From: Rhodospirillales bacterium
Lineage (GTDB): Bacteria > Pseudomonadota > Alphaproteobacteria > Dongiales > Dongiaceae
Assembly (NCBI GenBank): GCA_009885795.1
Contig: VFKA01000003.1
Location: 62,001 to 126,000, forward strand
Direction: 5' to 3'
DNA length: 64,000 nucleotides
Shown: in pieces, positions 1-64,000 of the stretch
Position numbering within the stretch: position 1 is the stretch's first letter
Layout of the letters: every line of letters starts with the position of its first letter
The notes under the pieces: generated by a model
What the model saw: only the letters and a program-made list of their open reading frames with translations
The model's database searches: none
What the model was told of the DNA's origin: nothing
Made by a program: the position numbers and the translations under genes

Positions 1-1140
1 CTTCTTGTAATAGGCGTCGTAGTAGCCGGCCGAGAGGACGTAGGTGCCGATGAGGATGCGCCGCTTCACCTCGGCGCCGAAGCCCGCCGCGCGCGTGCGC
101 TCGTAGAGCTCGTCCAGCGATTGACCCGGCACGCGCAGGCCGAACCGCACGCCATCGTAGCGGGCGAGGTTCGAGGACGCCTCCGCCGGCGCGATGATGT
201 AATAGGTGGGGAGCGCGTATTTGGTATGCGGGAGCGAAATCTCGCGCGCCTCGGCGCCGGCCTCGACGAGCCAGGCGACCCCTTCGCGCCAGAGCCGGTC
301 GATCTCCGCCGGAAGGCCGGGGACGCGATACTCCTTGGGCACGCCGATTTTGAGGCCGCGCACGCCGGCATCGAGCCCGGCGCGGTAATCCGGCACGGGC
401 AGGTCGGCCGAGGTCGAATCCTTGGGGTCGTGGCCGGCCATCGCCGTCAGCATGAGGGCCGCGTCCTCGACGATGCGCGTCATCGGGCCGGCCTGGTCGA
501 GCGAGGAGGCGAAGGCGACGATGCCCCAGCGCGAACAGCGGCCATAGGTCGGCTTCAATCCGACGAGGCCGCAGAACGAGGCCGGCTGGCGGATGGAGCC
601 GCCGGTATCGGTGCCGGTGGCGCCCATGGCCGCGCGCGCCGCCACGGCCGCCGCCGAGCCGCCCGACGAGCCGCCGGGAACGAGCTTGCGGTTGTCGCCC
701 TTGCGGTGCCACGGATTCTCGACGGGCCCATGATAGCTGGTGAGGTTGGACGAGCCCATGGCGAACTCGTCGAGATTGGTCTTGCCCAGCATCGCCGCGC
801 CGGCACGCCACAGATTGGCGGTGACGGTGGATTCGTATGGCGGTTTGAAGCCGTCGAGGATGTGGGAGCCGGCCGTCGTCGGCACGCCCTCGGTGCAGAA
901 CAGATCCTTGACCGCTATGGGAATTCCGTCCAGGAGACCGGCCCGGCCGGCGCGCCGGCGGGCATCCGAGGCCGCCGCCTGGGTTAACGCTTTTTCCGGT
1001 GTCTCGGTGATGAAGGCGTTCAACGGCCGCGTCAGCTCCATGGCGCGGATATGGGCCTCTGTCAGCTCGACCGACGTGAAGTCGCCCTTGTCGAGACCGG
1101 CGAGCGCGCCGGCGATGGTAAGCTCGTTGAGCGCCGTCAT
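1..1140 (-). CDS. gatA: GatA, amidase subunit of Asp/Glu-tRNA amidotransferase (partial)
   Basis: This is the amidase subunit of GatCAB, which converts misacylated Asp-tRNA(Asn) and/or Glu-tRNA(Gln) to the amidated form in the cytoplasm. The 380 codons present carry the amidase signature: Lys78 (AVKDLF), the Ser-rich loop [11 protein letters not shown] at about 155-165 and the nucleophile Ser182 in TGGSIRQPA. The ATG at 1140 directly abuts the TAG of gatC, so the two genes are co-transcribed. The frame is still open at base 1, so the C-terminal quarter lies outside the window (family length about 485-495). gatB would be expected further left. Confidence 0.97.
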
Positions 1141-1428
1141 CTACTCGACGACTTTCGGCACGACGAAAAATCCGTGCGCGGTTTCCGGCGCGTTGGCGAG
1201 AATCTTCTCCGCGTGGCCGCCATCGGTGACCGCATCGGGCCGGCGCGGCAGGCCAAGACCGGTGACGCTCGCCATCGGCTCGATGCCGGCAGTGTCGACC
1301 TCGTTCAGCTGTTCGATCCAATGCAGGATGCCGTCGAGCTGGCGGGCGAGCGTCGCCAGTTCCGCGTCGGCGACCGCGATCCGCGCGAGTGTCGCGATGC
1401 GAGCGACATCGGATTTATCGAGGGACAT
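1141..1428 (-). CDS. gatC: GatC subunit of Asp/Glu-tRNA amidotransferase
   Basis: GatC is the small subunit that stabilises the GatA-GatB complex of tRNA-dependent amidation. The 95-residue product has the usual family length. It shows the typical N-terminal pattern (VARIATLARIAV, residues 8-19), then a central MASVTGLGLPRRPDAVTDGG stretch that wraps around GatA, and ends in FFVVPKVVE, the standard C-terminus. It is the first gene of the gatC-gatA operon, with no gap to gatA. Upstream lies a REP-like repeat rather than another gene. Confidence 0.96.
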   Translation of the reverse strand: MSLDKSDVARIATLARIAVADAELATLARQLDGILHWIEQLNEVDTAGIEPMASVTGLGLPRRPDAVTDGGHAEKILANAPETAHGFFVVPKVVE

Positions 1429-1460
1429 GAGTGTGAAATGCCTCGGAGCGCGTTACGCCA

Positions 1461-1539
1461 CGTCCTTCGACAGGCTCAGGACGAGGTTGAATCTTTGCAA
1501 AAGCTTATCCTCACACTGAGCTTGTCGAAGTGGGAGGAT
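1461..1539. repeat. REP-like inverted repeat, family A copy 1
   Basis: A left arm containing CTTCGACAGGCTCAGGACGA and a right arm containing ACTGAGCTTGTCGAAG are separated by about 30 bp. Two more copies occur at 23551-23606 and 29610-29690. The sequence resembles a dispersed intergenic palindrome common in alphaproteobacterial genomes. It fills most of the gap between gatC and the antitoxin. Confidence 0.85.
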
Positions 1540-1584
1540 GAGCGGCGCGGACGCTACCACCGGGCGCGGGGCGTCGCAACGGTC

Positions 1585-1626
1585 TCACCCCGCGAATTGT
1601 CGCGTCGTGCGGATCGCTCGGGTCAC
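1585..1626 (-). pseudogene. Stub of a RelE/YafQ-type toxin gene
   Basis: A GTG overlaps the antitoxin stop as GTGA, the usual antitoxin-toxin junction. The frame reads VTRAIRTTRQFAG and then hits TGA after 13 codons. The pattern, a basic segment followed by QF, resembles the N-terminus of RelE/YafQ toxins, but the match is too short to prove homology. Everything after it up to the REP-like repeat shows no continuing toxin frame. I read it as a toxin gene lost by deletion, leaving the antitoxin orphaned. Confidence 0.4.
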
Positions 1627-1880
1627 CATCGCGCCGAACGGAGCGCGGCAACGTCCGACCATTCGGTCAGATCGGCGCCTTTGAGCGCATCGCTCATGGC
1701 CTTGCGGATCTTGGCATTGGGGATGCGCACGGCGAAGGGCAGGCCGCCATGGAGCGTGACTTGCCGATAGAACAGCCGAACGGCCTCGGTCGGCGTGAGC
1801 CCGACCCGGCGCAATACTGTTTCGGCGCTTTTCTTGAGCCGCGGCTCGACGCGAGCGCGGATCATGGCGGTCTTCGGCAT
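1623..1880 (-). CDS. RelB/DinJ-family antitoxin (orphan)
   Basis: The 85-residue product fits the RelB/DinJ antitoxin family: an N-terminal ribbon-helix-helix-like segment (MIRARVEPRLKKSAETVL, residues 6-23), the family phrase GLTPTEAVRLFYRQV (27-41), and a variable acidic C-terminus that would normally wrap the toxin. It would bind its own promoter and neutralise a RelE/YafQ-type RNase. A good Shine-Dalgarno (GAGGAG, 8 nt spacing) precedes the ATG. Only a 13-codon remnant of the partner toxin follows, so it may now be a solitary regulator or anti-addiction module. Family assignment is firm; function without toxin is not. Confidence 0.85.
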   Translation of the reverse strand: MPKTAMIRARVEPRLKKSAETVLRRVGLTPTEAVRLFYRQVTLHGGLPFAVRIPNAKIRKAMSDALKGADLTEWSDVAALRSARW

Positions 1881-2010
1881 AGCGGGTCTCCTCGCGTCAA
1901 TCGTATGGCACGATTGGGGAACAATGGCAAGACGGGAGCGACCTCATCCCGCTCGGAAGTCGTTCCGGCGCGAAGCAAGAACCTGGTCCGGAAACGCATG
2001 ATCCTTGCGC

Positions 2011-2078
2011 CACCCTCACCCGCGCGCTGGCGCGCGCGACCTCTCCCGCTTGCGGGAGAGGGCCGGGGTGAGGGTACT
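2011..2078. repeat. REP-like palindrome, family C copy 1
   Basis: The palindrome CTCTCCCGCTTGCGGGAGAG is flanked by CACCCTCACCC on the left and GGGGTGAGGGT on the right. It abuts the stop codon of the last transporter gene (2078) and could act as a 3' stem-loop. A related copy lies at 62107-62217. Confidence 0.8.
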
Positions 2079-3079
2079 TACGCCGGTACGACAGATGGAG
2101 AGCCGGCGAAATGGCACTCGGCTTCGTGGGTCGCGGAAACACGCACGCGCGGCGGGGCGACCCGGCGGCAGATGTCCTCGGCCCTCGGACAGCGGGTGTG
2201 GAACCGGCAGCCGGCGGGAATGGCGTAGGGGCTGGGCACGTCGCCTTGGAGCATGGCCTGGCGGCGGCGCTTCACCGGCTCGAGGCGGGGGACCGCGCCG
2301 AGCAGTCCTTGGGTGTAGGGATGGCGGGCGTTGCCGAAGATCTCATCGGTCGTGCCGGTCTCGACGATGCGGCCGAGATACATGACCGCGATGCGCCGCG
2401 ACATGTGGCGCACCACCGACATTTCATGGGCGATGAACAACATGGTGAGCCCGAGCTCGCCACGCAGGTCGTTGAGCAGGTTGAGGACCTGCGCCTGGAT
2501 CGACACGTCGAGCGCCGCCACCGGCTCGTCCAGCACCAGCATCGACGGGCGCACGGCGAGCGCGCGGGCAAGGCCGACGCGCTGGCGCTGACCGCCGCTC
2601 AATGAGCGCGGGTAGCGGCCGGCCATCTCGCTCCCGAGGCCGACCAGGGACAGGAGCCGCGCCGTCTCGGCGCCGATGTCGCCCTCCGGCACGATGCGGT
2701 GGAAGCGCAGGACCTCGGCGATGGCGGCGGAAACGGTAAAGCGCGGATTGAGGGAGGAATGCGGGTTCTGGAACACCATCTGCAGGCGCCGGCGAAGCCC
2801 GCGCAAGCCTTCCGCATCGGCGCGGGCGATGTCCCGGCCCTCGAACAGCACGCGGCCCGCGCTCGGGCGGACGAGGCGCAGGATCGCGCGGCCCAAGGTC
2901 GTCTTGCCGCTGCCGCTTTCGCCGACGAGGCCCAAGGTCTCGTGACGATCGATCGTGAGATCGACGCCGTCGATGACGCGCGCGACGGGCCGCGGGCGCC
3001 CGCCAAGCCAATCGACGAGCCGGCGCCGGCCGGGGAACTCCACCACCAGATTCTCGACCTTTAGCAGGGGCTCGGTCAC
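2078..3079 (-). CDS. Peptide-type ABC transporter ATP-binding protein (DppF/OppF-like)
   Basis: This is one of two ATPases that power a peptide/opine/nickel-type importer at the inner membrane. The 333-residue product has Walker A GESGSGKTTLGR, the signature LSGGQRQR, Walker B LVLDEPVAALDV and an oligopeptide-transporter C-terminal extension with paired cysteines (CRFHTRC, then C four residues later). The start is the GTG at 3079, overlapping the upstream ATPase stop as GTGA, which shows translational coupling. It is the last gene of a five-gene leftward operon. The solute cannot be told from the ATPase. Confidence 0.93.
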   Translation of the reverse strand: MTEPLLKVENLVVEFPGRRRLVDWLGGRPRPVARVIDGVDLTIDRHETLGLVGESGSGKTTLGRAILRLVRPSAGRVLFEGRDIARADAEGLRGLRRRLQMVFQNPHSSLNPRFTVSAAIAEVLRFHRIVPEGDIGAETARLLSLVGLGSEMAGRYPRSLSGGQRQRVGLARALAVRPSMLVLDEPVAALDVSIQAQVLNLLNDLRGELGLTMLFIAHEMSVVRHMSRRIAVMYLGRIVETGTTDEIFGNARHPYTQGLLGAVPRLEPVKRRRQAMLQGDVPSPYAIPAGCRFHTRCPRAEDICRRVAPPRVRVSATHEAECHFAGSPSVVPA

Positions 3080-4059
3080 AGCAGAGCCCCCACGCGTTCG
3101 GGGTGAAGACAGGCGCTCCAATGACCGGGCGCGATTTCGACGGGTGCCACCGGCGTCGTGGCGCAATCCGGCGAGGCAACGGCGCAGCGCGGCTGGAACG
3201 GGCAGCCGGGGCCGAGATCGGCGAGGCTGGGCGGCTGGCCCGGGATCGGGCGCAGCCGGCCGGCGCCGCCTTCGATGCGCGGGATCGACTGCATCAGCCC
3301 CACGGTGTAGGGGTGGCGCGGTTCTCGGAATATCGTCCTGGTGTCGGCCAGTTCGACGATGCGCCCGGCGTACATGACGGCGACGCGGTCGCTGGTCTCC
3401 GCCACCACCGCCATGTCGTGCGACACCAGCACCAGCGCCATGCCGCTGGCGGCCTGGAGATCCAAGAGCAGGGCCAGGATCTGATCCTGGATGGTGACGT
3501 CGAGCGCGGTGGTGGGCTCGTCGGCCAGAATCAGTTTCGGGCCGCCGGCCAGCGCCATGGCGATGACCGCGCGCTGCACCATGCCGCCCGACCATTGGTG
3601 CGGATATTCATCGACCCTCAACTCGGGGCTGGGAATGCCGACGCGGCGCAACAGTTCGACCGCGCGCTTGCGTGCCTCGCGGCGCCCGATACGGCCATGA
3701 ACGCGCAAGCCTTCCGTGATCTGGTCGCCGATGGGCCAGACCGGATTAAGCGCCGTCGCCGGGTTCTGCGAGATCATGGCGAGCGCGGTGCCGCGCAGTT
3801 GGCGCAGCCGCGCTTCGGGCGCATCGAGCAGGTCCTCGCCGTCGAACATAACGCGCCCGCCCTTGATCTCGGCCGGCGGCGTGGGCAGGAGCCGCAGGAT
3901 CGTGCGGCAGAGGACCGACTTGCCGCTGCCGCTTTCGCCGACGATTCCGAGAGTCTCCCCGGCCTGGACGGTCAGAAAGACATGGTTGAGCGCCACGATC
4001 CGACCGCCCCTCGTCCGGAACTCGACGACGAGGTCCTCGATGGCGAGGAGCGGCGCCAC
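3076..4059 (-). CDS. Peptide-type ABC transporter ATP-binding protein (DppD/OppD-like)
   Basis: This is the second ATPase of the importer. The 327-residue product shows Walker [13 protein letters not shown], a WSGGMVQR signature (diverged from LSGGQ, as is common in OppD/DppD) and Walker [14 protein letters not shown], with the C-terminal cysteine-containing extension CPFQPRC. The frame is open much further upstream into the permease gene, but homology begins at about 4059. A GTG there lies 5 nt after the permease stop; the ribosome-binding site is weak, so coupling is likely. It heterodimerises with the product of the following gene. Confidence 0.92.
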
Positions 4060-4064
4060 CGCCG

Positions 4065-4928
4065 CTACAACAGCGCGTGCCGGCGCTCGCCCAGGCGCTG
4101 GGCGAGGCCGTCGCCGACGAGGCTGAGCGCCGAGCCGGTGACGACGATGGCAAGTCCGGGAAGGGTGCAGATCCACCAGGCGTCGAAGATAAAGTCGCGG
4201 CCTTCCGCCACCATGGTGCCCCATTCCGGTTCCGGCGGCGCTATGCCGAGGCCGAGGAAACTCAACCCCGAGACGAGCAGGATGGTGAGTACGAAATCGG
4301 TCATGGAGAACACGATCGAGGAATTGGCGATGTTGGGCAGCACGTGGCGAAAGACGATGCGCCACGGCCCGAAGCCGAGCGTGCGCGCGGCCAGAACGTA
4401 ATCCTTGCCGCGCTCCACCAGCATCTCGGCCCGCGCGAGGCGCGCATACATGGTCCAGGCGGTGAGGAAGACCGCGATGTAGATGTTGTGCACGCCGGGG
4501 CCGAGGATCGCGACGATGACGATGATCAGCACCAGGAACGGAAAGGCCACGGTCACGTCGAGAATGCGCATCAGCACGGCGTCGAACCAGCCGCCGAAAT
4601 AGCCGGCCAGCGCACCGAGCACGATGCCATAGATGAGCGGCACATAGGTCATGAAGAAGCCCATCGGCAGGTCGATGCGAATGCCGTAAAGCACGCGCGT
4701 CAGCACGTCGCGGCCGAAATTGTCGGTGCCGAAGGGATGCCGGGCGCTCGGCGGCTGCAAGGCGTTGACGAGATCCTGCGTCAGCGGGTCGTAGGGGGTG
4801 AGCCAGGGTGCGGCAAGTCCCGCCAACACGATCAGCGCCAGCATGGCGGCGCCGATCTTGAGAGCACCCGGCCAGCGCGCGAGCTCGGCGGCCGCGCGTC
4901 CCGCGGGCGAGGCGGCGGCAACGCTCAT
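4065..4928 (-). CDS. Peptide-type ABC transporter permease (DppC/OppC-like)
   Basis: This inner-membrane permease has 287 residues and about six hydrophobic segments, beginning with a helix near residues 22-40 (KIGAAMLALIVLAGLAAPWL). The coupling-loop (EAA-type) motif is visible as DYVLAARTLGFGPWRIVFRH. A conserved PFGTDNFGRDVLTRVLYG segment after the first helix is typical of DppC/OppC. The ATG at 4928 overlaps the stop of the upstream permease as ATGA. It pairs with that permease to form the channel. Confidence 0.94.
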   Translation of the reverse strand: MSVAAASPAGRAAAELARWPGALKIGAAMLALIVLAGLAAPWLTPYDPLTQDLVNALQPPSARHPFGTDNFGRDVLTRVLYGIRIDLPMGFFMTYVPLIYGIVLGALAGYFGGWFDAVLMRILDVTVAFPFLVLIIVIVAILGPGVHNIYIAVFLTAWTMYARLARAEMLVERGKDYVLAARTLGFGPWRIVFRHVLPNIANSSIVFSMTDFVLTILLVSGLSFLGLGIAPPEPEWGTMVAEGRDFIFDAWWICTLPGLAIVVTGSALSLVGDGLAQRLGERRHALL

Positions 4929-5866
4929 GATGTCAAGACCCGCCGGTCGATCAGCATGTAGCTGAGATCGGCCAGCAGATTGACGACGATGACCAGCACG
5001 GCGAAGACCAGCGACAGGCCCTGGATCACCGGATAGTCGCGATAGCCGACCGCGCGCACCAGCAGCGAGCCCAGGCCCGGATAGGAAAACAGGTATTCGA
5101 CCACGACGGCGCCGCTCAGCAGCCAGCCGATGTTGACGGCGAGAACGGTGACGACCGGGATGAGCGCGTTCCTGAGTACGTGCTTCACCAGGATGCGCCA
5201 CTCGCCCAGACCCTTGGCGCGCGCGACCTCGATGTAATCGGCGGTCAAGACATCGAGCATGGAGGCGCGCAGCGACTGGATGAGAATGGGCGCGAGGAAG
5301 AGCGCGATGGTCGCCGACGGAAGCACGGCGTGCCACAGGCGGTCGATGAAATCCTTGCCGAAGCCGGAGATCGGGAACCAGTCGAGATAGATGCCGAAGA
5401 ACAACATGAGCAGGATGCCGACCCAGAACGGCGGCATGGCGAAGCCGACGATGCCGACGAGACGGATGGCATGATCGGCGGCCCGGTCGACGCGCCGGGC
5501 GGCGAGCAAGGACAGCGGCAGCGCGATCACGATGGCCAGGATCGAACTGAACACCAGCAGGAACACGGTCGGCCCCAACTTCTCGCCGACGATGCCGGAG
5601 ACCGGGGCGTTCTGAATGATGGAGGTGCCGAGATCGCCCAGAGCGGCGTTGCCGATGAACCGTCCATATTGGATCAGCAGCGGACGGTCGAGACCGAGTT
5701 TCGCATGCGCCGCGGCCAGCGTCTCCGGCGTGGCCCGGCCGTGCATCATGATCTGGATCGGATCGCCGGGGACCAAATGGATGGCGAGAAACGCGATCAG
5801 GCTGACGCCGATGATGACGGGCACCATCTGCGCCAGCCGGCCGAGGATGTAATCCAGTAGAAGCAT
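4925..5866 (-). CDS. Peptide-type ABC transporter permease (DppB/OppB-like)
   Basis: This is the first permease of the importer, 313 residues, with an N-terminal helix (QMVPVIIGVSLIAFLAIHLV) followed by the DppB hallmark PGDPIQIMM and five further membrane segments. The coupling loop is DYIEVARAKGLGEWRILVKH. I chose the ATG at 5866 over a GTG at 5878, because a GGAGG lies 12 nt before the ATG but immediately against the GTG. It is 58 bp downstream of the binding-protein gene. Confidence 0.93.
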   Translation of the reverse strand: MLLLDYILGRLAQMVPVIIGVSLIAFLAIHLVPGDPIQIMMHGRATPETLAAAHAKLGLDRPLLIQYGRFIGNAALGDLGTSIIQNAPVSGIVGEKLGPTVFLLVFSSILAIVIALPLSLLAARRVDRAADHAIRLVGIVGFAMPPFWVGILLMLFFGIYLDWFPISGFGKDFIDRLWHAVLPSATIALFLAPILIQSLRASMLDVLTADYIEVARAKGLGEWRILVKHVLRNALIPVVTVLAVNIGWLLSGAVVVEYLFSYPGLGSLLVRAVGYRDYPVIQGLSLVFAVLVIVVNLLADLSYMLIDRRVLTS

Positions 5867-5924
5867 GGCGCGCGACACCCTCCGCCCGGCTCAAGCCGGA
5901 CGGAGGGAACGGCAGTTCGAAAGA

Positions 5925-7466
5925 CTACTTGTCGACCCAGACCTTCTGCAGCCACCACCAGCCATTGGCGAGCTGCTTCCAGCCTTTAACATGATCGTGC
6001 AAGCCATTGACAACAGGCGCGAAATTCAGGGGCACGCTGTACCCGTCATTGTACACGATCTCCTGAATCTTGGCGTAGATCTCGCCGCGCTTGGCCGGAT
6101 CCAAGGAACTGCGGGCATCGCTCAGGAGCTGGGCCACTTCCTTGTTGTCGTACCAGGAGAAGAAGGCCTGGGCGCCGCCGTTGAAGTCGGCCTGGATAGT
6201 GGCGAGCTCGTCGGTGTCGTTGATGTCGCTGGTGATATAGCTGACATAGGCCCCATGCTCGCCCTTGGTGGTCATGGTCCAGGCGGTGCCGACGTCGAAT
6301 TCCACGATCTCGCTCTTCAAGCCGGCCTTGCCCCAGCCTTCCTGAAGGATCGTGGCGACCTGGCGGAACGGCGCGTTGCCGGTGTCCACCATGATCTGGA
6401 TCGGCGTGCCGTCATAACCCGCCTCGGCGACCAACGCCTTCGCCTTCTCGATGTCATAGGGGATCAGGGGCACGGCATCGGAGTGGAAGTTCACCTTCGG
6501 CATGTAGGAGTTCGGCACCTCGCCATAGCCGAAATAGACCGCCTTCAGGATCGCCTCGCGGTCCGCGGCGTAGTTGAGGGCGAGACGGATGTTCTTGTTG
6601 TCGAGCGGCTTCTTCGTATGATTCAGATAGACGTAATCGAGGCGGAAGATCGGTGTCGATTCGAGGACGAGGCCCTCTTCGTTCTCGAGCGACTTCGCCT
6701 GATTGAAGGCGACCGTCGAGATCACGTCGTAATCGCCGTTGCGCAGGCCAAGCACGCGGGCGTTGCTCTCCGGCACATAGCGTAGCTCGACGGTTTCGAG
6801 ATAGGGCAACGCCTTGCCGTCGGCGCCAATGTCCCAGTAATGAGGATTGGCCTTCAGCACCACGGTCGAGCCGCGTTCGAATTTCTCGACCGCGAACGGA
6901 CCCGCGCACATCGGCGCGGTGCCGAATTTCTCCTTGTCGGCTTCGTGAGTCTTCTTGTGAATGATCGACGAAGCGTAGACGGACAAGGCCGACAGCAGCG
7001 GCGCATAGGGCGCGCTTAGCTCGACCTTGACGTGCTTGCCGTCGGGAGCGGTGATCGCCTTCACCGGCTTCAGGATGAAACCGAGATAGGTGTCCGGCTT
7101 GGCGAGCGCGGTCAGCGTGTAGACGACGTCCTCCACCGTCACCGGATCGCCGTTGCTGAACTTCGCGTCGCGAAGCTGGAAGGTGTAGGTGAGACCGTCC
7201 GCCGACACTTCCCAGGATTCGGCCAGGCCGGGACGCAAGCCCAGGCCGGTATCGTCGGCCTCGATCAGGGCGTCGCAGACCTGCTCGATGGCGTAGATCG
7301 AGCCGTTGTCGCCGGGAATGAGCGGGTCGAAGGTGAGCGGTTCGTCGGGGCGCGCCAAAATGAGCGTGCCGCCGCGCTTGATATCCTCGGCCGTGGCCGT
7401 TCCGGCGGCCAGCAGTCCCAGCGCCAGCGCCGCGCCGGCTAGGATTCGTGGGCTTATCGGTGACAT
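5925..7466 (-). CDS. Periplasmic solute-binding protein, SBP_bac_5 family (DppA/OppA-like)
   Basis: This is the periplasmic receptor that delivers solute to the permeases. The 513-residue product begins with a clear Sec signal peptide (ILAGAALALGLLAAGTATAE, cleavage near residue 23). It continues with family features such as RGGTLILARPDEPLTFDP and the SWEVSADGLTYTFQLRDAKF segment (typical: W.vs.DgltytF.LR). A strong ribosome-binding site (GGGAGG) sits 8 nt before the ATG at 7466. First gene of the operon. The specificity (di/oligopeptide, opine or other) cannot be decided from sequence alone. Confidence 0.94.
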   Translation of the reverse strand: MSPISPRILAGAALALGLLAAGTATAEDIKRGGTLILARPDEPLTFDPLIPGDNGSIYAIEQVCDALIEADDTGLGLRPGLAESWEVSADGLTYTFQLRDAKFSNGDPVTVEDVVYTLTALAKPDTYLGFILKPVKAITAPDGKHVKVELSAPYAPLLSALSVYASSIIHKKTHEADKEKFGTAPMCAGPFAVEKFERGSTVVLKANPHYWDIGADGKALPYLETVELRYVPESNARVLGLRNGDYDVISTVAFNQAKSLENEEGLVLESTPIFRLDYVYLNHTKKPLDNKNIRLALNYAADREAILKAVYFGYGEVPNSYMPKVNFHSDAVPLIPYDIEKAKALVAEAGYDGTPIQIMVDTGNAPFRQVATILQEGWGKAGLKSEIVEFDVGTAWTMTTKGEHGAYVSYITSDINDTDELATIQADFNGGAQAFFSWYDNKEVAQLLSDARSSLDPAKRGEIYAKIQEIVYNDGYSVPLNFAPVVNGLHDHVKGWKQLANGWWWLQKVWVDK

Positions 7467-7539
7467 GGTCCGGTTCCTCCCTGTTGATCGGTGTATGGCG
7501 GGGTATTGAAGCGACAGCCGGGCAGGCTGGCAAGTCTTC

Positions 7540-8178
7540 TCAGCGGAAGGCGAACCAGAGGGCGTAAAGGCCAAAGCCGATGACCAGCGTGCCGGCGACC
7601 CGGTTCAGCCATCGCATCGAGGTCACGTCGATATGGCGGCGCACCAGGCCAACGCCGCTGCTGAGCGTCAGCCACCAGGCCGCCGAGCCGAGAAAGACCC
7701 CGATGACCAGAACGGCGAGCGGCCCATAGCCGCCCTGCGAAGCGGCGAACTCGCCATCGGGGCTGACGACGCCAAGCCCGGTGAAGATGGCGACGAACGA
7801 CAGGATCGTCATCGGGTTGGCCAGCGTCAGCGCGAAGGTCGAGGTGAAGTCATGCGCCAGGCCCGAGATATCGACGCTTCCGGGTGTCGCCGGGTCGGGC
7901 GGCCGGGCGCGCCATTCGCCGACGCCGACGTAGAGGAGAAAGAGGCCGCCGGCGAGACTCAAGCCTCGAACATGGTCGATGAGAAATTCGCTGACGAGAG
8001 TTAGGCCGAAGGCAGCGACCGCGCCGTAGAGGGCGTCGGCGCAAGCCGCCCCGAGCCCGCTGATGAAGCCGTGCAGATGGCCGCCCGCGAGCGTGCGGCG
8101 GATGCAAAGCAAGCCGATCGGCCCCACCGGGGCGGCGATGGCGAAGCCAATCACCAAGCCTTTGAAGAACAGTTCCAA
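7540..8178 (-). CDS. LysE-family amino acid exporter
   Basis: This is an inner-membrane exporter of the LysE/RhtB superfamily, 212 residues, with about six hydrophobic segments. It has the family N-terminus (GLVIGFAIAAPVGPIGLLCI; the APVGP motif is diagnostic) and the second-half motif LTLANPMTILSFVAIFTGLG (NP-T). The best start is a TTG at 8178 preceded by GAGGGG at 7 nt; a longer reading would add non-homologous sequence derived from a repeat. Substrate unknown. It is a separate unit 73 bp downstream of the binding-protein start. Confidence 0.9.
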   Translation of the reverse strand: MELFFKGLVIGFAIAAPVGPIGLLCIRRTLAGGHLHGFISGLGAACADALYGAVAAFGLTLVSEFLIDHVRGLSLAGGLFLLYVGVGEWRARPPDPATPGSVDISGLAHDFTSTFALTLANPMTILSFVAIFTGLGVVSPDGEFAASQGGYGPLAVLVIGVFLGSAAWWLTLSSGVGLVRRHIDVTSMRWLNRVAGTLVIGFGLYALWFAFR

Positions 8179-8262
8179 ATCGTTTCCCCTCGCCGCCTGC
8201 TGTCCCGCCCCTGAAATTCGTACGTCGATGCAACCAGACAAATGACTCCCCTGCAAACCCTT

Positions 8263-8340
8263 TGTCATCGCCGGGCCTCGACCCGGCGATCCATGGCGCA
8301 ACGGCATGATGGATGCCCGCGTCGAGCGCGGGCATGACAA
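8263..8340. repeat. REP-like double palindrome, family B copy 1
   Basis: Two imperfect palindromes in tandem, TCGCCGGGCCTCGACCCGGC and GCCCGCGTCGAGCGCGGGC, are framed by TGTCATC and GCATGACA. This is the widespread repeat that reads PGLDPGIH when translated. It lies in the divergent gap between the LysE gene and ruvX. Further copies are at 11493-11571 and 48762-48793. Confidence 0.85.
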
Positions 8341-8392
8341 GAGTGGGAGCAATGATCCAATATGAAACGTTAATCTCCTTCCGAGGATCCCG

Positions 8393-8902
8393 ATGCCGGT
8401 GGTCGAACTCGATGCCCTGAGGAAAGCGATCGGCCCGCGCCGGCGCCTGATCGGCCTCGACGTTGGGACGCGCACGATCGGCGTCGCGATATCCGATGAC
8501 GGCCTCGCCATCGCCTCGCCGGTCGAGACCATAAGGCGCGGCAAGTTCGCGGCCGACGCCAATCACCTCGCCCGGCTGGTCGCGGAGCGGGACGCGGCCG
8601 GCTTCGTCGTCGGCCTGCCGGTGAACATGGACGGCAGCGAAGGCCCGCGTTGCCAGTCGGTCCGGCAGTTTGCGCGCAATTTGCTGGGGCGCCTCGATCT
8701 GCCGCTCGCCTTCTGGGACGAGCGGCTGTCGACCGCGGCGGTGACGCGGGCGCTCATCGAGGCCGATGTCAGCCGGCGGCGGCGGAGCGAGGTCGTGGAC
8801 AAGATGGCCGCCTCCTACATTCTCCAAGGCGCACTGGACTTCCTTGACCGCGGCAAGGCGAATGACGAGGATCGCGGTCCCGACGATCCCTCGCGCTCAT
8901 AG
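8393..8902 (+). CDS. ruvX: RuvX (YqgF), putative Holliday junction resolvase
   Basis: YqgF/RuvX is an RNase H-fold nuclease implicated in Holliday-junction resolution and pre-16S rRNA end processing. The 169-residue product has the catalytic Asp23 in [18 protein letters not shown], the central [14 protein letters not shown] strand-loop, [13 protein letters not shown] and the C-terminal acidic [14 protein letters not shown]. The residues expected for activity are all present. It is followed after only 6 nt by the CoA-transferase gene. A family B repeat and then the leftward LysE gene are upstream. Confidence 0.95.
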
Positions 8903-8908
8903 GTTCCC

Positions 8909-10129
8909 ATGCCCTCACCGCTCGACGGAATGCGCGTTTTCGATCTGGCGCGAATCCTGGCCGGACCGACAGCAACCCAGCTGCTCGGCGATCTCGGCGC
9001 CGATGTCATCAAGATCGAACGGCCCGGCGCCGGCGACGACACGAGAAAATGGGGGCCGCCATACCTCGCCGGCCGCGACGGCGCCGACACCGGCGAGAGC
9101 GCTTACTATCTCAGCAGCAACCGCAACAAGCGGTCCGTCACCATCGACGTCGCCAAGCCGGAAGGGGCCGCGCTGGCCAAGCGGCTCATCGCCGGTTGCG
9201 ACATCTTCGTCGAGAACTTCAAGGTCGACGACATGGCGCGCTACGGGCTCTCGTACGCCGACCTCAAAGCGGAGTTTCCGCGCCTCATTTATTGCTCGAT
9301 CACCGGCTTCGGCCAGACCGGTCCTTACGCGCCCAGAGCGGGCTACGACATGCTGGCGCAAGGGATCGGCGGCGTCATGAGCGTCACCGGCGAGAAGGAC
9401 GGGCCGCCGCTTAAAGTGGGCGTCGGAATCGCCGACGTGATGTGCGGCATGTACGCAAGCGTGGCGATCCTGGCCGCCCTGCATCACCGGGAGAAGACCG
9501 GCGAGGGGCAGTACATCGATCTATCGCTCCTCGACACACAGGTCGCGTGGCTCATCAATGTCGGCCTCAACTATCTCGTCTCCGGCCAGGTTCCGGGGCG
9601 TGTCGGCAACGAGCATCCCAACATCGTTCCCTACAATGTGTTGCCCACAAAGGATGACCGCCACCTCATCCTGGCCGTCGGCAACGATTCGCAATTCGCG
9701 AAATTCTGCGCGTTCGCCGGCGCCCCGGCGTTGGCGGACGATCCGCGGTTCGTCACCAACGACGCGCGCGTGCGCAACCGGCGTGCGCTCTACGAGCTGC
9801 TGCCGGACATCCTGCTCGCCAAGACCCAACGGGAATGGATCGACGGCCTCGCCGCGGTGGGCGTGCCGTGCAGCCCAGTGAACTCGATCGACCAGGTCTT
9901 CGCCGATCCGCAGGTGCAAGCGCGCGGCATGAAGGTGAGCATGCCGCACCCCCTTTCGGCGAGCGGCCTCGTCGATCTCCTCGCCAATCCGATCAAGTTT
10001 TCGGCGACGCCGGTTTCCTACCGCCAGCCGCCGCCGTATCTGGGCCAGCACACCGAGGAGGTGTTGCGCGAGCTTCTGCGCATGTCGGATTCCGAGATCG
10101 CCGCGCTCCGGTCGGCGGGTGTCATATAG
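8909..10129 (+). CDS. CaiB/BaiF-family (class III) CoA-transferase
   Basis: The 406-residue product belongs to the class III CoA-transferases, which move CoA between carboxylic acids through an aspartyl-CoA intermediate. The N-terminal LDGMRVFDLARILAGPTATQLLGDLGADVIKIE and the segment GVGIADVMCGMYAS, which carries the catalytic Asp, are diagnostic. Cellular substrates (formyl, carnitine, succinyl and others) vary within the family, so none is assigned. The gene sits between ruvX (6 nt) and a YihY gene (3 nt), suggesting one transcript, though no functional link is evident. Confidence 0.93.
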   Translation: MPSPLDGMRVFDLARILAGPTATQLLGDLGADVIKIERPGAGDDTRKWGPPYLAGRDGADTGESAYYLSSNRNKRSVTIDVAKPEGAALAKRLIAGCDIFVENFKVDDMARYGLSYADLKAEFPRLIYCSITGFGQTGPYAPRAGYDMLAQGIGGVMSVTGEKDGPPLKVGVGIADVMCGMYASVAILAALHHREKTGEGQYIDLSLLDTQVAWLINVGLNYLVSGQVPGRVGNEHPNIVPYNVLPTKDDRHLILAVGNDSQFAKFCAFAGAPALADDPRFVTNDARVRNRRALYELLPDILLAKTQREWIDGLAAVGVPCSPVNSIDQVFADPQVQARGMKVSMPHPLSASGLVDLLANPIKFSATPVSYRQPPPYLGQHTEEVLRELLRMSDSEIAALRSAGVI

Positions 10130-10132
10130 AGC

Positions 10133-10975
10133 ATGCTTCGGGATTTCGCCTCGGCGCTATGGCGCGGCATTCGAGGTTTCATGGCCCATGACGGCGTCAT
10201 TCATTCCGGCCACATCGCCTATAGCGGGCTGTTCGCCTTCTGCCCGTTCGTCATCTTTCTAGCGGGCCTGGCCTCGCGGTTCGGAAGCGAGGAGGCGCTC
10301 GATCGATTGAGCGCGCTGTCCTGGAAACTGCTGCCGGTCGACGTCGCCTCGACGCTTCAGCCGCTGATGCGCGAGGCGATGCAGGGCAGCGACGCGACGC
10401 TTCTCGTCATTATCCCGTCCTTGTGGGCGGCGGCCTCGGGCACGGAAGCCCTGCGCGCGGCCCTCGACCGAGTGCTCGGCACCGGCCGGGATTGGCCGTT
10501 GTGGCTGCGGCGCCTGCAGGGGCTGGCCTTCGTGGCGGTCACGTCCCTGGCCGTCCTCGTCGCCACCGTCGTCGTCGTGATCGCGCCGCTCGTCTGGGGC
10601 ATGGTAACCTATCGGATCGGCATGCCTCCGGGCGCGCTCTCGATCTTGTTCGCCGCCCGCTATGCGCTGGCGGCCCTCGTCTTGTTCACCAGTCTGCTCC
10701 TCGTCTATCGCTGGCTGCTCGCCGCCCGGCATCCATTGCGCTGGCACGTCCCCGGCGCGATCCTCGCGAGCCTGCTGTGGCTTGCCCTCGCCGGCTCTTT
10801 TACGCTTCTCATCGAGGAGACCGGGCGCTATCGGGTCGTCTATGGCAGCATCGCCGGAATCGTGGCGACGCTTTTTTTCTTCTTCCTCAGCGCCGCGGTG
10901 GTGATTTTCGGCGCCGAGTTCAACGCCGGCTTGCGCCGGCAACCGCGGTTGGCAGGCGCCGCCGACCGGGTGTAA
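10133..10975 (+). CDS. YihY/BrkB-family inner-membrane protein
   Basis: The 280-residue product matches the YihY/virulence-factor BrkB family. It has an N-terminal HSGHIAYSGLFAFCPFVIFL segment (family: h.aa..aff.l.slfPlll), about six membrane helices, and a conserved YGSIAGIVATLFFFFLSAAV region near 240-260 followed by IFGAEFNA (typical LlGAelna). Despite older naming as RNase BN, members are membrane proteins of unclear function. It starts 3 nt after the CoA-transferase stop. Confidence 0.9.
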   Translation: MLRDFASALWRGIRGFMAHDGVIHSGHIAYSGLFAFCPFVIFLAGLASRFGSEEALDRLSALSWKLLPVDVASTLQPLMREAMQGSDATLLVIIPSLWAAASGTEALRAALDRVLGTGRDWPLWLRRLQGLAFVAVTSLAVLVATVVVVIAPLVWGMVTYRIGMPPGALSILFAARYALAALVLFTSLLLVYRWLLAARHPLRWHVPGAILASLLWLALAGSFTLLIEETGRYRVVYGSIAGIVATLFFFFLSAAVVIFGAEFNAGLRRQPRLAGAADRV

Positions 10976-11020
10976 GATGGATTCTCAACCATTGACCAGC
11001 TAGATTTCAGGGAGGACGAA

Positions 11021-11461
11021 ATGCGTCGGTCCATCATGTTCGGAGCTCTGCTCCTGATTGTCGGATTTGCCACCGCCTCGGCGGAGGAAACCAAGCGCCT
11101 TGCCTTCGTCGAACGGGCGACCACGGACGCCGTGACCGATACCGGCGTTCAGGGAGACAGCCCCGGCGACCTGCTGACCTTCGCCAACGAAATTTATGAC
11201 GAGAAGAACGAGACGCTCGCCGGCACCAACAACGGCTGGTGCATTCGCACCGTGGTTGGAAAGGCGTGGGAGTGCTTTTGGACCCTCACGCTCAAGAAGG
11301 GCCAGATCATGGTCGAGGGGCCATTCCTGGACGGCCAGGATTCGGTCTTGGCCGTCACCGGCGGCACCGGCGCCTATTCCAAGGCGAAGGGCGAAATGGC
11401 CCTGCACGCCCGCAACCCCCAGGGGACGGAGTATGATTTCGTCTATAAGCTGGCCAACTAG
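11021..11461 (+). CDS. Small secreted protein with allene-oxide-cyclase/dirigent-like barrel
   Basis: The 146-residue product begins with a signal peptide (RRSIMFGALLLIVGFATASA, cleavage near residue 21). The mature part resembles the AOC-like/dirigent eight-stranded barrel: a GDLLTFANEIYD strand, WCIRTVVGKAWECFWTLTL with a Cys pair (WC and EC, about 11 residues apart, possibly a disulfide), and the hallmark VTGGTGAYSKAKGEM (family: GGTGaFagArGe). A well-spaced AGGGAGG precedes the ATG. Bacterial members have no established function. It stands alone, convergent with the motility operon. Confidence 0.7.
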   Translation: MRRSIMFGALLLIVGFATASAEETKRLAFVERATTDAVTDTGVQGDSPGDLLTFANEIYDEKNETLAGTNNGWCIRTVVGKAWECFWTLTLKKGQIMVEGPFLDGQDSVLAVTGGTGAYSKAKGEMALHARNPQGTEYDFVYKLAN

Positions 11462-11492
11462 AGCAGCGACTCCGGCACTTGGAGCCCACCGA

Positions 11493-11571
11493 TGTCATGG
11501 CCGGGCTCGACCCGGCCATCCAGAAACTGGGAGAAGCCTGGATGCCCGGATCAAGTCCGGGCATGACAAGG
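11493..11571. repeat. REP-like double palindrome, family B copy 2
   Basis: Tandem palindromes TGGCCGGGCTCGACCCGGCC and TGCCCGGATCAAGTCCGGGC are framed by TGTCA and TGACA. They lie between the convergent barrel-protein gene and the large TPR gene, where they may act as a bidirectional stem-loop. Confidence 0.85.
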
Positions 11572-11618
11572 GAGAAGGGAAGCCGGAAGTGCCGGGATCG
11601 TCCGAATGAGCCAGTGCA

Positions 11619-14600
11619 CTAGTTCGTGCGTTCGCCTTCGTCCGCCAGATTCGCGGTCTGCAGGCGCTTGCGATAGTCGTCCATGAATCCGGTGAGACGG
11701 TCGACCGTGGCCAGGCGATCGGTGATTCCCCGCACCTTGGCGCTGTCGTCCAGATCCGTGGTGAGGACATAGAAGGGCTCGGCCAGCGCGCCACCGGCCA
11801 TGGCCTCGCCATGGCGGCGCGCCAGCGATTCGAGTCCGGCGCGATCGCCGGCCAGCGTCAGGGCCACCGCCTGATTGAGAATAAGATCCTGGCGATGGGA
11901 ATCGTCCGCGGCCGAGGGGGCCTGCGCGCCGTCCCCGACAACCGCGATCAGTCCGTCGATGGCCGCCGCCGCCTTGGGCCAATCCTCGAGACGCCACAGC
12001 AGATCGGCCCGCAACAGGACCGCTCCGGTATCGGTGGCGCCCTGAAGCAGGGCGAAAGCCTCGCCTTGCCGGCCCATGTCGAAGAGCGCGCGCACCTCGA
12101 GTTCGCGCCGGGCTTGCGCGAGTTCGGACGGCGTGTCGGTCGCGGCGCTCGACGACAACGCGGCGAGAGCCTCCCTTGGCTTGCGCTCGATCAGACGGAT
12201 TTCCGCCAGGCGCGCGCCGGCGCGGGCGCGTTCCACGCCCTTCAGGCGATGTTCAATCTGGTCGCCGAGCAGCGCGTCGGCGCGGTCGAGCAAATCGACC
12301 GCGATCAACCGATCGGCCACGCCGGCGACGACTTCGTCGCCGCGCCGGCCGGACGGCAGTAGTTCGCCGAATTCGTCGTAGATCGCCACCGCTTCCACGG
12401 AACCCACGGCCTGCTCGTGTTCGCCGGCGAACACCGCGGCGAATGCGTCGGTCATGGTCTTGGTCAAGGCTGGCGCGTCGGGGTGCCGGCGGATGTGCCC
12501 GACGGCCTGACGCCAAAGCTCCAGGCCGTCGCGCACGCGGCCGACATCGACATAGGACTGGCCGAGACGGCGCAAGAGTTCGAATTCGAAGCGGTCCCCG
12601 CGCCACAGATAGCGTACGCTTTCGAGGCGTTCGATCGAGTCCTTCGCCTCGATGCCGCCGGTGCGGAATTCCAGTTCGGTCAGGGACAGCGTCGCCCAGG
12701 CGCGCACCGGACGGCTGGGGCTGGCGAGAAGCCGCTCCCAGATTTCCTTCGCCTCGCTAGGCCGCCCTTCGCGATCGGTGCGCAGGCCATCGAGAAATGC
12801 GATCTCGTCACGCTCCTCGGCGTTTGGTGAATCGGCGCGCAGGCGATCGAGGTTCACGATGGCGCCGACCGGATCGCCGCCGTGAATCTGGGCTTCCGCC
12901 GCCAGCAGATCGAGGCGGCGGCGCAGATTGCGCGGATAGTCCGCGATCAGCGCCGCCGTATCGCGGAAATTCGCGTTGGCGACGTCCCAGGCGCCCAGCG
13001 TGGCGGCAAGCGCCCCGCGCCACAGATCGGCCTCGACCTCGCCATCGAGGCCGGGATGGGCGAGAATTTCAGCGGCGCCGTCTTCATCCGCGGACAACAG
13101 CCGGCTCACGCCTTTCAACAACAGGAGCTCGGGATCGAGGCTTTCGCCATTCGTCTCCTCGATAAGCGCCACCAGGCCCGACGCTTCCTGAACGAGACCA
13201 TGGGCCAGATAGAACCGCGCCAGCTCGAGCCGTACTATGGCCAGGCGCTCCGGCGTCGCGCCAAGCACCGCATCCTGCATCTGCTGGCGAATTTCGGCAT
13301 AGGAACCGCGCTCGGTATGACGCCAGGCAGCGAGATCGAATAGCCGCGGCCGGAACTGCTCGTCGGAATCGGCCATCGCCGATGCGATTTCAGTCGTGGC
13401 CGCCGACATTATCAACCCATCGGGCGCCGAAATCCGCACACGGTCGCCCTCGACCGCGACGGTGAGCCGATCGTCCCTTGTCGCGATCGCCAGACCTTGG
13501 CGCGTGCGCAACGCCTCGAACTGCGGCCAGTCGCGAGCCTGCATCAAGCCCTCGCCCGAGGCCCGGACCGGAACGATCCACAGATCGTCGCCCACCTCGG
13601 GATCGGACACGCGAACGGGCGTGCCCGGCCCGAAGGGATCGAAGACGAGCGAGGTCAGGCCAAGACCGTCGGTCTCGACCGTTTGCGCGATGTCCGCGTC
13701 GGATTCGGGATCGCCAGGGCGAAAGTCCGCGACCCAGGCGCGGCCATCTTGAGTAAGACGCGCCACGCCGAGTTCGGCGCCGGTGATCCGCAGAATGGAC
13801 GCGCCCGGATGCTCGATCTGCCGCGCGGTGCCGAAGACGCGCCGATCGGCCGCCGCCAGGTTCCGAAGATTGAACTCCGTATGCCGGTCGAAGACGAGCC
13901 ACGCCGCCCCTGCCCGCATGAAGGCCGCCGCGGCTACCGGTTCGGCCCATTCGATTCGTAACGTGGCCCCCTCGCCTTCAAGCGTGACCAGCACTTCGGT
14001 CGTTCCCGCGGCTTCGGGCGCGGTCAACGGGTCGGCCGCAACGGGTTCCGGCGTGGCGCCGGCGGGGGCTGACGCTGACGCTGACGCTGACGCTGACGCT
14101 GGCGCTGGCGCTGGAGCCGGTTCCGGCGTGGCCATGGATTCCGGAACCAGAGCGACCTCGGGCGTCGGCGAAGAATCCGCCGGCTTGGATTCCGGCGCGT
14201 CCCGTGGCTCCGACGGCAAACTTGGCGCGGCGGCCACCGGCTCGGCACCACCGCCAGGCAACAAGATATCGACCGCGATTTTCGTTCCGGCCCGGAAGTC
14301 CTTGAACGAGGATCCCGGCGCCGCCGTCACCGTGACACGCACGCTGCCGGCCGCGGCGGCCGCATCGATCGAGGCAAGGCCGCGCGGCGGATCGGCAAGG
14401 ACGCGGGCAAGGTCGAGACGCGCCTCGGCCTCGAAGATCAAAACCGCCGTGTCGCCCTGCCGCTCGATGCGATAGGGAACGGCGCGCGGCCAGTCGAAGA
14501 CCAAACGGCTGAACCCCGGGTGCTCGCCCCGGCGTACGAGAACGCTTGGGCTTGGGTCCGTCACAGGCGCCGCGTCGGCTGTTTCGTGCCCGCGTTCGGC

Positions 14601-14711
14601 GGCCGCGGCGGGAACGAAGGTCAACGCCACCCAGATCGACAGCGCCGCCACCAGCAGCGCCGCCGTGATCAATGCCGCCATGGAAGGGTCGCGCGGACAA
14701 AACCGTCTCAT
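11619..14711 (-). CDS. Large TPR-type exported protein of the motility operon
   Basis: This 1030-residue protein has an N-terminal membrane segment or signal anchor (LITAALLVAALSIWVALTFV, about residues 13-32) and should reach into the periplasm. Two AMIN-like beta regions follow (about 55-150 and 235-330), joined by a Pro/Ala/Ser linker holding an (Ala-Ser) run. The remaining 600 residues are helical repeats of TPR type (for example LELARFYLAHGLVQEASGLV). The ATG at 14711 overlaps the stop of the upstream MotB-like gene as ATGA. Co-transcription with MotB-like genes, motE, cheY and fliM points to a stator or motor accessory role; MotC of rhizobia is a conceivable analogue, but I do not recognise a named family. 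Confidence 0.8.
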   Translation of the reverse strand: MRRFCPRDPSMAALITAALLVAALSIWVALTFVPAAAAERGHETADAAPVTDPSPSVLVRRGEHPGFSRLVFDWPRAVPYRIERQGDTAVLIFEAEARLDLARVLADPPRGLASIDAAAAAGSVRVTVTAAPGSSFKDFRAGTKIAVDILLPGGGAEPVAAAPSLPSEPRDAPESKPADSSPTPEVALVPESMATPEPAPAPAPASASASASASAPAGATPEPVAADPLTAPEAAGTTEVLVTLEGEGATLRIEWAEPVAAAAFMRAGAAWLVFDRHTEFNLRNLAAADRRVFGTARQIEHPGASILRITGAELGVARLTQDGRAWVADFRPGDPESDADIAQTVETDGLGLTSLVFDPFGPGTPVRVSDPEVGDDLWIVPVRASGEGLMQARDWPQFEALRTRQGLAIATRDDRLTVAVEGDRVRISAPDGLIMSAATTEIASAMADSDEQFRPRLFDLAAWRHTERGSYAEIRQQMQDAVLGATPERLAIVRLELARFYLAHGLVQEASGLVALIEETNGESLDPELLLLKGVSRLLSADEDGAAEILAHPGLDGEVEADLWRGALAATLGAWDVANANFRDTAALIADYPRNLRRRLDLLAAEAQIHGGDPVGAIVNLDRLRADSPNAEERDEIAFLDGLRTDREGRPSEAKEIWERLLASPSRPVRAWATLSLTELEFRTGGIEAKDSIERLESVRYLWRGDRFEFELLRRLGQSYVDVGRVRDGLELWRQAVGHIRRHPDAPALTKTMTDAFAAVFAGEHEQAVGSVEAVAIYDEFGELLPSGRRGDEVVAGVADRLIAVDLLDRADALLGDQIEHRLKGVERARAGARLAEIRLIERKPREALAALSSSAATDTPSELAQARRELEVRALFDMGRQGEAFALLQGATDTGAVLLRADLLWRLEDWPKAAAAIDGLIAVVGDGAQAPSAADDSHRQDLILNQAVALTLAGDRAGLESLARRHGEAMAGGALAEPFYVLTTDLDDSAKVRGITDRLATVDRLTGFMDDYRKRLQTANLADEGERTN
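14068..14109. repeat. In-frame hexanucleotide microsatellite
   Basis: Five perfect GCTGAC units run from 14068 to 14097, followed by GCT and two GGCGCT variants. On the coding strand they give an alternating Ala-Ser then Ala-Pro run in the linker of the large TPR protein. Six-base slippage would change linker length without a frameshift. Confidence 0.9.
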
Positions 14712-15367
14712 GGCATGGTCTCCTCGGAATCGAGCACGACGACCGCGATCGTGCCGGCGGCCGGCGTTTGCGCCGGGCCCGGCAGGCCGATAGCGAGCCT
14801 TGCCCGCGCCTCGGGCAGGACCGGATAACCGCCGGCCAACAAGGACCGGGAGATGGCATCGGCGCGCGACAAGGCCTCGGCCCAGGCGGCCGTGAAACGA
14901 GCCACGTCGCGCGCGGCCGGATCGACATAACCATCGACGACGATGCGGTTGGGAACGTTGCGCAACATGCCCACGAGCGCGGATAGCAGCGGTCCATCGA
15001 ACAATTTCGCCGCCGGCAGAAGTAGCAGGACGCGATCGTCCCGCGCCAAGAGCCCGATCGGCCTCAAGGCGGAATCCTCCGACAATCGGCGTTGCAGCAG
15101 CGCCGCCAGATATCCGACATCGCGACCTTCGGCGGTGAGCGTCGCGCTCATGTTGCGATCGACGACCGCGGGGTTGTCGGCGCGCACCGATCGATCGGTC
15201 GGCCCGTTGTCGAGCGCGCCGACGACGCGTTGCCAGGTTCCTTCCTCGATGGTCGACATGGAGAATATCATGACGAAGAAGCAGAGCATCAGCCCGATAA
15301 GATCGGCAAAAGTGATCAGCCAGACTGGCGATCCGCCGCTGCTCGAATCGGACTCCAACGCCGTCAT
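14708..15367 (-). CDS. MotB-like protein (second of tandem pair)
   Basis: The 219-residue product has the MotB-type N-terminal helix, SPVWLITFADLIGLMLCFFV (about residues 13-32), including the Asp in FAD that corresponds to the proton-binding residue. Its C-terminal half is a weak OmpA-like domain: RIVVDGYVDPAARD and EALSRADAISRSLLAGGYP echo the peptidoglycan-binding motif but several canonical positions differ. It overlaps both neighbours by 4 nt (ATGA), so it is strictly coupled to the first MotB-like gene and the TPR gene. It may pair with the MotA encoded at 57692-58528 or modify another stator. Confidence 0.82.
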   Translation of the reverse strand: MTALESDSSSGGSPVWLITFADLIGLMLCFFVMIFSMSTIEEGTWQRVVGALDNGPTDRSVRADNPAVVDRNMSATLTAEGRDVGYLAALLQRRLSEDSALRPIGLLARDDRVLLLLPAAKLFDGPLLSALVGMLRNVPNRIVVDGYVDPAARDVARFTAAWAEALSRADAISRSLLAGGYPVLPEARARLAIGLPGPAQTPAAGTIAVVVLDSEETMP

Positions 15368-16020
15368 GGCGCCGACCCGCCGCTGCTTGGCGGCGCCCCG
15401 TCCTCGCGCGGCGCCACCGAAATCGTGAATTCGATGGCGTCCTTGCCCGGATCGCCAAGGCCGGCGGCGACCTGGTCGGGCGAGGCCCCGGCGCCCAGCA
15501 GCGCGCGCAGCAGCGCCCCCGATGCCGCGACGGCGTCCGGCGCCGACCGGTCGACCGCGATCGAGGTTTCCAAGCGCAGCCGTGGCGCCAGCTCGCCGAT
15601 CATGTCGGCCAGCCGCCGCAGGAACCGCCGTCCGCCCGGCGTCACCTTGGCCTCGCCGGCCCGCAGCATCGCATCGGCCGGAAGACGGATCGAGAGGCGA
15701 TCCCCCTTGCCCGGGCTCGCCGCCTGCGTCAGCGGCACGAAACTCGCCGCCAACCGCCCGACGCGATCGTGCAGATAGCGAAGAACCTCGGAATCGCTGG
15801 CGCCCGCGGCCAATTCGCCTTCGACGTCGGGCAGCATGCTCGAAAACGCGCGCTGCACGCTGCCGAGCGCCGAATGCGTGCGCTCGGGCTCGAACTTCGA
15901 TTGGCTCACCAGCAGAATGAAGAAGACCAACAGCAGGAGTTGCAGGCTGAGCAACAGGACAAGATTGGGATCCCACCGCCCCTCGCCCGCATCGCCTCCG
16001 CCGGCCTCGATCATGGCCAT
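15364..16020 (-). CDS. MotB-like protein (first of tandem pair), lacking the proton-site motif
   Basis: The 218-residue product has one N-terminal helix (PNLVLLLSLQLLLLVFFILL, about residues 18-37) in the position of the MotB channel helix, but no FAD motif. A degenerate OmpA-like C-terminal region follows (TPGGRRFLRRLADMIGEL, then SGALLRALLGAGASPDQVAA). I placed the start at the ATG at 16020, just after cheZ; an in-frame ATG at 16107 would overlap cheZ by 71 bp. It is translationally coupled to the second MotB-like gene. It is probably a paralog that forms a heteromer with it; this is inference. Confidence 0.72.
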   Translation of the reverse strand: MAMIEAGGGDAGEGRWDPNLVLLLSLQLLLLVFFILLVSQSKFEPERTHSALGSVQRAFSSMLPDVEGELAAGASDSEVLRYLHDRVGRLAASFVPLTQAASPGKGDRLSIRLPADAMLRAGEAKVTPGGRRFLRRLADMIGELAPRLRLETSIAVDRSAPDAVAASGALLRALLGAGASPDQVAAGLGDPGKDAIEFTISVAPREDGAPPSSGGSAP

Positions 16021-16036
16021 GTCGCCAACGGGCTCG

Positions 16037-16681
16037 TTAGTTGCCGTCGGAGAAGAGCCGGTCGATGTCGTCCTGGGAATGCGCATTCGCCGCAAGCTGC
16101 GGTCCATGGAGCAACGCCGCGTCCGGATCGACGTTCGCGTCGCTTGGCGCGCTCACGGGCACGCCGGCGACGTTGCCGAAGGCCCGCAGCAAGCCCTCGA
16201 CCTTGGCTTCGATGTGTTTCAAGGCCTTCACGACCTTGGTAATGCGCTGGCCGGTGATGTCCTGGAAATTGCACGATTCGTAGATCTTGGTCACCGCCTC
16301 GGTAAGTTTCTCGGCCACCTCCGGCTCCAAGCTTCCGATCAGGCTCTCCATGGTTTCGGCCGCTTCGAGAATGCCGTTCGTGGCCTGCTCGGTCGCCTCG
16401 ACGATGGCGTCAAGCTCGTCGCTGGCGGTTTGCAAATGCTGGTCGCGAATTTCCTCCGGGCGCAGCGCCGCGATCTCCTTGCGCGCGTCCGCGATATAGC
16501 GGGCAAGGGATTCGACCTCGTCGTAAAGCCGCAGATTGTTCAGCGACAGATTGCCGTCCATGGTTGACATGATGTCCTCGACAACGGCGGCAATGGCATC
16601 GACGTCCGGCAGCGCCTGGGTCTGTTGCGCCGCTTGGCTCAGACGAAGGGCGAGATCGCGATTCGCGGCTTGACTGTTCAT
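16037..16681 (-). CDS. cheZ: CheZ, CheY-P phosphatase
   Basis: CheZ dephosphorylates CheY-P to end the motor-switching signal. The 214-residue product is a long helical protein with the catalytic motif NFQDITGQRITKVVKAL, giving Asp141 and Gln145 (equivalent to Asp143 and Gln147 in E. coli). Its extreme C-terminus DDIDRLF (204-210) matches the CheY-binding helix. It lies 23 bp downstream of cheY, its substrate gene. A longer upstream frame is open through cheY, but the homology and a G-rich ribosome-binding site favour the ATG at 16681. Confidence 0.93.
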   Translation of the reverse strand: MNSQAANRDLALRLSQAAQQTQALPDVDAIAAVVEDIMSTMDGNLSLNNLRLYDEVESLARYIADARKEIAALRPEEIRDQHLQTASDELDAIVEATEQATNGILEAAETMESLIGSLEPEVAEKLTEAVTKIYESCNFQDITGQRITKVVKALKHIEAKVEGLLRAFGNVAGVPVSAPSDANVDPDAALLHGPQLAANAHSQDDIDRLFSDGN

Positions 16682-16704
16682 GGCATGACCCCCTGCTTCG
16701 CCGC

Positions 16705-17091
16705 CTAGAAGGCGCCGAGAATTCCTTGCATCTTCTGCTTCAACGTCGCCGCGTTGAACGGCTTGACGATATAGTTGCTGACACCCGCTTCCTTCGCCGC
16801 GACGACGTTCTCGCTCTTGCTTTCGGCGGTGATCATGATGAAGGGCAATTCCTTCATCCGCGCGTCGGCGCGCACTTCCTTCAGCAGCTGCAGCCCCGTC
16901 ATCGGCTCCATGTTCCAATCGGAGATGACGAGGTTGAACTGCTTCTCGCGCAGTTTCTGCAACGCCATGCCGCCATCCGTGGCTTCATCGACGTTGTTGA
17001 ATCCGAGTTGCTTCAGCAGATTTCGAATGATCCGGAGCATCGTCTTGTAATCATCGACGATCAGGATCTGCATGTTCATGTCGATAGCCAT
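16705..17091 (-). CDS. cheY: CheY-like response regulator
   Basis: This is a single-domain receiver of 128 residues that carries the chemotaxis signal to FliM. All phosphorylation residues are visible: Asp13-Asp14, phospho-acceptor Asp58 (ISDWNMEP), Thr88 (MITAES) and Lys110 (IVKPF). The close position to cheZ and fliM supports a direct motor role. An in-frame ATG at 17079 is an alternative start. The 107-bp gap upstream contains a CtrA-like site, so it may have its own promoter within the larger operon. Confidence 0.95.
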   Translation of the reverse strand: MAIDMNMQILIVDDYKTMLRIIRNLLKQLGFNNVDEATDGGMALQKLREKQFNLVISDWNMEPMTGLQLLKEVRADARMKELPFIMITAESKSENVVAAKEAGVSNYIVKPFNAATLKQKMQGILGAF

Positions 17092-17170
17092 TCAACGTCT
17101 CCATTGACTAGGCGGCACGAGCGGCGATTCGCCCCCCATCGGTGCGCACGCCAAGCTAGCCGGGGAATAC

Positions 17171-17185
17171 TTAACAGCGCGTAAA
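17171..17185. promoter_or_regulatory. CtrA-like site upstream of cheY
   Basis: TTAA-N7-TAAA, one mismatch from the palindromic CtrA consensus TTAA-N7-TTAA. It is 79 bp before the cheY start, the same distance seen for sciP and fliF. Confidence 0.4.
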
Positions 17186-17198
17186 ATCGGGGCCTCGA

Positions 17199-17882
17199 CT
17201 ACTGCGGAATCGGCATGTCCCCGACTTTGGCGAGTTCCAGCGTCAGTTCCATGACCCGAGCCGGGTTCATCTGGGCCAGGACCTGCGCCGCCTTCTGCTC
17301 CTTCATGCGGTCCACGACGGGCAGCAGCGTATCGATCTCCAGCTGATCGAAGATCTTGGCCGCGTCCTTGGGCTTCATGGACTCATAGATCTTGACCAGG
17401 CTTTTAATCTGCTCCTCGCGCTCGGTATCGTATTGGGCCAATGAACCCCGCACCGCTTCTTGCAGGGCCTTCAGTTCGGCGATCTTGGCGTCGATTCGCT
17501 GTTCCGCCGCCGCCAGCAGCGCCTCGCGCTCGCCGATCGCGCTCTCGCGCCCTTCGAGATGCTGGCGCCGCTCGGCCAGCGACTGCAGCACGCCGATCTC
17601 CTCGTCGGTCAGGCTGAGCGGATCGACCAGGATCTCGCCAGGTTCCGGCGTTTCGGCCGGAGCGGAAGCGGTCTGGGGTTCCACTTGTTGGACCGGCGCC
17701 GCAACCGCTTCCGCCGGCACTTGGGCGGCCGTTGGCGTGCCGGTGGTGATCGAAACGTCTTGCCACAGGGCGCCGACGCGAACGCTGAGCATCAGCAGAA
17801 CGACGGCGACGGCCACGGGAAACAGACGAAGCCGCCGGCGAGGTTCGCCGGGGGGGATATGGTCGGTCGCGCGCGCCGTCAT
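17199..17882 (-). CDS. motE: MotE-like flagellar motor chaperone
   Basis: The 227-residue product has an N-terminal membrane segment or signal (LRLFPVAVAVVLLMLSVRVG, about 19-38), a Pro/Ala-rich linker, a coiled coil (about 100-165) and a C-terminal MgtE-N-like helical domain (SLVKIYESMKPKDAAKIFDQ; VVDRMKEQKAAQVLAQMNP). In Sinorhizobium this family chaperones the periplasmic motor protein MotC. Here it overlaps the DUF6468 gene by 4 nt and precedes cheY. The large TPR protein downstream in the operon is a possible client. Confidence 0.88.
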   Translation of the reverse strand: MTARATDHIPPGEPRRRLRLFPVAVAVVLLMLSVRVGALWQDVSITTGTPTAAQVPAEAVAAPVQQVEPQTASAPAETPEPGEILVDPLSLTDEEIGVLQSLAERRQHLEGRESAIGEREALLAAAEQRIDAKIAELKALQEAVRGSLAQYDTEREEQIKSLVKIYESMKPKDAAKIFDQLEIDTLLPVVDRMKEQKAAQVLAQMNPARVMELTLELAKVGDMPIPQ

Positions 17883-18289
17883 CGCACGCCCGCCAGCGCG
17901 CGCAGGATCGCGGGCCGCGGACTCGCGGCCTCATCGTCCGGGGAAGCAACCTCGGACAGGCGGTTTGGCGCGGAAGCCGGCGCCTTGGCCGCGCCGGCCA
18001 GGCGATCCGCCAGGCCCTCGGCGCGTTCGGCGAGGAAAGCGAGCTCGTCGCGCAGGCCGGAAGCCCGATCGATGCGACCCTGCAGACTCTCGCCCGTGGT
18101 CGCGACCGCGATCTTGAGTTCGGCCATGGCGCGCCCGGCTTCGTTGACCGCCCCGTCGAAGCGCTGGACAAGGGCCGCCAACTCTTCGCGCCCGGCGCGC
18201 GCTTCGACCAGAACGCGATAGACCCGCACCAGGTAGACGAGCGCCGCCGCGAGCACGATGGTGGAGACCGCATTGAAGAGGATTTCCAT
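17879..18289 (-). CDS. DUF6468-type membrane-anchored flagellar protein
   Basis: The product of about 136 residues has one N-terminal helix (ILFNAVSTIVLAAALVYLVR) followed by a coiled-coil-like helical region (ALVQRFDGAVNEAGRAMAELKIAV) and a Pro/Ser-rich tail. It matches the uncharacterised family, recalled as DUF6468, that sits between fliM and motE in Rhodospirillales flagellar clusters. A GGGAG lies 9 nt before the ATG at 18289 and only 3 nt before an alternative ATG at 18295. It overlaps motE by 4 nt. The function is unknown. Confidence 0.75.
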   Translation of the reverse strand: MEILFNAVSTIVLAAALVYLVRVYRVLVEARAGREELAALVQRFDGAVNEAGRAMAELKIAVATTGESLQGRIDRASGLRDELAFLAERAEGLADRLAGAAKAPASAPNRLSEVASPDDEAASPRPAILRALAGVR

Positions 18290-18305
18290 GGTCATGGACT
18301 CCCGC

Positions 18306-19406
18306 TTAACTCGCCAATCGCTCGGCCACGCGCACGGCGATATGATTGCCGCTCCGGCCCATATGGCCGTAGAACATGTCGACGTCGCCGCAACGCAGCT
18401 TTATGGGCGAACTCGGCGCGGCGCCCAAGGCGAGTCGGCTGCCGACGGTCCAATTGAGGACATCGCCCAAGGAGATCTCGAATTCATCCAGCACGGCCTC
18501 GATCTTGACGTCGGTCTGCCACAGCTCGCTGGTCAAATGGCTTTCCCAAATCGAATCGCGGCCGAATTTCTCGCCCATGAACATCTGCAGCAGCAATTCG
18601 CGCACCGGTTCGAGCGTGGCATAGGGCAGGACGAGATCGAGCCGGCCGCCGCGGTCTTCCATATCGACACGCAATCTCGCCAGGACCGCGGCATTGGCCG
18701 GGCGCGCGATGGTGGCAAAGCGCGGATTGGTTTCCAGGCGGTCGTAGCGGAATTTTACCTTCGACAACGGCTCGAACGTCACCGACAAATCGTCGAGCAC
18801 GACGCTGATCATCCGTTCGACCAGGTTACGCTCGATGGTCGTGTAGGGCCGCCCTTCGATGCGCATGGCGGCGGTGCCGCGACGCCCGCCAAGGAGCACG
18901 TCGACGATCGAGTAGGTGAGCGAGCTGTCGATGGTCATCAAACCGTAATTGTCCCATTCCTCGGCCTTGAAGACACCGAGCATCGCCGGCAGCGGCACCG
19001 AGTTCAGGTAGTCGCCAAACCGAATCGAACTGATGTTGTCGAGGCTGACTTCGACGTTGTCGGAGGTGAAGTTGCGCAAAGAAGTCGACAGCATGCGGAC
19101 CAGGCGGTCGAACACGACTTCCAGCATCGGCAGGCGCTCGTAGGAAACGAGCGCGCTGTTGATGATGGCCTGGACGCCCGACTTGTCGGCATCGCCGCCA
19201 CTCTTGCCCTTTAACCCCAGCAGGCTGTCGATTTCATCCTGGTCGAGGATGCGCGTCGATGTGGCCTGAGGATCGTTGGATTCCTCGCCGGCCGTGGCTT
19301 CCCATTCGGCCATGGCCGCGAGTTCCTCGGGGCTCATCTCCTCGGTTTCGCTGGCGGCCGGCGCCGCCGTCGCGGCGGCGGCGGGATCTTCGGAAGGGGG
19401 CGTCAT
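18306..19406 (-). CDS. fliM: FliM, flagellar motor switch protein
   Basis: FliM is the C-ring component that binds CheY-P. The 366-residue product carries the CheY-binding peptide ILDQDEIDSLLG at residues 53-64, then the CheC-like middle domain (GDYLNSVPLPAMLGVFKAEE; LLGGRRGTAAMRIEGRPYT) and a C-terminal SpoA domain (GDVLNWTVGSRLALG). The first 50 residues are an acidic, Ala-rich extension ahead of the CheY peptide, which is normally at the very N-terminus. It follows fliL by 7 nt. Confidence 0.97.
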   Translation of the reverse strand: MTPPSEDPAAAATAAPAASETEEMSPEELAAMAEWEATAGEESNDPQATSTRILDQDEIDSLLGLKGKSGGDADKSGVQAIINSALVSYERLPMLEVVFDRLVRMLSTSLRNFTSDNVEVSLDNISSIRFGDYLNSVPLPAMLGVFKAEEWDNYGLMTIDSSLTYSIVDVLLGGRRGTAAMRIEGRPYTTIERNLVERMISVVLDDLSVTFEPLSKVKFRYDRLETNPRFATIARPANAAVLARLRVDMEDRGGRLDLVLPYATLEPVRELLLQMFMGEKFGRDSIWESHLTSELWQTDVKIEAVLDEFEISLGDVLNWTVGSRLALGAAPSSPIKLRCGDVDMFYGHMGRSGNHIAVRVAERLAS

Positions 19407-19413
19407 GATCGCG

Positions 19414-19962
19414 CTACTGAACCAACATTTCCTTGAACAGCACGTCCTTGACCTGGGCCGGCTTCACGGCCTCGTTGGCGCGCAGCAGCAATTCCTCGCG
19501 CATGCGGTAGAGACCGGCCGAGCCCTTCAAGTCCTCGGGTCTCAGTTCGCGCAAGTAAACCTGAAACTGATCGATCAGGCGCGGCAACATGGCCTCGACC
19601 TGGCCGCGGGCTTCTTCATCCGCGAGTTCGAGGCTGACCGACATTTTGAGAAAGGCCGCCTTCTTGCCGGAGCTGTTCAGATTGACCAGCAACTCGGGCA
19701 GCTCGAAGAAAATGCTCGGCTCGCTTTCGGCCGCGGCCTGCTCCCCCTCGCCGGCCGCCGGCTCGACGCCGAGTAGGCCGTCGAACATGCCCATGAAATA
19801 GCCGCCGCCGGCCACCAGCAATAGCAGCAGGACCGGAGCCACGACGAAGAGCACCAATTTCTTACCGGAGAAGCGCTTGGACCCTGGCTTGACTTCGATT
19901 TCCGGCGCGGATTCCGCCACGTCTTCGGGCATTGTGGCTGCCGCTGCTGCTTGACTGGCCAT
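19414..19962 (-). CDS. fliL: FliL, flagellar basal body-associated protein
   Basis: FliL encircles stator units at the basal body. The 182-residue product has an N-terminal cytoplasmic tail, one membrane helix (LVLFVVAPVLLLLLVAGGGY, about 36-55), an acidic linker and the periplasmic FliL domain beginning FFELPELLVNLNSSGKKAAFLKMSVSLE and ending with the family-typical DVLFKEMLVQ. It is the first gene of the leftward fliL-fliM-motility operon and is divergent from flgF. A weak CtrA-like site lies 84 bp upstream. Confidence 0.95.
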   Translation of the reverse strand: MASQAAAAATMPEDVAESAPEIEVKPGSKRFSGKKLVLFVVAPVLLLLLVAGGGYFMGMFDGLLGVEPAAGEGEQAAAESEPSIFFELPELLVNLNSSGKKAAFLKMSVSLELADEEARGQVEAMLPRLIDQFQVYLRELRPEDLKGSAGLYRMREELLLRANEAVKPAQVKDVLFKEMLVQ

Positions 19963-20046
19963 GGTTACGGATCGCCTCCGATAGCTGGGGCCGCGCCGGC
20001 GGACGGGCCGGTCGTTCGCGTCGCACTGGAACCTACGAAGTCCTGG

Positions 20047-20061
20047 TTAACATTTGGTTGC
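20047..20061. promoter_or_regulatory. Possible CtrA site upstream of fliL
   Basis: TTAA-N7-TTGC, two mismatches from TTAA-N7-TTAA, 84 bp before the fliL start. It is weak alone; the constant spacing shared with fliX, cheY, sciP and fliF is the main support. Confidence 0.3.
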
Positions 20062-20175
20062 ACGGCGATGCGCGGCAAACGCTGCCCGGCAATCCATGCC
20101 CGCGCCGCATGCCGGGCGGCCCATAGGGTGGCGGGAAACGCACACGGACCGATTGCCCGGGCGCGGCCCGTGCCT

Positions 20176-20191
20176 TGGCATGGGGCGTGCA
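20176..20191 (+). promoter_or_regulatory. Sigma-54 promoter of flgF-flgG-flgA-flgH
   Basis: TGGCATGGGGCGTGCA contains the invariant GG-N10-GC of a -24/-12 element, with good flanking bases, 46 bp before the flgF start. Activation by FlbD (encoded in this window) is expected by analogy with Caulobacter. Confidence 0.75.
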
Positions 20192-20236
20192 TGAGCCTGG
20201 GCGGATCGAAGATCCCATTGCAGGTGGCAAGGCGCC

Positions 20237-20956
20237 GTGGAGAATACCGCATACATAACCCTGTCTCGGCAGGTCGTTCTTCGGAGCGAGCTCGACATCA
20301 TCGCCAACAACGTGGCGAATCTCAGCACGCCCGCCTACAAGGCCAAGACCATGACCTTTTCCGACGAGGTCCAGTCGGCCATGGGCGCGAACGACATGTC
20401 GTTCGTCTCCAGCGGGGGCACCTCTCGCAACTTCGATCAAGGCCCGTTGTCGGCAACGCAGAACCCCCTCGACTTCGCCATTCACGGCGACGGCTTCTTT
20501 CCGGTGCAGACGCCGGACGGAGTCAAGTACACGCGCGCCGGACGGTTTCTTCTCGATTTCAAAGGCGATCTGGTGACGAACCAGGGCTTCCAGGTTCTCG
20601 GGCTGGGCAATCAGCCGATCAATATCCCGTACAATGACGGCGAGATCCTCGTCGCCCGCGATGGCACCATTTCCACCGCCAGTGGAACGGTGGGCCGGTT
20701 CGAAATCGTCACCTTCGAGAACATGGAGTCGCTGAAGGACGAGGGCAACACCCTCTACGCGTCCGACTCCGATCCGGTGCCCAATCCGGATGCCGACATC
20801 GAGCAGGGCATGGTCGAGGACTCCAACGTCAACGGTATTCTCGAGATGACGAAGCTCATCGAGGTCTCGCGAAGCTATCAGTCGGCCCAAAAGCTGATCG
20901 ACACCGAGTTCGAACTTCAGCGCAAGGCCATTTCCGCCATCGTAGCCTCGGCCTGA
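20237..20956 (+). CDS. flgF: FlgF, proximal rod protein
   Basis: FlgF is a proximal-rod subunit, exported by the flagellar apparatus and assembled in the periplasm. The 239-residue product shows the rod/hook N-terminus (LRSELDIIANNVANLSTPAY), the central NPLDFAIHGDGFFPVQTPDG block (flg_bbr_C-type) and the C-terminal helix ending in SYQSAQKLIDTEFELQRKAI. The start is a GTG at 20237. It heads a four-gene operon preceded by a sigma-54 element, with flgG 21 bp downstream. Confidence 0.95.
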   Translation: MENTAYITLSRQVVLRSELDIIANNVANLSTPAYKAKTMTFSDEVQSAMGANDMSFVSSGGTSRNFDQGPLSATQNPLDFAIHGDGFFPVQTPDGVKYTRAGRFLLDFKGDLVTNQGFQVLGLGNQPINIPYNDGEILVARDGTISTASGTVGRFEIVTFENMESLKDEGNTLYASDSDPVPNPDADIEQGMVEDSNVNGILEMTKLIEVSRSYQSAQKLIDTEFELQRKAISAIVASA

Positions 20957-20977
20957 GGCGGCAAGGAGTCCCGATTC

Positions 20978-21763
20978 ATGAGATCGCTTAGCATCGCCGC
21001 GACCGGAATGCTCGCCCAACAGCTGAACGTCGAGGTCATTTCCAACAACATCGCCAACATGAACACGACCGGCTTCAAACGCCGGCGCGCGGAGTTCACC
21101 GACCTCCTGTACGAGGACGTGCGCCGCGTCGGCGCCGATTCCTCCGACACCGGCACGGTCGTGCCCGCCGGCGTCCAGATCGGGCTTGGCGTCAAGCCGA
21201 CCGCGGTTTACCGCATCGCCGAACAGGGCAACATGCAGCTCACGGACAATCCCCTCGACATCGCCATCGCCGGTCCGGGATATTTCGAGGTCGAGATGCC
21301 CAACGGCGACGTCGCCTACACGCGCTCGGGCGCGCTGCAGCGCAGTTCCAACGGCACCATCGTGACCGCGGACGGCTACACCGTCGTGCCGAACATCACC
21401 ATCCCCAACGACGCCGTCTCCGTCACCATCAATCCAACCGGGGACGTGCTGGTGAAGATCGACGGGCAGATCGCGCCGCAGAATGTAGGCCGGCTGGAGC
21501 TCGCCGTATTCCCCAACCAAGGCGGGCTGGACGCGATCGGCAACAACCTGCTGCTGGAGACTCCGGCCTCGGGCGCCGCCATCACCGGCAATCCGGGGGC
21601 GGCCGGCTTCGGCGTGTTGCAACAGGGCATGCTGGAATCCTCCAACGTTAACGTCGTCGCCGAGATCACTAACCTGATCACCGCCCAGCGCGCCTATGAG
21701 ATGAATTCGAAGGTGATTCAGGCCTCCGACGAGATGATGGGCACGCTGTCGCAACTTCGCTGA
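20978..21763 (+). CDS. flgG: FlgG, distal rod protein
   Basis: FlgG builds the distal rod between proximal rod and hook. The 261-residue product has the standard length and all landmarks: MRSLSIAATGMLAQQLNVEV, ISNNIANMNTTGFKRRRAEF, DNPLDIAIAGPGYFEVEMPN, the EQGMLESSNVNVV-like segment QQGMLESSNVNVVAEITNL and the C-terminal RAYEMNSKVIQASDEMMGTL. A Shine-Dalgarno (AAGGAG) precedes the ATG. It is second in the operon. Confidence 0.98.
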   Translation: MRSLSIAATGMLAQQLNVEVISNNIANMNTTGFKRRRAEFTDLLYEDVRRVGADSSDTGTVVPAGVQIGLGVKPTAVYRIAEQGNMQLTDNPLDIAIAGPGYFEVEMPNGDVAYTRSGALQRSSNGTIVTADGYTVVPNITIPNDAVSVTINPTGDVLVKIDGQIAPQNVGRLELAVFPNQGGLDAIGNNLLLETPASGAAITGNPGAAGFGVLQQGMLESSNVNVVAEITNLITAQRAYEMNSKVIQASDEMMGTLSQLR

Positions 21764-21778
21764 TCGAGAGGAACCGAA

Positions 21779-22747
21779 ATGACCAAGCGATTTGCAGCCG
21801 CGATCCTGATCGTCGCCACCGCCCTGGCGGCCGGCCTGTCGGCGCAGCGGCCCGTGCTGGCCGACGACACCGACGCCGCCATCGTGCTTCGGCCGACGGC
21901 GACGGTCAGCGACAACGTCATTCGCCTGGGCGATCTGTTCGTCGGAACCCTCGGCAATCCGGAAACGCCGGTCGCCAAGGCGCCGCCGCCCGGCACCAGC
22001 GCCGTCCTGGACTATCGCTTCCTCGCCGCCATCGCCAAGATTCATGCCCTGCCCTGGAAACCCACGACCGCGCTCGACCGGATCGAGGTCGCGCGCGCAA
22101 GCCGGATCGTCGACTCCAGCGCCATCAAGGCAGCCGTTATCGTCGCGTTGAGCGAGAATGGCGCGGACCCCGACCGCCTGGAAATCGTGTTCTCGGGCGT
22201 CTACCCCTCCCTCACCCTGCCGGCCGAGGCCGATCCCACCTTGCGCGTGGAGCGGCTCGGCTTCGACGAACGCACCGGGCGTTTCACCGCCGTGGTGGTT
22301 GCTCCGAGCCAAGGCACGCCGCTCGTCAAACAGGTGGTCGCGGGAGAGGCCTTCGAACTTGTCGAGGTCCCGGTCCTTCAGCGCCGCCAGCCGGCGGGCA
22401 AGGCGATCGCGGAAGAGGACCTCGAATGGGTCCGCTTGCGCGCCGAGCGCGTCGGCCCCAACGCCATCACCACCGTCGAGGAATTGACCGGCCGGTCTTC
22501 CCGCCGCCCGCTTCGCGCCGGCGAGCCGATCCGTACAACCGATCTGCGGGAGACCTTCGCCGTCGCGAAAGGAAGCCTCGTCGTGGTCGTGCTGCAAACA
22601 TCGGCGATGGCCGCCACGGTCCAGGCCAAGGCACTCGAGAACGGCGCCATCGGCGAGACCATTCGCGTGGCCAACACCAAGAGCAACCGTGTGCTGAATG
22701 TCACGGTAATCGATGCGGGCACCGTCAGCGTTACCGCGAACTTCTAG
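21779..22747 (+). CDS. flgA: FlgA, P-ring assembly chaperone
   Basis: FlgA is a periplasmic chaperone for FlgI P-ring assembly. The 322-residue product begins with a signal peptide (FAAAILIVATALAAGLSAQR) and ends with the SAF-like C-terminal domain: PVLQRRQPAGKAIAEEDLEW, GRSSRRPLRAGEPIRTTDLR, then KGSLVVVVLQTSAMAATVQA and IRVANTKSNRVLNVTVIDAG, the classic FlgA end. It is 15 bp after flgG and 17 bp before flgH. Confidence 0.95.
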   Translation: MTKRFAAAILIVATALAAGLSAQRPVLADDTDAAIVLRPTATVSDNVIRLGDLFVGTLGNPETPVAKAPPPGTSAVLDYRFLAAIAKIHALPWKPTTALDRIEVARASRIVDSSAIKAAVIVALSENGADPDRLEIVFSGVYPSLTLPAEADPTLRVERLGFDERTGRFTAVVVAPSQGTPLVKQVVAGEAFELVEVPVLQRRQPAGKAIAEEDLEWVRLRAERVGPNAITTVEELTGRSSRRPLRAGEPIRTTDLRETFAVAKGSLVVVVLQTSAMAATVQAKALENGAIGETIRVANTKSNRVLNVTVIDAGTVSVTANF

Positions 22748-22764
22748 AGGATTGGAGCAACAGA

Positions 22765-23517
22765 ATGTCTCCCAACCGCGTCACCTTCGGCCTTGCCCTT
22801 ACCGGACTGTGCCTGGCGCTTTCCGGCTGCAACGCCGTCGACCGTATATCGAATATCGGCGGCGCCCCGCAATTCACGAACATTCAGAATCCGAACGCAA
22901 TTCCCGGGTACCAGCCGATCAACATGCCGATGCCCCCGGCGCTCACCGAGGCCCGCCAGCCCAATTCGCTGTGGCGCCAGGGAAGCCGGGCCTTCTTCAA
23001 GGACCAGCGGGCGAGCCAGGTGGGCGATATCCTCACCGTCGTCATCGAGATCAAGGACGAAGCCACGATCGACAACGAGACGACACGAACCCGCAATAAT
23101 GGCGAAAGCGCCGCCTTGAGCGCGTTCATGGGCTTCGAAACAGAACTTGCCAAGATCATGCCCGATGGCTTCGACCCGACGAATCTGGTCGATGCCGACA
23201 GCGACAGCTCGTCCAATGGCGCCGGCTCGGTCGATCGCAGCGAAGACATCAAGCTTCGCGTGGCCGCCGTCATCACCCAGATCCTGCCCAATGGCAACAT
23301 GGTCCTCAACGGTCGCCAGGAGGTGCGGGTGAACTATGAACTGCGCGACCTGCAAGTGGCGGGAATCATCCGCCCGGAGGACATCACCTCCACCAACACG
23401 GTCGGATACGACAAGATGGCCGAGGCGCGCATTTCCTATGGCGGCCGCGGCCAAATCACCGACGTGCAGCAGCCGCGCTATGGCCAGCAGGTCTTCGACA
23501 TCATCTTCCCGTTTTAG
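22765..23517 (+). CDS. flgH: FlgH, L-ring lipoprotein
   Basis: FlgH forms the outer-membrane L-ring. The 250-residue product has a lipoprotein signal with lipobox LALSGC (Cys22). Diagnostic stretches are SLWRQGSRAFFKDQRASQVG, GDILTVVIEIKDEATIDNET and the C-terminal ADMIS-type region, with NGNMVLNGRQEVRVNYELRD and a terminal QQVFDIIFPF. The start is the ATG at 22765 just after flgA; an upstream open frame lacks homology. Last gene of the operon, followed by a REP-like repeat that may terminate it. Confidence 0.96.
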   Translation: MSPNRVTFGLALTGLCLALSGCNAVDRISNIGGAPQFTNIQNPNAIPGYQPINMPMPPALTEARQPNSLWRQGSRAFFKDQRASQVGDILTVVIEIKDEATIDNETTRTRNNGESAALSAFMGFETELAKIMPDGFDPTNLVDADSDSSSNGAGSVDRSEDIKLRVAAVITQILPNGNMVLNGRQEVRVNYELRDLQVAGIIRPEDITSTNTVGYDKMAEARISYGGRGQITDVQQPRYGQQVFDIIFPF

Positions 23518-23550
23518 TACCTGCGATCGTTGAAACGCGAGTCGGGCCTC

Positions 23551-23606
23551 TATCCTTCGACAGGCTCAGGATGAGGCCCTCATGCTGAGCTTGTCGAAGC
23601 ACGAGG
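23551..23606. repeat. REP-like inverted repeat, family A copy 2
   Basis: CCTTCGACAGGCTCAGGATG is followed by its near-complement CATGCTGAGCTTGTCGAAG with a very short loop. It lies between convergent flgH and dksA, where it could terminate both transcripts. Confidence 0.88.
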
Positions 23607-23679
23607 GCCGGGGCCGTGAAACGCGCTTCTATGATTCTTGGTTATAGGAACAGGACGAGCGGGCAAGGCGTGGGCGCGG

Positions 23680-24096
23680 TCAATCGTCGCGGTGGGTGCG
23701 CTCCATGCGCTCATGGCGCTCCTGCGCCTCGATGGTGAGCGTGGCGATCGGGCGAGCCTCCAATCGGCGCAGGCTGATGGGCTCGCTCGTCTCCTCGCAA
23801 TAGCCGTAGCTGCCCTCCTCGATCCGGCGCAGTGCTTCGTCGATCTTGGAGATGAGCTTACGTTCCCGTTCGCGAGTCCGAAGCTCGAGCGACCGCTCGG
23901 TTTCCAGCGATGCGCGATCGGCCAGATCGGATCCGGCCAGGCTTTCGTTTTGCAGATGCTGCAGGGTTTCGTTGGAGTCCTGGAGCAATTCCTTGCGCCA
24001 TAACAACAACTTACGCCTAAAATACTCCTGCTGCATCAGGCTCATGAACGGCTCGTCCTCGGACGGCCGGTAATCGGGAGGAAGCATGGGCCGCAT
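23680..24096 (-). CDS. dksA: DksA-type RNA polymerase-binding protein (Cys-poor)
   Basis: DksA binds RNA polymerase through its secondary channel and potentiates ppGpp. The 138-residue product shows the alphaproteobacterial form: LPPDYRPSEDEPFMSLMQQE, a coiled coil (RRKLLLWRKELLQDSNETLQ) and the C-terminal YGYCEETSEPISLRRLEARP. Only the first of the four zinc-ligand cysteines of E. coli DksA is present; the others are Thr, Thr and Ala. Starts at 24096 or 24087 are equally plausible, and an upstream frame to 24171 lacks homology. It is convergent with flgH and unrelated to flagella except by location. Confidence 0.92.
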   Translation of the reverse strand: MRPMLPPDYRPSEDEPFMSLMQQEYFRRKLLLWRKELLQDSNETLQHLQNESLAGSDLADRASLETERSLELRTRERERKLISKIDEALRRIEEGSYGYCEETSEPISLRRLEARPIATLTIEAQERHERMERTHRDD

Positions 24097-24198
24097 CGGT
24101 GCGCTCAGCAATCGAGGTCCGGTCAAAGTGGCGGCGGAGTATAGGAATTTCGTGGAACCCTGCAAGCCCAAGACTTGCGGGCGCGCCTCGGGCCGGCT

Positions 24199-24606
24199 TC
24201 AGCAACCGAGCTTTGCCAATTCGACGGCGGCGCGAAGCTCGATGTCGTCCAGGATTTCCGACAGCCGAGGGTCATTGAATTGGCCGCGGCGTACCCGCAC
24301 CATCATCGCCAAGGCTTCCAGGCGGGATCGAGGAATCGAGCCGTCGAACAGGCCCAGGCGAATGGCCTCGAGTTCGTCCAGCATTTCCTCGCCGCGCTTC
24401 TTGGCGCGGCCCTGATCGTCGAGGGCGTCGCCGACCTCCTGGGCCATCAAGACGCCCGACAGCGCGTTGATCGTAACCGGCGCCGCGACATTGGCGGCGC
24501 CCTGCTGGCCCGAAAGCGCGCGCGCGAAGGCATCCGACTTGCCGGCGCCGGAGGCGGCGCGCCGAACTGGTTGGGCCGAAGCCGTTCCCGTGGGGTCGAT
24601 TCTCAT
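24199..24606 (-). CDS. fliX: FliX, flagellar assembly regulator
   Basis: FliX couples basal-body assembly to FlbD activity in Caulobacter. The 135-residue product starts MRIDPTG, has a low-complexity N-terminal third, and then the family core ALSGVLMAQEVGDALDDQGR (IdaLLalQe-type) and RGEEMLDELEAIRLGLFDGS, ending with AAVELAKLG. Its divergent arrangement with flgI is the same as in Caulobacter. A perfect CtrA site is 86 bp upstream of the start. FlbD, its partner, is encoded at 58566-59924. Confidence 0.9.
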   Translation of the reverse strand: MRIDPTGTASAQPVRRAASGAGKSDAFARALSGQQGAANVAAPVTINALSGVLMAQEVGDALDDQGRAKKRGEEMLDELEAIRLGLFDGSIPRSRLEALAMMVRVRRGQFNDPRLSEILDDIELRAAVELAKLGC

Positions 24607-24692
24607 GCGGCGCCGATCCAAACGAACGCCACCGTGCCGGCGTCCCTGGCCAAGAGTATGAGCGGCAGGACGGAACACTAGTGTCGGCAGGG

Positions 24693-24707
24693 TTAAGGCG
24701 CGGTTAA
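24693..24707. promoter_or_regulatory. CtrA binding site upstream of fliX
   Basis: A perfect TTAA-N7-TTAA (spacer GGCGCGG) in the 276-bp divergent fliX-flgI gap. It is 86 bp before the fliX start. In Caulobacter fliX is CtrA-activated from a comparable position. Confidence 0.7.
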
Positions 24708-24820
24708 GCCTCGCGGGCCGGCGGCAGCAATTGCCGCCCGGCCTTGGCAGACGCTGCCGGGGAGCGGACGTCGGTCACCAATACCTATAGTTTTATCAAC
24801 AACTTGCGCCACGATTCCGC

Positions 24821-24836
24821 TGGCACGATTCTGGCA
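24821..24836 (+). promoter_or_regulatory. Sigma-54 promoter of the flgI operon
   Basis: TGGCACGATTCTGGCA has a perfect -24 half (TGGCACG) and GG-N10-GC spacing, 46 bp before the chosen flgI start at 24883. It is expected to drive flgI-flgJ-flgN-flgK-flgL. Confidence 0.8.
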
Positions 24837-24882
24837 TCTCTTCGATTCGCAGAATGTGCATCGACCGCAGAACGGCATTGAA

Positions 24883-26037
24883 ATGACGCCATCCATCCGC
24901 CTCGGTTCCTCTCGTTCGTCCAAAGCCGCGCGGGCCCTGGCCGCCCTCGCGTTTCTCGCCCTAGCTCAGTTGCCGGGCGGTCCCGCCGACGCCCAAACGC
25001 GAATCAAGGACATCGCCAGCTTCGAGGGCGTGCGCGAGAATTACCTTGTCGGCTACGGCTTGGTGGTCGGCCTCAACGGCACCGGGGACAGTCTCGATTC
25101 GGCCGTGTTCACCCGTGAAAGCCTGATCGGCATGCTCGAGCGGCTTGGCGTCAATGCGCGCGACGACAATCTCGACACCCAGAACGTCGCCGCGGTGATG
25201 GTGACCGCGTCGCTGCCACCCTTCGCGAGGCAGGGATCGACCATCGACGTCAAGATTTCGACCCTGGCCGATTCCACCGACCTGACCGGCGGAACGCTTC
25301 TGGTGACTCCGATGCTTGGCGCCGACGGCGAAGTCTATGCCGTCGCCCAGGGGCCGGTCGCGGTCGGCGGATTCTCGGCCGGCGGCGGCGCGGAGACGGT
25401 TCGACGCGGCGTGCCGACCAACGGCCGCATATCCGGCGGCGCCATCGTCGAGCGTGAGATCGCCTTCCAGTTGGCCGATTTGCAACAGATGAAGCTGGCG
25501 CTGCGCAATCCCGATTTCACCACATCCCAACGCGTTGCCGACGTCATCAATGCGCGATTCGGGGCCGGTGCGGCCGCCGCGCTCGATCCCGGGACGATCG
25601 AACTCGTCATTCCGCCCAGCCTTCAAGGCGACATCGTGGCGCTCATGACCGAAGTCGAGCAACTGCCGGTGGAACCGGACCAGGTTGCGCGCGTCGTCGT
25701 CGACGAAGAATCCGGGATCATCGTCATGGGCGAAAAGGTTCGCATCAGTACCGTTGCCATCGCCCAAGGCAATCTGACCATCCGCGTTTCCGAAGCGCCG
25801 CAGGTCTCGCAGCCGACGCCCTTCTCCAGCACCGGGACGACCACGACCGTGCCGCGAACCGAGATCGGCATCGAAGACGGCGCGGGCCGGCAGTTGGCCG
25901 TTCTGTCCCCGGGCGTCAGCCTGGAAGATCTTGTCAACGCCCTCAACACCCTGGGCGTCGGCCCGCGCGACATGATCTCGATCCTGCAGGCGATCAAGGC
26001 GGCCGGCGCGCTCCAGGCCGACATCGAGGTGATCTGA
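24883..26037 (+). CDS. flgI: FlgI, P-ring protein
   Basis: FlgI forms the periplasmic P-ring around the rod. The 384-residue product has a signal peptide (ARALAALAFLALAQLPGGPA) and strong landmarks: RIKDIASFEGVRENYLVGYG, LVVGLNGTGDS, the MVTASLPPFARQGSTIDVKI block and the C-terminal SLEDLVNALNTLGVGPRDMI. I chose the ATG at 24883; a GTG at 24856 would add nine residues with no better ribosome-binding site. It heads the operon under a sigma-54 element; its TGA overlaps the next ATG. Confidence 0.96.
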   Translation: MTPSIRLGSSRSSKAARALAALAFLALAQLPGGPADAQTRIKDIASFEGVRENYLVGYGLVVGLNGTGDSLDSAVFTRESLIGMLERLGVNARDDNLDTQNVAAVMVTASLPPFARQGSTIDVKISTLADSTDLTGGTLLVTPMLGADGEVYAVAQGPVAVGGFSAGGGAETVRRGVPTNGRISGGAIVEREIAFQLADLQQMKLALRNPDFTTSQRVADVINARFGAGAAAALDPGTIELVIPPSLQGDIVALMTEVEQLPVEPDQVARVVVDEESGIIVMGEKVRISTVAIAQGNLTIRVSEAPQVSQPTPFSSTGTTTTVPRTEIGIEDGAGRQLAVLSPGVSLEDLVNALNTLGVGPRDMISILQAIKAAGALQADIEVI

Positions 26038-26351
26038 TGGAACTCTCGCCGGTCGCCATCGACCCAAGTCTCTATCAGCAGCCGTTGCGTCCGCCGAGCC
26101 CGAATTTGGACGCCGACGGGGCACGCCGCGCCGCCGAGGATTTCGAGGCGTTCTTCATCGCGCAGATGATGGACGAGATGTTCGCCGGCATCGAGCCCGA
26201 CTCGCTTTTCGGCGGCGGTGTCGCCGAAGGACCGCTGCGTTCGCTGCTCTTTCAGGAATACGGCAAAGCCGTCGCCGGCGGCCGCGGCATCGGCATCGCC
26301 GACATGGTGCAGAAGGAAATTCTCAGGCTTCAGGAGGTAACCCAGCCATGA
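26037..26351 (+). CDS. flgJ: FlgJ-type rod-binding protein (single domain)
   Basis: The 104-residue product is the rod-binding domain of FlgJ alone: RRAAEDFEAFFIAQMMDEMF and GPLRSLLFQEYGKAVAGGRG are diagnostic. It lacks the peptidoglycan-hydrolase domain found in enterobacterial FlgJ, as is usual in alphaproteobacteria, so a separate lytic enzyme must open the wall for the rod. It overlaps flgI by one base and the next gene by 4 nt. Confidence 0.92.
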   Translation: MELSPVAIDPSLYQQPLRPPSPNLDADGARRAAEDFEAFFIAQMMDEMFAGIEPDSLFGGGVAEGPLRSLLFQEYGKAVAGGRGIGIADMVQKEILRLQEVTQP

Positions 26352-26791
26352 CCCGCGCCGAACGCATGACCGACCTGCTCGCGATCACCTCGCGCTTGAT
26401 CTCCTGCATGGAAAAGGAGATCGGCCTGTTGCAGTCCATGCGCCCGCGGGAAATGCAGGCGCTGCAGCTCGATAAATCGTCTCTCGCCTGCGCGTACGAA
26501 GCCCACATCCTGGCCTTGCGCGGCGCGCCCGCCGAGAACGCCATCGTCGCCAAGGTGCTTCGCGACGAATTGTCGGAAGCGACCGAACGGTTCCAGTCGG
26601 TCCTGGTGGAAAACGCCCGCGCGCTGCGCGCCGTCAAGGAGGTCAATGACCGGGTGCTGAAGGCGATCGCGACCGCGGTCGAGGACTCGCGCGGCAAGCC
26701 GACCGGCTACACGGCCAGCGGCGCGACGCCGACCGCGCGCCGGCGCGCCGGCGGCGCGGCCCTGGCGTTGAGCCTGGACCAGCGCTTCTAG
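26348..26791 (+). CDS. flgN: FlgN-like export chaperone
   Basis: The 147-residue product is an all-helical protein of FlgN size and position, immediately before flgK, whose product it would escort to the export gate. The pattern LISCMEKEIGLLQSMRPREM, then LQLDKSSLACAYEAHI and NARALRAVKEVNDRVLKAI, fits the FlgN superfamily in spacing of heptads, followed by a disordered basic tail. Sequence conservation in this family is low, so the call rests partly on context. The ATG overlaps the flgJ stop. Confidence 0.75.
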   Translation: MTRAERMTDLLAITSRLISCMEKEIGLLQSMRPREMQALQLDKSSLACAYEAHILALRGAPAENAIVAKVLRDELSEATERFQSVLVENARALRAVKEVNDRVLKAIATAVEDSRGKPTGYTASGATPTARRRAGGAALALSLDQRF

Positions 26792-26819
26792 CCCGACCGA
26801 ACGAACGAAAAAGGCCGTC

Positions 26820-28211
26820 ATGTCAGCCAACCTCACGACCGCGCTCAATGCCGCGCTCTCCGGCCTGCGGGTCAGCCAGGCCGCGATCTCGGTCACCTCG
26901 AACAATATCAGCGGCGCCGGATCGCCCGATTACAGCCGTCGAATCCTAAATCGCGAGTCGGTTGCGAGCCCGATCCTGGGCGTCCAGGTCACGAACATCG
27001 CCCGGGCCGTGAACGATGCGCTGCGGCGCGACCTCGAGATCGCCTCCGGCCAGCTTGGCCGCACCGACGTGCAAGACGAGTACCTCGGCCGGCTGCAATC
27101 GTTGTTCGGCGTGACCGCCGGCACGACCCAGCTTTCCACCCTCGCCAATAGATTCGAAGACGCCTGGCGCACCTTCGAGGCTTCGCCCGAGGACGCGGCG
27201 GCGGCGCGCAACGTCATCGCCGCCGGCGAGGCCTTGGCGCGGCACATTCGCGACCTGGCGCTGGCGATCGAAACCATCGACAACGATATCCGCAACGAGA
27301 CGGGGAACAGCGTCGACAAGCTCAACGTCGTTCTGGTCGAAATCGATCGGCTGAACGATTCCATCGTCCAGGGCCGGGCCACGGGCGAGTCGACCGTCGA
27401 GCTCGAGGATCGCCGCGACGCGTTGGTGCGCGAGGCGGCCGACCTGGCCGACGTGCGGACGTCCCTGAACGCGAACGGCGCCCTGACGGTATTCACGTCG
27501 GGCGGCCTGGTCTTGGTCGACACCGCGCCGGTGACGCTCGCCTATGACGGGACCGATATCACCGTCGCCGGCCAGCCGGGGTCGCTGAACGGCCAGTTCC
27601 GCGAGGGCCGCATCGCCGGCCTGCTCGCCTTACGCGCCGACACCAGCCCGGCTGCCCCCAGTGGCGATCCCGGCACCGAGGTCATTCGCAAGCTTCGCGA
27701 GCAATTGGACGCGCTCGCCGGCGAGTTCCTTGTCGGCGTTCCAGGCGGCTTCACCGATGCCTATGACAGCGCGGCGACGGGCGCCGGCGAGCTTGCCACC
27801 GGATTCTTTGGCGGAAGCAACCGGTTCGATCTTGCCGTCAGCGCCAATTTGCTGAACGGCACCTTCGCCCTCAAGCGCGCGAGCGCCGCCACCGTGGGCG
27901 CCGCCATGGCCGACCGCACCCGTGCGTTTGGCGCCGGCGGCCTGAATTTATCGAGCGTCAGCTATGCGGGCATGGCCGCGGGCGTGGTCCTGGCGCTTTC
28001 CGGCGCCGGCGCCGCCGTCCACGCCCGCCACGTCGACACGGCGCTGGTGCGCGACACGATCGAATCCCGATTTCAGGGCGCCGTCGGCGTCAACGTCGAT
28101 GAAGAGCTTGCCAATCTGCAACTCATCCAGAATGCCTATGCCGCGTCGGCGCGGGTCATGACCGTCGTGCAGTCGCTGTTCGACATCCTCAATGACATCG
28201 GCCGCGGCTAA
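26820..28211 (+). CDS. flgK: FlgK, hook-filament junction protein 1
   Basis: FlgK joins hook and filament. The 463-residue product has the N-terminal LNAALSGLRVSQAAISVTSN NIS block, coiled-coil segments with LNVVLVEIDRLNDSIVQGRA and ELEDRRDALVREAADLADVR (the FlgK hallmark), a short variable centre, and the C-terminal GVNVDEELANLQLIQNAYAA plus ASARVMTVVQSLFDILNDIG. All signs are complete. It is 28 bp after the flgN-like gene and 22 bp before flgL. Confidence 0.97.
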   Translation: MSANLTTALNAALSGLRVSQAAISVTSNNISGAGSPDYSRRILNRESVASPILGVQVTNIARAVNDALRRDLEIASGQLGRTDVQDEYLGRLQSLFGVTAGTTQLSTLANRFEDAWRTFEASPEDAAAARNVIAAGEALARHIRDLALAIETIDNDIRNETGNSVDKLNVVLVEIDRLNDSIVQGRATGESTVELEDRRDALVREAADLADVRTSLNANGALTVFTSGGLVLVDTAPVTLAYDGTDITVAGQPGSLNGQFREGRIAGLLALRADTSPAAPSGDPGTEVIRKLREQLDALAGEFLVGVPGGFTDAYDSAATGAGELATGFFGGSNRFDLAVSANLLNGTFALKRASAATVGAAMADRTRAFGAGGLNLSSVSYAGMAAGVVLALSGAGAAVHARHVDTALVRDTIESRFQGAVGVNVDEELANLQLIQNAYAASARVMTVVQSLFDILNDIGRG

Positions 28212-28233
28212 TCAGCGGAGAAAGTGAGACGCC

Positions 28234-29190
28234 ATGGTTGCCATCACGACCTACGGCCAATATCTGCAGTCGGTCAACAACATCAAGAGCGGACAGTCGT
28301 CCCTTCTCGATCTTGGGCGCCAACTCGCCACCGGGCGCAAGGCCGAGGACATCTCGGCCTATGGCACGCAAGGGTCGCGGCTCATCGATCTTCGCGCCTT
28401 CATCGCGCGGCGCGAAAATTACCTGAAATCGATCGACGTGGTCGAAATGCGGCTGAAGGCATACGACACCACGCTGAATGGCATCGACAAGGCGACCCGC
28501 GGCCTCGAGCAGCTGCTGTCCGGAGCGGATACCTTTCAGCAGGCCACCGACGCCGGACTCGACGCGAAGATCGCCAACTTGATGAAGGACGTGCGCTTCT
28601 ATCTCAACCAGGAAATGGGCGATCGCTACCTGTTCGCCGGTGCGCGCTATGGCACCGAGCCGGTCGCCGACCTCGAAACGCTGGCGGTGCCGGCGGCGGT
28701 CCCGCCTCCGCCGGTTGTCGCCGACCCGGTTCTCGCCGATTTCGACACGCAAGCCCCCGGCGCCGACAGCAATGCCTGGACCGAGGAAAAATTCAGCGCC
28801 GACGACGGTCTCGTGGTCCAGTATGGCGTCAACGCGCAACACCCGGCGTTCCAGGACCTGATCATGGCGCTGCGCTATGCCAAGGCCGCCGCCAACGACA
28901 ACGTCAATTTCGGCACCTACATGGCGGGCGCGCGCCAGCTCATCGCCAGCGCCATGACCGAGCTTCGCGCGGTTCGCAACGAAGTCGCCGTGGACACCGG
29001 AACCATCGGCAACGCGCGCCAGTTCCACCGCACCGCGCTCGACCTGCTGCAGACCGAGCAATCGTCGATCGAGGGCATCGACCTCGCCGAGGTCGGCGTC
29101 AAGGTCAACGTCCTGCAAACCCAGATCGAGGCCAGCTACGCCGTCACAAGGACCCTGGGCGAGCTGACGCTGGTGAACTTCCTGAGATAG
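28234..29190 (+). CDS. flgL: FlgL-type hook-filament junction protein
   Basis: FlgL is the second junction protein. The 318-residue product has flagellin-like ends: an N-terminal GQSSLLDLGRQLATGRKAED (as in flagellin SGL-type segments) and a C-terminal GVKVNVLQTQIEASYAVTRT then LGELTLVNFLR. The phrase GDRYLFAGARYGTEPVADL is typical of FlgL. A Pro-rich insertion lies around residues 155-175. It is the last gene of the flgI operon. Confidence 0.93.
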   Translation: MVAITTYGQYLQSVNNIKSGQSSLLDLGRQLATGRKAEDISAYGTQGSRLIDLRAFIARRENYLKSIDVVEMRLKAYDTTLNGIDKATRGLEQLLSGADTFQQATDAGLDAKIANLMKDVRFYLNQEMGDRYLFAGARYGTEPVADLETLAVPAAVPPPPVVADPVLADFDTQAPGADSNAWTEEKFSADDGLVVQYGVNAQHPAFQDLIMALRYAKAAANDNVNFGTYMAGARQLIASAMTELRAVRNEVAVDTGTIGNARQFHRTALDLLQTEQSSIEGIDLAEVGVKVNVLQTQIEASYAVTRTLGELTLVNFLR

Positions 29191-29283
29191 GCGGGGGGCG
29201 TCGTTTTTCGCGGGCGCAGGCAGACATCGGCGAACAATGGCGATAGAATAGGGTAACGATCGCTCCCGACGGCGGAGCACGCC

Positions 29284-29673
29284 ATGACGACCGCAATTGT
29301 TCCAGATGCCCTGCCGCGCCCGGTCATCGCCTATTTCAACCCGCGAAGGGTGATCCTGTTCGGCTCCGCCGCGCGCGGCGACGCCGGGCCGGACAGCGAC
29401 CTCGACCTGCTTGTCGTCCTCGACGACGACGCGCCGCCGGAGCACTTGAACTGGCGGGCAAGTTACGAGGCGCAACGCTCCTACCATCGCGCGGTCGATA
29501 TCGTCCAATGTCGCGAGTCGGCTTTTAAGCGCAAGTGCCGGATCATCGGCTCGCTCGCCCACACCGTCGCGGCCGAAGGCGTCGTCGTCTATGAGCGCCC
29601 GATGCGCTCATCCTCGCACTTCGACAGGCTCGGTGTGAGGATCGCTGAAATAGGAAATTCAGCCTCGTCCTGA
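29284..29673 (+). CDS. MNT-type nucleotidyltransferase domain protein
   Basis: The 129-residue product is a minimal nucleotidyltransferase with the motif ILFGSAARGDAGPDSDLDLLVVL (GSx-ARGD and the catalytic Asp pair SDLDLLV). Such proteins are often antitoxin halves of HEPN-MNT toxin-antitoxin pairs, but no HEPN gene is next to it. The last 24 or so codons, from about 29602, come from a REP-like repeat that has replaced the natural 3' end, so the tail is probably irrelevant. It is isolated between flgL and the flagellin glycosylation genes and looks acquired. Confidence 0.8.
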   Translation: MTTAIVPDALPRPVIAYFNPRRVILFGSAARGDAGPDSDLDLLVVLDDDAPPEHLNWRASYEAQRSYHRAVDIVQCRESAFKRKCRIIGSLAHTVAAEGVVVYERPMRSSSHFDRLGVRIAEIGNSASS

Positions 29674-29690
29674 GCTTGTCGAAGGACGAG
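29610..29690. repeat. REP-like inverted repeat, family A copy 3
   Basis: ACTTCGACAGGCTCGGTGTG and TCCTGAGCTTGTCGAAGGA arms around a 34-bp centre. It overlaps the 3' end of the nucleotidyltransferase gene and precedes the convergent maf gene. Confidence 0.85.
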
Positions 29691-29736
29691 CCGTGACGAA
29701 TTTCAAGAGACTTGTTCAGCAGCCTGCTCGTAGCCG

Positions 29737-31686
29737 TCACCCAACGGCGGCGAGAAGAACCTGCTGGCGCGAGGCAAAATCGCGGAGCATGGCGGCGGTC
29801 TCCTCGCACATGAAGCGGCAGATCGCCTTGTACTCCTCGACATAGACCTCGAACAGGCGCTGGCGGTGTTCCGGTTCGGAGAGGCGCAGGCCGTAGAAGA
29901 GGCCGATGCGCGTGAGCGAGCTGATCGAGCCCACGGGAATCGAGCAGCCGCCGCGATAGAGGCTGCCCGCGCGGGCCAGGAATTTGTGGACCTCGGTGTA
30001 GATTTCGGCGAAGCTTCCGCCCTCGTCCGCCACCCGATCGACCAGCGCGCAAACGTCGCCGAGAAGATTGTCCATCTCGTCGGCGACCGACGAAAAATCG
30101 ACGCCATTCGTCATGTCGCCCGGCGCGACCTTCGCCAGCCTCTGGCGCAGCTCCGCCTTGGCCCGGCCGGCCTCGATGGGGCGGTCGGCGAGATCGACAC
30201 TCTCCGGCAGCTTCGGGATGGCCTGCTCGATCAGCGCCCCGTCGCTGCAATTGTAGGCGGTCAGGTCGCGCAGGCGGATCACCTGGTTCAGCATGCCGCA
30301 GCTCCAGTCGAGCAGCCAATCGGTGAAGGCAACGCCGCCGAAATTGGCCAACACCTCGGTCGGATACTTGAAATTCTTGGCCTTGTCCCGCCAGGCGTCG
30401 ACGTCGTGATAGACCGAATCGCGCGAATGGTTGGCGGCGCCTTCGCGCACGCCGCAATCGATCCCGAAGAGATAGTATTCGGTGAAGCCGAAGATCGAGG
30501 CCAAGGTCAGCGCCGTGTTGGCGACGGTGGGGGCGGCACCCAGCACCTCCCGGCGCCCGCGCGACAGCATGACGGTCGAGCTGACGCTGTCGCGGAAGAA
30601 GAAGAACGTCTCGCCGAACAGCGGGGGCACGCTCGGATGGACCGTGTAGGTCGTGACCAGCGTGATCTTCTTGAGATCGCCGTGCTGGGCGGCCAGCGAC
30701 AGCACCTCGGGCACCCAGGCGCCGTTCTCGATCTCGACGTGAAAGTCGGGCGTGATGCCCTGGCGCAGCAGCACGCGCAGGCCCGTGCCGCAGGATATGA
30801 CGACCGCCCGGTCGCGCCAGCGCCGGATCGTCGGGATCGAGGCGTCCACCGAGGGGCCGGAGCCGACGATGAAGACCGGTTCCGAGCGCTGCAACATCGG
30901 CTGGCCATCGACGAAATGGGCCGGATGCTCGATCATGTTGGCGACCGCGTTCCCCGACATGATCAGCTCGTCCTCGTAGAAGCCGCGGGCCAGGAACCGG
31001 CGATCCACCGAATCGATGAAGCGCTCGCGCGCGTTCTTGAGCGTCCACAACGGATGATGGATAAAGGCAAAGGACCCGTCGAGGAAACCGATGCCGATGG
31101 CATCGATTTCATCCATGAGCCAGGTGTTGATGCGCTGCGGGTCGGTCTCGCAACTAAGCTTGATCCGGACGCCGAGTTTGTCCGCCTCGTCGAACAAGTC
31201 TTGCCAATCGATGGCCTGGAGCGATCCGTGCAAGAGGTCCGGAAGCGGTTCCACGAGGAACACCCATTTGGCCTTCGTCTCGGCGATCAGGCGGCGCAGA
31301 TGATGGCCGAGGCCGACACCATAGACGACCAGGAAATAGCTTCCGGTCGACGGGAACCGGTCGAGCAGCGGCTGGCCCATGTCGACCAGCTCCCGGCGCA
31401 TGCGCTCGAGCATGCGCATGCCCACGGGAGAGCCGAGCCCAGCGCCGCGGGGATCCGAAACGCCAAAGCGAAGCGGCTTCTTCAGGAACGTCTCGACTTG
31501 TTCATCGGCGATGGTCCGGCCGTCGCCGTCATAGAGACGCTGCTCGCCGACCTTGAGATCGACGATGACGCCGTCGGCGTAAATGGGTTCGATGTCCGCG
31601 CCGGCATCCTTCACTTCGGCGTGAATACGCGGGAAACGCTCGGCCAAGGCGGCAAGCGAACGGGTGAGGCGCTCGGTCTGCGACAT
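29737..31686 (-). CDS. maf: Maf-like flagellin glycosyltransferase (DUF115 / MptE-like)
   Basis: The 649-residue product belongs to the motility accessory factor family, which transfers nonulosonic acids from CMP donors to flagellin in the cytoplasm. The central DUF115 domain shows PVFIVGSGPSVDASIPTIRR (about residue 285) and VVISCGTGLRVLLRQGITPD, then FGIDCGVREG; an N-terminal extension with SYFLVVYGVGLGHHLRRLIA and a helical C-terminus complete the usual Maf layout. It lies 3 bp after an FlmG-like gene and downstream of three flagellins. The legionaminate operon at 40.5-49.5 kb should supply its donor. Confidence 0.88.
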   Translation of the reverse strand: MSQTERLTRSLAALAERFPRIHAEVKDAGADIEPIYADGVIVDLKVGEQRLYDGDGRTIADEQVETFLKKPLRFGVSDPRGAGLGSPVGMRMLERMRRELVDMGQPLLDRFPSTGSYFLVVYGVGLGHHLRRLIAETKAKWVFLVEPLPDLLHGSLQAIDWQDLFDEADKLGVRIKLSCETDPQRINTWLMDEIDAIGIGFLDGSFAFIHHPLWTLKNARERFIDSVDRRFLARGFYEDELIMSGNAVANMIEHPAHFVDGQPMLQRSEPVFIVGSGPSVDASIPTIRRWRDRAVVISCGTGLRVLLRQGITPDFHVEIENGAWVPEVLSLAAQHGDLKKITLVTTYTVHPSVPPLFGETFFFFRDSVSSTVMLSRGRREVLGAAPTVANTALTLASIFGFTEYYLFGIDCGVREGAANHSRDSVYHDVDAWRDKAKNFKYPTEVLANFGGVAFTDWLLDWSCGMLNQVIRLRDLTAYNCSDGALIEQAIPKLPESVDLADRPIEAGRAKAELRQRLAKVAPGDMTNGVDFSSVADEMDNLLGDVCALVDRVADEGGSFAEIYTEVHKFLARAGSLYRGGCSIPVGSISSLTRIGLFYGLRLSEPEHRQRLFEVYVEEYKAICRFMCEETAAMLRDFASRQQVLLAAVG

Positions 31687-31689
31687 GAT

Positions 31690-33543
31690 CTATCCGCGAT
31701 GGGCGGCCACGGCCGCGGTGATGGCGTCGGCAAGGGGCCGGCGAATGAAGCGATCGGAGCGCGCCGCGGTCTCGGCCGCCTGGCGCAAGGCGAGATGTCG
31801 GTCGCGATCCGCGGCGATTGCCGCGGCAAGCGGCGGCAATTGCTCGGGCGCGGCGACGACGCAATCGGGCAGCACGGCCGCCACCGCGGCGGCGGCGGCA
31901 TTGCGCGGATCGCCGGGGCGGCACCAGGCAAGAACGGGCGTTCCTTGCGCGAGCGCGTCGATCGCCGCGCGGGCCGAGGAATCGCCAAGCGGGGCCACCG
32001 CCAAGCCCAATTGGGAATAAAACTCCGGCACCGGCTCGGTCAGAAGATTGACGCGCGAAACACGCTCGCGCCCCAACGCTTCGATCAGGCGTTCGCTCAC
32101 CACGCCATGGCTCAACCCGCCGTCACGCAGGGCGAGCTGACTGTCCGGCACCGCATCGAGCAAACCCGCAAGCAAGGTCAGCATGGACTGGGAGAGATGA
32201 CGTGGCTGAAGGTCGAGGCCGATCTGAAAGGCACCGCCCGGTTGGGCACGCGACCCCGAGAGACGCTCGGCCGGCATGGCGATATCGGCCGCGCCGGAAT
32301 CGAGAATGAAGCTGTCGCCGCCGGCCGCGCTCGCTGGCGCGATGACGCGGTCGTAGAGACCAGGCAGAGCGAAGGCTGGCGCCCCGATCCAACCCAGGCG
32401 CAGGCAATTGCGGGTGCGCGCCAATGCGGCCGGACCCAAGGGAAACGAAAACCCGGTGGCGTCGATGACGGCATCGAGATTCTCGCGGTCCAACATCAGC
32501 GCCAGCGTCGCCAGATCGAGCCTTGAGATGTCGCGCCAGCGGTCGAAGGCGCCACGCAAGAGGGCATTGTGCGGCCAGCGCATGTCGCCTAGGCCGAACC
32601 CGTGCACGACGACGCGCGATCGATCGAAGGCGCGCGCGAGGTCGGCCACGGCCGCCCTGTCCCCCGGCGGGAGCGCGCCGGCGACGAGCATGCCGATCCG
32701 AATCTTGCCTTCGCGCCGTGGCGACGGGCTGGTCTCGCGCGGAGGGCAGAACCGTTCCACCCAGTTCCACGCCACCTCGGCAAGCGCATCGGTATCCGGC
32801 TCGTACCAGCGCGCGTCGGCCACCTGGCGGCCGGCGATAACCGGATCCTCCGGAGCGAATGTTACCGCCGCTTCGTGAGCCAATTTCGCGTGGTCGAGTA
32901 CACCGGCCCCGGCGAAGGCCATCGCCGCCAGACTCATGTCGGCCGGGCTCTCGGTTTCGAGCAACGGTACGCAAGCCAACGCCGCCTCGCCCGGCCGGTC
33001 GAGAACGATCAGGAGTTCGGTCATACGCCGGCGCGCGGGTAGATCCCCCGGCGCTACGCGCAGGTGCTGCTCCAGCCGCCCCACGGCATTGGCGAAATCG
33101 CCGAATTGCTCCAGCCGCCGCGCGGCACGCGCCAAGGGATGATCGTCGATGCCGAGGAAAGCCTGGCCGAAGGAGGGAAAGTCGGGCGGCAGGAAATCCG
33201 CGGTGGCGTCGTCGAGACCGAGCGCGGTCGCGAGCTTGCCGTAATAGAGGCTTTCCTGCAGTTCGCCGACTTGAGCGTAGAGAGAAGCCAAGGCCTCGAC
33301 ATAGGTGCCGTTCCTGGGCGCGGCCTCGTGCGCCGCCTTTACCTGGTCGATGGCGTCGGCATGATTGGCCAGCCGCCAGGCGAGCAGGCCGAGAAGAAAG
33401 CGGGCGCCGGTCGAATCCGGATTGACTTGGATTTCGGCCTCTATGGCATCGGTGGCGGATTCGAGTTCGCCTTGCGCAAGGCGGCGCGCGGCAATCCGCA
33501 ATGCCGCGTTGCCTGGCGACGCATGTTCCCCCGATGCCTGCAT
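31690..33543 (-). CDS. flmG: FlmG-like flagellin glycosyltransferase (TPR + SPINDLY/GT41-like)
   Basis: The 617-residue product has N-terminal TPRs (ALRIAARRLAQGELESATDA; LEQFGDFANAVGRLEQHLRV) that in Caulobacter FlmG bind flagellin. A GT-B, O-GlcNAc-transferase-like C-terminal half follows (KIRIGMLVAGALPPGDRAAV; DAVIDATGFSFPLGPAALAR; LAQGTPVLAWCRPGDPRNAA). Length and layout match FlmG, which attaches a nonulosonic acid to flagellins. The ATG at 33543 is 12 bp after flaF copy 1. It is encoded directly beside a Maf-type enzyme, which is unusual because either one alone can glycosylate flagellin elsewhere. Confidence 0.85.
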   Translation of the reverse strand: MQASGEHASPGNAALRIAARRLAQGELESATDAIEAEIQVNPDSTGARFLLGLLAWRLANHADAIDQVKAAHEAAPRNGTYVEALASLYAQVGELQESLYYGKLATALGLDDATADFLPPDFPSFGQAFLGIDDHPLARAARRLEQFGDFANAVGRLEQHLRVAPGDLPARRRMTELLIVLDRPGEAALACVPLLETESPADMSLAAMAFAGAGVLDHAKLAHEAAVTFAPEDPVIAGRQVADARWYEPDTDALAEVAWNWVERFCPPRETSPSPRREGKIRIGMLVAGALPPGDRAAVADLARAFDRSRVVVHGFGLGDMRWPHNALLRGAFDRWRDISRLDLATLALMLDRENLDAVIDATGFSFPLGPAALARTRNCLRLGWIGAPAFALPGLYDRVIAPASAAGGDSFILDSGAADIAMPAERLSGSRAQPGGAFQIGLDLQPRHLSQSMLTLLAGLLDAVPDSQLALRDGGLSHGVVSERLIEALGRERVSRVNLLTEPVPEFYSQLGLAVAPLGDSSARAAIDALAQGTPVLAWCRPGDPRNAAAAAVAAVLPDCVVAAPEQLPPLAAAIAADRDRHLALRQAAETAARSDRFIRRPLADAITAAVAAHRG

Positions 33544-33554
33544 TGTGTCTGGCG

Positions 33555-33968
33555 TCAAATACGCTCGTTGACGGCGATACGCGGTGCCTCGGCCGCGGGA
33601 ACCGGCGCCGTGGCCTTCGGCGTCGCCAGGAGGCCGCCGCCGATTTGAAGATTGATGTTGATGAGGGCGCTCAGCTTCTCCGGAAGCGGATCGCCGATGA
33701 CCTCGGCCGAGCGGCGGTCGATGAAGTTGGCAAGCGACAGCATGTTGCCGCGAAGTTCTTTCGGCACGCCGCATTCCGGATCGACGAGGCTCGCCTGGAA
33801 TATGGTCCACAGGCGCCAATTGAGACGCACGGCGGCAAGCACGGATTCCGCGGCGCCGTTGCGCTGGGCGTCTTGCAGGCGGCGCGCCGATTCGAGCAGC
33901 GCCCACCCTTCGGTGTTGCGCGGATTGCCTTCGGCCGGCAGGCGGTTATACGCGGTCGCCATACGCAT
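33555..33968 (-). CDS. flaF: FlaF flagellin export/assembly factor, copy 1
   Basis: FlaF is a flagellin-specific secretion factor in alphaproteobacteria that also opposes FlbT. The 137-residue product has the family core LNWRLWTIFQASL and VPKELRGNMLSLANFIDRRS, followed by INLQIGGGL and a variable tail. The ATG at 33968 has an AGGAG 7 nt upstream and overlaps flbT copy 1 by 23 bp, so the two are coupled. It belongs to the flagellin A module. Confidence 0.93.
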   Translation of the reverse strand: MRMATAYNRLPAEGNPRNTEGWALLESARRLQDAQRNGAAESVLAAVRLNWRLWTIFQASLVDPECGVPKELRGNMLSLANFIDRRSAEVIGDPLPEKLSALININLQIGGGLLATPKATAPVPAAEAPRIAVNERI

Positions 33969-34344
33969 TGAGAATCTCCTGTTCGCGCTCGATGAGACGT
34001 CGTGCCTTGCGAAGCGCCTGGTACAGCCGGCCAGCCTCCACTTCGGCGCTTACCTCCTGGGCCACCCCCGACGCGCTGGGCGCGGCTTCGATGAATTCTC
34101 CCAAGAATGTGTAAAAGGTCGGTAAAAATGTATCGATCTTGGAAGGAAACAGGTAAGCGCATTGAAGCGCGTAGTAGATGCGTTGCGCCGGCGAGAGATC
34201 CTGGTCCTCGGCGAGAATCTCCTTCTCGCGCAGCAGGCTCGCCTCGTTGTGGACGATGAGTTGCCCGCTGGCGTCGCCGTTTTGGAGCACGGCGCCGTTG
34301 ACGATGATCTTCTCGTTCGGCTTCAAGCTGATCTTGAGCGGCAT
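33946..34344 (-). CDS. flbT: FlbT flagellin translation regulator, copy 1
   Basis: FlbT binds the 5' leader of flagellin mRNA and represses its translation in Caulobacter. The 132-residue product has the family N-terminus PLKISLKPNEKIIVNGAVLQNG and the block PAQRIYYALQCAYLFPSKID, with a helical C-terminus. It is a clear paralog of copy 2 (37382-37783); the first 40 residues differ at only a handful of positions. A strong GAGGAGGG ribosome-binding site precedes it. It follows flagellin A after a GC-rich stem-loop. Confidence 0.94.
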   Translation of the reverse strand: MPLKISLKPNEKIIVNGAVLQNGDASGQLIVHNEASLLREKEILAEDQDLSPAQRIYYALQCAYLFPSKIDTFLPTFYTFLGEFIEAAPSASGVAQEVSAEVEAGRLYQALRKARRLIEREQEILNAYGDRV

Positions 34345-34417
34345 TCTGCCCTCCTCGCATGGTCTGCGCGAGAGTACTTTCTGCCTCGGAAATGGTTACT
34401 AAAGCGTTGCCGGCGTC

Positions 34418-34441
34418 GGGGAGGGCGTCGCCGCCCTCCCC
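34418..34441 (-). other. GC-rich stem-loop between flagellin A and flbT copy 1
   Basis: A perfect 10-bp stem, GGGGAGGGCG with CGCCCTCCCC and a 4-nt loop, 19 bp after the flagellin A stop. There is no T-tract, so it is more likely an mRNA 3'-stabiliser or attenuator that lowers flbT/flaF relative to flagellin than a full terminator. Confidence 0.6.
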
Positions 34442-34459
34442 TTCGTCCGACCGTCGGGT

Positions 34460-35335
34460 TTAACGGAACAGTGACAGCACGGCCCGCTCGCTCTGTGCCG
34501 CGAAGGACAGAGCTTGCAGGGACAGCTGCTGGCGCGTCTGGAGCGAAACCAAGTTGGCGCCTTCCTCGTTGATGTCGGCCAGCACGAGCTTGCCCGAACC
34601 CTCATCGAGTGTCTTCACGTACTGCTTCGTGAAGTCGAGGCGGGTGGCCAAGAACGTGACGTTCGCACCGAGCGAGGATGCCGCGCTGCGAAGCGTGGTG
34701 ACGGCGCCGTCGAGGACGGCCAGGCCCTTGTCGTACTGGCTGGCGAGTGGCGCCAAGGTGGCGAGCGCCGCGCTCCAGGACCGGGTAACGACTTGGGTCG
34801 CGATCAACGAACCGAGAGCCGCGGCGGTGCCGGTGATCAGCTTCGAGGCCAACAGATTCCGGCCCGTAATATCGAGCTTCGCGGCCGAGCGGTTGGAGAA
34901 GTTGACGGTCAGTTTCGTGGCCGTCGAGTTGGTCAGGTTGAGGCCCTGGTAGGACGTATCCTGAACCAACTGGGTGAGCTGCGCGCCCAGGGTGTTGAAC
35001 TGCTTCCTGAGGTCGGCCCGTTCCTTCGCCGTGGCGCTCTTGGCGGTCGAAATGATACCCTTGAGCTGCTTGACGATGCGGTCGGCCGCCTCGATGCCGC
35101 TGGTGGCGGCCTTCACCGAGGAGATCGCCTGATCGATCTGGCTCTTGCGGTCATTGAAGTCGACCGAACGATCGGTCAGCGTCTTCGACTGGAAGAACGA
35201 CACCGCGTCGTCGATGGCGCTGTTGACGCGCTTGCCCGTGGACAAGCGGTTCTGCGTGCGGTCGAGCAGGTCGTTGGTGGCCTGCAACGTCAGCAAGTTG
35301 GTTTTGATAGCGGAAGATAGCGAAATAGAAGCCAT
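34460..35335 (-). CDS. Flagellin (copy A)
   Basis: This is a filament subunit of 291 residues, a compact flagellin with small outer domains. The N-terminal D0/D1 reads LTLQATNDLLDRTQNRLSTG KRV, and the C-terminal D0/D1 has DINEEGANLVSLQTRQQLSLQALSFAAQSE and ends LSLFR. It is the most divergent of the three copies; B and C are closer to each other. A consensus sigma-54 promoter lies 58 bp upstream and the leader resembles that of flagellin C. It is followed by its own flbT and flaF. Likely glycosylated on Ser/Thr by the adjacent transferases (inference). Confidence 0.97.
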   Translation of the reverse strand: MASISLSSAIKTNLLTLQATNDLLDRTQNRLSTGKRVNSAIDDAVSFFQSKTLTDRSVDFNDRKSQIDQAISSVKAATSGIEAADRIVKQLKGIISTAKSATAKERADLRKQFNTLGAQLTQLVQDTSYQGLNLTNSTATKLTVNFSNRSAAKLDITGRNLLASKLITGTAAALGSLIATQVVTRSWSAALATLAPLASQYDKGLAVLDGAVTTLRSAASSLGANVTFLATRLDFTKQYVKTLDEGSGKLVLADINEEGANLVSLQTRQQLSLQALSFAAQSERAVLSLFR

Positions 35336-35392
35336 GGGAATCCTCCATTCTGGCGGGTTGGTAGACGGGCGCTTTGCACCCGTGCCTTTCGT

Positions 35393-35408
35393 TGCAAAAG
35401 GCGTGCCA
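35393..35408 (-). promoter_or_regulatory. Sigma-54 promoter of flagellin A
   Basis: On the coding strand, TGGCACGCCTTTTGCA, a full match to TGGCACG-N4-TTGCA, ending 57 bp before the flagellin A start. Confidence 0.85.
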
Positions 35409-35532
35409 GAACGGCGGCGGCCGCAAGGGCCGATCCGTTAACTAAGATTGATCAACAATTGCCGCGCGATCTCGGAATCGGCATTAACCGGATCGCAAGC
35501 CGGGTGAGCAGCGGCTGCCGGGCAAAAATTTC

Positions 35533-35952
35533 CTAGCCGGCAACTCTTGCCCGCTTTTCCTCGCCGCCAATGTCTTCAACTCGGCCGGCATCGGCGCCGG
35601 ATGCATTCAACATACCGCCGCCAACCTCCAGGTTGATGCGCACGAGGGCGTCGAGCAGTTCCGGCTTGGGGTCGGCGATGATCTCGGCCGAGCGGCGGTC
35701 GATGAAATTCGCCAGCGACAGCATCTTGACCCTCAGGTCATCGGGCAAGCCGCAATGGGAATCCGACAGGCTCGCTTGGAAAATCGTCCATAGGCGCCAA
35801 TTCAATTGCGCCGCGCCGAGCACGGCCTCGCCGGTTCGGGCCTTGCGGGCCTCGTCGAGCCGGCGGGCGGCCTCGAGCAGCGCCCAACCTTCGGTGCGCC
35901 GCGGATTGCCGGGTGCGGGACGTTGGGCGGACAATGGTTCGATCACGGACAT
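35533..35952 (-). CDS. flaF: FlaF flagellin export/assembly factor, copy 2
   Basis: The 139-residue FlaF paralog has the core LNWRLWTIFQASLSDSHCGL and RVKMLSLANFIDRRSAEIIA, close to copy 1. It follows flagellin B by 81 bp with no flbT between them, unlike the other two modules, and no flbT remnant is visible in that gap. An AAGGAG lies 10 nt before the ATG. It is presumably the secretion factor matched to flagellin B. Confidence 0.92.
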   Translation of the reverse strand: MSVIEPLSAQRPAPGNPRRTEGWALLEAARRLDEARKARTGEAVLGAAQLNWRLWTIFQASLSDSHCGLPDDLRVKMLSLANFIDRRSAEIIADPKPELLDALVRINLEVGGGMLNASGADAGRVEDIGGEEKRARVAG

Positions 35953-36033
35953 GGTTCGATTACTCCTTCTGAAATCGGCCGATCATGGGTGGCTTTCTTG
36001 CCGTCGGCGCGGGTGGTCCCGGTCTGTTACGAA

Positions 36034-36900
36034 CTACCTGAAGAGTTGAAGGATCGAGCGCTCGCTCTCGCCGGCGAAGGAGAGCGCCTGAAGCCCTAGC
36101 TGCTGGCGGGTCTGCAGCGATACGAGATTGGCGCCTTCCTCGTTGATGTCGGCCAGCGTCAGCTTGCCGGCGCCATCGTCCATGATCCGCACATACTCCT
36201 TGGAGAAATCGAGGCGGGTCTGCAGGAAGGTGACGTTGGCGCCAACGCTGGACGCGGCGTTACGCAGGGTCGAGATCGCGGCGTCCAAGATCTTGATGCC
36301 CTGGTCGAACAAGCTGAGGACGATGCTGGGCGCCGAACTCCAGGCGAGCGTGACGACTTGCGTCGCCGCCACCGAGCCGAGCGCGGCCGCAGCCCCGGTG
36401 ATCAGCTTCGAAACCCGAAGATTGCGCCCGAGGATATCCATCTTCGAGGTCGAGTTGGTCGAGAAACTGACCGTGAGCTTGGAGCCACTCGAATTCAGCA
36501 GGTTGAGGCCCTGATAGGAAGCGTCGCCGATCAACTCCGAGAGCTGCTTGGCCAAGGTATTGAACTGATCGCGCAGCGACACCCGTTCCTTGGCCGTCGC
36601 GGTCTTGGCGCTGGTGATGATGGCCTTCAGCTGCTTGGTGACCTTGTCCGCCGCGTCGATGCCATTGACGGCCGCTTTCAGCGACGAAATGGCCTGGTCG
36701 ATCTCGTTCTTGCGGGCGTTCAGGTCGATCGATCTTTCGGAGATCGTCTTGGCCTGAAAGAAGGCCACGGCATCGTCGAGGGCGTTGTTGACGCGCTTGC
36801 CCGAAGCCAACCGGTCCTGCGTTCGGTCGAGCAAATTGTTGGTCCGCTGCAACGACAGAAGATTGTTGCGGATGCTGGCGGAAAGGGCGACGTCGGACAT
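36034..36900 (-). CDS. Flagellin (copy B)
   Basis: This is a 288-residue compact flagellin with N-terminal LLSLQRTNNLLDRTQDRLAS and C-terminal GANLVSLQTRQQLGLQALSF ending LQLFR. It is closely similar to copy C along its full length, and the D1 segment EEGANLVSLQTRQQL is shared by all three. It has no sigma-54 element of its own: only 30 bp separate it from flaF copy 3, so it should be read through from the flagellin C promoter. Expression may therefore be lower or later than A and C. Confidence 0.97.
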   Translation of the reverse strand: MSDVALSASIRNNLLSLQRTNNLLDRTQDRLASGKRVNNALDDAVAFFQAKTISERSIDLNARKNEIDQAISSLKAAVNGIDAADKVTKQLKAIITSAKTATAKERVSLRDQFNTLAKQLSELIGDASYQGLNLLNSSGSKLTVSFSTNSTSKMDILGRNLRVSKLITGAAAALGSVAATQVVTLAWSSAPSIVLSLFDQGIKILDAAISTLRNAASSVGANVTFLQTRLDFSKEYVRIMDDGAGKLTLADINEEGANLVSLQTRQQLGLQALSFAGESERSILQLFR

Positions 36901-36930
36901 GGCGGATTCTCCGTTATCTGTTCAAGGCCG

Positions 36931-37407
36931 TCATTTCGCGACGGCGGCGGCGGCGTAAGTACGCATTCCGGCCCGCCGCGGCTCGCGCGGCTCGGCCGAT
37001 CGTTCGACCCGCCTGCGATTCCCGCGGTCGGCGGGCATGACTTGGTCGGTGAGCGCCTTGCCCAGCATGCCGCTGCCGACTTGCAGGTTGATGCGCACCA
37101 GGGCGTCGAGTTGCTCCGGGATAGGGTCGGACAGAACTTCGGCGGTCCGCCGATCGACGAAATTGGCCAACAGCAGCATGTTGACCCGGAGATCCTCCGG
37201 CAGCCCGCAGGCGGGGTCGCCGAGGCTTTCGCCGAAGATGATCCACAACCGCCAATTCAGGGCCGCGGCGGCCAGCATGGCATCCTTCGACCGGCTTTTC
37301 CTGGCGTCCTCGAGCTGGCGCGCCACTTCGATGAGGGCCCAGCTCTCGGTCTTTTTCGGGTTGCCCTCGGAGGGCGGGCGGTTAGACGGCGCCGGATTCG
37401 TAGGCAT
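36931..37407 (-). CDS. flaF: FlaF flagellin export/assembly factor, copy 3
   Basis: This is the longest FlaF paralog, 158 residues. The core LNWRLWIIFGESLGDPACGL and DLRVNMLLLANFVDRRTAEV is recognisable but more diverged than copies 1 and 2. The extra length is a basic Arg-rich tail (DRGNRRRVERSAEPREPRRA) absent from the others. Its start overlaps flbT copy 2 by 26 bp. It closes the flagellin C module. Confidence 0.9.
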   Translation of the reverse strand: MPTNPAPSNRPPSEGNPKKTESWALIEVARQLEDARKSRSKDAMLAAAALNWRLWIIFGESLGDPACGLPEDLRVNMLLLANFVDRRTAEVLSDPIPEQLDALVRINLQVGSGMLGKALTDQVMPADRGNRRRVERSAEPREPRRAGMRTYAAAAVAK

Positions 37408-37783
37408 CGATGATCTCCTTTTCCTTGGTCATGAGGCGCTTGGCTTTGCGAAGCGCCTGATAGAGCCGATCCGCTTTCACGTCGCCGCGGATATCGGCCA
37501 CGAGGGTGTGCGCGCTGGGCGCCGCTTCGGCGAACGCCGTCAGGAACTGCTCGCACGACCCAAGAAACGTCTGCAACTTCTCGGGAAACAAGTAGGCGCA
37601 TTGAAGGGCGTAGTAGACGCGCCGCGCCGGGGTAGCGCTTTCGTCCTCCGTGAGAATGTCTTTCTCGCGCAGGAGACTCGCCTCGTTGTGCACGACCAGC
37701 TGTCCGTGCGTATCCCCGTTCTGAAGCACGGCGCCGTTGACGATGATTCTTTCGTTCGGCTTGAGGCTGATCTTGAGGGGCAT
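37382..37783 (-). CDS. flbT: FlbT flagellin translation regulator, copy 2
   Basis: The 133-residue FlbT paralog has PLKISLKPNERIIVNGAVLQ and PARRVYYALQCAYLFPEKLQ, nearly identical to copy 1 in the N-terminal half and diverged in the C-terminal helix. It begins 62 bp after flagellin C and overlaps flaF copy 3. Two FlbT proteins imply either dosage or separate recognition of different flagellin leaders. Confidence 0.94.
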   Translation of the reverse strand: MPLKISLKPNERIIVNGAVLQNGDTHGQLVVHNEASLLREKDILTEDESATPARRVYYALQCAYLFPEKLQTFLGSCEQFLTAFAEAAPSAHTLVADIRGDVKADRLYQALRKAKRLMTKEKEIIDAYESGAV

Positions 37784-37821
37784 TCTCTACTCCGTCGGTC
37801 CTGGCCTGGTTTGGATCGTCG

Positions 37822-37853
37822 CTCGCGCTCTAACGGACTCGCGCTCTAACGGA
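37822..37853. repeat. 16-bp tandem duplication at the flagellin C stop
   Basis: CTCGCGCTCTAACGGA occurs twice in direct tandem (37822-37837 and 37838-37853). The duplicated unit contains the flagellin C stop codon, so the protein is unchanged and the second copy lies in the 3' untranslated part. Confidence 0.9.
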
Positions 37854-38712
37854 AGAGCTGGAGGATCGACCGCTCGCTCTCGCCGGCAAAGGCGAGCGCT
37901 TGCAGGGCCAGTTGCTGGCGCGTCTGCAGCGACACGAGATTGGCGCCTTCCTCGTTGATGTCGGCCAGCGTCAGCTTGCCGGCGCCTTCCTCCATGATCC
38001 GCACGTACTCCTTGGAGAAATCGAGGCGCGTTTGCAGGAACGTGACGTTCGAGCTCAGGGTCGATGTCGCGTTCCGCAGCGTCGAGATCGCCGCGTCCAG
38101 GATGGCGACGCCTTTGTCGAACCGGCTGAGGATGAGGGTCGGCGCCGAGCTCCAGGCGATCGTGACGACCTGGGTCGCCGCAACCGATCCAAGCGCCGCC
38201 GCGGTGCCGGTGATCAGCTTCGAGGCCAGCAGGTTTCGCCCGAGGATGTCGATCTTGGCCTGGGAGCGGGTGGAGAAGTTGACGGTCAACTTCGCCGAAG
38301 TCGAATTCAGCAGGCTGAGGCCCTGATAGGAAGAGTCCCTGACGAGCTCGGAGAGCTGGGCCGCGAGCGTATTGAACTGCTTGCGAAGCTCGATGCGTTC
38401 CTTGCCCGAGGCGGTCTTGGCCGTGGTGAGGATGCCCTTCAGCTGCTTGGCCACCCGATCGGCGGATTCGATGCCGGTGACGGAGGTCTTCAGCGCCGAA
38501 ATCGCCTGGTCGATCTCGTTCTTGCGCGTGGTGATGTCGGTCGAGCGCTCGCTGAGCGTCTTGGCCTGAAAGAACGAGACGGCGTCGTCGAGGGCATTGT
38601 TGACCCGCTTGCCCGAAGCCAATCGGTCCTGGGTGCGGTCGAGCAGGGAGTTCGTGCGCTGCAAGGACAGCAGATTGCTACGAACACTCCCGGAAAGAGC
38701 GATATCGGACAT
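37846..38712 (-). CDS. Flagellin (copy C)
   Basis: This is a 288-residue compact flagellin. It has N-terminal LLSLQRTNSLLDRTQDRLAS, middle LGRNLLASKLITGTAAALGS and C-terminal GANLVSLQTRQQLALQALAF ending LQLFR. Very similar to copy B. A consensus sigma-54 promoter precedes it by 60 bp. It is the first gene of a run that continues through flbT copy 2, flaF copy 3, flagellin B and flaF copy 2. Confidence 0.97.
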   Translation of the reverse strand: MSDIALSGSVRSNLLSLQRTNSLLDRTQDRLASGKRVNNALDDAVSFFQAKTLSERSTDITTRKNEIDQAISALKTSVTGIESADRVAKQLKGILTTAKTASGKERIELRKQFNTLAAQLSELVRDSSYQGLSLLNSTSAKLTVNFSTRSQAKIDILGRNLLASKLITGTAAALGSVAATQVVTIAWSSAPTLILSRFDKGVAILDAAISTLRNATSTLSSNVTFLQTRLDFSKEYVRIMEEGAGKLTLADINEEGANLVSLQTRQQLALQALAFAGESERSILQLFR

Positions 38713-38771
38713 AGCGGTTGCTCCGTTCTGGTTGGTTAGCTTCGAAGGGCGCTTGGGCCCACCAGGTGAAG

Positions 38772-38787
38772 AGCAACGGCCGTGCCA
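38772..38787 (-). promoter_or_regulatory. Sigma-54 promoter of flagellin C
   Basis: On the coding strand, TGGCACGGCCGTTGCT, a full match to TGGCACG-N4-TTGCW, ending 59 bp before the flagellin C start. Confidence 0.85.
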
Positions 38788-38965
38788 ACACGAATGTCAT
38801 CGCATAAAGCGTTGTTATTTCATATTTTTTTGAAAGCGATGCCAGGTCCGCCGGAAGAATGTCCCGGTCATGGTTACCGGCAAAGCAAGGATTGCCCGGC
38901 AAAAGATGGCATTCGAGATAATTTTTGCCGGCCTGGGTCTGGCGCCCGCCGGCGAAGCCTCGGCG

Positions 38966-40024
38966 TTAGAAAGAGCGGCTGGTGAAGCCGAGCTTGTCGA
39001 GGATGGTATCGGAGAGCGGCGGCTCGGGCGCGAACATGCTGCGGATGCGCACCAAAGCGGTCTGGCTGGAGAGTGCCATGTTGACCGCCGTCAGGTCTAT
39101 CTTGGCCTGCAGCGACGCTTCGAGCGCCCCCTGCTCGGTCAACTGTCTCTCGAGTAGGGCACCCATGATCTTGTTGTCGTCTTCGAGAGCGAGCGTGGCG
39201 CTGCCCAGCGCGCCCAAGGATGTCGCCTCGGCGATCCCCAGATTTGTCTCGATACGCTTGAGGGTCTGTTGGGCGGCCGACAGATCGTCCATGGCGCGCT
39301 GGCGAAAGGCGACGGACTCGGCCGAGGCGTCCGAAGGCAGATTGCCGTAGAGGAACGAGTTGGCGAGGCCAAGGCCGCCCCGGTTCACGGTCGCCGTGAA
39401 GGTGGGGCCGGCGCCGGATTGCGTGGTAAAGGTCACGCTGTCGCCCGATCCCGAGACATACTGAAATTCGCGGACCGCGTAAGTGACGCCGTTGATGCTG
39501 GCGGTTTCGTCCCGCGGGTCCACCTCCGAGATCGAGCCGCCGACATCGAGCGTATAGGTCACGGCCAGCGACTGCGTTTGAATGGCGACCTCGCTGCGGC
39601 CAAGCGGATAGACCACGGTGCGCTGGCCCGTGCTGTCCAGCCGCCGGCGTCCAATGAGATTGTTCGCGTCGATGTTGGCGCTGCCAACGAAGGAATTCAG
39701 TTCCAGCAGCGCGCTGTCGAAAGCCGCCGGATCGCCTTTCTGCGCCGCCGCCTTGGCCTCGCCCAACCAGAATCGAATGTCCGTAATCGGCTTCTGGGCG
39801 TTGCGAATGTGCACCAACGCCGTGTCGATATCGTCCCTCAACCTGAGACGCTTATCGACTTGATCCTGTTGGATCGTGAGCTCGATGCCATGGTCGGACG
39901 CCTGGCGGCGCAGCTCGACTTGCGCCCGGGCTTCCATCCGACCCCTGGTCATGATGAGCGCGCGTTCGAGCTGGAAATTGAACAGCTGATACTGCTGCGT
40001 GAAACCGATGGTGAAATCCGCCAT
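38966..40024 (-). CDS. Unrecognised flagellin-like protein of the flagellin locus
   Basis: I do not recognise this 352-residue protein. Its ends are helical and flagellin/FlgL-like: an N-terminal QQYQLFNFQLERALIMTRGR with following heptads, and a C-terminal LQAKIDLTAVNMALSSQTALVRIRSMF that resembles the flagellin D0 end. The middle (about 140-245) is beta-rich (VAIQTQSLAVTYTLDVGGSI; DSVTFTTQSGAGPTFTATVN). It has no signal peptide. A perfect CtrA site is 25 bp before the ATG. Possible roles: minor filament or cap subunit, or flagellin-mimic factor for export or glycosylation. None is shown by the sequence. Confidence 0.75.
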   Translation of the reverse strand: MADFTIGFTQQYQLFNFQLERALIMTRGRMEARAQVELRRQASDHGIELTIQQDQVDKRLRLRDDIDTALVHIRNAQKPITDIRFWLGEAKAAAQKGDPAAFDSALLELNSFVGSANIDANNLIGRRRLDSTGQRTVVYPLGRSEVAIQTQSLAVTYTLDVGGSISEVDPRDETASINGVTYAVREFQYVSGSGDSVTFTTQSGAGPTFTATVNRGGLGLANSFLYGNLPSDASAESVAFRQRAMDDLSAAQQTLKRIETNLGIAEATSLGALGSATLALEDDNKIMGALLERQLTEQGALEASLQAKIDLTAVNMALSSQTALVRIRSMFAPEPPLSDTILDKLGFTSRSF

Positions 40025-40049
40025 GGCGGCGAATCTTCCACGGCCACGC

Positions 40050-40064
40050 TTAAGAGTCCGTTAA
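40050..40064. promoter_or_regulatory. CtrA binding site upstream of the flagellin-like gene
   Basis: A perfect TTAA-N7-TTAA (spacer GAGTCCG) between the FlaG-like ORF, whose stop codon it overlaps, and the flagellin-like gene starting at 40024. It is only 25 bp from that start, closer than the other CtrA-like sites here. Confidence 0.6.
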
Positions 40065-40321
40065 GGGCCGCCGGCCTCGTTTTCGCGGTACCGGCGGGCG
40101 GCCTTGTCCGGCGGATACCGGCCTCTCGCCTCGCCCCTCTCGGCATCGCGATACTCGAGCAGCACCAGCCCGGTCTCGTGCCCAACGCGATTGATCGGGT
40201 TCACGTAACTCGACCGGCTCGACGCAGCGGACGCAGCCGGCGGCGGCGCGACGCCCGGTGTCGCCCGGTCGGCGGATCCGATCCGGCGCACGGGTGTTGA
40301 ATAGGAGTTTCCAACCAGCAT
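40061..40321 (-). CDS. Small FlaG-like protein
   Basis: The 86-residue frame reads YVNPINRVGHETGLVLLEYR and DAERGEARGRYPPDKAARRY near its C-terminus. This echoes FlaG-like small proteins (pattern: strand, then hydrophobic strand, then D..TGEv..qyP..r....Y), which are often found beside flagellins. The N-terminal half is low-complexity. It lies just upstream of the flagellin-like gene in the same direction, 36 bp away. An overlapping frame on the same strand is less protein-like. The function is unknown and the call rests mostly on the C-terminal pattern. Confidence 0.55.
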   Translation of the reverse strand: MLVGNSYSTPVRRIGSADRATPGVAPPPAASAASSRSSYVNPINRVGHETGLVLLEYRDAERGEARGRYPPDKAARRYRENEAGGP

Positions 40322-40397
40322 CGTTGGACATATAAAATGGTTACAAGTATTACGTCAACAAAAGAACAGTTATATTTGAATATATCAATTTAACTTC

Positions 40398-40427
40398 TAA
40401 ACAAAACAATAGTAATTGTTTTGTTTA
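40398..40427. terminator. AT-rich perfect palindrome
   Basis: TAAACAAAACAAT, a 4-nt loop AGTA, then ATTGTTTTGTTTA: a 13-bp perfect stem inside an unusually AT-rich 140-bp segment (40322-40460). Read leftwards it ends in a T-rich arm, so it may terminate transcripts from the SDR gene at 40527. It could equally be a mobile-element remnant. Confidence 0.5.
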
Positions 40428-40460
40428 TTTTAATGCTGTTAAAATTTATCGCGAATCAAA

Positions 40461-40500
40461 TGGGGCCGGAGTCGAATTTAACAATTCGTCTCCGACCCCA
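40461..40500. repeat. 18-bp imperfect hairpin (GGGGCCGGAG type)
   Basis: TGGGGCCGGAGTCGAATT and AATTCGTCTCCGACCCCA pair with two mismatches around a 4-nt loop. This motif resembles dispersed REP/MITE-type hairpins. It sits just downstream of the SDR gene, at the edge of the nonulosonate cluster. Confidence 0.65.
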
Positions 40501-40526
40501 ATGTTCCGATATTTCCAGCGAGCGAA

Positions 40527-41369
40527 TTACCAGGCGGTGAGGCCGCCATCGACGATGATGTTCTGGCCGGTGACGTAGCTCGAAGCGTCGGAGGCGAGCC
40601 AGACGAGGGCCCCCACCATTTCCTCCGCCCGCGCCATGCGCCCGAGGGGCACACGGGCCGAGTAGCGCCCTCGGAACGTCTCGTTCTGGCCGCTGTCGAC
40701 CCCGCCCGGCGTCAGGCTGTTGACGCGGATGTTGTCGGGGCCCCAATGCGCCGCCAGGTGGCGGGTGAGGCCGATGACGCCGGCCTTCGAGGCGCTGTAG
40801 ACCGCCGGCGTGTCGATGGCGCGGCCGTGGTAATCGGAACCCTCGTAGATGCGCCGGTCGGGCGCCACCACGCCATAGATCGATGCCGTCTGGACGATGC
40901 TGCCGCCGCGGCCGCGCCGGCGCATGGCGGCGCCGACGTGGCGCGCGACGATGAACATGCCATCGAGATTGACCGCCATGACCTGGCGCCAGATGTCCTC
41001 CGGGTAGTCCTCGAGGGCCGAGAAGAAGCGGTCGGGCTCGCGCGACTTGGTGGCGGCGTTGTTGTGCAGGATGTCGATTCCGCCGAACTCGGCGACGCAG
41101 GTCCCGACCATGGCGGCGACGTCCTCGACGCGGGCGACATCGCAGGCGAACCCGCGCGCCGGTATGGCGTATCGCGACGTCAGATCGGCGGCCAGCGCCT
41201 CGGCGGCGTGCCTTTCCAGATCGACCGCGACCACCCGCGCGCCATGCGCGGCCAGGCCGGCGCAGAAATGACGGCCGAGGATCCCACAGGCGCCCGTGAC
41301 CACGGCCACCTTGCCGGTAAGATCGAAAAGCCGCCGGTAATCCGGCGGTTCGAGGGGCGCCGCCGTCAC
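40527..41369 (-). CDS. SDR oxidoreductase of the legionaminate cluster (PtmA-like)
   Basis: This is a 280-residue classical short-chain dehydrogenase. It has the cofactor motif VVTGACGILGRHF (TGxxxGxG variant), NNAA (HNNAATKS), catalytic Tyr-Lys in VYSASKAG and the end VTGQNIIVDGGLTAW. PtmA of Campylobacter, an SDR in the GDP-sugar branch of legionaminate synthesis, is the best contextual match; its exact reaction there is poorly defined. The GTG at 41369 overlaps the cytidylyltransferase stop as GTGA. Last gene of the leftward operon. Confidence 0.85.
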   Translation of the reverse strand: MTAAPLEPPDYRRLFDLTGKVAVVTGACGILGRHFCAGLAAHGARVVAVDLERHAAEALAADLTSRYAIPARGFACDVARVEDVAAMVGTCVAEFGGIDILHNNAATKSREPDRFFSALEDYPEDIWRQVMAVNLDGMFIVARHVGAAMRRRGRGGSIVQTASIYGVVAPDRRIYEGSDYHGRAIDTPAVYSASKAGVIGLTRHLAAHWGPDNIRVNSLTPGGVDSGQNETFRGRYSARVPLGRMARAEEMVGALVWLASDASSYVTGQNIIVDGGLTAW

Positions 41370-42082
41370 GCCGCGCGCTCCCGCCGTTCGAGCAAGAACC
41401 GCACGATGTCGAAGTCGAGCTCGTCGTCGATATCGTGCGAGCGTTCCGCCGGCATGACGTGAAGGCGCGTATCGTCGTCGAACACGTAAGGGCGGTCCAT
41501 GAAGCGCTCGCGCCACCACGCATAGATCGACGCGTTCATGTCGAAGCAGGCCGGCGCATCCTGGCGGCGCTCGACGGCCCGCGCCGGCACCTTGGAGGGA
41601 CGAACGACACCGCCGCCATCGACCTCCACCAGATTGAAATAGGGCGAGCGGCGCGCCGGCGCCGCGGTGATGACATTGCCGGCGGGCCGCGATTCGAGAA
41701 GTTCGACCGCCTCCACGATGTCCCGCGGCAGCCGCAGGGGCGAGGTGGCGTCGAGATCGACCAGCACGTCATAGCGGGCCGCCGTCAGCCGCTCGGCCTC
41801 GGCGACGGCGTGGCGGATCGCGGGCAGTTTTCCGGCGGTATCGCTGGCGAGTTCCGCCGGCCGCGCTATGGCGAGGTCGGCGCCCCAGGCGAGCGCGGCG
41901 CGAAGAATCTCGTCCGCGTCGCTGCTGACGGCGATGAGCGCGAAGAGGCCGCTGGCCTTGGCGTCGGCGATGGAGTGAGCGATCAACGGACGGCCGGCGA
42001 TGGGGCGAAGGTTCTTGCCCGGCACGCCCTTCGAGCCGCCGCGCGCGCAGATGGTGCAGAGCCGTCGCGGTGCCAGGTTCAT
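41366..42082 (-). CDS. legF: CMP-nonulosonate (legionaminate) cytidylyltransferase
   Basis: This enzyme activates the nonulosonic acid with CTP to give the CMP donor used by flagellin glycosyltransferases. The 238-residue product has the family N-terminus ICARGGSKGVPGKNLRPIAG, then LVDLDATSPLRLPRDIVEAV and DMNASIYAWW. The length fits LegF/NeuA/PseF types; the neighbouring legB-legC-legG-legI genes decide for legionaminate. It overlaps its neighbours by 4 nt on both sides. Confidence 0.88.
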   Translation of the reverse strand: MNLAPRRLCTICARGGSKGVPGKNLRPIAGRPLIAHSIADAKASGLFALIAVSSDADEILRAALAWGADLAIARPAELASDTAGKLPAIRHAVAEAERLTAARYDVLVDLDATSPLRLPRDIVEAVELLESRPAGNVITAAPARRSPYFNLVEVDGGGVVRPSKVPARAVERRQDAPACFDMNASIYAWWRERFMDRPYVFDDDTRLHVMPAERSHDIDDELDFDIVRFLLERRERAA

Positions 42083-43014
42083 GCGCTGGCCGCCGACAGC
42101 GACGCCCCGGGCCGGGCGATCCAACGACCGGAGGCGAGCGCCTGCTCGGCCGCGCCGATGACCGAGAGAACCTCGGACGCCGCGCCGGCATCGCACAAAT
42201 CGCCGTCCTCGCCCGAGATCATGGCCGCGTGCATCGCGCGATAGCAATCGTCGGGGCCGGCGGGGAAGGATATCGCTCCCTCCTTGTCCCGCTCGCCGGT
42301 GCCGGCGATGAGGTCGACGGCGTAAGAGTGCGCGGCCGTGTTCACCAGGATCGCGCGCCTGGCCCGGCGGTCGAGGTAGTTGAGTTGGATAGAGATGGCG
42401 GGGCAGCGGTCGAATTCCGCCAACAGCAGCGCCGAATCCTCGCTGTCGATGGCTAGATTGCTCAAATGCCCGCCCGCCGCCGTCAGCCGGCGCCATGGGC
42501 CCATGAGCCAGAGCGCGTAGTCGATCTCGTGGCTGAGGTCGCGGAGGACGCCGCCGCCCTTGGCCGCCTCGGCCGAGTAGGTCGTGCGATAATCGCGCCC
42601 GCCCCGCCATTCGGGAAGATACTGGCCGACATAGATTTGCGCCGTCAGGGCGGACTCTTCGGCCAACGCCGATTTCAGCCACCGAAGCGCGGGATGGCAG
42701 CGAAGCTGATAGGCGACGCCGAGACGGCGAAAGCGGTGCGCCGGCACCGGGCGCGAGCCTGCGAACAGCGGCTTCTCCACAAGCACCGAGCCGCGATAGC
42801 CGGCGACCGCAAGCTCGGCCACCGCCGCGCCATGCGCCGCCGTTTCATTGGCGATGACAACGTAATCGGGATGCTCGCCGGAAAGTGCGCCGGCGATGTC
42901 ACGGTAAGTGCCACCGCCGCGCCGGCTCGCGGTTTCGACCGCGAGACCCATCCCTTGAAGGATGCGCGCATGCCGGCAACCAATCGAGCCCTGGCCGATC
43001 ACGAGCGCGCGCAT
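42079..43014 (-). CDS. Gfo/Idh/MocA-family oxidoreductase
   Basis: The 311-residue product has an N-terminal Rossmann fold (LVIGQGSIGCRHARILQGMG) and the family motif VLVEKPLFA (EKP). The C-terminal half includes GGGVLRDLSHEIDYALWLMG, which fits the substrate-binding beta domain (DlgsH.iD). This class oxidises or reduces sugars using NAD(P)H. Such a gene accompanies ptmE and legF in some nonulosonate clusters, but no step of the characterised legionaminate pathway requires it, so it may modify the sugar further. It overlaps ptmE by one base. Confidence 0.87.
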   Translation of the reverse strand: MRALVIGQGSIGCRHARILQGMGLAVETASRRGGGTYRDIAGALSGEHPDYVVIANETAAHGAAVAELAVAGYRGSVLVEKPLFAGSRPVPAHRFRRLGVAYQLRCHPALRWLKSALAEESALTAQIYVGQYLPEWRGGRDYRTTYSAEAAKGGGVLRDLSHEIDYALWLMGPWRRLTAAGGHLSNLAIDSEDSALLLAEFDRCPAISIQLNYLDRRARRAILVNTAAHSYAVDLIAGTGERDKEGAISFPAGPDDCYRAMHAAMISGEDGDLCDAGAASEVLSVIGAAEQALASGRWIARPGASLSAASA

Positions 43015-44066
43015 CAGGCGGCGCCGAAGACCGCCGGGAATTCCTGCTCGGCGCGATGCAAGTCGCTCGGGTGCCCGATATCGCGCCAGTATTCCCAGAT
43101 CGGGAAGGCGACGATCTTGCGCCCGTCGCGCAGCAGGGACTGGAATAGTTCCGGCATGTCATAGGGTTTATCGACCGGGATGCGGTCGACCGTCTCGGGA
43201 TCGAGCAGGTAGATCCCGGCATTGACGAAGTAATTCTGCACGGGCTTCTCGGTGATCTTCACCAGTTCATGGTTCTGCACTTCGACCACGCCATAGGGCA
43301 CCTGCATGGCGTGCTCGTGGACGGCCATCGAGGCCACGGCGCCGTTGTCGCAATGGAATTGCAGAATCTGACCGAAATTGACCGAGGTCAGGATATCGCC
43401 GTTCATGATGAAGAACGGCTCGTTGGGGCGGTCCGGCAAAAGGGCGAGGCACCCGGCCGTCCCCATGCGCCGGTCTTCCTCCAAATAGTCGACGGAAACT
43501 CCCCAGCGCCGGCCGTCGCCGAAGTGATCGCGGATCATGTTTCCACGATAATTCAAAGAGATAAGGAAATTCTCGAAACCATGATCGATGAAATTTTCGA
43601 GGATCGTCTCCAAGAGCGGCTTGCCGCCGACCGGGATCATCGGTTTGGGGACATGGTCGGTAAGCGGGCGCAGCCGCGTGCCAAGCCCGCCCGCCATCAG
43701 CACGACGAGATTCGGGCGGCGCGGCCGGGCCAGCAATTCTTTCAGCGTCCGGATTTCCGACACCCGGCCGCCGATATCCAGCAGCGGCAACTGGCGAATG
43801 TCCATCTTGCGCATGACGCGCAGCAATTCCCAGTCGTCGCTGCCCGCCGCGGCGGTTGAAGGATTCTTGGTCATGACGTCGCCGACCAATCCGGTCAGCG
43901 GCTGGCCGGCCAGGATCGCGCGCCGAACGTCGCCATCGGTGACGGTTCCCAGAAGACGGCGCGCCTTGTCGACGACGAGCGCGATCTGCACGCCGTTCCT
44001 CTCGATGCATTGGATGGCTTCGATGATCTTAGAGTCGGGCGAGATGAAGAGATGTTCGCTGTTCAT
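43014..44066 (-). CDS. ptmE: PtmE-like CBS-domain sugar-1-phosphate nucleotidyltransferase
   Basis: The 350-residue product fuses two N-terminal CBS motifs (IEAIQCIERNGVQIALVVDK; LLGTVTDGDVRRAILAG, up to about residue 115) to a nucleotidyltransferase domain starting LVVLMAGGLGTRLRPLTDHV, with KPMIPVGGKPLLE and MNGD. This layout is that of PtmE, which makes GDP-GlcN/GlcNAc for legionaminate synthesis in Campylobacter. The start ATG at 44066 fits the CBS homology. It is first in the leftward operon and divergent from legB across 190 bp. Confidence 0.87.
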   Translation of the reverse strand: MNSEHLFISPDSKIIEAIQCIERNGVQIALVVDKARRLLGTVTDGDVRRAILAGQPLTGLVGDVMTKNPSTAAAGSDDWELLRVMRKMDIRQLPLLDIGGRVSEIRTLKELLARPRRPNLVVLMAGGLGTRLRPLTDHVPKPMIPVGGKPLLETILENFIDHGFENFLISLNYRGNMIRDHFGDGRRWGVSVDYLEEDRRMGTAGCLALLPDRPNEPFFIMNGDILTSVNFGQILQFHCDNGAVASMAVHEHAMQVPYGVVEVQNHELVKITEKPVQNYFVNAGIYLLDPETVDRIPVDKPYDMPELFQSLLRDGRKIVAFPIWEYWRDIGHPSDLHRAEQEFPAVFGAA

Positions 44067-44256
44067 GACCACATCGCCAATAATGGCGGCGGTGCACGCA
44101 AAGAAGCGCGCGCCATCCGGCCTTAGCAAATGCCACAACTTGGGAAACAAACCGTTAAGCTCTTGGTGTCACGGAAAATTAACCCTGTGCACCGCACAAC
44201 TAGCCCATGACGAGGCTGGCGGAGATGCGCGGCGGGCGCCGGGCGTGGTGGAAACC

Positions 44257-45267
44257 ATGGTCGATTTGACAAGAGGCAAGGTCCTGGTGACCGGCGCCGA
44301 TGGCTTCATCGGTTCGCATCTGGTCGAAGCATTGGTGGCCGGCGGCGTCGATGTGCGCGCGCTCGTGCAATACAACTCGTTCGGCCACTGGGGCTGGCTC
44401 GACACCGTCCCGGCCGCGGTCAAGGCCGGAATCGAGGTCGTCGCCGGCGACGTGCGCGATGCCGGCGGCATGCGCGAAGCGGTCCGAGGCACATCGGTCG
44501 TCCTCCATTTGGCGGCGCTGATCGCCATTCCCTATTCCTATCGCGCGCCGGCGAGCTATATCGAAACCAATGTCGTGGGCACGCTGAACGTGCTCGACGC
44601 GGCCCGCGATCACGGTGTCGATCTCGTGGTGCAGACCTCGACCAGCGAGGTCTACGGCACCGCCCGCCAGACGCCGATCGATGAAGAGCATCCGTTGCAG
44701 GCGCAATCGCCCTATGCCGCGTCGAAGATCGCCGCCGACCAACTGGCCTTGTCCTATCGGCGATCCTTCGGGCTGCCGGTCGCGGTGATTCGCCCCTTCA
44801 ACACCTATGGCCCGCGCCAGTCGGCCCGCGCCGTTATTCCGACGATCATCACCCAGATCGCCGCCGGCGCCGCTTCGTTGCGCCTGGGGGCGCTTCAACC
44901 CACGCGCGATTTCTCGTTCGTCGAGGATACCGCCGCCGGATTCATCGCCGTGGCCCAGAGCGAAGCCGCCATCGGCGAGGTCATCAATGTCGGCAGCGCG
45001 TTCGAAATCTCCATCGGCGACACGGCGCGCCTCATCGCCGAGATCATGGGGCGCGCGGTGTCGTTCGAAAGCGACGCCGACCGCTTGCGCCCGGAGGCGA
45101 GTGAAGTGAACCGCCTTATCGCCAACGTCACCAAGGCCGGCAACCGCCTCAATTGGCGTCCGCGCTTCGCCGGACGCGAGGGTTTCCGCCGCGGCCTCGA
45201 GCGCACCATCGCCTGGTTCGCCGACCCGGCGAATCTCGCCCGTTACCGGGTGGGATACCAGACGTGA
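44257..45267 (+). CDS. legB: LegB, nucleotide-sugar 4,6-dehydratase
   Basis: LegB removes water from GDP-GlcNAc to start legionaminate synthesis. The 336-residue extended SDR has VLVTGADGFIGSHLVEAL, the STSEVYGTA catalytic segment and Tyr-Lys in PYAASKIAADQLAL, then VIRPFNTYGPRQSARAVIPT. The start ATG at 44257 begins the Rossmann domain; the frame is open far upstream, but that part is antisense to ptmE. It heads a five-gene rightward operon with overlapping stops. Confidence 0.9.
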   Translation: MVDLTRGKVLVTGADGFIGSHLVEALVAGGVDVRALVQYNSFGHWGWLDTVPAAVKAGIEVVAGDVRDAGGMREAVRGTSVVLHLAALIAIPYSYRAPASYIETNVVGTLNVLDAARDHGVDLVVQTSTSEVYGTARQTPIDEEHPLQAQSPYAASKIAADQLALSYRRSFGLPVAVIRPFNTYGPRQSARAVIPTIITQIAAGAASLRLGALQPTRDFSFVEDTAAGFIAVAQSEAAIGEVINVGSAFEISIGDTARLIAEIMGRAVSFESDADRLRPEASEVNRLIANVTKAGNRLNWRPRFAGREGFRRGLERTIAWFADPANLARYRVGYQT

Positions 45268-46463
45268 TCCGCGCCGCTTCCGCCGCCGGCCCACTCTTCG
45301 ACGCGGCCGGATTCGTCGGCCGATTGTCGTCGCTGCTGCCGGCACGCCGTCCGCTGCCGCTGCACGAACCCAGTTTCGCCGGGCGCGAGTGGGAATACCT
45401 CAAGGACTGCCTCGACAGCGGCTGGGTCTCGTCGGCGGGACGCCACGTCGAGGAATTCGAAGCCATGCTGGCCCAACGCCTCGGCGTGCGCCATGCGGTT
45501 GCCGTCGTCAACGGCACCGCGGCGCTGCACGTGGCGCTGCTGCTCGCGGGCGTTCGGCCCGGCGACGAGGTGCTGGTCCCCGCCCTCACCTTCGTCGCCA
45601 CCGCCAATGCCGTTTCCCATTGCGGCGCCATCCCGCATTTCGTCGATAGCGCGGCGGCAACGCTCGGCCTCGATCCGGGCAAGCTCGACGCGCATCTCGG
45701 TGCCGTTGCCGAGCTTCGCGCCGATGGACCCTACAACCGCTTGAGCGGCCGGCGCATCGCCGCAATCGTGCCCATGCACGTCTTCGGACATCCCGTTGCC
45801 ATGGACCCGCTCGCCGACGTGGCGCGGCGCTGGCGGCTGCCGATCGTCGAGGACGCGGCGGAGGCCCTGGGCAGCCTTTATCATGGCCGCCCCGCCGGCG
45901 GGTTTGGCCGGCTGGCGAGTTTGAGCTTCAACGGCAACAAGATCGTGACCACCGGGGGCGGCGGCGCCATCGCCACCGACGACGGCGATCTTGCCGCCGC
46001 CGCGCGCCACCTGACGACGACGGGCAAGTTGCCCCATGCCTGGGCGTTCGATCACGACCGGGTCGCATTCAACTATCGAATGCCGAACCTCAACGCCGCG
46101 CTGGGCCGCGCGCAACTCGAGCGGCTCGACGAACTTATCGACGCCAAGCGCCGCCTCGCCGAACACTACCGGCAAGGTCTCTCCGATCTCGACGACCTGG
46201 CGGTGGTGAGCGAGCCCGCGAACACGCGCAGCATCTACTGGCTGAACGCCGTCCTCGTGCCGGATGCGAGCGCGCGCGACGATGTTTTGGCGCAAGCGCA
46301 CGCCGCCGGCCTGTTGGTTCGGCCGGCGTGGACTCCGATGCATCGCCTGCCCATGTACCGGGACTGCCCACGATCGTCGCTGGCGACAGCCGAAATGCTG
46401 GCGGCGCGGATCGTGTGCCTGCCGAGCAGCGCCGCCTTGGCGCCGGCGAAGCCAGCGTCATGA
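45264..46463 (+). CDS. legC: LegC, PLP-dependent sugar aminotransferase
   Basis: LegC transfers an amino group from glutamate to the 4-keto sugar made by LegB. The 399-residue product is a DegT/DnrJ/EryC1-type enzyme: WVSSAGRHVEEFEAMLAQRL, VNGTAALHVALLLAGVRPGD, IVEDAAEALGSLYHGRPAGG and the PLP lysine in SLSFNGNKIVTTGGGGAIAT. The LegC subgroup has this longer N-terminus. The GTG at 45264 overlaps the legB stop as GTGA. Confidence 0.9.
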   Translation: MIRAASAAGPLFDAAGFVGRLSSLLPARRPLPLHEPSFAGREWEYLKDCLDSGWVSSAGRHVEEFEAMLAQRLGVRHAVAVVNGTAALHVALLLAGVRPGDEVLVPALTFVATANAVSHCGAIPHFVDSAAATLGLDPGKLDAHLGAVAELRADGPYNRLSGRRIAAIVPMHVFGHPVAMDPLADVARRWRLPIVEDAAEALGSLYHGRPAGGFGRLASLSFNGNKIVTTGGGGAIATDDGDLAAAARHLTTTGKLPHAWAFDHDRVAFNYRMPNLNAALGRAQLERLDELIDAKRRLAEHYRQGLSDLDDLAVVSEPANTRSIYWLNAVLVPDASARDDVLAQAHAAGLLVRPAWTPMHRLPMYRDCPRSSLATAEMLAARIVCLPSSAALAPAKPAS

Positions 46464-47617
46464 CGGGACGAACGCAGAGAATCTGCGCGGTGTCCGGCAG
46501 CCGCGCCGATTTCGGCCTGCTCTATTGGCCGTTGAAGGAGCTTGACGAGGAACCGGCTTTTTCCGTCGATCTCGCGCTCACCGGCATGCATCTCGCGCCT
46601 GAGTTCGGCCACACCTCGCGCGAGGTCGAGGCATCCGGGATCGCTGTCAGCGCCCGGGTCGAAACGGTCATGGCCTCCGACGGTCCGGCCGGCATGGCCA
46701 AGGCGATCGGGCTTGGCGTTCTCGGTTTCGCCGATGCCTGGGGCCAGCGGCGGCCCGATCTCGTCATGGTGCTCGGCGACCGGTTCGAAACCTTCGCGGC
46801 GGCGCAAGCGGCCTTCACGCATCGTATTCCCATCGCGCATCTCTGTGGCGGCGACGTGACCGAAGGCGCGCTCGACGACGGCTTCCGCCACGCCATCAGC
46901 AAGATGGCGAGCCTGCACTTCGCCAGCAACGACGCATCCGCCCGGCGCCTGCGCCGGATGGGCGAGGATCCAGCCCGCATCCACACGGTCGGCAGCCCCG
47001 GCCTCGATCACCTGAAACGATCCTCGCTGCTCGGCCGCGACGAGGTCGAGAGCCGGCTTGGCCTTGCCTTGCGCGCGCGCAATCTTCTGGTCACGTTCCA
47101 CCCCGCCACGCTCGACCCGGTGCCGGCCTTGCCGCAGCAGGAAGAATTGCTTGCGGCCCTCGATGCGCTTGGACCCGACACTGGCATCATTTTCACCGCC
47201 CCCAATGCCGACGAAGGCGGCCGGGCTTTGCGGGCAAGGCTCGAAGCATACGTGGCGGATCGTCCCCATGCGATCTTGCGCGCCTCGCTCGGCCACCATC
47301 TCTATCTGAGCACGATGGCGCTGGCCGACGCCGTGGTCGGCAACTCGTCGAGCGGCCTCTATGAAGCCCCGTCGCTGAAGCGTCCCACGGTCAATATCGG
47401 TTGTCGACAGGACGGCCGCTTGCGCGCCGCCTCGATCATCGATTGCCAGGCCGAACGGCTTGCGATCGGCGAGGCGATCGCCGCCGCCTTCAAGCTCGAT
47501 TGCTCGAATGTCGTCAACCCCTATGGCGATGGCGATTCCGCCAGGCGCATCCGCGAAATTCTGTGCCGGCATGACGCGTTCGCGTCGCTGGTCGCCAAGA
47601 GGTTCCACGATGCCTGA
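46460..47617 (+). CDS. legG: LegG/NeuC-type hydrolysing nucleotide-sugar 2-epimerase
   Basis: LegG hydrolyses the NDP-diacetamido sugar and epimerises C2, releasing the free hexose for condensation. The 385-residue product has ICAVSGSRADFGLLYWPLKE, LVMVLGDRFETFAAAQAAFT, HLCGGDVTEGALDDGFRHAI, and VVGNSSSGLYEAPSLKRPTV near the end, all NeuC/LegG hallmarks. The ATG overlaps the legC stop, and legI begins 8 nt before its stop. Confidence 0.92.
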   Translation: MTGRTQRICAVSGSRADFGLLYWPLKELDEEPAFSVDLALTGMHLAPEFGHTSREVEASGIAVSARVETVMASDGPAGMAKAIGLGVLGFADAWGQRRPDLVMVLGDRFETFAAAQAAFTHRIPIAHLCGGDVTEGALDDGFRHAISKMASLHFASNDASARRLRRMGEDPARIHTVGSPGLDHLKRSSLLGRDEVESRLGLALRARNLLVTFHPATLDPVPALPQQEELLAALDALGPDTGIIFTAPNADEGGRALRARLEAYVADRPHAILRASLGHHLYLSTMALADAVVGNSSSGLYEAPSLKRPTVNIGCRQDGRLRAASIIDCQAERLAIGEAIAAAFKLDCSNVVNPYGDGDSARRIREILCRHDAFASLVAKRFHDA

Positions 47618-48689
47618 GCCGGTCCGCGTCATCGCCGAAGCGGGCGTCAACCATGACGGCTCGCTCGACCTCGCCCTTGCGCTCGTCGATGCCGCCGCCT
47701 CGGCCGGCGCCGACACGGTGAAGTTTCAGACCTTCCGGCCGGAGGCATTGGCGGCGCGGAGCGCGCCCAAGGCCGAGTACCAGCGCCGCCACACCAATGC
47801 CGAGGAATCCCAATACGACATGCTGCGGCGCCTCGCGTTGGACGACGCGGCGCACCACGCCCTGGTGGCCCGCTGCCGCGAGCGCGGCATCCGGTTCCTG
47901 TCGAGCGCCTTCGATCTGGAGAGCCTGCGCCTGCTTGCCGATACGCTCGGTCTTCCTGAGATCAAGATCGGGTCCGGCGAACTCACCAACGCCCCTCTCC
48001 TTCTGGCCACCGCGGCAAGCGGCAAACACGTCATCTTGTCGACGGGCATGGCGGTGATGGCCGAAGTGCGCGAAGCGCTCGCGGTCCTGGCCTTCGGCTA
48101 CACGCGCCGCGAGGCAAATCCGGCGCCCGCGGCCCTCGCCGCGGCGTTCGACTCCTCGGCCGGCCAAGAGGCGCTACGCCGCCATGTCACGCTGCTGCAT
48201 TGCACGACCGAGTATCCGGCGCCGTTCGAGGACGTGAATCTTCGGGCCATGACCGCGCTCGCCGAAACCTTCGGCCTTCCGGTGGGGCTGTCGGATCACA
48301 CGCCGGGCATTGTCGCTCCCGTGGCGGCCGTGGCGCTGGGCGCGGTCGTCATCGAGAAACACCTGACCCTCGACCGCTCGATGAAGGGCCCCGACCACGC
48401 GGCCTCGCTCGACCCCGCCGGGATGGCGGCGCTCGTCACCGCGGTCCGGCAGGCGAGTTTGGCCTTGGGCGACGGCCACAAATCGCCCCGGCCGTCCGAA
48501 AGCAAGAACATCGCCATTGCCCGCAAGAGCCTGGTGGCGGCACGCGCGATCCGCCGAGGCGAGAATTTCACCGAAACCAACATCGCCGCCAAGCGGCCGG
48601 GCACCGGCCTTTCGCCGATGCGCTGGTGGGACGCGCTCGGCCGCCCGGCGCCGCGCGATTTCGCGCCGGACGAAGCGATCGAGTTTTAG
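47610..48689 (+). CDS. legI: LegI/NeuB-type nonulosonic acid synthase
   Basis: LegI condenses the hexose with phosphoenolpyruvate to give the nine-carbon acid. The 359-residue product has VRVIAEAGVNHDGSLDLALA, a TIM-barrel with KIGSGELTNAPLL and LLHCTTEYPAPFEDVNLRAM, VGLSDHTPGI, EKHLTLDRSMKGPDHAASLD, and a C-terminal SAF (antifreeze-like) domain from about 300 (SLVAARAIRRGENFTETNIA). Complete. It overlaps legG by 8 nt. Confidence 0.93.
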   Translation: MPEPVRVIAEAGVNHDGSLDLALALVDAAASAGADTVKFQTFRPEALAARSAPKAEYQRRHTNAEESQYDMLRRLALDDAAHHALVARCRERGIRFLSSAFDLESLRLLADTLGLPEIKIGSGELTNAPLLLATAASGKHVILSTGMAVMAEVREALAVLAFGYTRREANPAPAALAAAFDSSAGQEALRRHVTLLHCTTEYPAPFEDVNLRAMTALAETFGLPVGLSDHTPGIVAPVAAVALGAVVIEKHLTLDRSMKGPDHAASLDPAGMAALVTAVRQASLALGDGHKSPRPSESKNIAIARKSLVAARAIRRGENFTETNIAAKRPGTGLSPMRWWDALGRPAPRDFAPDEAIEF

Positions 48690-48761
48690 GACCTGGCAGG
48701 CAACAAGCGATGCAAATCCCGTTCTTCTCGATCAATCCTGTCCCCCGCGCCACTCCCCAAT

Positions 48762-48793
48762 TGTCATCGCCGGGTCAAGCCCGGCGATGACAG
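48762..48793. repeat. REP-like palindrome, family B half-unit (copy 3)
   Basis: TGTCATCGCCGGG and its complement CCCGGCGATGACA with a 5-nt loop form a single palindrome from family B. It interrupts the leg operon between legI and legH and could lower legH expression. Confidence 0.85.
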
Positions 48794-48861
48794 CATTTAC
48801 TTTACGTCCTACGGCTCGGATCGATTCTCCTATTGCCCAACGACCCCTTAGTAGGCTGCCC

Positions 48862-49500
48862 TTGAGCCCGTTGCGCAAACTCATCATCGTCGGTGGCGGC
48901 GGCCATGGCCGGGTCGTGCTCGACGCCGCGCGCCTGGCGGGCTGGCAGGTCGCGGGCTTCATCGACCGGGACCGGACCGCCGGCTCCGAGGTCAATCGCT
49001 GCGCCGTGCTGGGCGACGACGCATTGCTCGAAGCCCGGCATGGATTCCCCGAATTCCAGTTCATCGTGGCGATCGGCGATCAGCGGCGCCGGCGCGCGCT
49101 CGGCGATCGGATCCGAACCACCGGCGGCGCGCTCGCTACCGTGGTCCATCCCGCCGCGATCCTATCGGAGTCCGCGAGCATCGGCCCCGGCACCGTTGTC
49201 TTGGCCCTAGCCGCGATCAACGCCAACGCGCGCATCGGCGCCCACTGCATCGTCAATACCGGCGCCATCGTCGAACATGACTGCGACCTTGCCGATGGCG
49301 TCCAGATCGGGCCCGGCGCTACTCTGGCGGCGGGCGTCATCGTCGAAGCGGACGGTTTCGTCGGCGCCGGCGCCGTCGTCATCCCCGGCGTAAGGCTGGG
49401 CGCCGGGTCGGTCCTGGGTGCCGGCGCCGTCGCCATCGCCGATCTGGAGGCGGGCGCCGTCGCGGTCGGGGTGCCGGCACGCATCGTCAGGCGGGTCTAG
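48862..49500 (+). CDS. legH: LegH/NeuD-type sugar acetyltransferase
   Basis: The 212-residue product has an N-terminal Rossmann-like NeuD domain (KLIIVGGGGHGRVVLDAARL) followed by a left-handed beta-helix of hexapeptide repeats (from about residue 95; AAINANARIGAHCIVNTGAI, VGAGAVVIPGVRLGAGSVLG). LegH acetylates the C4 amino group after LegC. The most likely start is the TTG at 48862; a TTG at 48871 is the alternative. It is 172 bp after legI, separated by a REP-like palindrome. Confidence 0.85.
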   Translation: MSPLRKLIIVGGGGHGRVVLDAARLAGWQVAGFIDRDRTAGSEVNRCAVLGDDALLEARHGFPEFQFIVAIGDQRRRRALGDRIRTTGGALATVVHPAAILSESASIGPGTVVLALAAINANARIGAHCIVNTGAIVEHDCDLADGVQIGPGATLAAGVIVEADGFVGAGAVVIPGVRLGAGSVLGAGAVAIADLEAGAVAVGVPARIVRRV

Positions 49501-49622
49501 AACCCCACTCGGCAGAAGCTTCCGTCCCGACAAGCAGTTTCTGCCCTGCCCGCCCTGGCTACCCTGCGCAATGATCGTGGTTAATTGCCGAGGGAACAAC
49601 GTTCTAAGCCGATATCCGGGCT

Positions 49623-49638
49623 TGGCCTGCCGCTTGCG
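49623..49638 (+). promoter_or_regulatory. Sigma-54 promoter of fliK-flgD-flgE
   Basis: TGGCCTGCCGCTTGCG has GG-N10-GC spacing and a TTGC -12 half, 60 bp before the ATG at 49699. Its position rules out an earlier fliK start at 49585. Confidence 0.7.
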
Positions 49639-49698
49639 AGTGAATGTGCGAAGCGTCCGCGCAATCCGCGTTCAACGCATCGGCCGGTGATCCCTCAA

Positions 49699-51054
49699 AT
49701 GATACAATCCGTTGGTCTCGATCTCGCCCCGCCCAGGAATGCAAAGGGTTCGACGCAAGACCCAGGCAATCCCGGGCAGTTGTTCGCCGAGCTGCTCCGC
49801 AAGTACGGCCTAGGCCCCTCCGAGACCGAGACGCTCGACACGACCGGTCAAGCCGGCGACCAGCCGCCGACCGAAATTACCGCCGTTGAGTGCGAATGCG
49901 GCGATGACGTTGCCTGGGCGGCTTCGGCCGGCGAACCGGCGAGGGAAGAACCCACCGACGAAGAGGTTCTTGAAGGCGCGGCCTTGGAGCGGCCGGTTAT
50001 CGCGGTTCCAACCCCGGCGCCGGCGACCGTGCCCGCGGACGGCTTGGACAACGAGAACGCGGCGTCGGCCAAGTCAGGATCGGACCCGGCGGACACCGCC
50101 ATGGCGCTCGCCGGCAAGTGGCAGGGCCTCGATACCGCCAAAGCTAATTTCGCCCACCCGTCGGTGGACGCTCCGGATTCTCCGGGCGGCTCGGCACCGC
50201 ATGAAGACGGACGACAGGACACGGGTCCGGCTTCGCCGGCCGCCGAGTTGGCGCAAGAGCTGGAGGCAGCGGCGTCCGGCGCAGCGGTTGCCGCCGCCGC
50301 GCAAGCGATCGGCGACCAAGCTCGCGCCGCCGCCCCCGGCCAAACCAAGAGCCCCGGCGAGAACGCGGCGACCGGGCGTGGCGTGGCACGATCGGCCGAG
50401 CGGCCCGCGCCGCCTCCGGCGCCGACAAAGAACCGCGAACCCCGGCCGAGCGCCGATGCCATTGCCGCGCTCGCGGCCGGCGCGGCCCAGCCGGCCCAGG
50501 ACCAAGAGAGCGACCAAGCCGAGACGCCGCGCCGCTTGGTCATCGAAGCCCAGGCGACGTCCGCCTTCGCCCCGGCCGCGCGCGAGGCCGCCGCGACTTC
50601 GGGCTTCGCGGCCAAGTTGTTGCAACCGCACCCGCCCGCCGTGCAGCAGCTCACCATTCATATTCAGCGCGCGGTTCGCGACGGTCTCGATCGCATCTCG
50701 CTTCGGCTGACGCCGCCCGAGCTTGGCCGCATCGACGTCAAGCTCGAATTCGCCAACGATGGGCGGCTGAGCGCGTCGATCGCGGTCGAACGCCCGGAAA
50801 CCCTTGATCTGCTGCAGCGCGACGCGCGTGGACTGGAGCGCGCTCTTCAAGACGCCGGGATCAAGACCGAGAGCGGCAGCCTCACCTTCAACCTGCGCGG
50901 CGACGGGCGCCAGGACGCGCGCGAGGACGGCGCGCCGGCGCGCATGACCGTGGCCGTGCCCGCCGACAAGGCCGAGGACGGCGTCACGATCGTCGAAATC
51001 GTCAGCCCGCGCCCGAGCGCGGCCGGCACCGGCGCAATCGATATCCGGGTCTAG
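49699..51054 (+). CDS. fliK: FliK, hook-length control protein
   Basis: FliK measures hook length and switches export specificity. The 451-residue product is Pro/Ala-rich and probably unstructured over the first 330 residues. It ends with the conserved FliK C-terminal domain: AVQQLTIHIQRAVRDGLDRI, SLRLTPPELGRIDVKLEFAN and LLQRDARGLERALQDAGIKT. An upstream frame to 49585 would include the sigma-54 element, so the ATG at 49699 is preferred. It is 13 bp before flgD. Confidence 0.9.
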   Translation: MIQSVGLDLAPPRNAKGSTQDPGNPGQLFAELLRKYGLGPSETETLDTTGQAGDQPPTEITAVECECGDDVAWAASAGEPAREEPTDEEVLEGAALERPVIAVPTPAPATVPADGLDNENAASAKSGSDPADTAMALAGKWQGLDTAKANFAHPSVDAPDSPGGSAPHEDGRQDTGPASPAAELAQELEAAASGAAVAAAAQAIGDQARAAAPGQTKSPGENAATGRGVARSAERPAPPPAPTKNREPRPSADAIAALAAGAAQPAQDQESDQAETPRRLVIEAQATSAFAPAAREAAATSGFAAKLLQPHPPAVQQLTIHIQRAVRDGLDRISLRLTPPELGRIDVKLEFANDGRLSASIAVERPETLDLLQRDARGLERALQDAGIKTESGSLTFNLRGDGRQDAREDGAPARMTVAVPADKAEDGVTIVEIVSPRPSAAGTGAIDIRV

Positions 51055-51067
51055 AGGAGCGACGACG

Positions 51068-51724
51068 ATGGACATTACCGGCACTGGACAATCGGCAAGC
51101 GCGGCGCTGGGCGGGACGGCGTTCGGCAAGCTGTCGGAGAACTTCGACAACTTCCTGATGCTCTTGACCCAGCAGCTCAAGAATCAGGATCCCCTGTCAC
51201 CGATGGATACGGCCCAGTTCACTCAGCAATTGGTCCAGTTCGCCGGGGTCGAGCAGCAAATCAATTCCAACAAGAAGCTGGATCAGCTCATCTCGCTCCA
51301 GACCGGCAACCAGGCCGCCGCCGCGATCTCCTATCTCGGCAAGAGCGTGACGGCCGAAAGCCAGGCATTCGTGCTCGCCGACGGCACCGGCGAATTCACC
51401 TACACCTTGCCAAGGCCGGCGTCCGCGTCGGTGGTGATCGTCACGGACGCCGCGGGAAGGCCGGTGCGCATCCTGCAAGGCGAAGTCTCGGCCGGCGAGC
51501 ACGCCTATAGTTGGGATGGCACGGACGCCAATGGCAACAGCCTGCCCGACGGACTCTATCGCATCGAGGTCAGCGCCGTCGACGCCAAGGGCGCGCAGAT
51601 CCTCGCGACGACCCATACGACCGGCCTGGTCAGCGGCGTCGCGATCGAGAACGGCGAAATCATCCTCAACATCGGACCGCTCGCGGTGCCATTCGGCAAG
51701 GTGCGTTCGGTCAACGACGCTTGA
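51068..51724 (+). CDS. flgD: FlgD, hook assembly scaffold
   Basis: FlgD caps the growing hook. The 218-residue product has the N-terminal signature LSENFDNFLMLLTQQLKNQD PLSPMD and TAQFTQQLVQFAGVEQQINS, then Tudor/FnIII-like beta domains (TYTLPRPASASVVIVTDAAG; YSWDGTDANGNSLPDGLYRI). Complete and of normal length. It lies between fliK and flgE. Confidence 0.96.
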   Translation: MDITGTGQSASAALGGTAFGKLSENFDNFLMLLTQQLKNQDPLSPMDTAQFTQQLVQFAGVEQQINSNKKLDQLISLQTGNQAAAAISYLGKSVTAESQAFVLADGTGEFTYTLPRPASASVVIVTDAAGRPVRILQGEVSAGEHAYSWDGTDANGNSLPDGLYRIEVSAVDAKGAQILATTHTTGLVSGVAIENGEIILNIGPLAVPFGKVRSVNDA

Positions 51725-51787
51725 GGCGCAAGAACATCCGGGTAGCGGCCGCCAAGGCCGCGCGAACAAAGACGAAGGAGACGAGCA

Positions 51788-53116
51788 ATGAGTATCTACG
51801 GCGCGATGTTTTCCGGTGTATCGGGCTTGGCCGCGCAGGCGCAGGCGCTGGGCATTATTTCGGACAACATCTCCAACGTGAACACCGTCGGATACAAGAC
51901 CACGGTGGCGCGCTTTCACACCCTGGTGACCGAGGCGGCGTCCAGCACGACGTACTCGCCCGGCGGCGTGCGCGCGACGCCCTACGGCCTCGTCGACCGT
52001 CAGGGATTGTTGCAGGCCTCGTCATCGGCCACCGACCTTGCCATCACCGGCAATGGCTTCTTCGTCGTCAACGAGGCGGCGGCGCCGGGAACCGGCGACC
52101 AGTATTTCTACACGCGTGCCGGCTCGTTCAATGTCGATGCCAGCGGCAACCTGGTTTCCCCGGCGGGATATTTTCTGCAAGGGTGGCGCCTCGATGCCAG
52201 CGGCAATCTGCCCGCCAGCACGACGCTGTTGACCGACCTCCAATCCGTCAACATCGCGGCCTTGACCGGCGCCGCGAGCGCCACGACCCAAATCGGGCTG
52301 GCGATGAATCTTCCGGCCCAATCCGCGGTGGCCGCCAGCTTCAACAATACCGTGTCGTTGTACGACAAGCAGGGCTCGACGCAGAGCATGCAGCTCACCT
52401 GGGACAAGACGGCGGTCAACACCTGGACGCTGACCGCCAATCTTCCCGGCGGCGCCTCGATCGCCAGCGACGACACCGGCGGCGCCACGCTCCTTGCCGC
52501 CGCGGTTCCCTTGGCAACCGTCGTCTTCAACGCGAATGGCACGCTGCAATCCATCACGGGCGCGGCGCCCTACGGCACGGTCAATGCCGGCAATCAGCTC
52601 GACGTCTACTTGGATTACGACGGCAACGCGGCAACGACCTCGGTCGACGACCGGCAGCTGGTCACGTTCGATCTGGGGAGCCTCGGCCTGGGCGACGGCC
52701 TCACGCAATATGCCGGCAGCTTCACGGTCTCGTCGATCGACCAGAACGGCGTGGCGTTCGGAAGCTTCACCGGCGTCAGTGTCGATGAAAACGGAGTCGT
52801 GACCGCGCTGTTCGACAACGGCCAGCAGCGCCGGATCTTCCAGTTGCCCATTGCGGTCTTCAGCAACCCCAACGGGCTGCAAGCGCAAAACGGCAACGTC
52901 TTTCAGGAAACGCAAGGGTCGGGCCCGGTCTTGCTGCAGGAGGCCAAGGTCGGCGGCGCCGGCCGGCTCACCCCGGGCGCGCTCGAGGCCTCGACGGTCG
53001 ATATCGCCGAGGAATTCACCAACATGATCATCACGCAGCGCGCCTACTCGGCCAACGCCCGCGTCATCACCACCGCCGATGAGATGTTGGCGGAACTGAT
53101 GCAGATTGGCCGCTGA
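51788..53116 (+). CDS. flgE: FlgE, flagellar hook protein
   Basis: FlgE forms the hook. The 442-residue product has N-terminal MFSGVSGLAAQAQALGIISD NISNVNTVGYK, the TDLAITGNGFFVVNEAAAPG block, a FlgE D2 domain in the centre (FNNTVSLYDKQGSTQSMQLT WDK) and the C-terminal STVDIAEEFTNMIITQRAYS ANARVITTADEML. Complete. The last gene of the fliK operon, 63 bp after flgD with an AAGGAG before the ATG. Confidence 0.97.
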   Translation: MSIYGAMFSGVSGLAAQAQALGIISDNISNVNTVGYKTTVARFHTLVTEAASSTTYSPGGVRATPYGLVDRQGLLQASSSATDLAITGNGFFVVNEAAAPGTGDQYFYTRAGSFNVDASGNLVSPAGYFLQGWRLDASGNLPASTTLLTDLQSVNIAALTGAASATTQIGLAMNLPAQSAVAASFNNTVSLYDKQGSTQSMQLTWDKTAVNTWTLTANLPGGASIASDDTGGATLLAAAVPLATVVFNANGTLQSITGAAPYGTVNAGNQLDVYLDYDGNAATTSVDDRQLVTFDLGSLGLGDGLTQYAGSFTVSSIDQNGVAFGSFTGVSVDENGVVTALFDNGQQRRIFQLPIAVFSNPNGLQAQNGNVFQETQGSGPVLLQEAKVGGAGRLTPGALEASTVDIAEEFTNMIITQRAYSANARVITTADEMLAELMQIGR

Positions 53117-53228
53117 TAGAGGCGTTTAGCGCTCGCCCCTCATCTCGTTTCCAAGGCAGCGAGGGGCGCGCGCATCGAGACTCGAACGATCGATAAAAAA
53201 CGTCGAAAAATCTTGTTAACCCTGAGAC

Positions 53229-53243
53229 TTAGGTCTTTCTTAA
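53229..53243. promoter_or_regulatory. CtrA-like site upstream of sciP
   Basis: TTAG-N7-TTAA, one mismatch from the CtrA consensus, 78 bp before the ATG at 53322. CtrA activates sciP in Caulobacter. Confidence 0.5.
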
Positions 53244-53321
53244 ATGGGGCTACGTACGATGCGCTTCGTGCCGGCGAGAATCGAGTTTATCGCCGGCGGC
53301 CCCGAGTACGGAGCGGACGGC

Positions 53322-53648
53322 ATGGACCTGTATTCGTCTCATAGTCAGCCAACGGCGATCGGCCCCGACGGCCAGCCCTTCGGCCTAGCCGACTTGCCGC
53401 CGCCGGGGACCAAGCGTTGGGTCATCCGGCGCAAGGCACAAGTCGTGACGGGCGTGCGCTGCGGTTTGCTCAGCCTCGAGGAAGCCTGTCATCGCTATAC
53501 GCTTTCGGTCGAGGAGTTCGCGACCTGGCAGCAGTTGATCGACCGGCACGGGCTGCGCGGGCTGCGCGTCACGCGATTGCAGGACTATCGTTCGCGCCCC
53601 GCGCCGGCTAATGGCATCAAGGCCAACTCCGGGGCGCCCACGCCCTAA
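53322..53648 (+). CDS. sciP: SciP-like CtrA-pathway regulator (DUF1153)
   Basis: SciP is a small DNA-binding protein that binds CtrA and blocks CtrA-driven transcription. The 108-residue product has the family core PPPGTKRWVIRRKAQVVTGV and LLSLEEACHRYTLSVEEFAT WQQ with a helix-turn-helix-like region, then HGLRGLRVTRLQDYR. I chose the ATG at 53322 because GGAG lies 8 nt upstream; in-frame ATGs at 53244 and 53259 would overlap the CtrA-like site. A strong terminator follows. Its position between hook and fliF operons suits a flagellar timing role. Confidence 0.87.
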   Translation: MDLYSSHSQPTAIGPDGQPFGLADLPPPGTKRWVIRRKAQVVTGVRCGLLSLEEACHRYTLSVEEFATWQQLIDRHGLRGLRVTRLQDYRSRPAPANGIKANSGAPTP

Positions 53649-53698
53649 CGCCAATCGAATACGACCGGCCCCCCTCGCACTATCGCGGGCCGGGGTAT

Positions 53699-53736
53699 GA
53701 GAGCCCGCCCGCCCCCCGAGCGGGCTCTCGTTTTTT
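53699..53736 (+). terminator. Rho-independent terminator after sciP
   Basis: A GAGAGCCCGC stem with GCGGGCTCTC, an 11-nt C-rich loop, then G and six T residues. It insulates sciP from the fliF operon. Confidence 0.92.
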
Positions 53737-53806
53737 CGGCACAGGTTTCGGTTTTGGCGCGCTGCCCGGAAATATCTGCCGGTTTCCGGCAAAAAATGCC
53801 CATCGA

Positions 53807-53821
53807 TTAACGGCTTGTTCA
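53807..53821. promoter_or_regulatory. CtrA-like site upstream of fliF
   Basis: TTAA-N7-TTCA, one mismatch from the CtrA consensus, 75 bp before the fliF start codon. In Caulobacter the fliF operon is CtrA-activated and FlbD-repressed. Confidence 0.45.
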
Positions 53822-53896
53822 TGACGCGGCGATAACGTCCGCCGCATGACGAATGACAGCCATTCGCTCTAATTCTTTCATTCTCGAGGATCGACC

Positions 53897-55558
53897 GTGA
53901 AGTCACTCTTCGACACGTTGCGCGGGCTGGGACTGACGCGCCTGGCCGCGCTGGGATTCGCCGGCGCCGCGCTGCTCGTGACCTTCGTTCTTGTAACCGC
54001 TCGACTAGCCGCGCCGGACATGGGCCTGCTCTACAGCGGCCTCGATCCTGGCGACAGCGGCAAGATCGTCACCCGTCTCGAAACCATGAGCGTGCCATAT
54101 CAGCTGACCGGCGACGGCAGCCAGATCATGGTGCCGCGCGACCAGATGCTTCGTCTGCGCATGGCGATGGCCGAGGATGGCCTGCCGACCGGCGGATCGG
54201 TCGGCTACGAAATTTTCGATCGGACCGACGCCCTGGGCACGACGAGCTTCATTCAAGGGATCAACAGCCTGCGCGCGCTCGAAGGCGAGTTGGCCCGGAC
54301 CATCGGCTCGCTCGCCCAAATTCGCGCCGCGCGCGTACACCTGGTCGTTCCCGAGCGCCAGCTCTTCACCCGGGAGCGCCCGGCGCCCTCCGCCTCCATC
54401 GTCCTCATGCTGAACAGCGACGCCGATCTCGACCGCGCGCAGGTTCGCGCGATCCAGCATCTGGTATCGGCCGCGGTCCCGGGCCTCAAGCCCACCGCCA
54501 TTTCCATCGTCGACAATCGCGGCAACCTCCTGGCCCGTAACGGCGACGAAGCAGGCGAAGGGACCGGCGGGGCCGGCGACGAACTCCGCGTCCAGTTCGA
54601 AGCGCGCATGACCCGCACGATCGTGGAGCTTCTCGAGCGCTCGCTCGGGCCCGGCAAGGTCCAGGCCATGGTCTCGGCCGAAATGAATTTCGACCGAGTG
54701 ACGACGAATTCGGAGACCTTCGACCCGGACAGCCAGGTGGTGCGCTCGACCCAGACGGTCGAGGACAGCAGCGAAAACGGCACGCCAAGCGGTGGCGGCG
54801 CCGTCAGCGTCTCGGGAAATCTCCCCGACCCCAGCGCCCAGGAGCAGGCCGGCGGCGACGTCGAACGCTCGCAGCGTACCGAGGAAACCGTCAACTACGA
54901 AATCTCCAAATCGATCGAGACTCACGTCCGCGAGGCCGGCGAAGTGCGCCGATTGTCGGTCGCCGTTCTGGTCGATGGCAACTCGACGACCGCGGCCGAC
55001 GGCACCGTCACCTACGCGCCGCGCGCGCCCGAGGAACTTGCCCAGATCGACAAGCTCGTGCGTTCCGCCATGGGGTTCGACGAAAAGCGCGGCGATACGC
55101 TGGAAATCGCCAACCTACCCTTCGCCCAAGCCGCCCTGGCCGAGGGTGGGGGCGATTCATCGGGCCTGTTCCTTGGCGTGACGATGGCCGACCTCCTTCG
55201 TTTCGCGGAGACCGGCATGCTGGCCGTGCTGGCACTCCTCGGCCTGCTGCTTGTGGTGCGGCCGGTGATGCGCGCGATCCTTGCCGCCGCCAGTCAAGGC
55301 GGCCGCCGCGTGGCGGCCATTGCCGGGCCCGCCGGCGCCACGATGGCGGCGCTGGCCGGGCCGCCCGCGGGCAACCAACTCGCGGCTCAACCCGCCGATA
55401 CCGAGCGCGTCGCCAACCAGATCGACAGCATGATCGACCTGAACCAAGTGGAGGGCCGGGTGCGGGCCTCGTCGATCAAGAAGATCGGCGAGATCGTCGA
55501 TCGTCACCCCGAAGAGGCGGTGAACATCATGCGCTCCTGGATGTATCAGGAAGTCTGA
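53897..55558 (+). CDS. fliF: FliF, MS-ring protein
   Basis: FliF forms the MS-ring in the inner membrane. The 553-residue product has an N-terminal helix (LAALGFAGAALLVTFVLVTA, about 15-34), the YscJ-like domain with LYSGLDPGDSGKIVTRLETM and EGELARTIGSLAQIRAARVHL, a C-terminal membrane helix (AETGMLAVLALLGLLLVVRP, about 437-456) and a FliG-binding tail ending NIMRSWMYQEV. The start is a GTG at 53897. First gene of a long basal-body operon. Confidence 0.97.
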   Translation: MKSLFDTLRGLGLTRLAALGFAGAALLVTFVLVTARLAAPDMGLLYSGLDPGDSGKIVTRLETMSVPYQLTGDGSQIMVPRDQMLRLRMAMAEDGLPTGGSVGYEIFDRTDALGTTSFIQGINSLRALEGELARTIGSLAQIRAARVHLVVPERQLFTRERPAPSASIVLMLNSDADLDRAQVRAIQHLVSAAVPGLKPTAISIVDNRGNLLARNGDEAGEGTGGAGDELRVQFEARMTRTIVELLERSLGPGKVQAMVSAEMNFDRVTTNSETFDPDSQVVRSTQTVEDSSENGTPSGGGAVSVSGNLPDPSAQEQAGGDVERSQRTEETVNYEISKSIETHVREAGEVRRLSVAVLVDGNSTTAADGTVTYAPRAPEELAQIDKLVRSAMGFDEKRGDTLEIANLPFAQAALAEGGGDSSGLFLGVTMADLLRFAETGMLAVLALLGLLLVVRPVMRAILAAASQGGRRVAAIAGPAGATMAALAGPPAGNQLAAQPADTERVANQIDSMIDLNQVEGRVRASSIKKIGEIVDRHPEEAVNIMRSWMYQEV

Positions 55559-55581
55559 CGGTTCGTGGCAGGATTTGAGCA

Positions 55582-56598
55582 ATGAAAGCGCGCGAGGATT
55601 ACCGTGCCATGTCCGGACCCGAGAAGGCGGCATTGCTGATGCTGTCGGTCGGCGAGGATAACGCCACCAAGATTTTCGCCCTCATGGACGAGGAGGAGAT
55701 CAAGGAAGTCTCCCAGCACATGGCCAATCTCGGCACTGTCAACTCCGACATCGTCGAGCGGCTGTTCATCGAGTTCGCCGATCGCCTCTCCTCGACCGGG
55801 TCGATGGTCGGCTCCTACGAGAGCACCGAGCGTTTGTTGAGCAAGGTGCTCGAAAAGTCCAAGGTCGACAACATCATGGACGAGATCCGCGGGCCCGCGG
55901 GTCGAACCATGTGGGACAAGCTCGGCAACGTCAACGAGGCGATGCTCGCCAATTACCTGAAAAACGAGTATCCGCAGACCGTCGCCGTCGTCATGTCGAA
56001 AATCAAGCCGGAACACGCCGCCCGCGTGCTGGCGCTCCTGCCCGAGGCGTTCGCCATGGAAGTCATCATGCGCATGCTGCGCATGGAGTCGGTGCAGAAG
56101 GACATCCTCGACGACATCGAGCAGACGCTGCGAACCGAATTCATGAGCAACCTCGCGCGCACGAACCGGCGCGACGCGCACGAGATGATGGCGGAAATCT
56201 TCAACAATCTCGATCGCGGCACCGAGGGGCGCTTCATCACCGCGCTCGAAGAGCGCAATCGGGACGCGTCCGAGCGAATCAAGGCCCTCATGTTCACGTT
56301 CGAGGATCTGGCCAAGCTCGATCCGAGCGCCGTTCAGACCCTGTTGCGCGCCTACGACAAGGCCAAGCTGCCGCTCGCCCTCAAAGGCGCCTCGGAAGCG
56401 CTGCGCGACCTCTTCTTCGCCAATATGTCCGAGCGCGCCGGCAAGATGCTCAAGGACGACATGGCTTCGATGGGACCGGTGCGCTTGCGCGACGTCGACG
56501 AGGCGCAGGTCGCGATGGTTGTCACCGCCAAGGAATTGGCCGCGCGCGGCGAAATCATCCTCACCGACAAGAAGGGCGAAGATGAACTCGTTTACTAG
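55582..56598 (+). CDS. fliG: FliG, flagellar motor switch protein
   Basis: FliG transmits stator force to the rotor. The 338-residue product has [20 protein letters not shown], the armadillo-type middle domain ([46 protein letters not shown]) and the C-terminal torque domain with [20 protein letters not shown] and [20 protein letters not shown]. Complete. Its 3' end overlaps fliH by 17 bp. Confidence 0.97.
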
Positions 56599-57295
56599 CC
56601 ACGCCTCCCGCCGCGGGTCGGCCGGCGCCAAGTTCCTTTTCGACACGAACTTCGACGCGGTCGGGGCCGCGGACGCCGCGGACGCCGCGGACGAGCGCCA
56701 GAGGGCGCTGCGTAGCTACAGTTTGTCCGAGATCGACGCGATCCGCGCCGGCGCGTTCGCCGAAGGCAAGAGTGCCGGACAGGTCGATGCGCAAGCCTCG
56801 TTCGAATGCCGGAAGGCCGGCGCGCTCGAGGCCGCGGCCCACGGTCTGGCCGCGCTCATGAAATCCCAGGCGGAACTGGACCGCGACATTTCCCGGCATG
56901 CCGCCGCGATCGGCTCCGCCCTGGTGCGTAAACTTCACCCCGCACTGGCCCGCCGCCACGGACTTCTGGAGATCGAGGGGCTGGTCGGCCGTTGTCTGGA
57001 ACGCGTGCGCGACGAACCGCGCGTGGTGGTGCGCCTGAACGACGCCATGCTCGACGAGTTGCGCCCTCTGCTCGAGGAGATCGGCCGCGCCGCCGGTTAC
57101 GATGGGCGCCTCGTGCTCATCGCCGACGACGCGATTCCCGGCGGCGATTGTCGCGTGGAGTGGGCCGATGGCGGGTGCGAACGCGACTGCGCGCGTTTGT
57201 GGGAAGACATCGAGACCGTGCTTGAACGCTCGCTGGCCGGACTTGGCGAACCCAACGAGGGCGGAAGCAAATCGGTAGCCGACCGGCTGCCTTGA
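56582..57295 (+). CDS. fliH: FliH-like export-ATPase regulator (FlbE-type)
   Basis: FliH binds the FliI ATPase and links it to the C-ring. The 237-residue product starts inside fliG at 56582. Features: an N-terminal KFLFDTNFD, three tandem Ala-Ala-Asp units encoded by a 9-bp repeat (about 56665-56692), the helical [23 protein letters not shown] with heptads, and the C-terminal [21 protein letters not shown] (GdCrveW is typical of FliH). It corresponds to flbE of Caulobacter by position. fliI is not in the window. Confidence 0.9.
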
Positions 57296-57308
57296 AGGAG
57301 TACAGACG

Positions 57309-57656
57309 ATGGCCGAAGACAGCCAGTTGCAGCTGAACGACATCGAAGGCGATGCGGCCGGAGCGCCGCTCGCGTCCGCGCCCGAGTCGCAGAAGGCCAC
57401 GGGCAACGCCACGGAGCTTAAGGCCGTCTACGACATTCCGGTCCAGGTCTCGGCCGTCCTGGGCAAGGCCACCATGCAGGTGAGCCAACTTCTGAAGCTT
57501 GGCCGCGGCGCCGTCGTCGAGTTGGACCGCAGGGTCGGCGAGGCGATCGACATCTACGTGAACAACCGGCTCGTGGCGCGCGGCGAGGTCGTGGTGGTCG
57601 ACGACCATCTCGGGGTCACCATGACCGAGATCATCAAGATGGATCGTAGCAGTTAG
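57309..57656 (+). CDS. fliN: FliN, flagellar motor switch protein
   Basis: FliN completes the C-ring. The 115-residue product has an acidic N-terminus, the SpoA domain KAVYDIPVQVSAVLGKATMQ VSQLLKLGRGAVVELDRRVG, and EAIDIYVNNRLVARGEVVVV DDHLGVTMTEI, the standard FliN end. It is 13 bp after fliH with an AAGGAG before the ATG. Confidence 0.96.
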   Translation: MAEDSQLQLNDIEGDAAGAPLASAPESQKATGNATELKAVYDIPVQVSAVLGKATMQVSQLLKLGRGAVVELDRRVGEAIDIYVNNRLVARGEVVVVDDHLGVTMTEIIKMDRSS

Positions 57657-57691
57657 CGCCCTCGCGACCCGGAGCCAAGGACCCCTAAGCG

Positions 57692-58528
57692 ATGAGCAAC
57701 ATCTCCAGCGCCAAGCAGGCGATCGGCGCGGCGGATCGCGAGGACCGGCGAGTCGGCGCCCTCGACGTGACGACGCTGGCCGGTCTTGCCGGAGCGGTGG
57801 TTCTGATCGCCGTCGCCATCGCGATGGGCGGGTCCGTCATGGCCTTCTTCAACCTGCCCTCGATCCTTATCGTTTGCGGCGGGACCGTCGCCGTCACCGC
57901 CATTTCCTTTTCGATCGAAGAGGTCTTGCGCGTTCAGCCGGTCATCCTTCAATGCCTCTTGCACCGGCCGGTCGACCCTGTCGAATCCGCGCGCCGCGTC
58001 TTGCGCCTGGCCGAACAGGCGCGCCAGCGCGGCCCCATCCACCTCGAATCCCAGCTGCCCGTCATGGCTTCGGTGCCGTTCTTGCAACGCGCGCTGCGCC
58101 TGGTCGTCGACGGCGCCGCCGCGGAAGAAGTGCAGCTCGCCATGACCAGCGACCTCGAAGCCATGCGCCTGCGCCATCGCCGAAGCGTGAGCGTGCTGCG
58201 CCGGGCCGCCGACGTGGCGCCGGCGATGGGGCTGATCGGCACGCTGGTCGGACTCATTCAAATGCTGGGGCAGCTCGACGACCCGACCGCGATCGGACCC
58301 GGCATGGCGGTGGCCCTGCTGACGACTTTTTACGGCGCGATCATCTCTCACATGATGCTGCTGCCGCTGGCGGGCAAGCTCGAACGCAATTCGGAAGCCG
58401 AGACGCTGGTCAGTCGGATCTTCCTGCTGGGGGCGCTGTCTATCGCCCGGCAAGAGAGCCCGCGGCGCCTGGAAACCATGTTGAACACGGTGCTGCCGCC
58501 GGCGCAGCGCGTCCAATACTTCGATTGA
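57692..58528 (+). CDS. motA: MotA-like stator protein (MotA/TolQ/ExbB superfamily)
   Basis: The 278-residue product has four hydrophobic segments (for example LAGLAGAVVLIAVAIAMGGS and the segment ILIVCGGTVAVTAISF) and the conserved proline-containing block ADVAPAMGLIGTLVGLIQML. It fits the MotA family and would form the stator channel with a MotB. It lies between fliN and flbD, where Caulobacter has no stator gene. No MotB is next to it; the MotB-like genes at 14708-16020 are candidates. Confidence 0.9.
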   Translation: MSNISSAKQAIGAADREDRRVGALDVTTLAGLAGAVVLIAVAIAMGGSVMAFFNLPSILIVCGGTVAVTAISFSIEEVLRVQPVILQCLLHRPVDPVESARRVLRLAEQARQRGPIHLESQLPVMASVPFLQRALRLVVDGAAAEEVQLAMTSDLEAMRLRHRRSVSVLRRAADVAPAMGLIGTLVGLIQMLGQLDDPTAIGPGMAVALLTTFYGAIISHMMLLPLAGKLERNSEAETLVSRIFLLGALSIARQESPRRLETMLNTVLPPAQRVQYFD

Positions 58529-58565
58529 TCCGGCGGCCTACCTTGCGAATGACGGGAGAGTAACC

Positions 58566-59924
58566 ATGCGTTTGTTGATCGTTGGTCAGCTCGACGGGCA
58601 CATCGTTGCCGCGGGCAAGATCGCGTTGGCGCGGGGCGCCAAGGTCGCGCACGTCGATGATGTCGACTCCGCGCTGGCGGCTTTGCGCGCCGGCCAGGGC
58701 GCCGACCTTCTCCTGTTCGACGTCAACCTCGACATCGCCCGCATGATCGAGCAGCTGAAGACCGAGCGGATCAATCTTCCCGTCGTCGCCTGCGGCATCG
58801 GCGCCAATGCCGAGCTTGCGGTCCACGCCATTCGCGCCGGCGCCAAGGAATATGTCCCGCTGCCGCCCGACGCCGAGCTGATCGCCGCGGTCCTGGCCGC
58901 GGTCAGCGACGACAATTCGGTCTTCATCTGGCGCGACCCGGTGATGAAGGACGTGCTGCGCCTGGCCGACCAGATCGCGCCTTCCGACGCCAGCGTCCTC
59001 GTGACCGGCGAATCGGGGACCGGCAAGGAGGTCATCGCCCGCTATCTGCACAACAAGAGCAAGCGCGCGACCCGGGGCTTCATCTGCGTGAACTGCGCCG
59101 CGATCCCGGAAAACCTGCTCGAATCGGAATTGTTCGGACACGAGAAAGGCGCTTTCACGGGCGCCATCGCCCGGCGCATCGGCAAGTTCGAGGAAGCCAA
59201 TGGCGGCACGCTGCTGCTGGACGAAATCAGCGAGATGCATCCGCATTTGCAGGCAAAGCTGCTGCGCGCCATCCAGGAACGCGAGATCGACCGCGTCGGC
59301 GGCGTCCAGCCGGTCAAGATCGACATCCGGCTCATCGCCACCTCCAACCGCGATCTCGATGACGCGGTCGCCAAGGGTCAATTCCGCGAGGATCTTTACT
59401 TTCGGCTGAACGTGGTGACGCTCCATCTGCCGCCGCTGCGCGCCCGCACCGGCGACATTCCGGCGTTGGCCGAACACTTCATCCAAAAATACGCCAAGGC
59501 CAACGGCATGAGGGCGCCTCGCCTGACGCCGGCGGCCTTGGATCACTTACGCCGCCATGCCTGGCGCGGCAATGTCCGCGAGCTTGAGAACGCCATGCAC
59601 CGTGCCGTCTTGTTGTCGACGTCGCATGATCTGGGGGTCGAGGGAATCTTGTTGTCGACACCGCGCAACGGCGCGGCCGCGGCGGCGGCCGATGCGGCCA
59701 AGATCGAGGCGACCGGATCGATCTCGGCCCTTGTCGGCCGCTCGGTGGCGGCGGTCGAGCGCGATCTCATCATCGACACGCTTAGCCACTGCCTCGGCAA
59801 CCGGACCCATGCCGCCACCATCCTCGGAATCTCCATCCGCACGCTGCGCAACAAGTTGAAGTTGTACAGCGAGGAAGGCGTGCCCGTGCCGATGCATGGC
59901 TTCGCCGATCGCGCCGCCGTCTAG
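58566..59924 (+). CDS. flbD: FlbD, sigma-54-dependent flagellar activator
   Basis: FlbD activates late flagellar sigma-54 promoters and represses early ones. The 452-residue product has a receiver-like N-terminus retaining Asp52 (LLFDVN) but lacking the acidic pair and the conserved Lys. Next comes the AAA+ domain with Walker A GESGTGKE (148-155), GAFTGA (195-200) and Walker B GGTLLLDE (213-220), then a Fis-type helix-turn-helix ([20 protein letters not shown]). Position after fliN-motA and before flhA matches Caulobacter. Five sigma-54 elements in the window are probable targets. Confidence 0.95.
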
Positions 59925-59958
59925 ATCGTCCCCGTAAACGGATCGGCCGGGCACCGGC

Positions 59959-62088
59959 ATGAACGACATCGTCACCCCCGGTATGACGCAGGGCCCCGGC
60001 GGCGGAGCCAGCCTCGCCGTCTTCTGGTCGCACCTGCAAAGGCATCTGCGGCGCGGCGAAATCATCTTCGCGCTCGGCGTCATCGCCATCCTCACGGCGC
60101 TGATCATGCCGATTCCGGCGTGGCTGCTCGACATCCTGCTGGCGCTGTCGATCACGCTTTCCGTTCTCATTCTCATGACCGCGCTGTTCATCTCGCGGCC
60201 GCTCGATTTCAGCACGTTTCCGACCGTTCTCCTGATCGCGACGATGATACGCCTTGCCCTCAATCTTGCCTCGACGCGCCTCATCCTGGCGCACGGGCAC
60301 GAAGGAACCGATTCCGCGGGCTACGTGATCGAAGCCTTCGGCCATCTCATCATGGAAGGCAATTTCGTCATCGGCGTCATCGTGTTCGCCATTCTCGTCC
60401 TGGTGAACTTCGTCGTCATCACCAAGGGTTCCGGACGCATCGCCGAGGTTTCCGCGCGCTTCAGCCTGGATGCCATGCCGGGCAAACAAATGGCGATCGA
60501 CGCCGACCTCTCGGCCGGCCTTATCGAAGAGGGCGAGGCGCGCTCGAGGCGCAAGCAGCTCGAGGACGAAAGCGCCTTCTTCGGCGCGATGGACGGCGCC
60601 GCCAAGTTCGTGCGCGGCGATGCCGTCGCCGGCCTGATCATCACCTTCGTCAACATCATCGGCGGCATCGTCATCGGGGCGACGCAACAGGGCCTCAGCC
60701 TCGCCGACGCCAGCCACACCTATACGGTTCTGACCGTGGGCGACGGGCTGGTGACGCAGGTGCCGGCCCTCATCGTTTCCACCGCCGCCGGCATGCTCGT
60801 CTCGAAGGCGGGCATCACCGGTTCGGCCGATAAGGCGCTGTTCGCCCAGCTCGGCGGCTATCCCGCGGCGCTCGGGCTGTGCGCGGTCCTGATGGGCGCG
60901 CTCGCCATGCTGCCCGGCATGCCGATACTCCCCTTCCTGATCCTGTCGGCGCTGACCGGGACCGCGGCGTGGTGGCTGACAAGGCGCGAAGAAGGCGTCG
61001 TCGCCGATGCCGCCGCCGCCAAGGCGCGCGAGGCGGCCGCGGCACCGATCCTGGAGGAGCCGATCTCCTCGGCGCTGCACATCGACATGATCCGGCTCGA
61101 ACTCGGCTATGGGCTCATCTCGCTCATCAACAACGAGCACGGCCTGCGTCTGACCGACCAGATCAAGTCGCTGCGCCGGCAAATGGCGAGCGAGCTTGGC
61201 TTCGTCCTTCCCGCGGTCCGCATTCAGGACAACCTTCAGCTCAGCGCCAACAGTTACGTCGTCCGCATCAAGGAAATCGAGATCGGGCGGGGCGAAATCC
61301 GCCCCAGCAAGCTTCTGGTCATGGACCCGCGCGGCGACAAGATCGGCCTGCCCGGCGAGGAAACGGTCGAGCCCACCTTCGGCCTTCCCGCCATGTGGAT
61401 CGATGCGACGCAGCGCGAGGAGGCGCTGTTTCGCGGCTATACGGTGGTCGACCCGGCCACCGTTATCACCACGCACCTGACCGAGTTGATCAAGGACAGC
61501 ACGGGCGACTTGCTGTCGCACGCCGAGACGCAAAAGCTGCTCGACGATCTCGCCAAGGAACATCAAAAGCTGGTGGCCGACGCCATCCCGACGCAGATTT
61601 CCGTCGGCGGCGTCTCCCGGGTGCTGCAGAATCTGCTGGCCGAGCGCGTGTCGATCCGCGACCTGCCGACCATTCTCGAAGGCATCGCCGAGGCATGCGG
61701 GTACACGCGCAACATCACCGCGATCACCGAACATGTCCGCGCGCGACTCTCGCGCCAGATCAGCGACGCGGCCACCGACCAAGCCGGAATCATCCCGCTT
61801 GTCGCGCTCTCGCCCGAATGGGAACAGGCGTTCGGCGAATCCTTGACCGGCCAGGGCGACGACCGGCAGCTTGCCATGGCGCCGAGCCGCCTCCAGCAGT
61901 TCATCGGCCTCTTGCGCCAGGTCTTCGAGCGCCACGCCATGATGGGCGTGACACCGGTGCTGCTGACCAGCCCGAGCATCCGCCCTTACGTGCGCTCGAT
62001 CGTCGAACGGTTCCGTCCGGTGACCATGGTGATGTCGCAGAACGAGATCCATCCGCGAGCGCGCATTCGCACGCTCGGCCAAGTCTAG
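59959..62088 (+). CDS. flhA: FlhA, flagellar export gate protein
   Basis: FlhA forms the nonameric export-gate ring. The 709-residue product has about eight N-terminal membrane helices (from about residue 30), the FHIPEP-type conserved loop RIAEVSARFSLDAMPGKQMA IDADLSAG, and a large cytoplasmic domain from about 350 with DMIRLELGYGLISLINNEHG and VGGVSRVLQNLLAERVSIRD. Complete. It is 34 bp after flbD. Confidence 0.98.
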   Translation: MNDIVTPGMTQGPGGGASLAVFWSHLQRHLRRGEIIFALGVIAILTALIMPIPAWLLDILLALSITLSVLILMTALFISRPLDFSTFPTVLLIATMIRLALNLASTRLILAHGHEGTDSAGYVIEAFGHLIMEGNFVIGVIVFAILVLVNFVVITKGSGRIAEVSARFSLDAMPGKQMAIDADLSAGLIEEGEARSRRKQLEDESAFFGAMDGAAKFVRGDAVAGLIITFVNIIGGIVIGATQQGLSLADASHTYTVLTVGDGLVTQVPALIVSTAAGMLVSKAGITGSADKALFAQLGGYPAALGLCAVLMGALAMLPGMPILPFLILSALTGTAAWWLTRREEGVVADAAAAKAREAAAAPILEEPISSALHIDMIRLELGYGLISLINNEHGLRLTDQIKSLRRQMASELGFVLPAVRIQDNLQLSANSYVVRIKEIEIGRGEIRPSKLLVMDPRGDKIGLPGEETVEPTFGLPAMWIDATQREEALFRGYTVVDPATVITTHLTELIKDSTGDLLSHAETQKLLDDLAKEHQKLVADAIPTQISVGGVSRVLQNLLAERVSIRDLPTILEGIAEACGYTRNITAITEHVRARLSRQISDAATDQAGIIPLVALSPEWEQAFGESLTGQGDDRQLAMAPSRLQQFIGLLRQVFERHAMMGVTPVLLTSPSIRPYVRSIVERFRPVTMVMSQNEIHPRARIRTLGQV

Positions 62089-62106
62089 TATCGGAATCGC
62101 CGATGC

Positions 62107-62217
62107 GTGGCACACCCCCCTCCCTAACCCTCCCCCGCAAGGGGGGAGGGAATTTTGAAGCCGGATCGGCCTTACCCCCCGCCCCCTTGACGGGGGCGGG
62201 TCGGGGTGGGGGTGACT
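62107..62217. repeat. REP-like palindromes, family C copy 2
   Basis: Two GC-rich hairpins in tandem: CCCTCCCCCGCAAGGGGGGAGGG and a second one, CCCGCCCCCTTGACGGGGGCGGG, framed by CACCCCC and GGGGTGGGGGTG (run lengths given as arms 62126-62150 and 62178-62203 approximately). They fill the 158-bp gap between flhA and flhF and may attenuate flhF-flhG. Confidence 0.82.
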
Positions 62218-62246
62218 CGCCTATCTCCGATATTGGGTACTAGCCC

Positions 62247-63224
62247 ATGCAGCTTCGCACATTCACGGCGCCCTCGATCGCCGACGCCATGCAGATGGTG
62301 CGCGACGCCTTGGGGCCGGACGCCATGATCCTGTCCTCGCAGCGCAACGGGCGCAAAGGCGTCAGCGTGACGGCGGCCGTGCAACGCCAGGAGCCTTCGC
62401 TCGCCCAGCACGCGGGCGACGCCGCCAAGGCCATCGCCGTTCTCGACGCCATCGGCTCGGCGCTCGATTTCCACGGGCTGCCGCCGGTGATCGCGGACCG
62501 CCTGATGGGGCTGGCGGCCGATGCTCCCTCGACGGACAGCATCCAGGCGCTGTCGCACGCGCTGGCGCGGCGCATGCGCTTTCAACCGATCGATCCGGCC
62601 ACTCCCGTGCCGATCATGCTGGTGGGAATGCCTGGCGCCGGCAAGACGTCATGCCTGGCCAAGCTCGCCGCCCGCGCCCGGCTCGCGGGCAAGACGGTGA
62701 CCGCCGTCACCTGCGATACCGAAAGCGCCGGGGCGGTCGAGCAGCTTGCCACCTATACGCGGCTCTTGGACATTCCGGCGTTCCGCGCCAAGGATCCGGC
62801 CGCGCTCGCCCGCGCGCTCGAGGCCGCGCGCATGACCTCGGGCGTCCTCATCGACACGATGGGCACCAATCCCTTCCGCGCGGCGGACATGGCGCCCTTG
62901 CGCGCGCTCGCCGCCGCGGCCGCGGCCGAACCGGTGCTGGTCCTTGCCGCCGGCGGCGACGTCGCCGAAACCGCCGAAGCCGTGGCCGCCTTCGCCGAAA
63001 TTGGGGTGAAGCGGATCGTGGCGACCAAGATCGACGCAACACGCCGCCTTGGCGCGGTCATCGCCGCCGCCGAGACCAGCCGGCTGGCGCTCGCCGATGC
63101 GAGCCTGTCGCCGCGGATCGCCGATGGCCTGCAACCGCTGGCGCCCGAAGAGCTGGCGCGGATCCTGATTCACCACCCCCTGTCAACCGTCGAGAACGCC
63201 GTCGCAACGGGAACCCACGCATGA
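62247..63224 (+). CDS. flhF: FlhF, SRP-type GTPase for flagellar placement
   Basis: FlhF sets flagellar position and number, usually with FlhG. The 325-residue product has the FlhF N-terminus MQLRTFTAPSIADAMQMVRD ALGPDAMILS, an N domain, and the G domain with P-loop GMPGAGKT (127-134), TAVTCDTESAGAVEQLATYT, and the C-terminal ATKIDATRRLGAVIAAAETS. The IDTMGT loop replaces the usual DTAG motif. Its TGA overlaps the flhG ATG. Confidence 0.94.
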   Translation: MQLRTFTAPSIADAMQMVRDALGPDAMILSSQRNGRKGVSVTAAVQRQEPSLAQHAGDAAKAIAVLDAIGSALDFHGLPPVIADRLMGLAADAPSTDSIQALSHALARRMRFQPIDPATPVPIMLVGMPGAGKTSCLAKLAARARLAGKTVTAVTCDTESAGAVEQLATYTRLLDIPAFRAKDPAALARALEAARMTSGVLIDTMGTNPFRAADMAPLRALAAAAAAEPVLVLAAGGDVAETAEAVAAFAEIGVKRIVATKIDATRRLGAVIAAAETSRLALADASLSPRIADGLQPLAPEELARILIHHPLSTVENAVATGTHA

Positions 63225-64000
63225 ACCGGCCTCTTCCGATCCTAGCACCCGTCGCCGAAGCGGCGCCCGTTGCCAACATGATCGCCGTCGCCTCCGGCAA
63301 GGGCGGGGTTGGCAAGACGTGGTTTTCGATCACGCTTGCCCAGGCCATGGCGCGTCAGGGCCAACGCGTCCTGCTGTTCGATGGCGACCTCGGGCTCGCC
63401 AACGTGGACATTCAACTCGGTCTGACTCCCGGTATCGATCTCGGCACGGTGGTGGAGCGCGGGCTGCCGCTGGATCGGGGCACGATCGCCTTCGCCGCCG
63501 GCGGTTTCGATGTCATCGCCGGCCGATCCGGGTCCGGAAGCCTGGCGCAATTGAGCATGGCCGCCTTGCAGCGGCTGAGCGTGGGGTTGGCCCGGCTTTC
63601 GCCGCGCTACGACCGCGTCGTCGTCGATCTTGGCGCGGGCATCGAGCGCACCGTGCGCGGCCTCGCCCAGCGCTGCCGCACATGCCTCGTCCTCACCACC
63701 GACGAACCGACCGCCATCACCGACGCTTACGCCTTCATCAAGCTGACGCTGGCCGAATCGCCGGCGATGGACATGCGCATCGTGGTCAACATGGCGGCCA
63801 GCACGGCGGAGGGCCGCCGTACCTATGCGACACTGAACCAGGCCTGCTTGAAGTTCCTTAAATCGGACCCGCCGCTTGCCGGAATCATTCACCGCGACCA
63901 CCGCGTCAAGGACAGCATTCGTGCCCAGTCACCCATCATGTCGCGCTACCCGGACGCGCCGGCGGTGCACGACGTCGAAGAGCTGGTGCAACGGATGCTG
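63221..64000 (+). CDS. flhG: FlhG/FleN-type MinD-like ATPase (partial)
   Basis: FlhG is a MinD-like ATPase that limits flagellar number through FlhF. The 260 codons present include the deviant Walker A SGKGGVGKT (25-33), LLFDGDLGLANVDIQLGL and VVVDLGAGI (with Gly-Ala-Gly in place of the common sAGi), then LVLTTDEPTAITDAYAFIK. The frame is still open at the window edge, so a short C-terminus is missing. The ATG overlaps the flhF stop. Confidence 0.93.
   Translation, partial: MNRPLPILAPVAEAAPVANMIAVASGKGGVGKTWFSITLAQAMARQGQRVLLFDGDLGLANVDIQLGLTPGIDLGTVVERGLPLDRGTIAFAAGGFDVIAGRSGSGSLAQLSMAALQRLSVGLARLSPRYDRVVVDLGAGIERTVRGLAQRCRTCLVLTTDEPTAITDAYAFIKLTLAESPAMDMRIVVNMAASTAEGRRTYATLNQACLKFLKSDPPLAGIIHRDHRVKDSIRAQSPIMSRYPDAPAVHDVEELVQRML

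Follow-up and report, generated by a model that had tools for sequence, protein, structure and literature searches.

Flagellin genes and their accessory proteins in Alphaproteobacteria

In Caulobacter crescentus, whose flagellin system comprises FljJKLMNO, FlbT, FlaF and the TPR-type protein FlmG, the flagellin genes depend on RpoN and FlbT binds to the 5′ UTR of flagellin mRNA (PMC3930126). A single FlaF chaperone binds all six flagellins, FlaF and FlmG each serve all of them, and FlbT binds FljJ only (PMC7591256). FlbT promotes mRNA decay in Caulobacter and is a proposed activator in Brucella (PMC4347634), so that it is unsafe to treat the protein as a plain translational repressor, as a first-pass annotation of the locus described here had done. 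This locus lies in a 64-kb stretch of DNA (the window) and probably shares with Caulobacter RpoN-dependent flagellins and a FlaF export chaperone; its FlbT may likewise act on the 5′ UTR, and it has a putative TPR-type FlmG. However, Caulobacter uses one FlaF for six flagellins, pairs FlbT with the special flagellin FljJ and has no Maf protein, whereas the window encodes one.

Closer counterparts are found in Desertibaculum subflavum, Zavarzinia and related Rhodospirillales MAGs. Desertibaculum (L073), L076 and Zavarzinia each have a single, colinear fla-flbT-flaF-flmG-maf locus, L074 and L077–L079 have it in partial form or with two flagellins, and all 18 genomes of Desertibaculum's order carry one FlbT. 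Gene order, flbT/flaF spacing, leader hairpin and sigma-54 site in these relatives are like those of one module of the window (the A module below), but their locus consists of that one module, whereas the window holds three flagellins, three FlaF and two FlbT.

Among 387 alphaproteobacterial genomes sampled, 142 carried FlbT and 143 carried FlaF. A single FlbT was found in 125/142 and a single FlaF in 104/143, in agreement with the earlier statement that most alphaproteobacteria have one of each. FlbT was multi-copy in 17/142 genomes; at least two FlaF occurred in 39/143 and at least three in 12, so extra FlaF copies are not rare. In the arrays L053/L054, L055, L056–L059 and L060, two copies each of FlbT and FlaF are interspersed among two or three flagellins in a region of a few kb. 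These were duplicated separately, each set branching away from the window copies, and in none was a set of three flagellins with three FlaF but two FlbT seen in the order of the window. Pairs of fla and flaF without flbT are present in Sneathiella and f100 genomes (L146, L148, L151, L071, L072). No papers on duplicated flaF/flbT arrays were recognised from titles and abstracts. The layout elaborates on an arrangement that is already familiar and is no new system; loci with multiple flaF/flbT genes recur in Alphaproteobacteria.

Gene content of the array

Eight ORFs on the minus strand, which carries all features given below unless stated, follow in the transcription order flagellin C, flbT2, flaF3, flagellin B, flaF2, flagellin A, flbT1, flaF1, and ORFs and Pfam matches confirm the layout first proposed. 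Flagellins C (288 aa, 37846..38712), B (288 aa, 36034..36900) and A (291 aa, 34460..35335) each match the N- and C-terminal flagellin domains PF00669 and PF00700 above the curated cut-offs. Both FlbT proteins match PF07378 over its full length and far above its cut-off of 27 bits: flbT2 (133 aa, 37382..37783) with 129 bits (E 1.3e-37) and flbT1 (132 aa, 33946..34344) with 125.4 bits (E 1.7e-36). The FlaF proteins match PF07309 with 75–88 bits (cut-off 23.6), namely flaF3 (158 aa, 36931..37407, E 5.6e-21), flaF2 (139 aa, 35533..35952, E 6.5e-22) and flaF1 (137 aa, 33555..33968, E 5.9e-25). The start of flaF3 overlaps the stop of flbT2 by 26 nt and that of flaF1 overlaps the stop of flbT1 by 23 nt.

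Downstream of flaF1 lie an FlmG-like gene (31690..33543) and a Maf flagellin glycosyltransferase gene (29737..31686; PF20157 E 3e-37, PF01973 E 2e-29), in the same order as in the relatives. The FlmG-like protein, with putative TPR and glycosyltransferase-like parts, gives weak TPR matches, and its glycosyltransferase half is unrecognised by Pfam; with a model built from the ORF, the gene immediately following flaF is matched in Desertibaculum (324 bits) and in other relatives. For the upstream 352-aa protein, AlphaFold confidence was too low for a fold search (pLDDT 41.7).

Whole-genome searches of the 3.46-Mb assembly (99.9% complete) found no further FlbT or FlaF gene, and the sole additional flagellin-domain match was FlgL (window 28243, plus strand). 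Protein identity is 79% between C and B, 68% between C and A, 66% between B and A, 52–55% among the FlaF paralogues and 66% for the FlbT pair. With divergence this large, the array is not an assembly duplication artefact. The fla-flbT-flaF series is complete and in order at C and at A, and flbT is absent at B. The 81-bp gap between B and flaF2 (35953..36033) holds no detectable flbT remnant (shuffles scored at least as well in fractions of 0.43 and 0.63 against the two flbT genes), as the first-pass annotation had claimed.

Promoters and probable transcription units

Perfect TGGCACG-N4-TTGCW sites occur only twice in the window (0.02 expected), as the sigma-54 promoters TGGCACGGCCGTTGCT (38772..38787) upstream of flagellin C and TGGCACGCCTTTTGCA (35393..35408) upstream of flagellin A, and two perfect sites were obtained in 0/100 shuffles of the window. 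The genome contains an RpoN gene, and the sigma-54 sites of Desertibaculum, Zavarzinia and related MAGs lie 69–76 bp before the flagellin. C and A have homologous promoter-plus-leader flanks (0/500 shuffles). Before B there is no sigma-54 promoter, the best site having four mismatches, which is chance level. Further, no sigma-70-like site separates B or A from the upstream genes, and terminator-like sites are no commoner than in shuffles. The 30-bp gap between flaF3 and B (36901..36930) contains a ribosome-binding region only, with neither promoter nor leader hairpin, and is weakly similar to the region immediately 5′ of C (p 0.016). The ribosome-binding site of flaF2 is its own and lies outside any upstream gene (upstream sequence AGAAGGAG). 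Only 3/196 flbT/flaF starts have a sigma-54 site (at most two mismatches, 50–140 bp upstream).

Because perfect sigma-54 promoters are found only at C and A, each transcription unit apparently has one FlbT, and B is probably carried along with flbT2. The best reading of the sequence is that there appear to be two operons with one flbT each, C-flbT2-flaF3-B-flaF2 and A-flbT1-flaF1-flmG-maf, whose co-transcription we infer. The earlier suggestion that two flagellins have their own repressor while B escapes or borrows one is thus to be revised: B need not escape FlbT, and the flbT2 copy of unit 1 is probably common to B and C. B or flaF2 might still be preceded by some other type of promoter. In four of the five loci with flbT-less fla-flaF pairs, the second pair has its own sigma-54 site, whereas B has none. 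That each sigma-54 unit has one flbT was also considered as a general rule; it fails in the f125 genomes, which have two successive flbT genes without an intervening flagellin or flagellin promoter.

Duplication history

The flagellin tree has the form (A,(B,C)) with support of 100/100 and, for the B and C sisters, 100/99, and the FlaF tree the form (F1,(F2,F3)) with 98/92 and 100/99. The FlbT copies are sisters (97/82), their nearest outside relative being FlbT of Desertibaculum subflavum, to which flbT1 is 64% identical. In the full-set trees the window copies group, family by family, in a single clade that no other sampled genome enters. These congruent trees support local duplication as the source of the extra modules, in line with the whole-module tandem duplication proposed at first pass. 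Groupings of F1 with F2 and of F1 with F3 were rejected (AU p 0.002 and 0.004). A 53-nt stretch close to the 3′ end is identical in B and C (18/5000 shuffles), which suggests gene conversion between them; with the last quarter of the gene left out for this reason, B as sister of A was still rejected (AU 0.011), and an A+C grouping was not (AU 0.124). Neither was a grouping of T1 with Desertibaculum FlbT (AU 0.10). The local origin is therefore better supported than the order of events. In a reduced FlaF tree the three-copy clade received only 94/66. Attempts to date the duplications by synonymous change gave saturated or unstable estimates.

The A module is probably ancestral, since the single fla-flbT-flaF-FlmG-Maf locus of the relatives is colinear with it. 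FlaF1 has the shortest branch of the three FlaF, and the branches of FlaF2, FlaF3 and FlbT2 are longer than those of FlaF1 and FlbT1. We consider it probable that one sigma-54 locus passed through two rounds of tandem duplication to give two units with one flbT each, in which B shares the message of C. What the sequences show directly is the gene set with its trees, the single locus that is colinear in the relatives, the promoter motifs and a covarying hairpin.

A leader hairpin and its possible role

The hairpin (19 nt, 8 bp, RAA loop) is separated from the sigma-54 promoter by a nearly constant distance and is a candidate regulatory element in the 5′ leader of flagellin A mRNA (35365..35383, AAA loop). 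Across eight leaders, 96.9% of cells are paired, with nine double changes (0/500 shuffles). It occurs once per locus in L073–L079 and at A; the Zavarzinia hairpin has an AGAA loop, unlike that of the A leader. With the hairpin model, the only significant match in the window is the A leader (E 2e-4), itself among the eight model sequences. The hairpin is intact before A; C has a degenerate form of it, and B has none. A search for known Rfam elements in the region gave only a chance-level match (isrG, E 0.32).

The A leader hairpin may be a target of FlbT. The GCRAAGC-type motif is absent from the leaders of the other arrays L053–L060, so the hairpin is not a universal FlbT target. A broader proposal, that FlbT reads this RNA element in the present group, that the FlbT paralogues have split their targets and that translational control is graded across A, C and B, is tentative and on balance unlikely. 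If the hairpin is indeed read by FlbT, the array would be a natural experiment with an intact copy at A, a decayed one at C and none at B.

Alternative explanations

It could be argued that the array serves only to raise the amounts of flagellin, FlaF and FlbT, that its copies have not taken on separate roles and that the loss of flbT from B is neutral. The three flagellins are indeed similar in size and identical in domain layout, multi-copy flbT is elsewhere rarer than multi-copy flaF, and L071, L072 and Sneathiella likewise have pairs lacking flbT. However, the strong and uneven divergence of the copies, with longer FlaF2, FlaF3 and FlbT2 branches, and the uneven retention of the hairpin speak against mere dosage, which we consider improbable.

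The first-pass annotation favoured cognate pairing, i.e., three insulated modules with a dedicated FlaF for each flagellin and a dedicated FlbT for A and C. One FlaF is kept per flagellin, the invariant and nearly invariant FlaF alignment columns are intact in flaF1, flaF2 and flaF3, all paralogue pairs are under purifying selection (NG86), and the flagellin and FlaF trees are congruent. Congruence is, however, already expected from co-duplication, the Caulobacter FlaF serves six flagellins, and 31 of the 104 single-FlaF genomes have at least four Flagellin_N matches (counts include FlgL). Further, B and C match at 60 of their 64 C-terminal residues (94%), although the FlaF2/FlaF3 core is only 65% identical; with flagellin ends so nearly identical, it is hard to see FlaF2 and FlaF3 discriminating by that end. 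One FlaF per flagellin is thus not supported as a rule, and cognate pairing is quite improbable. Insertion of extra modules from another lineage beside a resident module, which the other FlbT types of the remaining members of the window's own bacterial family might suggest, is very improbable given that the window copies of each protein family form one exclusive clade. In view of those differing FlbT types, the lineage may instead have acquired the whole ancestral locus by transfer, with duplication following later.

Proposed mechanism and implications

Under the preferred explanation of two rounds of duplication, a single sigma-54-driven fla-flbT-flaF-flmG-maf locus would first have gained a second fla-flbT-flaF module upstream, the ancestor of C and B. 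This upstream copy would then have duplicated into C and B, leaving the B unit without promoter, leader and flbT. Both units would be switched on by RpoN at a late flagellar stage, and FlbT would act after transcription, on the 5′ leader of whichever flagellin comes first in each message; this FlbT–leader contact, like the shared use of FlaF, is a predicted part of the model. The FlaF proteins would deliver flagellins for export with probably overlapping specificity, and FlmG and Maf would glycosylate them. With B and C made from one message, B would have no need of its own flbT. A would retain the ancestral leader hairpin and slow-evolving FlbT and FlaF, with C and B as derived copies that could be set separately.

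According to PMC4347634, the way in which FlbT regulates flagellin mRNA has yet to be resolved. A hairpin that covaries across several relatives, and whose copies at three paralogues are intact, decayed and absent, offers a direct way to test FlbT regulation. The copy number of flbT may track transcription units, not flagellins, and this possibility calls for caution in reading cognate pairs from gene order.

Organisation of the array

In transcription order, the array consists of flagellin C (37846-38712), flbT2 (37382-37783), flaF3 (36931-37407), flagellin B (36034-36900), flaF2 (35533-35952), flagellin A (34460-35335), flbT1 (33946-34344) and flaF1 (33555-33968), all on the reverse strand. 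Pfam identifies all eight above its curated cut-offs, and their place and order agree with the first-pass annotation. The loss of flbT from the middle repeat without a remnant, as that annotation also claimed, holds too: the 81-bp gap after B carries no flbT similarity above shuffled sequence. The start of flaF1 lies inside flbT1 (23-nt overlap) and that of flaF3 inside flbT2 (26 nt), while flaF2 has a separate ribosome-binding site. No further FlbT or FlaF was found across the whole genome (3.46 Mb in 103 contigs, completeness 99.9%), and FlgL is its sole other flagellin-domain gene. An assembly-repeat origin of the copies is ruled out because they are too divergent: the flagellins are 79% (C/B), 68% (C/A) and 66% (B/A) identical, the FlaF copies 52-55% pairwise and the FlbT copies 66%.

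Downstream of flaF1 lie genes for a FlmG-like TPR protein and a Maf glycosyltransferase (29737-33543, reverse strand), a pair kept in many relatives, whereas Caulobacter has FlmG only. FlgL (28234-29190, forward), preceded by the FlgK, FlgI, FlgH and FlgA genes, occupies the opposite strand. Upstream of the array, a 352-residue protein (38966-40024, reverse) has no match in Pfam, NCBIfam or PHROGs; homologues 25-26% identical lie directly 3' of Maf in Zavarzinia (L110, L112, L113). A low-confidence model predicts a helix-beta-helix layout resembling that of flagellin or hook-associated protein.

Probable origin by local duplication

Relatives carry a single fla-flbT-flaF-FlmG-like-Maf locus, colinear with A-flbT1-flaF1 and the next two genes, in full in Desertibaculum subflavum (L073), L076, L110 and L113, in part in L077-L079 and L112, and with two flagellins in L074. 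Comparison of the flagellin and FlaF trees, which the first-pass annotation had proposed, showed congruence and hence co-duplication. Maximum likelihood gave (A,(B,C)) for the flagellins (support 100/100 and 100/99) and (F1,(F2,F3)) for the FlaF products (98/92 and 100/99), with F1+F2 and F1+F3 rejected by the AU test (0.002 and 0.004). The FlbT products grouped as (T1,T2) (97/82), with Desertibaculum as sister. Without the last quarter of the flagellin gene, B+C was kept (95/92); A+B was rejected (0.011) and A+C was not (0.124). In a reduced FlaF tree the three-copy clade had 94/66 support; a local origin is thus well supported, but the precise succession of duplications is less firm. The branches of F1 and T1 are shorter than those of F2, F3 and T2, which fits A-flbT1-flaF1 as the ancestral module and the others as derived.

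Gene conversion between the 3' ends of B and C is likely, judging from their DNA: identity is 88-94% there (36034-36225 versus 37846-38037) and 69-84% over the remaining gene, and a 53-nt identical run lies near the 3' end (as long in 18 of 5000 shuffles).

Distribution

A class-wide sample of 387 genomes upheld the statement that most alphaproteobacteria carry a single flbT and flaF, yet multiples are not rare. FlbT occurs in 142 genomes, 17 with at least two copies; FlaF occurs in 143, 39 with at least two and 12 with at least three. Multiplication is more frequent for flaF than for flbT. Among the loci fetched there are several independent arrays: fla-flbT-flaF-fla-flbT-flaF-fla (L055, L060), fla-flbT-flaF-flaF-fla-fla-flbT (L053, L054) and successive flbT-flaF pairs (L056-L059). 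Pairs of fla-flaF lacking flbT occur in L071, L072 and Sneathiella. The exact layout of three flagellins, three FlaF and two FlbT was found in this genome only, in a sample with one genome of its genus. Members of its family either hold a single FlbT and a single FlaF or lack them, and FlbT is single-copy in all 18 genomes of Desertibaculum's order.

Another FlbT lineage, on longer branches, is retained across two other genome groups, f90 and f125 (L056-L059, L055), which suggests an older split, maintained separately. Separately, a record titled Mesoflavibacter sp. (Bacteroidota; L091, CP051228.1) holds an alphaproteobacterial flagellin locus grouping with a Rhodospirillaceae MAG and is probably misnamed.

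Probable transcription units and sharing of FlaF

Perfect matches to the sigma-54 consensus TGGCACG-N4-TTGCW occur twice in the 64 kb (0.02 expected), upstream of C and of A; none lies near B even with mismatches allowed. The RpoN gene is present elsewhere in the genome. Similar sites lie 69-76 bp from the flagellin in Desertibaculum, Zavarzinia and L075-L079, and sites of comparable quality lie 50-140 bp before just 3 of 196 flbT or flaF genes. No sigma-70-like site was found in the array region. The upstream flanks of C and A are homologous across promoter and leader (0/500 shuffles); the 30-bp flank of B matches that of C in the ribosome-binding region only (p 0.016). Read most simply, the array and the two genes after it form two units, C-flbT2-flaF3-B-flaF2 and A-flbT1-flaF1-flmG-maf, each presumably co-transcribed and holding one flbT. 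The missing flbT of B would be most simply explained by its place in C's operon. One flbT per unit is no law, because f125 genomes carry two in one run. A near-consensus sigma-54 site with one mismatch (24821-24836, forward), immediately 5' of flgI, could be chance.

The first-pass annotation had suggested that each flagellin has its own FlaF. FlaF is an export chaperone that binds all six flagellins in Caulobacter (PMC7591256), where FlbT binds the special flagellin FljJ and thereby represses the others (PMC7591256); FlbT action is species-dependent, with mRNA decay in Caulobacter and activation proposed in Brucella (PMC4347634). Therefore, congruent trees show co-duplication, not cognate binding. 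Sharing of FlaF appears more likely than strict pairing: 31 of 104 single-FlaF genomes have at least four Flagellin_N matches (FlgL counted in), and the last 64 residues of B and C are nearly identical while the FlaF2 and FlaF3 cores are only 65% common. For any specialisation, A versus B plus C is the most likely dividing line.

A conserved leader hairpin

The leader of A starts with a hairpin of 8 bp and an RAA loop (35365-35383, reverse), as do those of the locus-heading flagellins in L073 (8933-8951), L074 (8648-8666), L075 (6150-6168), L076 (8015-8033), L077 (415-433), L078 (577-595) and L079 (1791-1809), at near-constant spacing from the promoter. Across the eight sequences 96.9% of cells are paired, four pairs are altered on both sides and nine cells carry double changes (0/500 shuffles); slid structures are at most 50% paired. 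A covariance model built from these leaders found A's as the sole significant match in the window (E 2e-4) and one top match in each of L073-L079, the informative part being that no other good matches appeared. No Rfam family matched at the A hairpin. The leader of C is a decayed homologue (z +0.85), and B is without one. Zavarzinia leaders have a comparable hairpin that differs in its AGAA loop, and the motif is absent from the other arrays. In Caulobacter the 5' UTR of flagellin mRNA is where FlbT acts (PMC3930126), so the hairpin may be considered a candidate FlbT target.

The array is genuine, a known module elaborated in a lineage-specific way, and its feature most worth following is the conserved leader hairpin.
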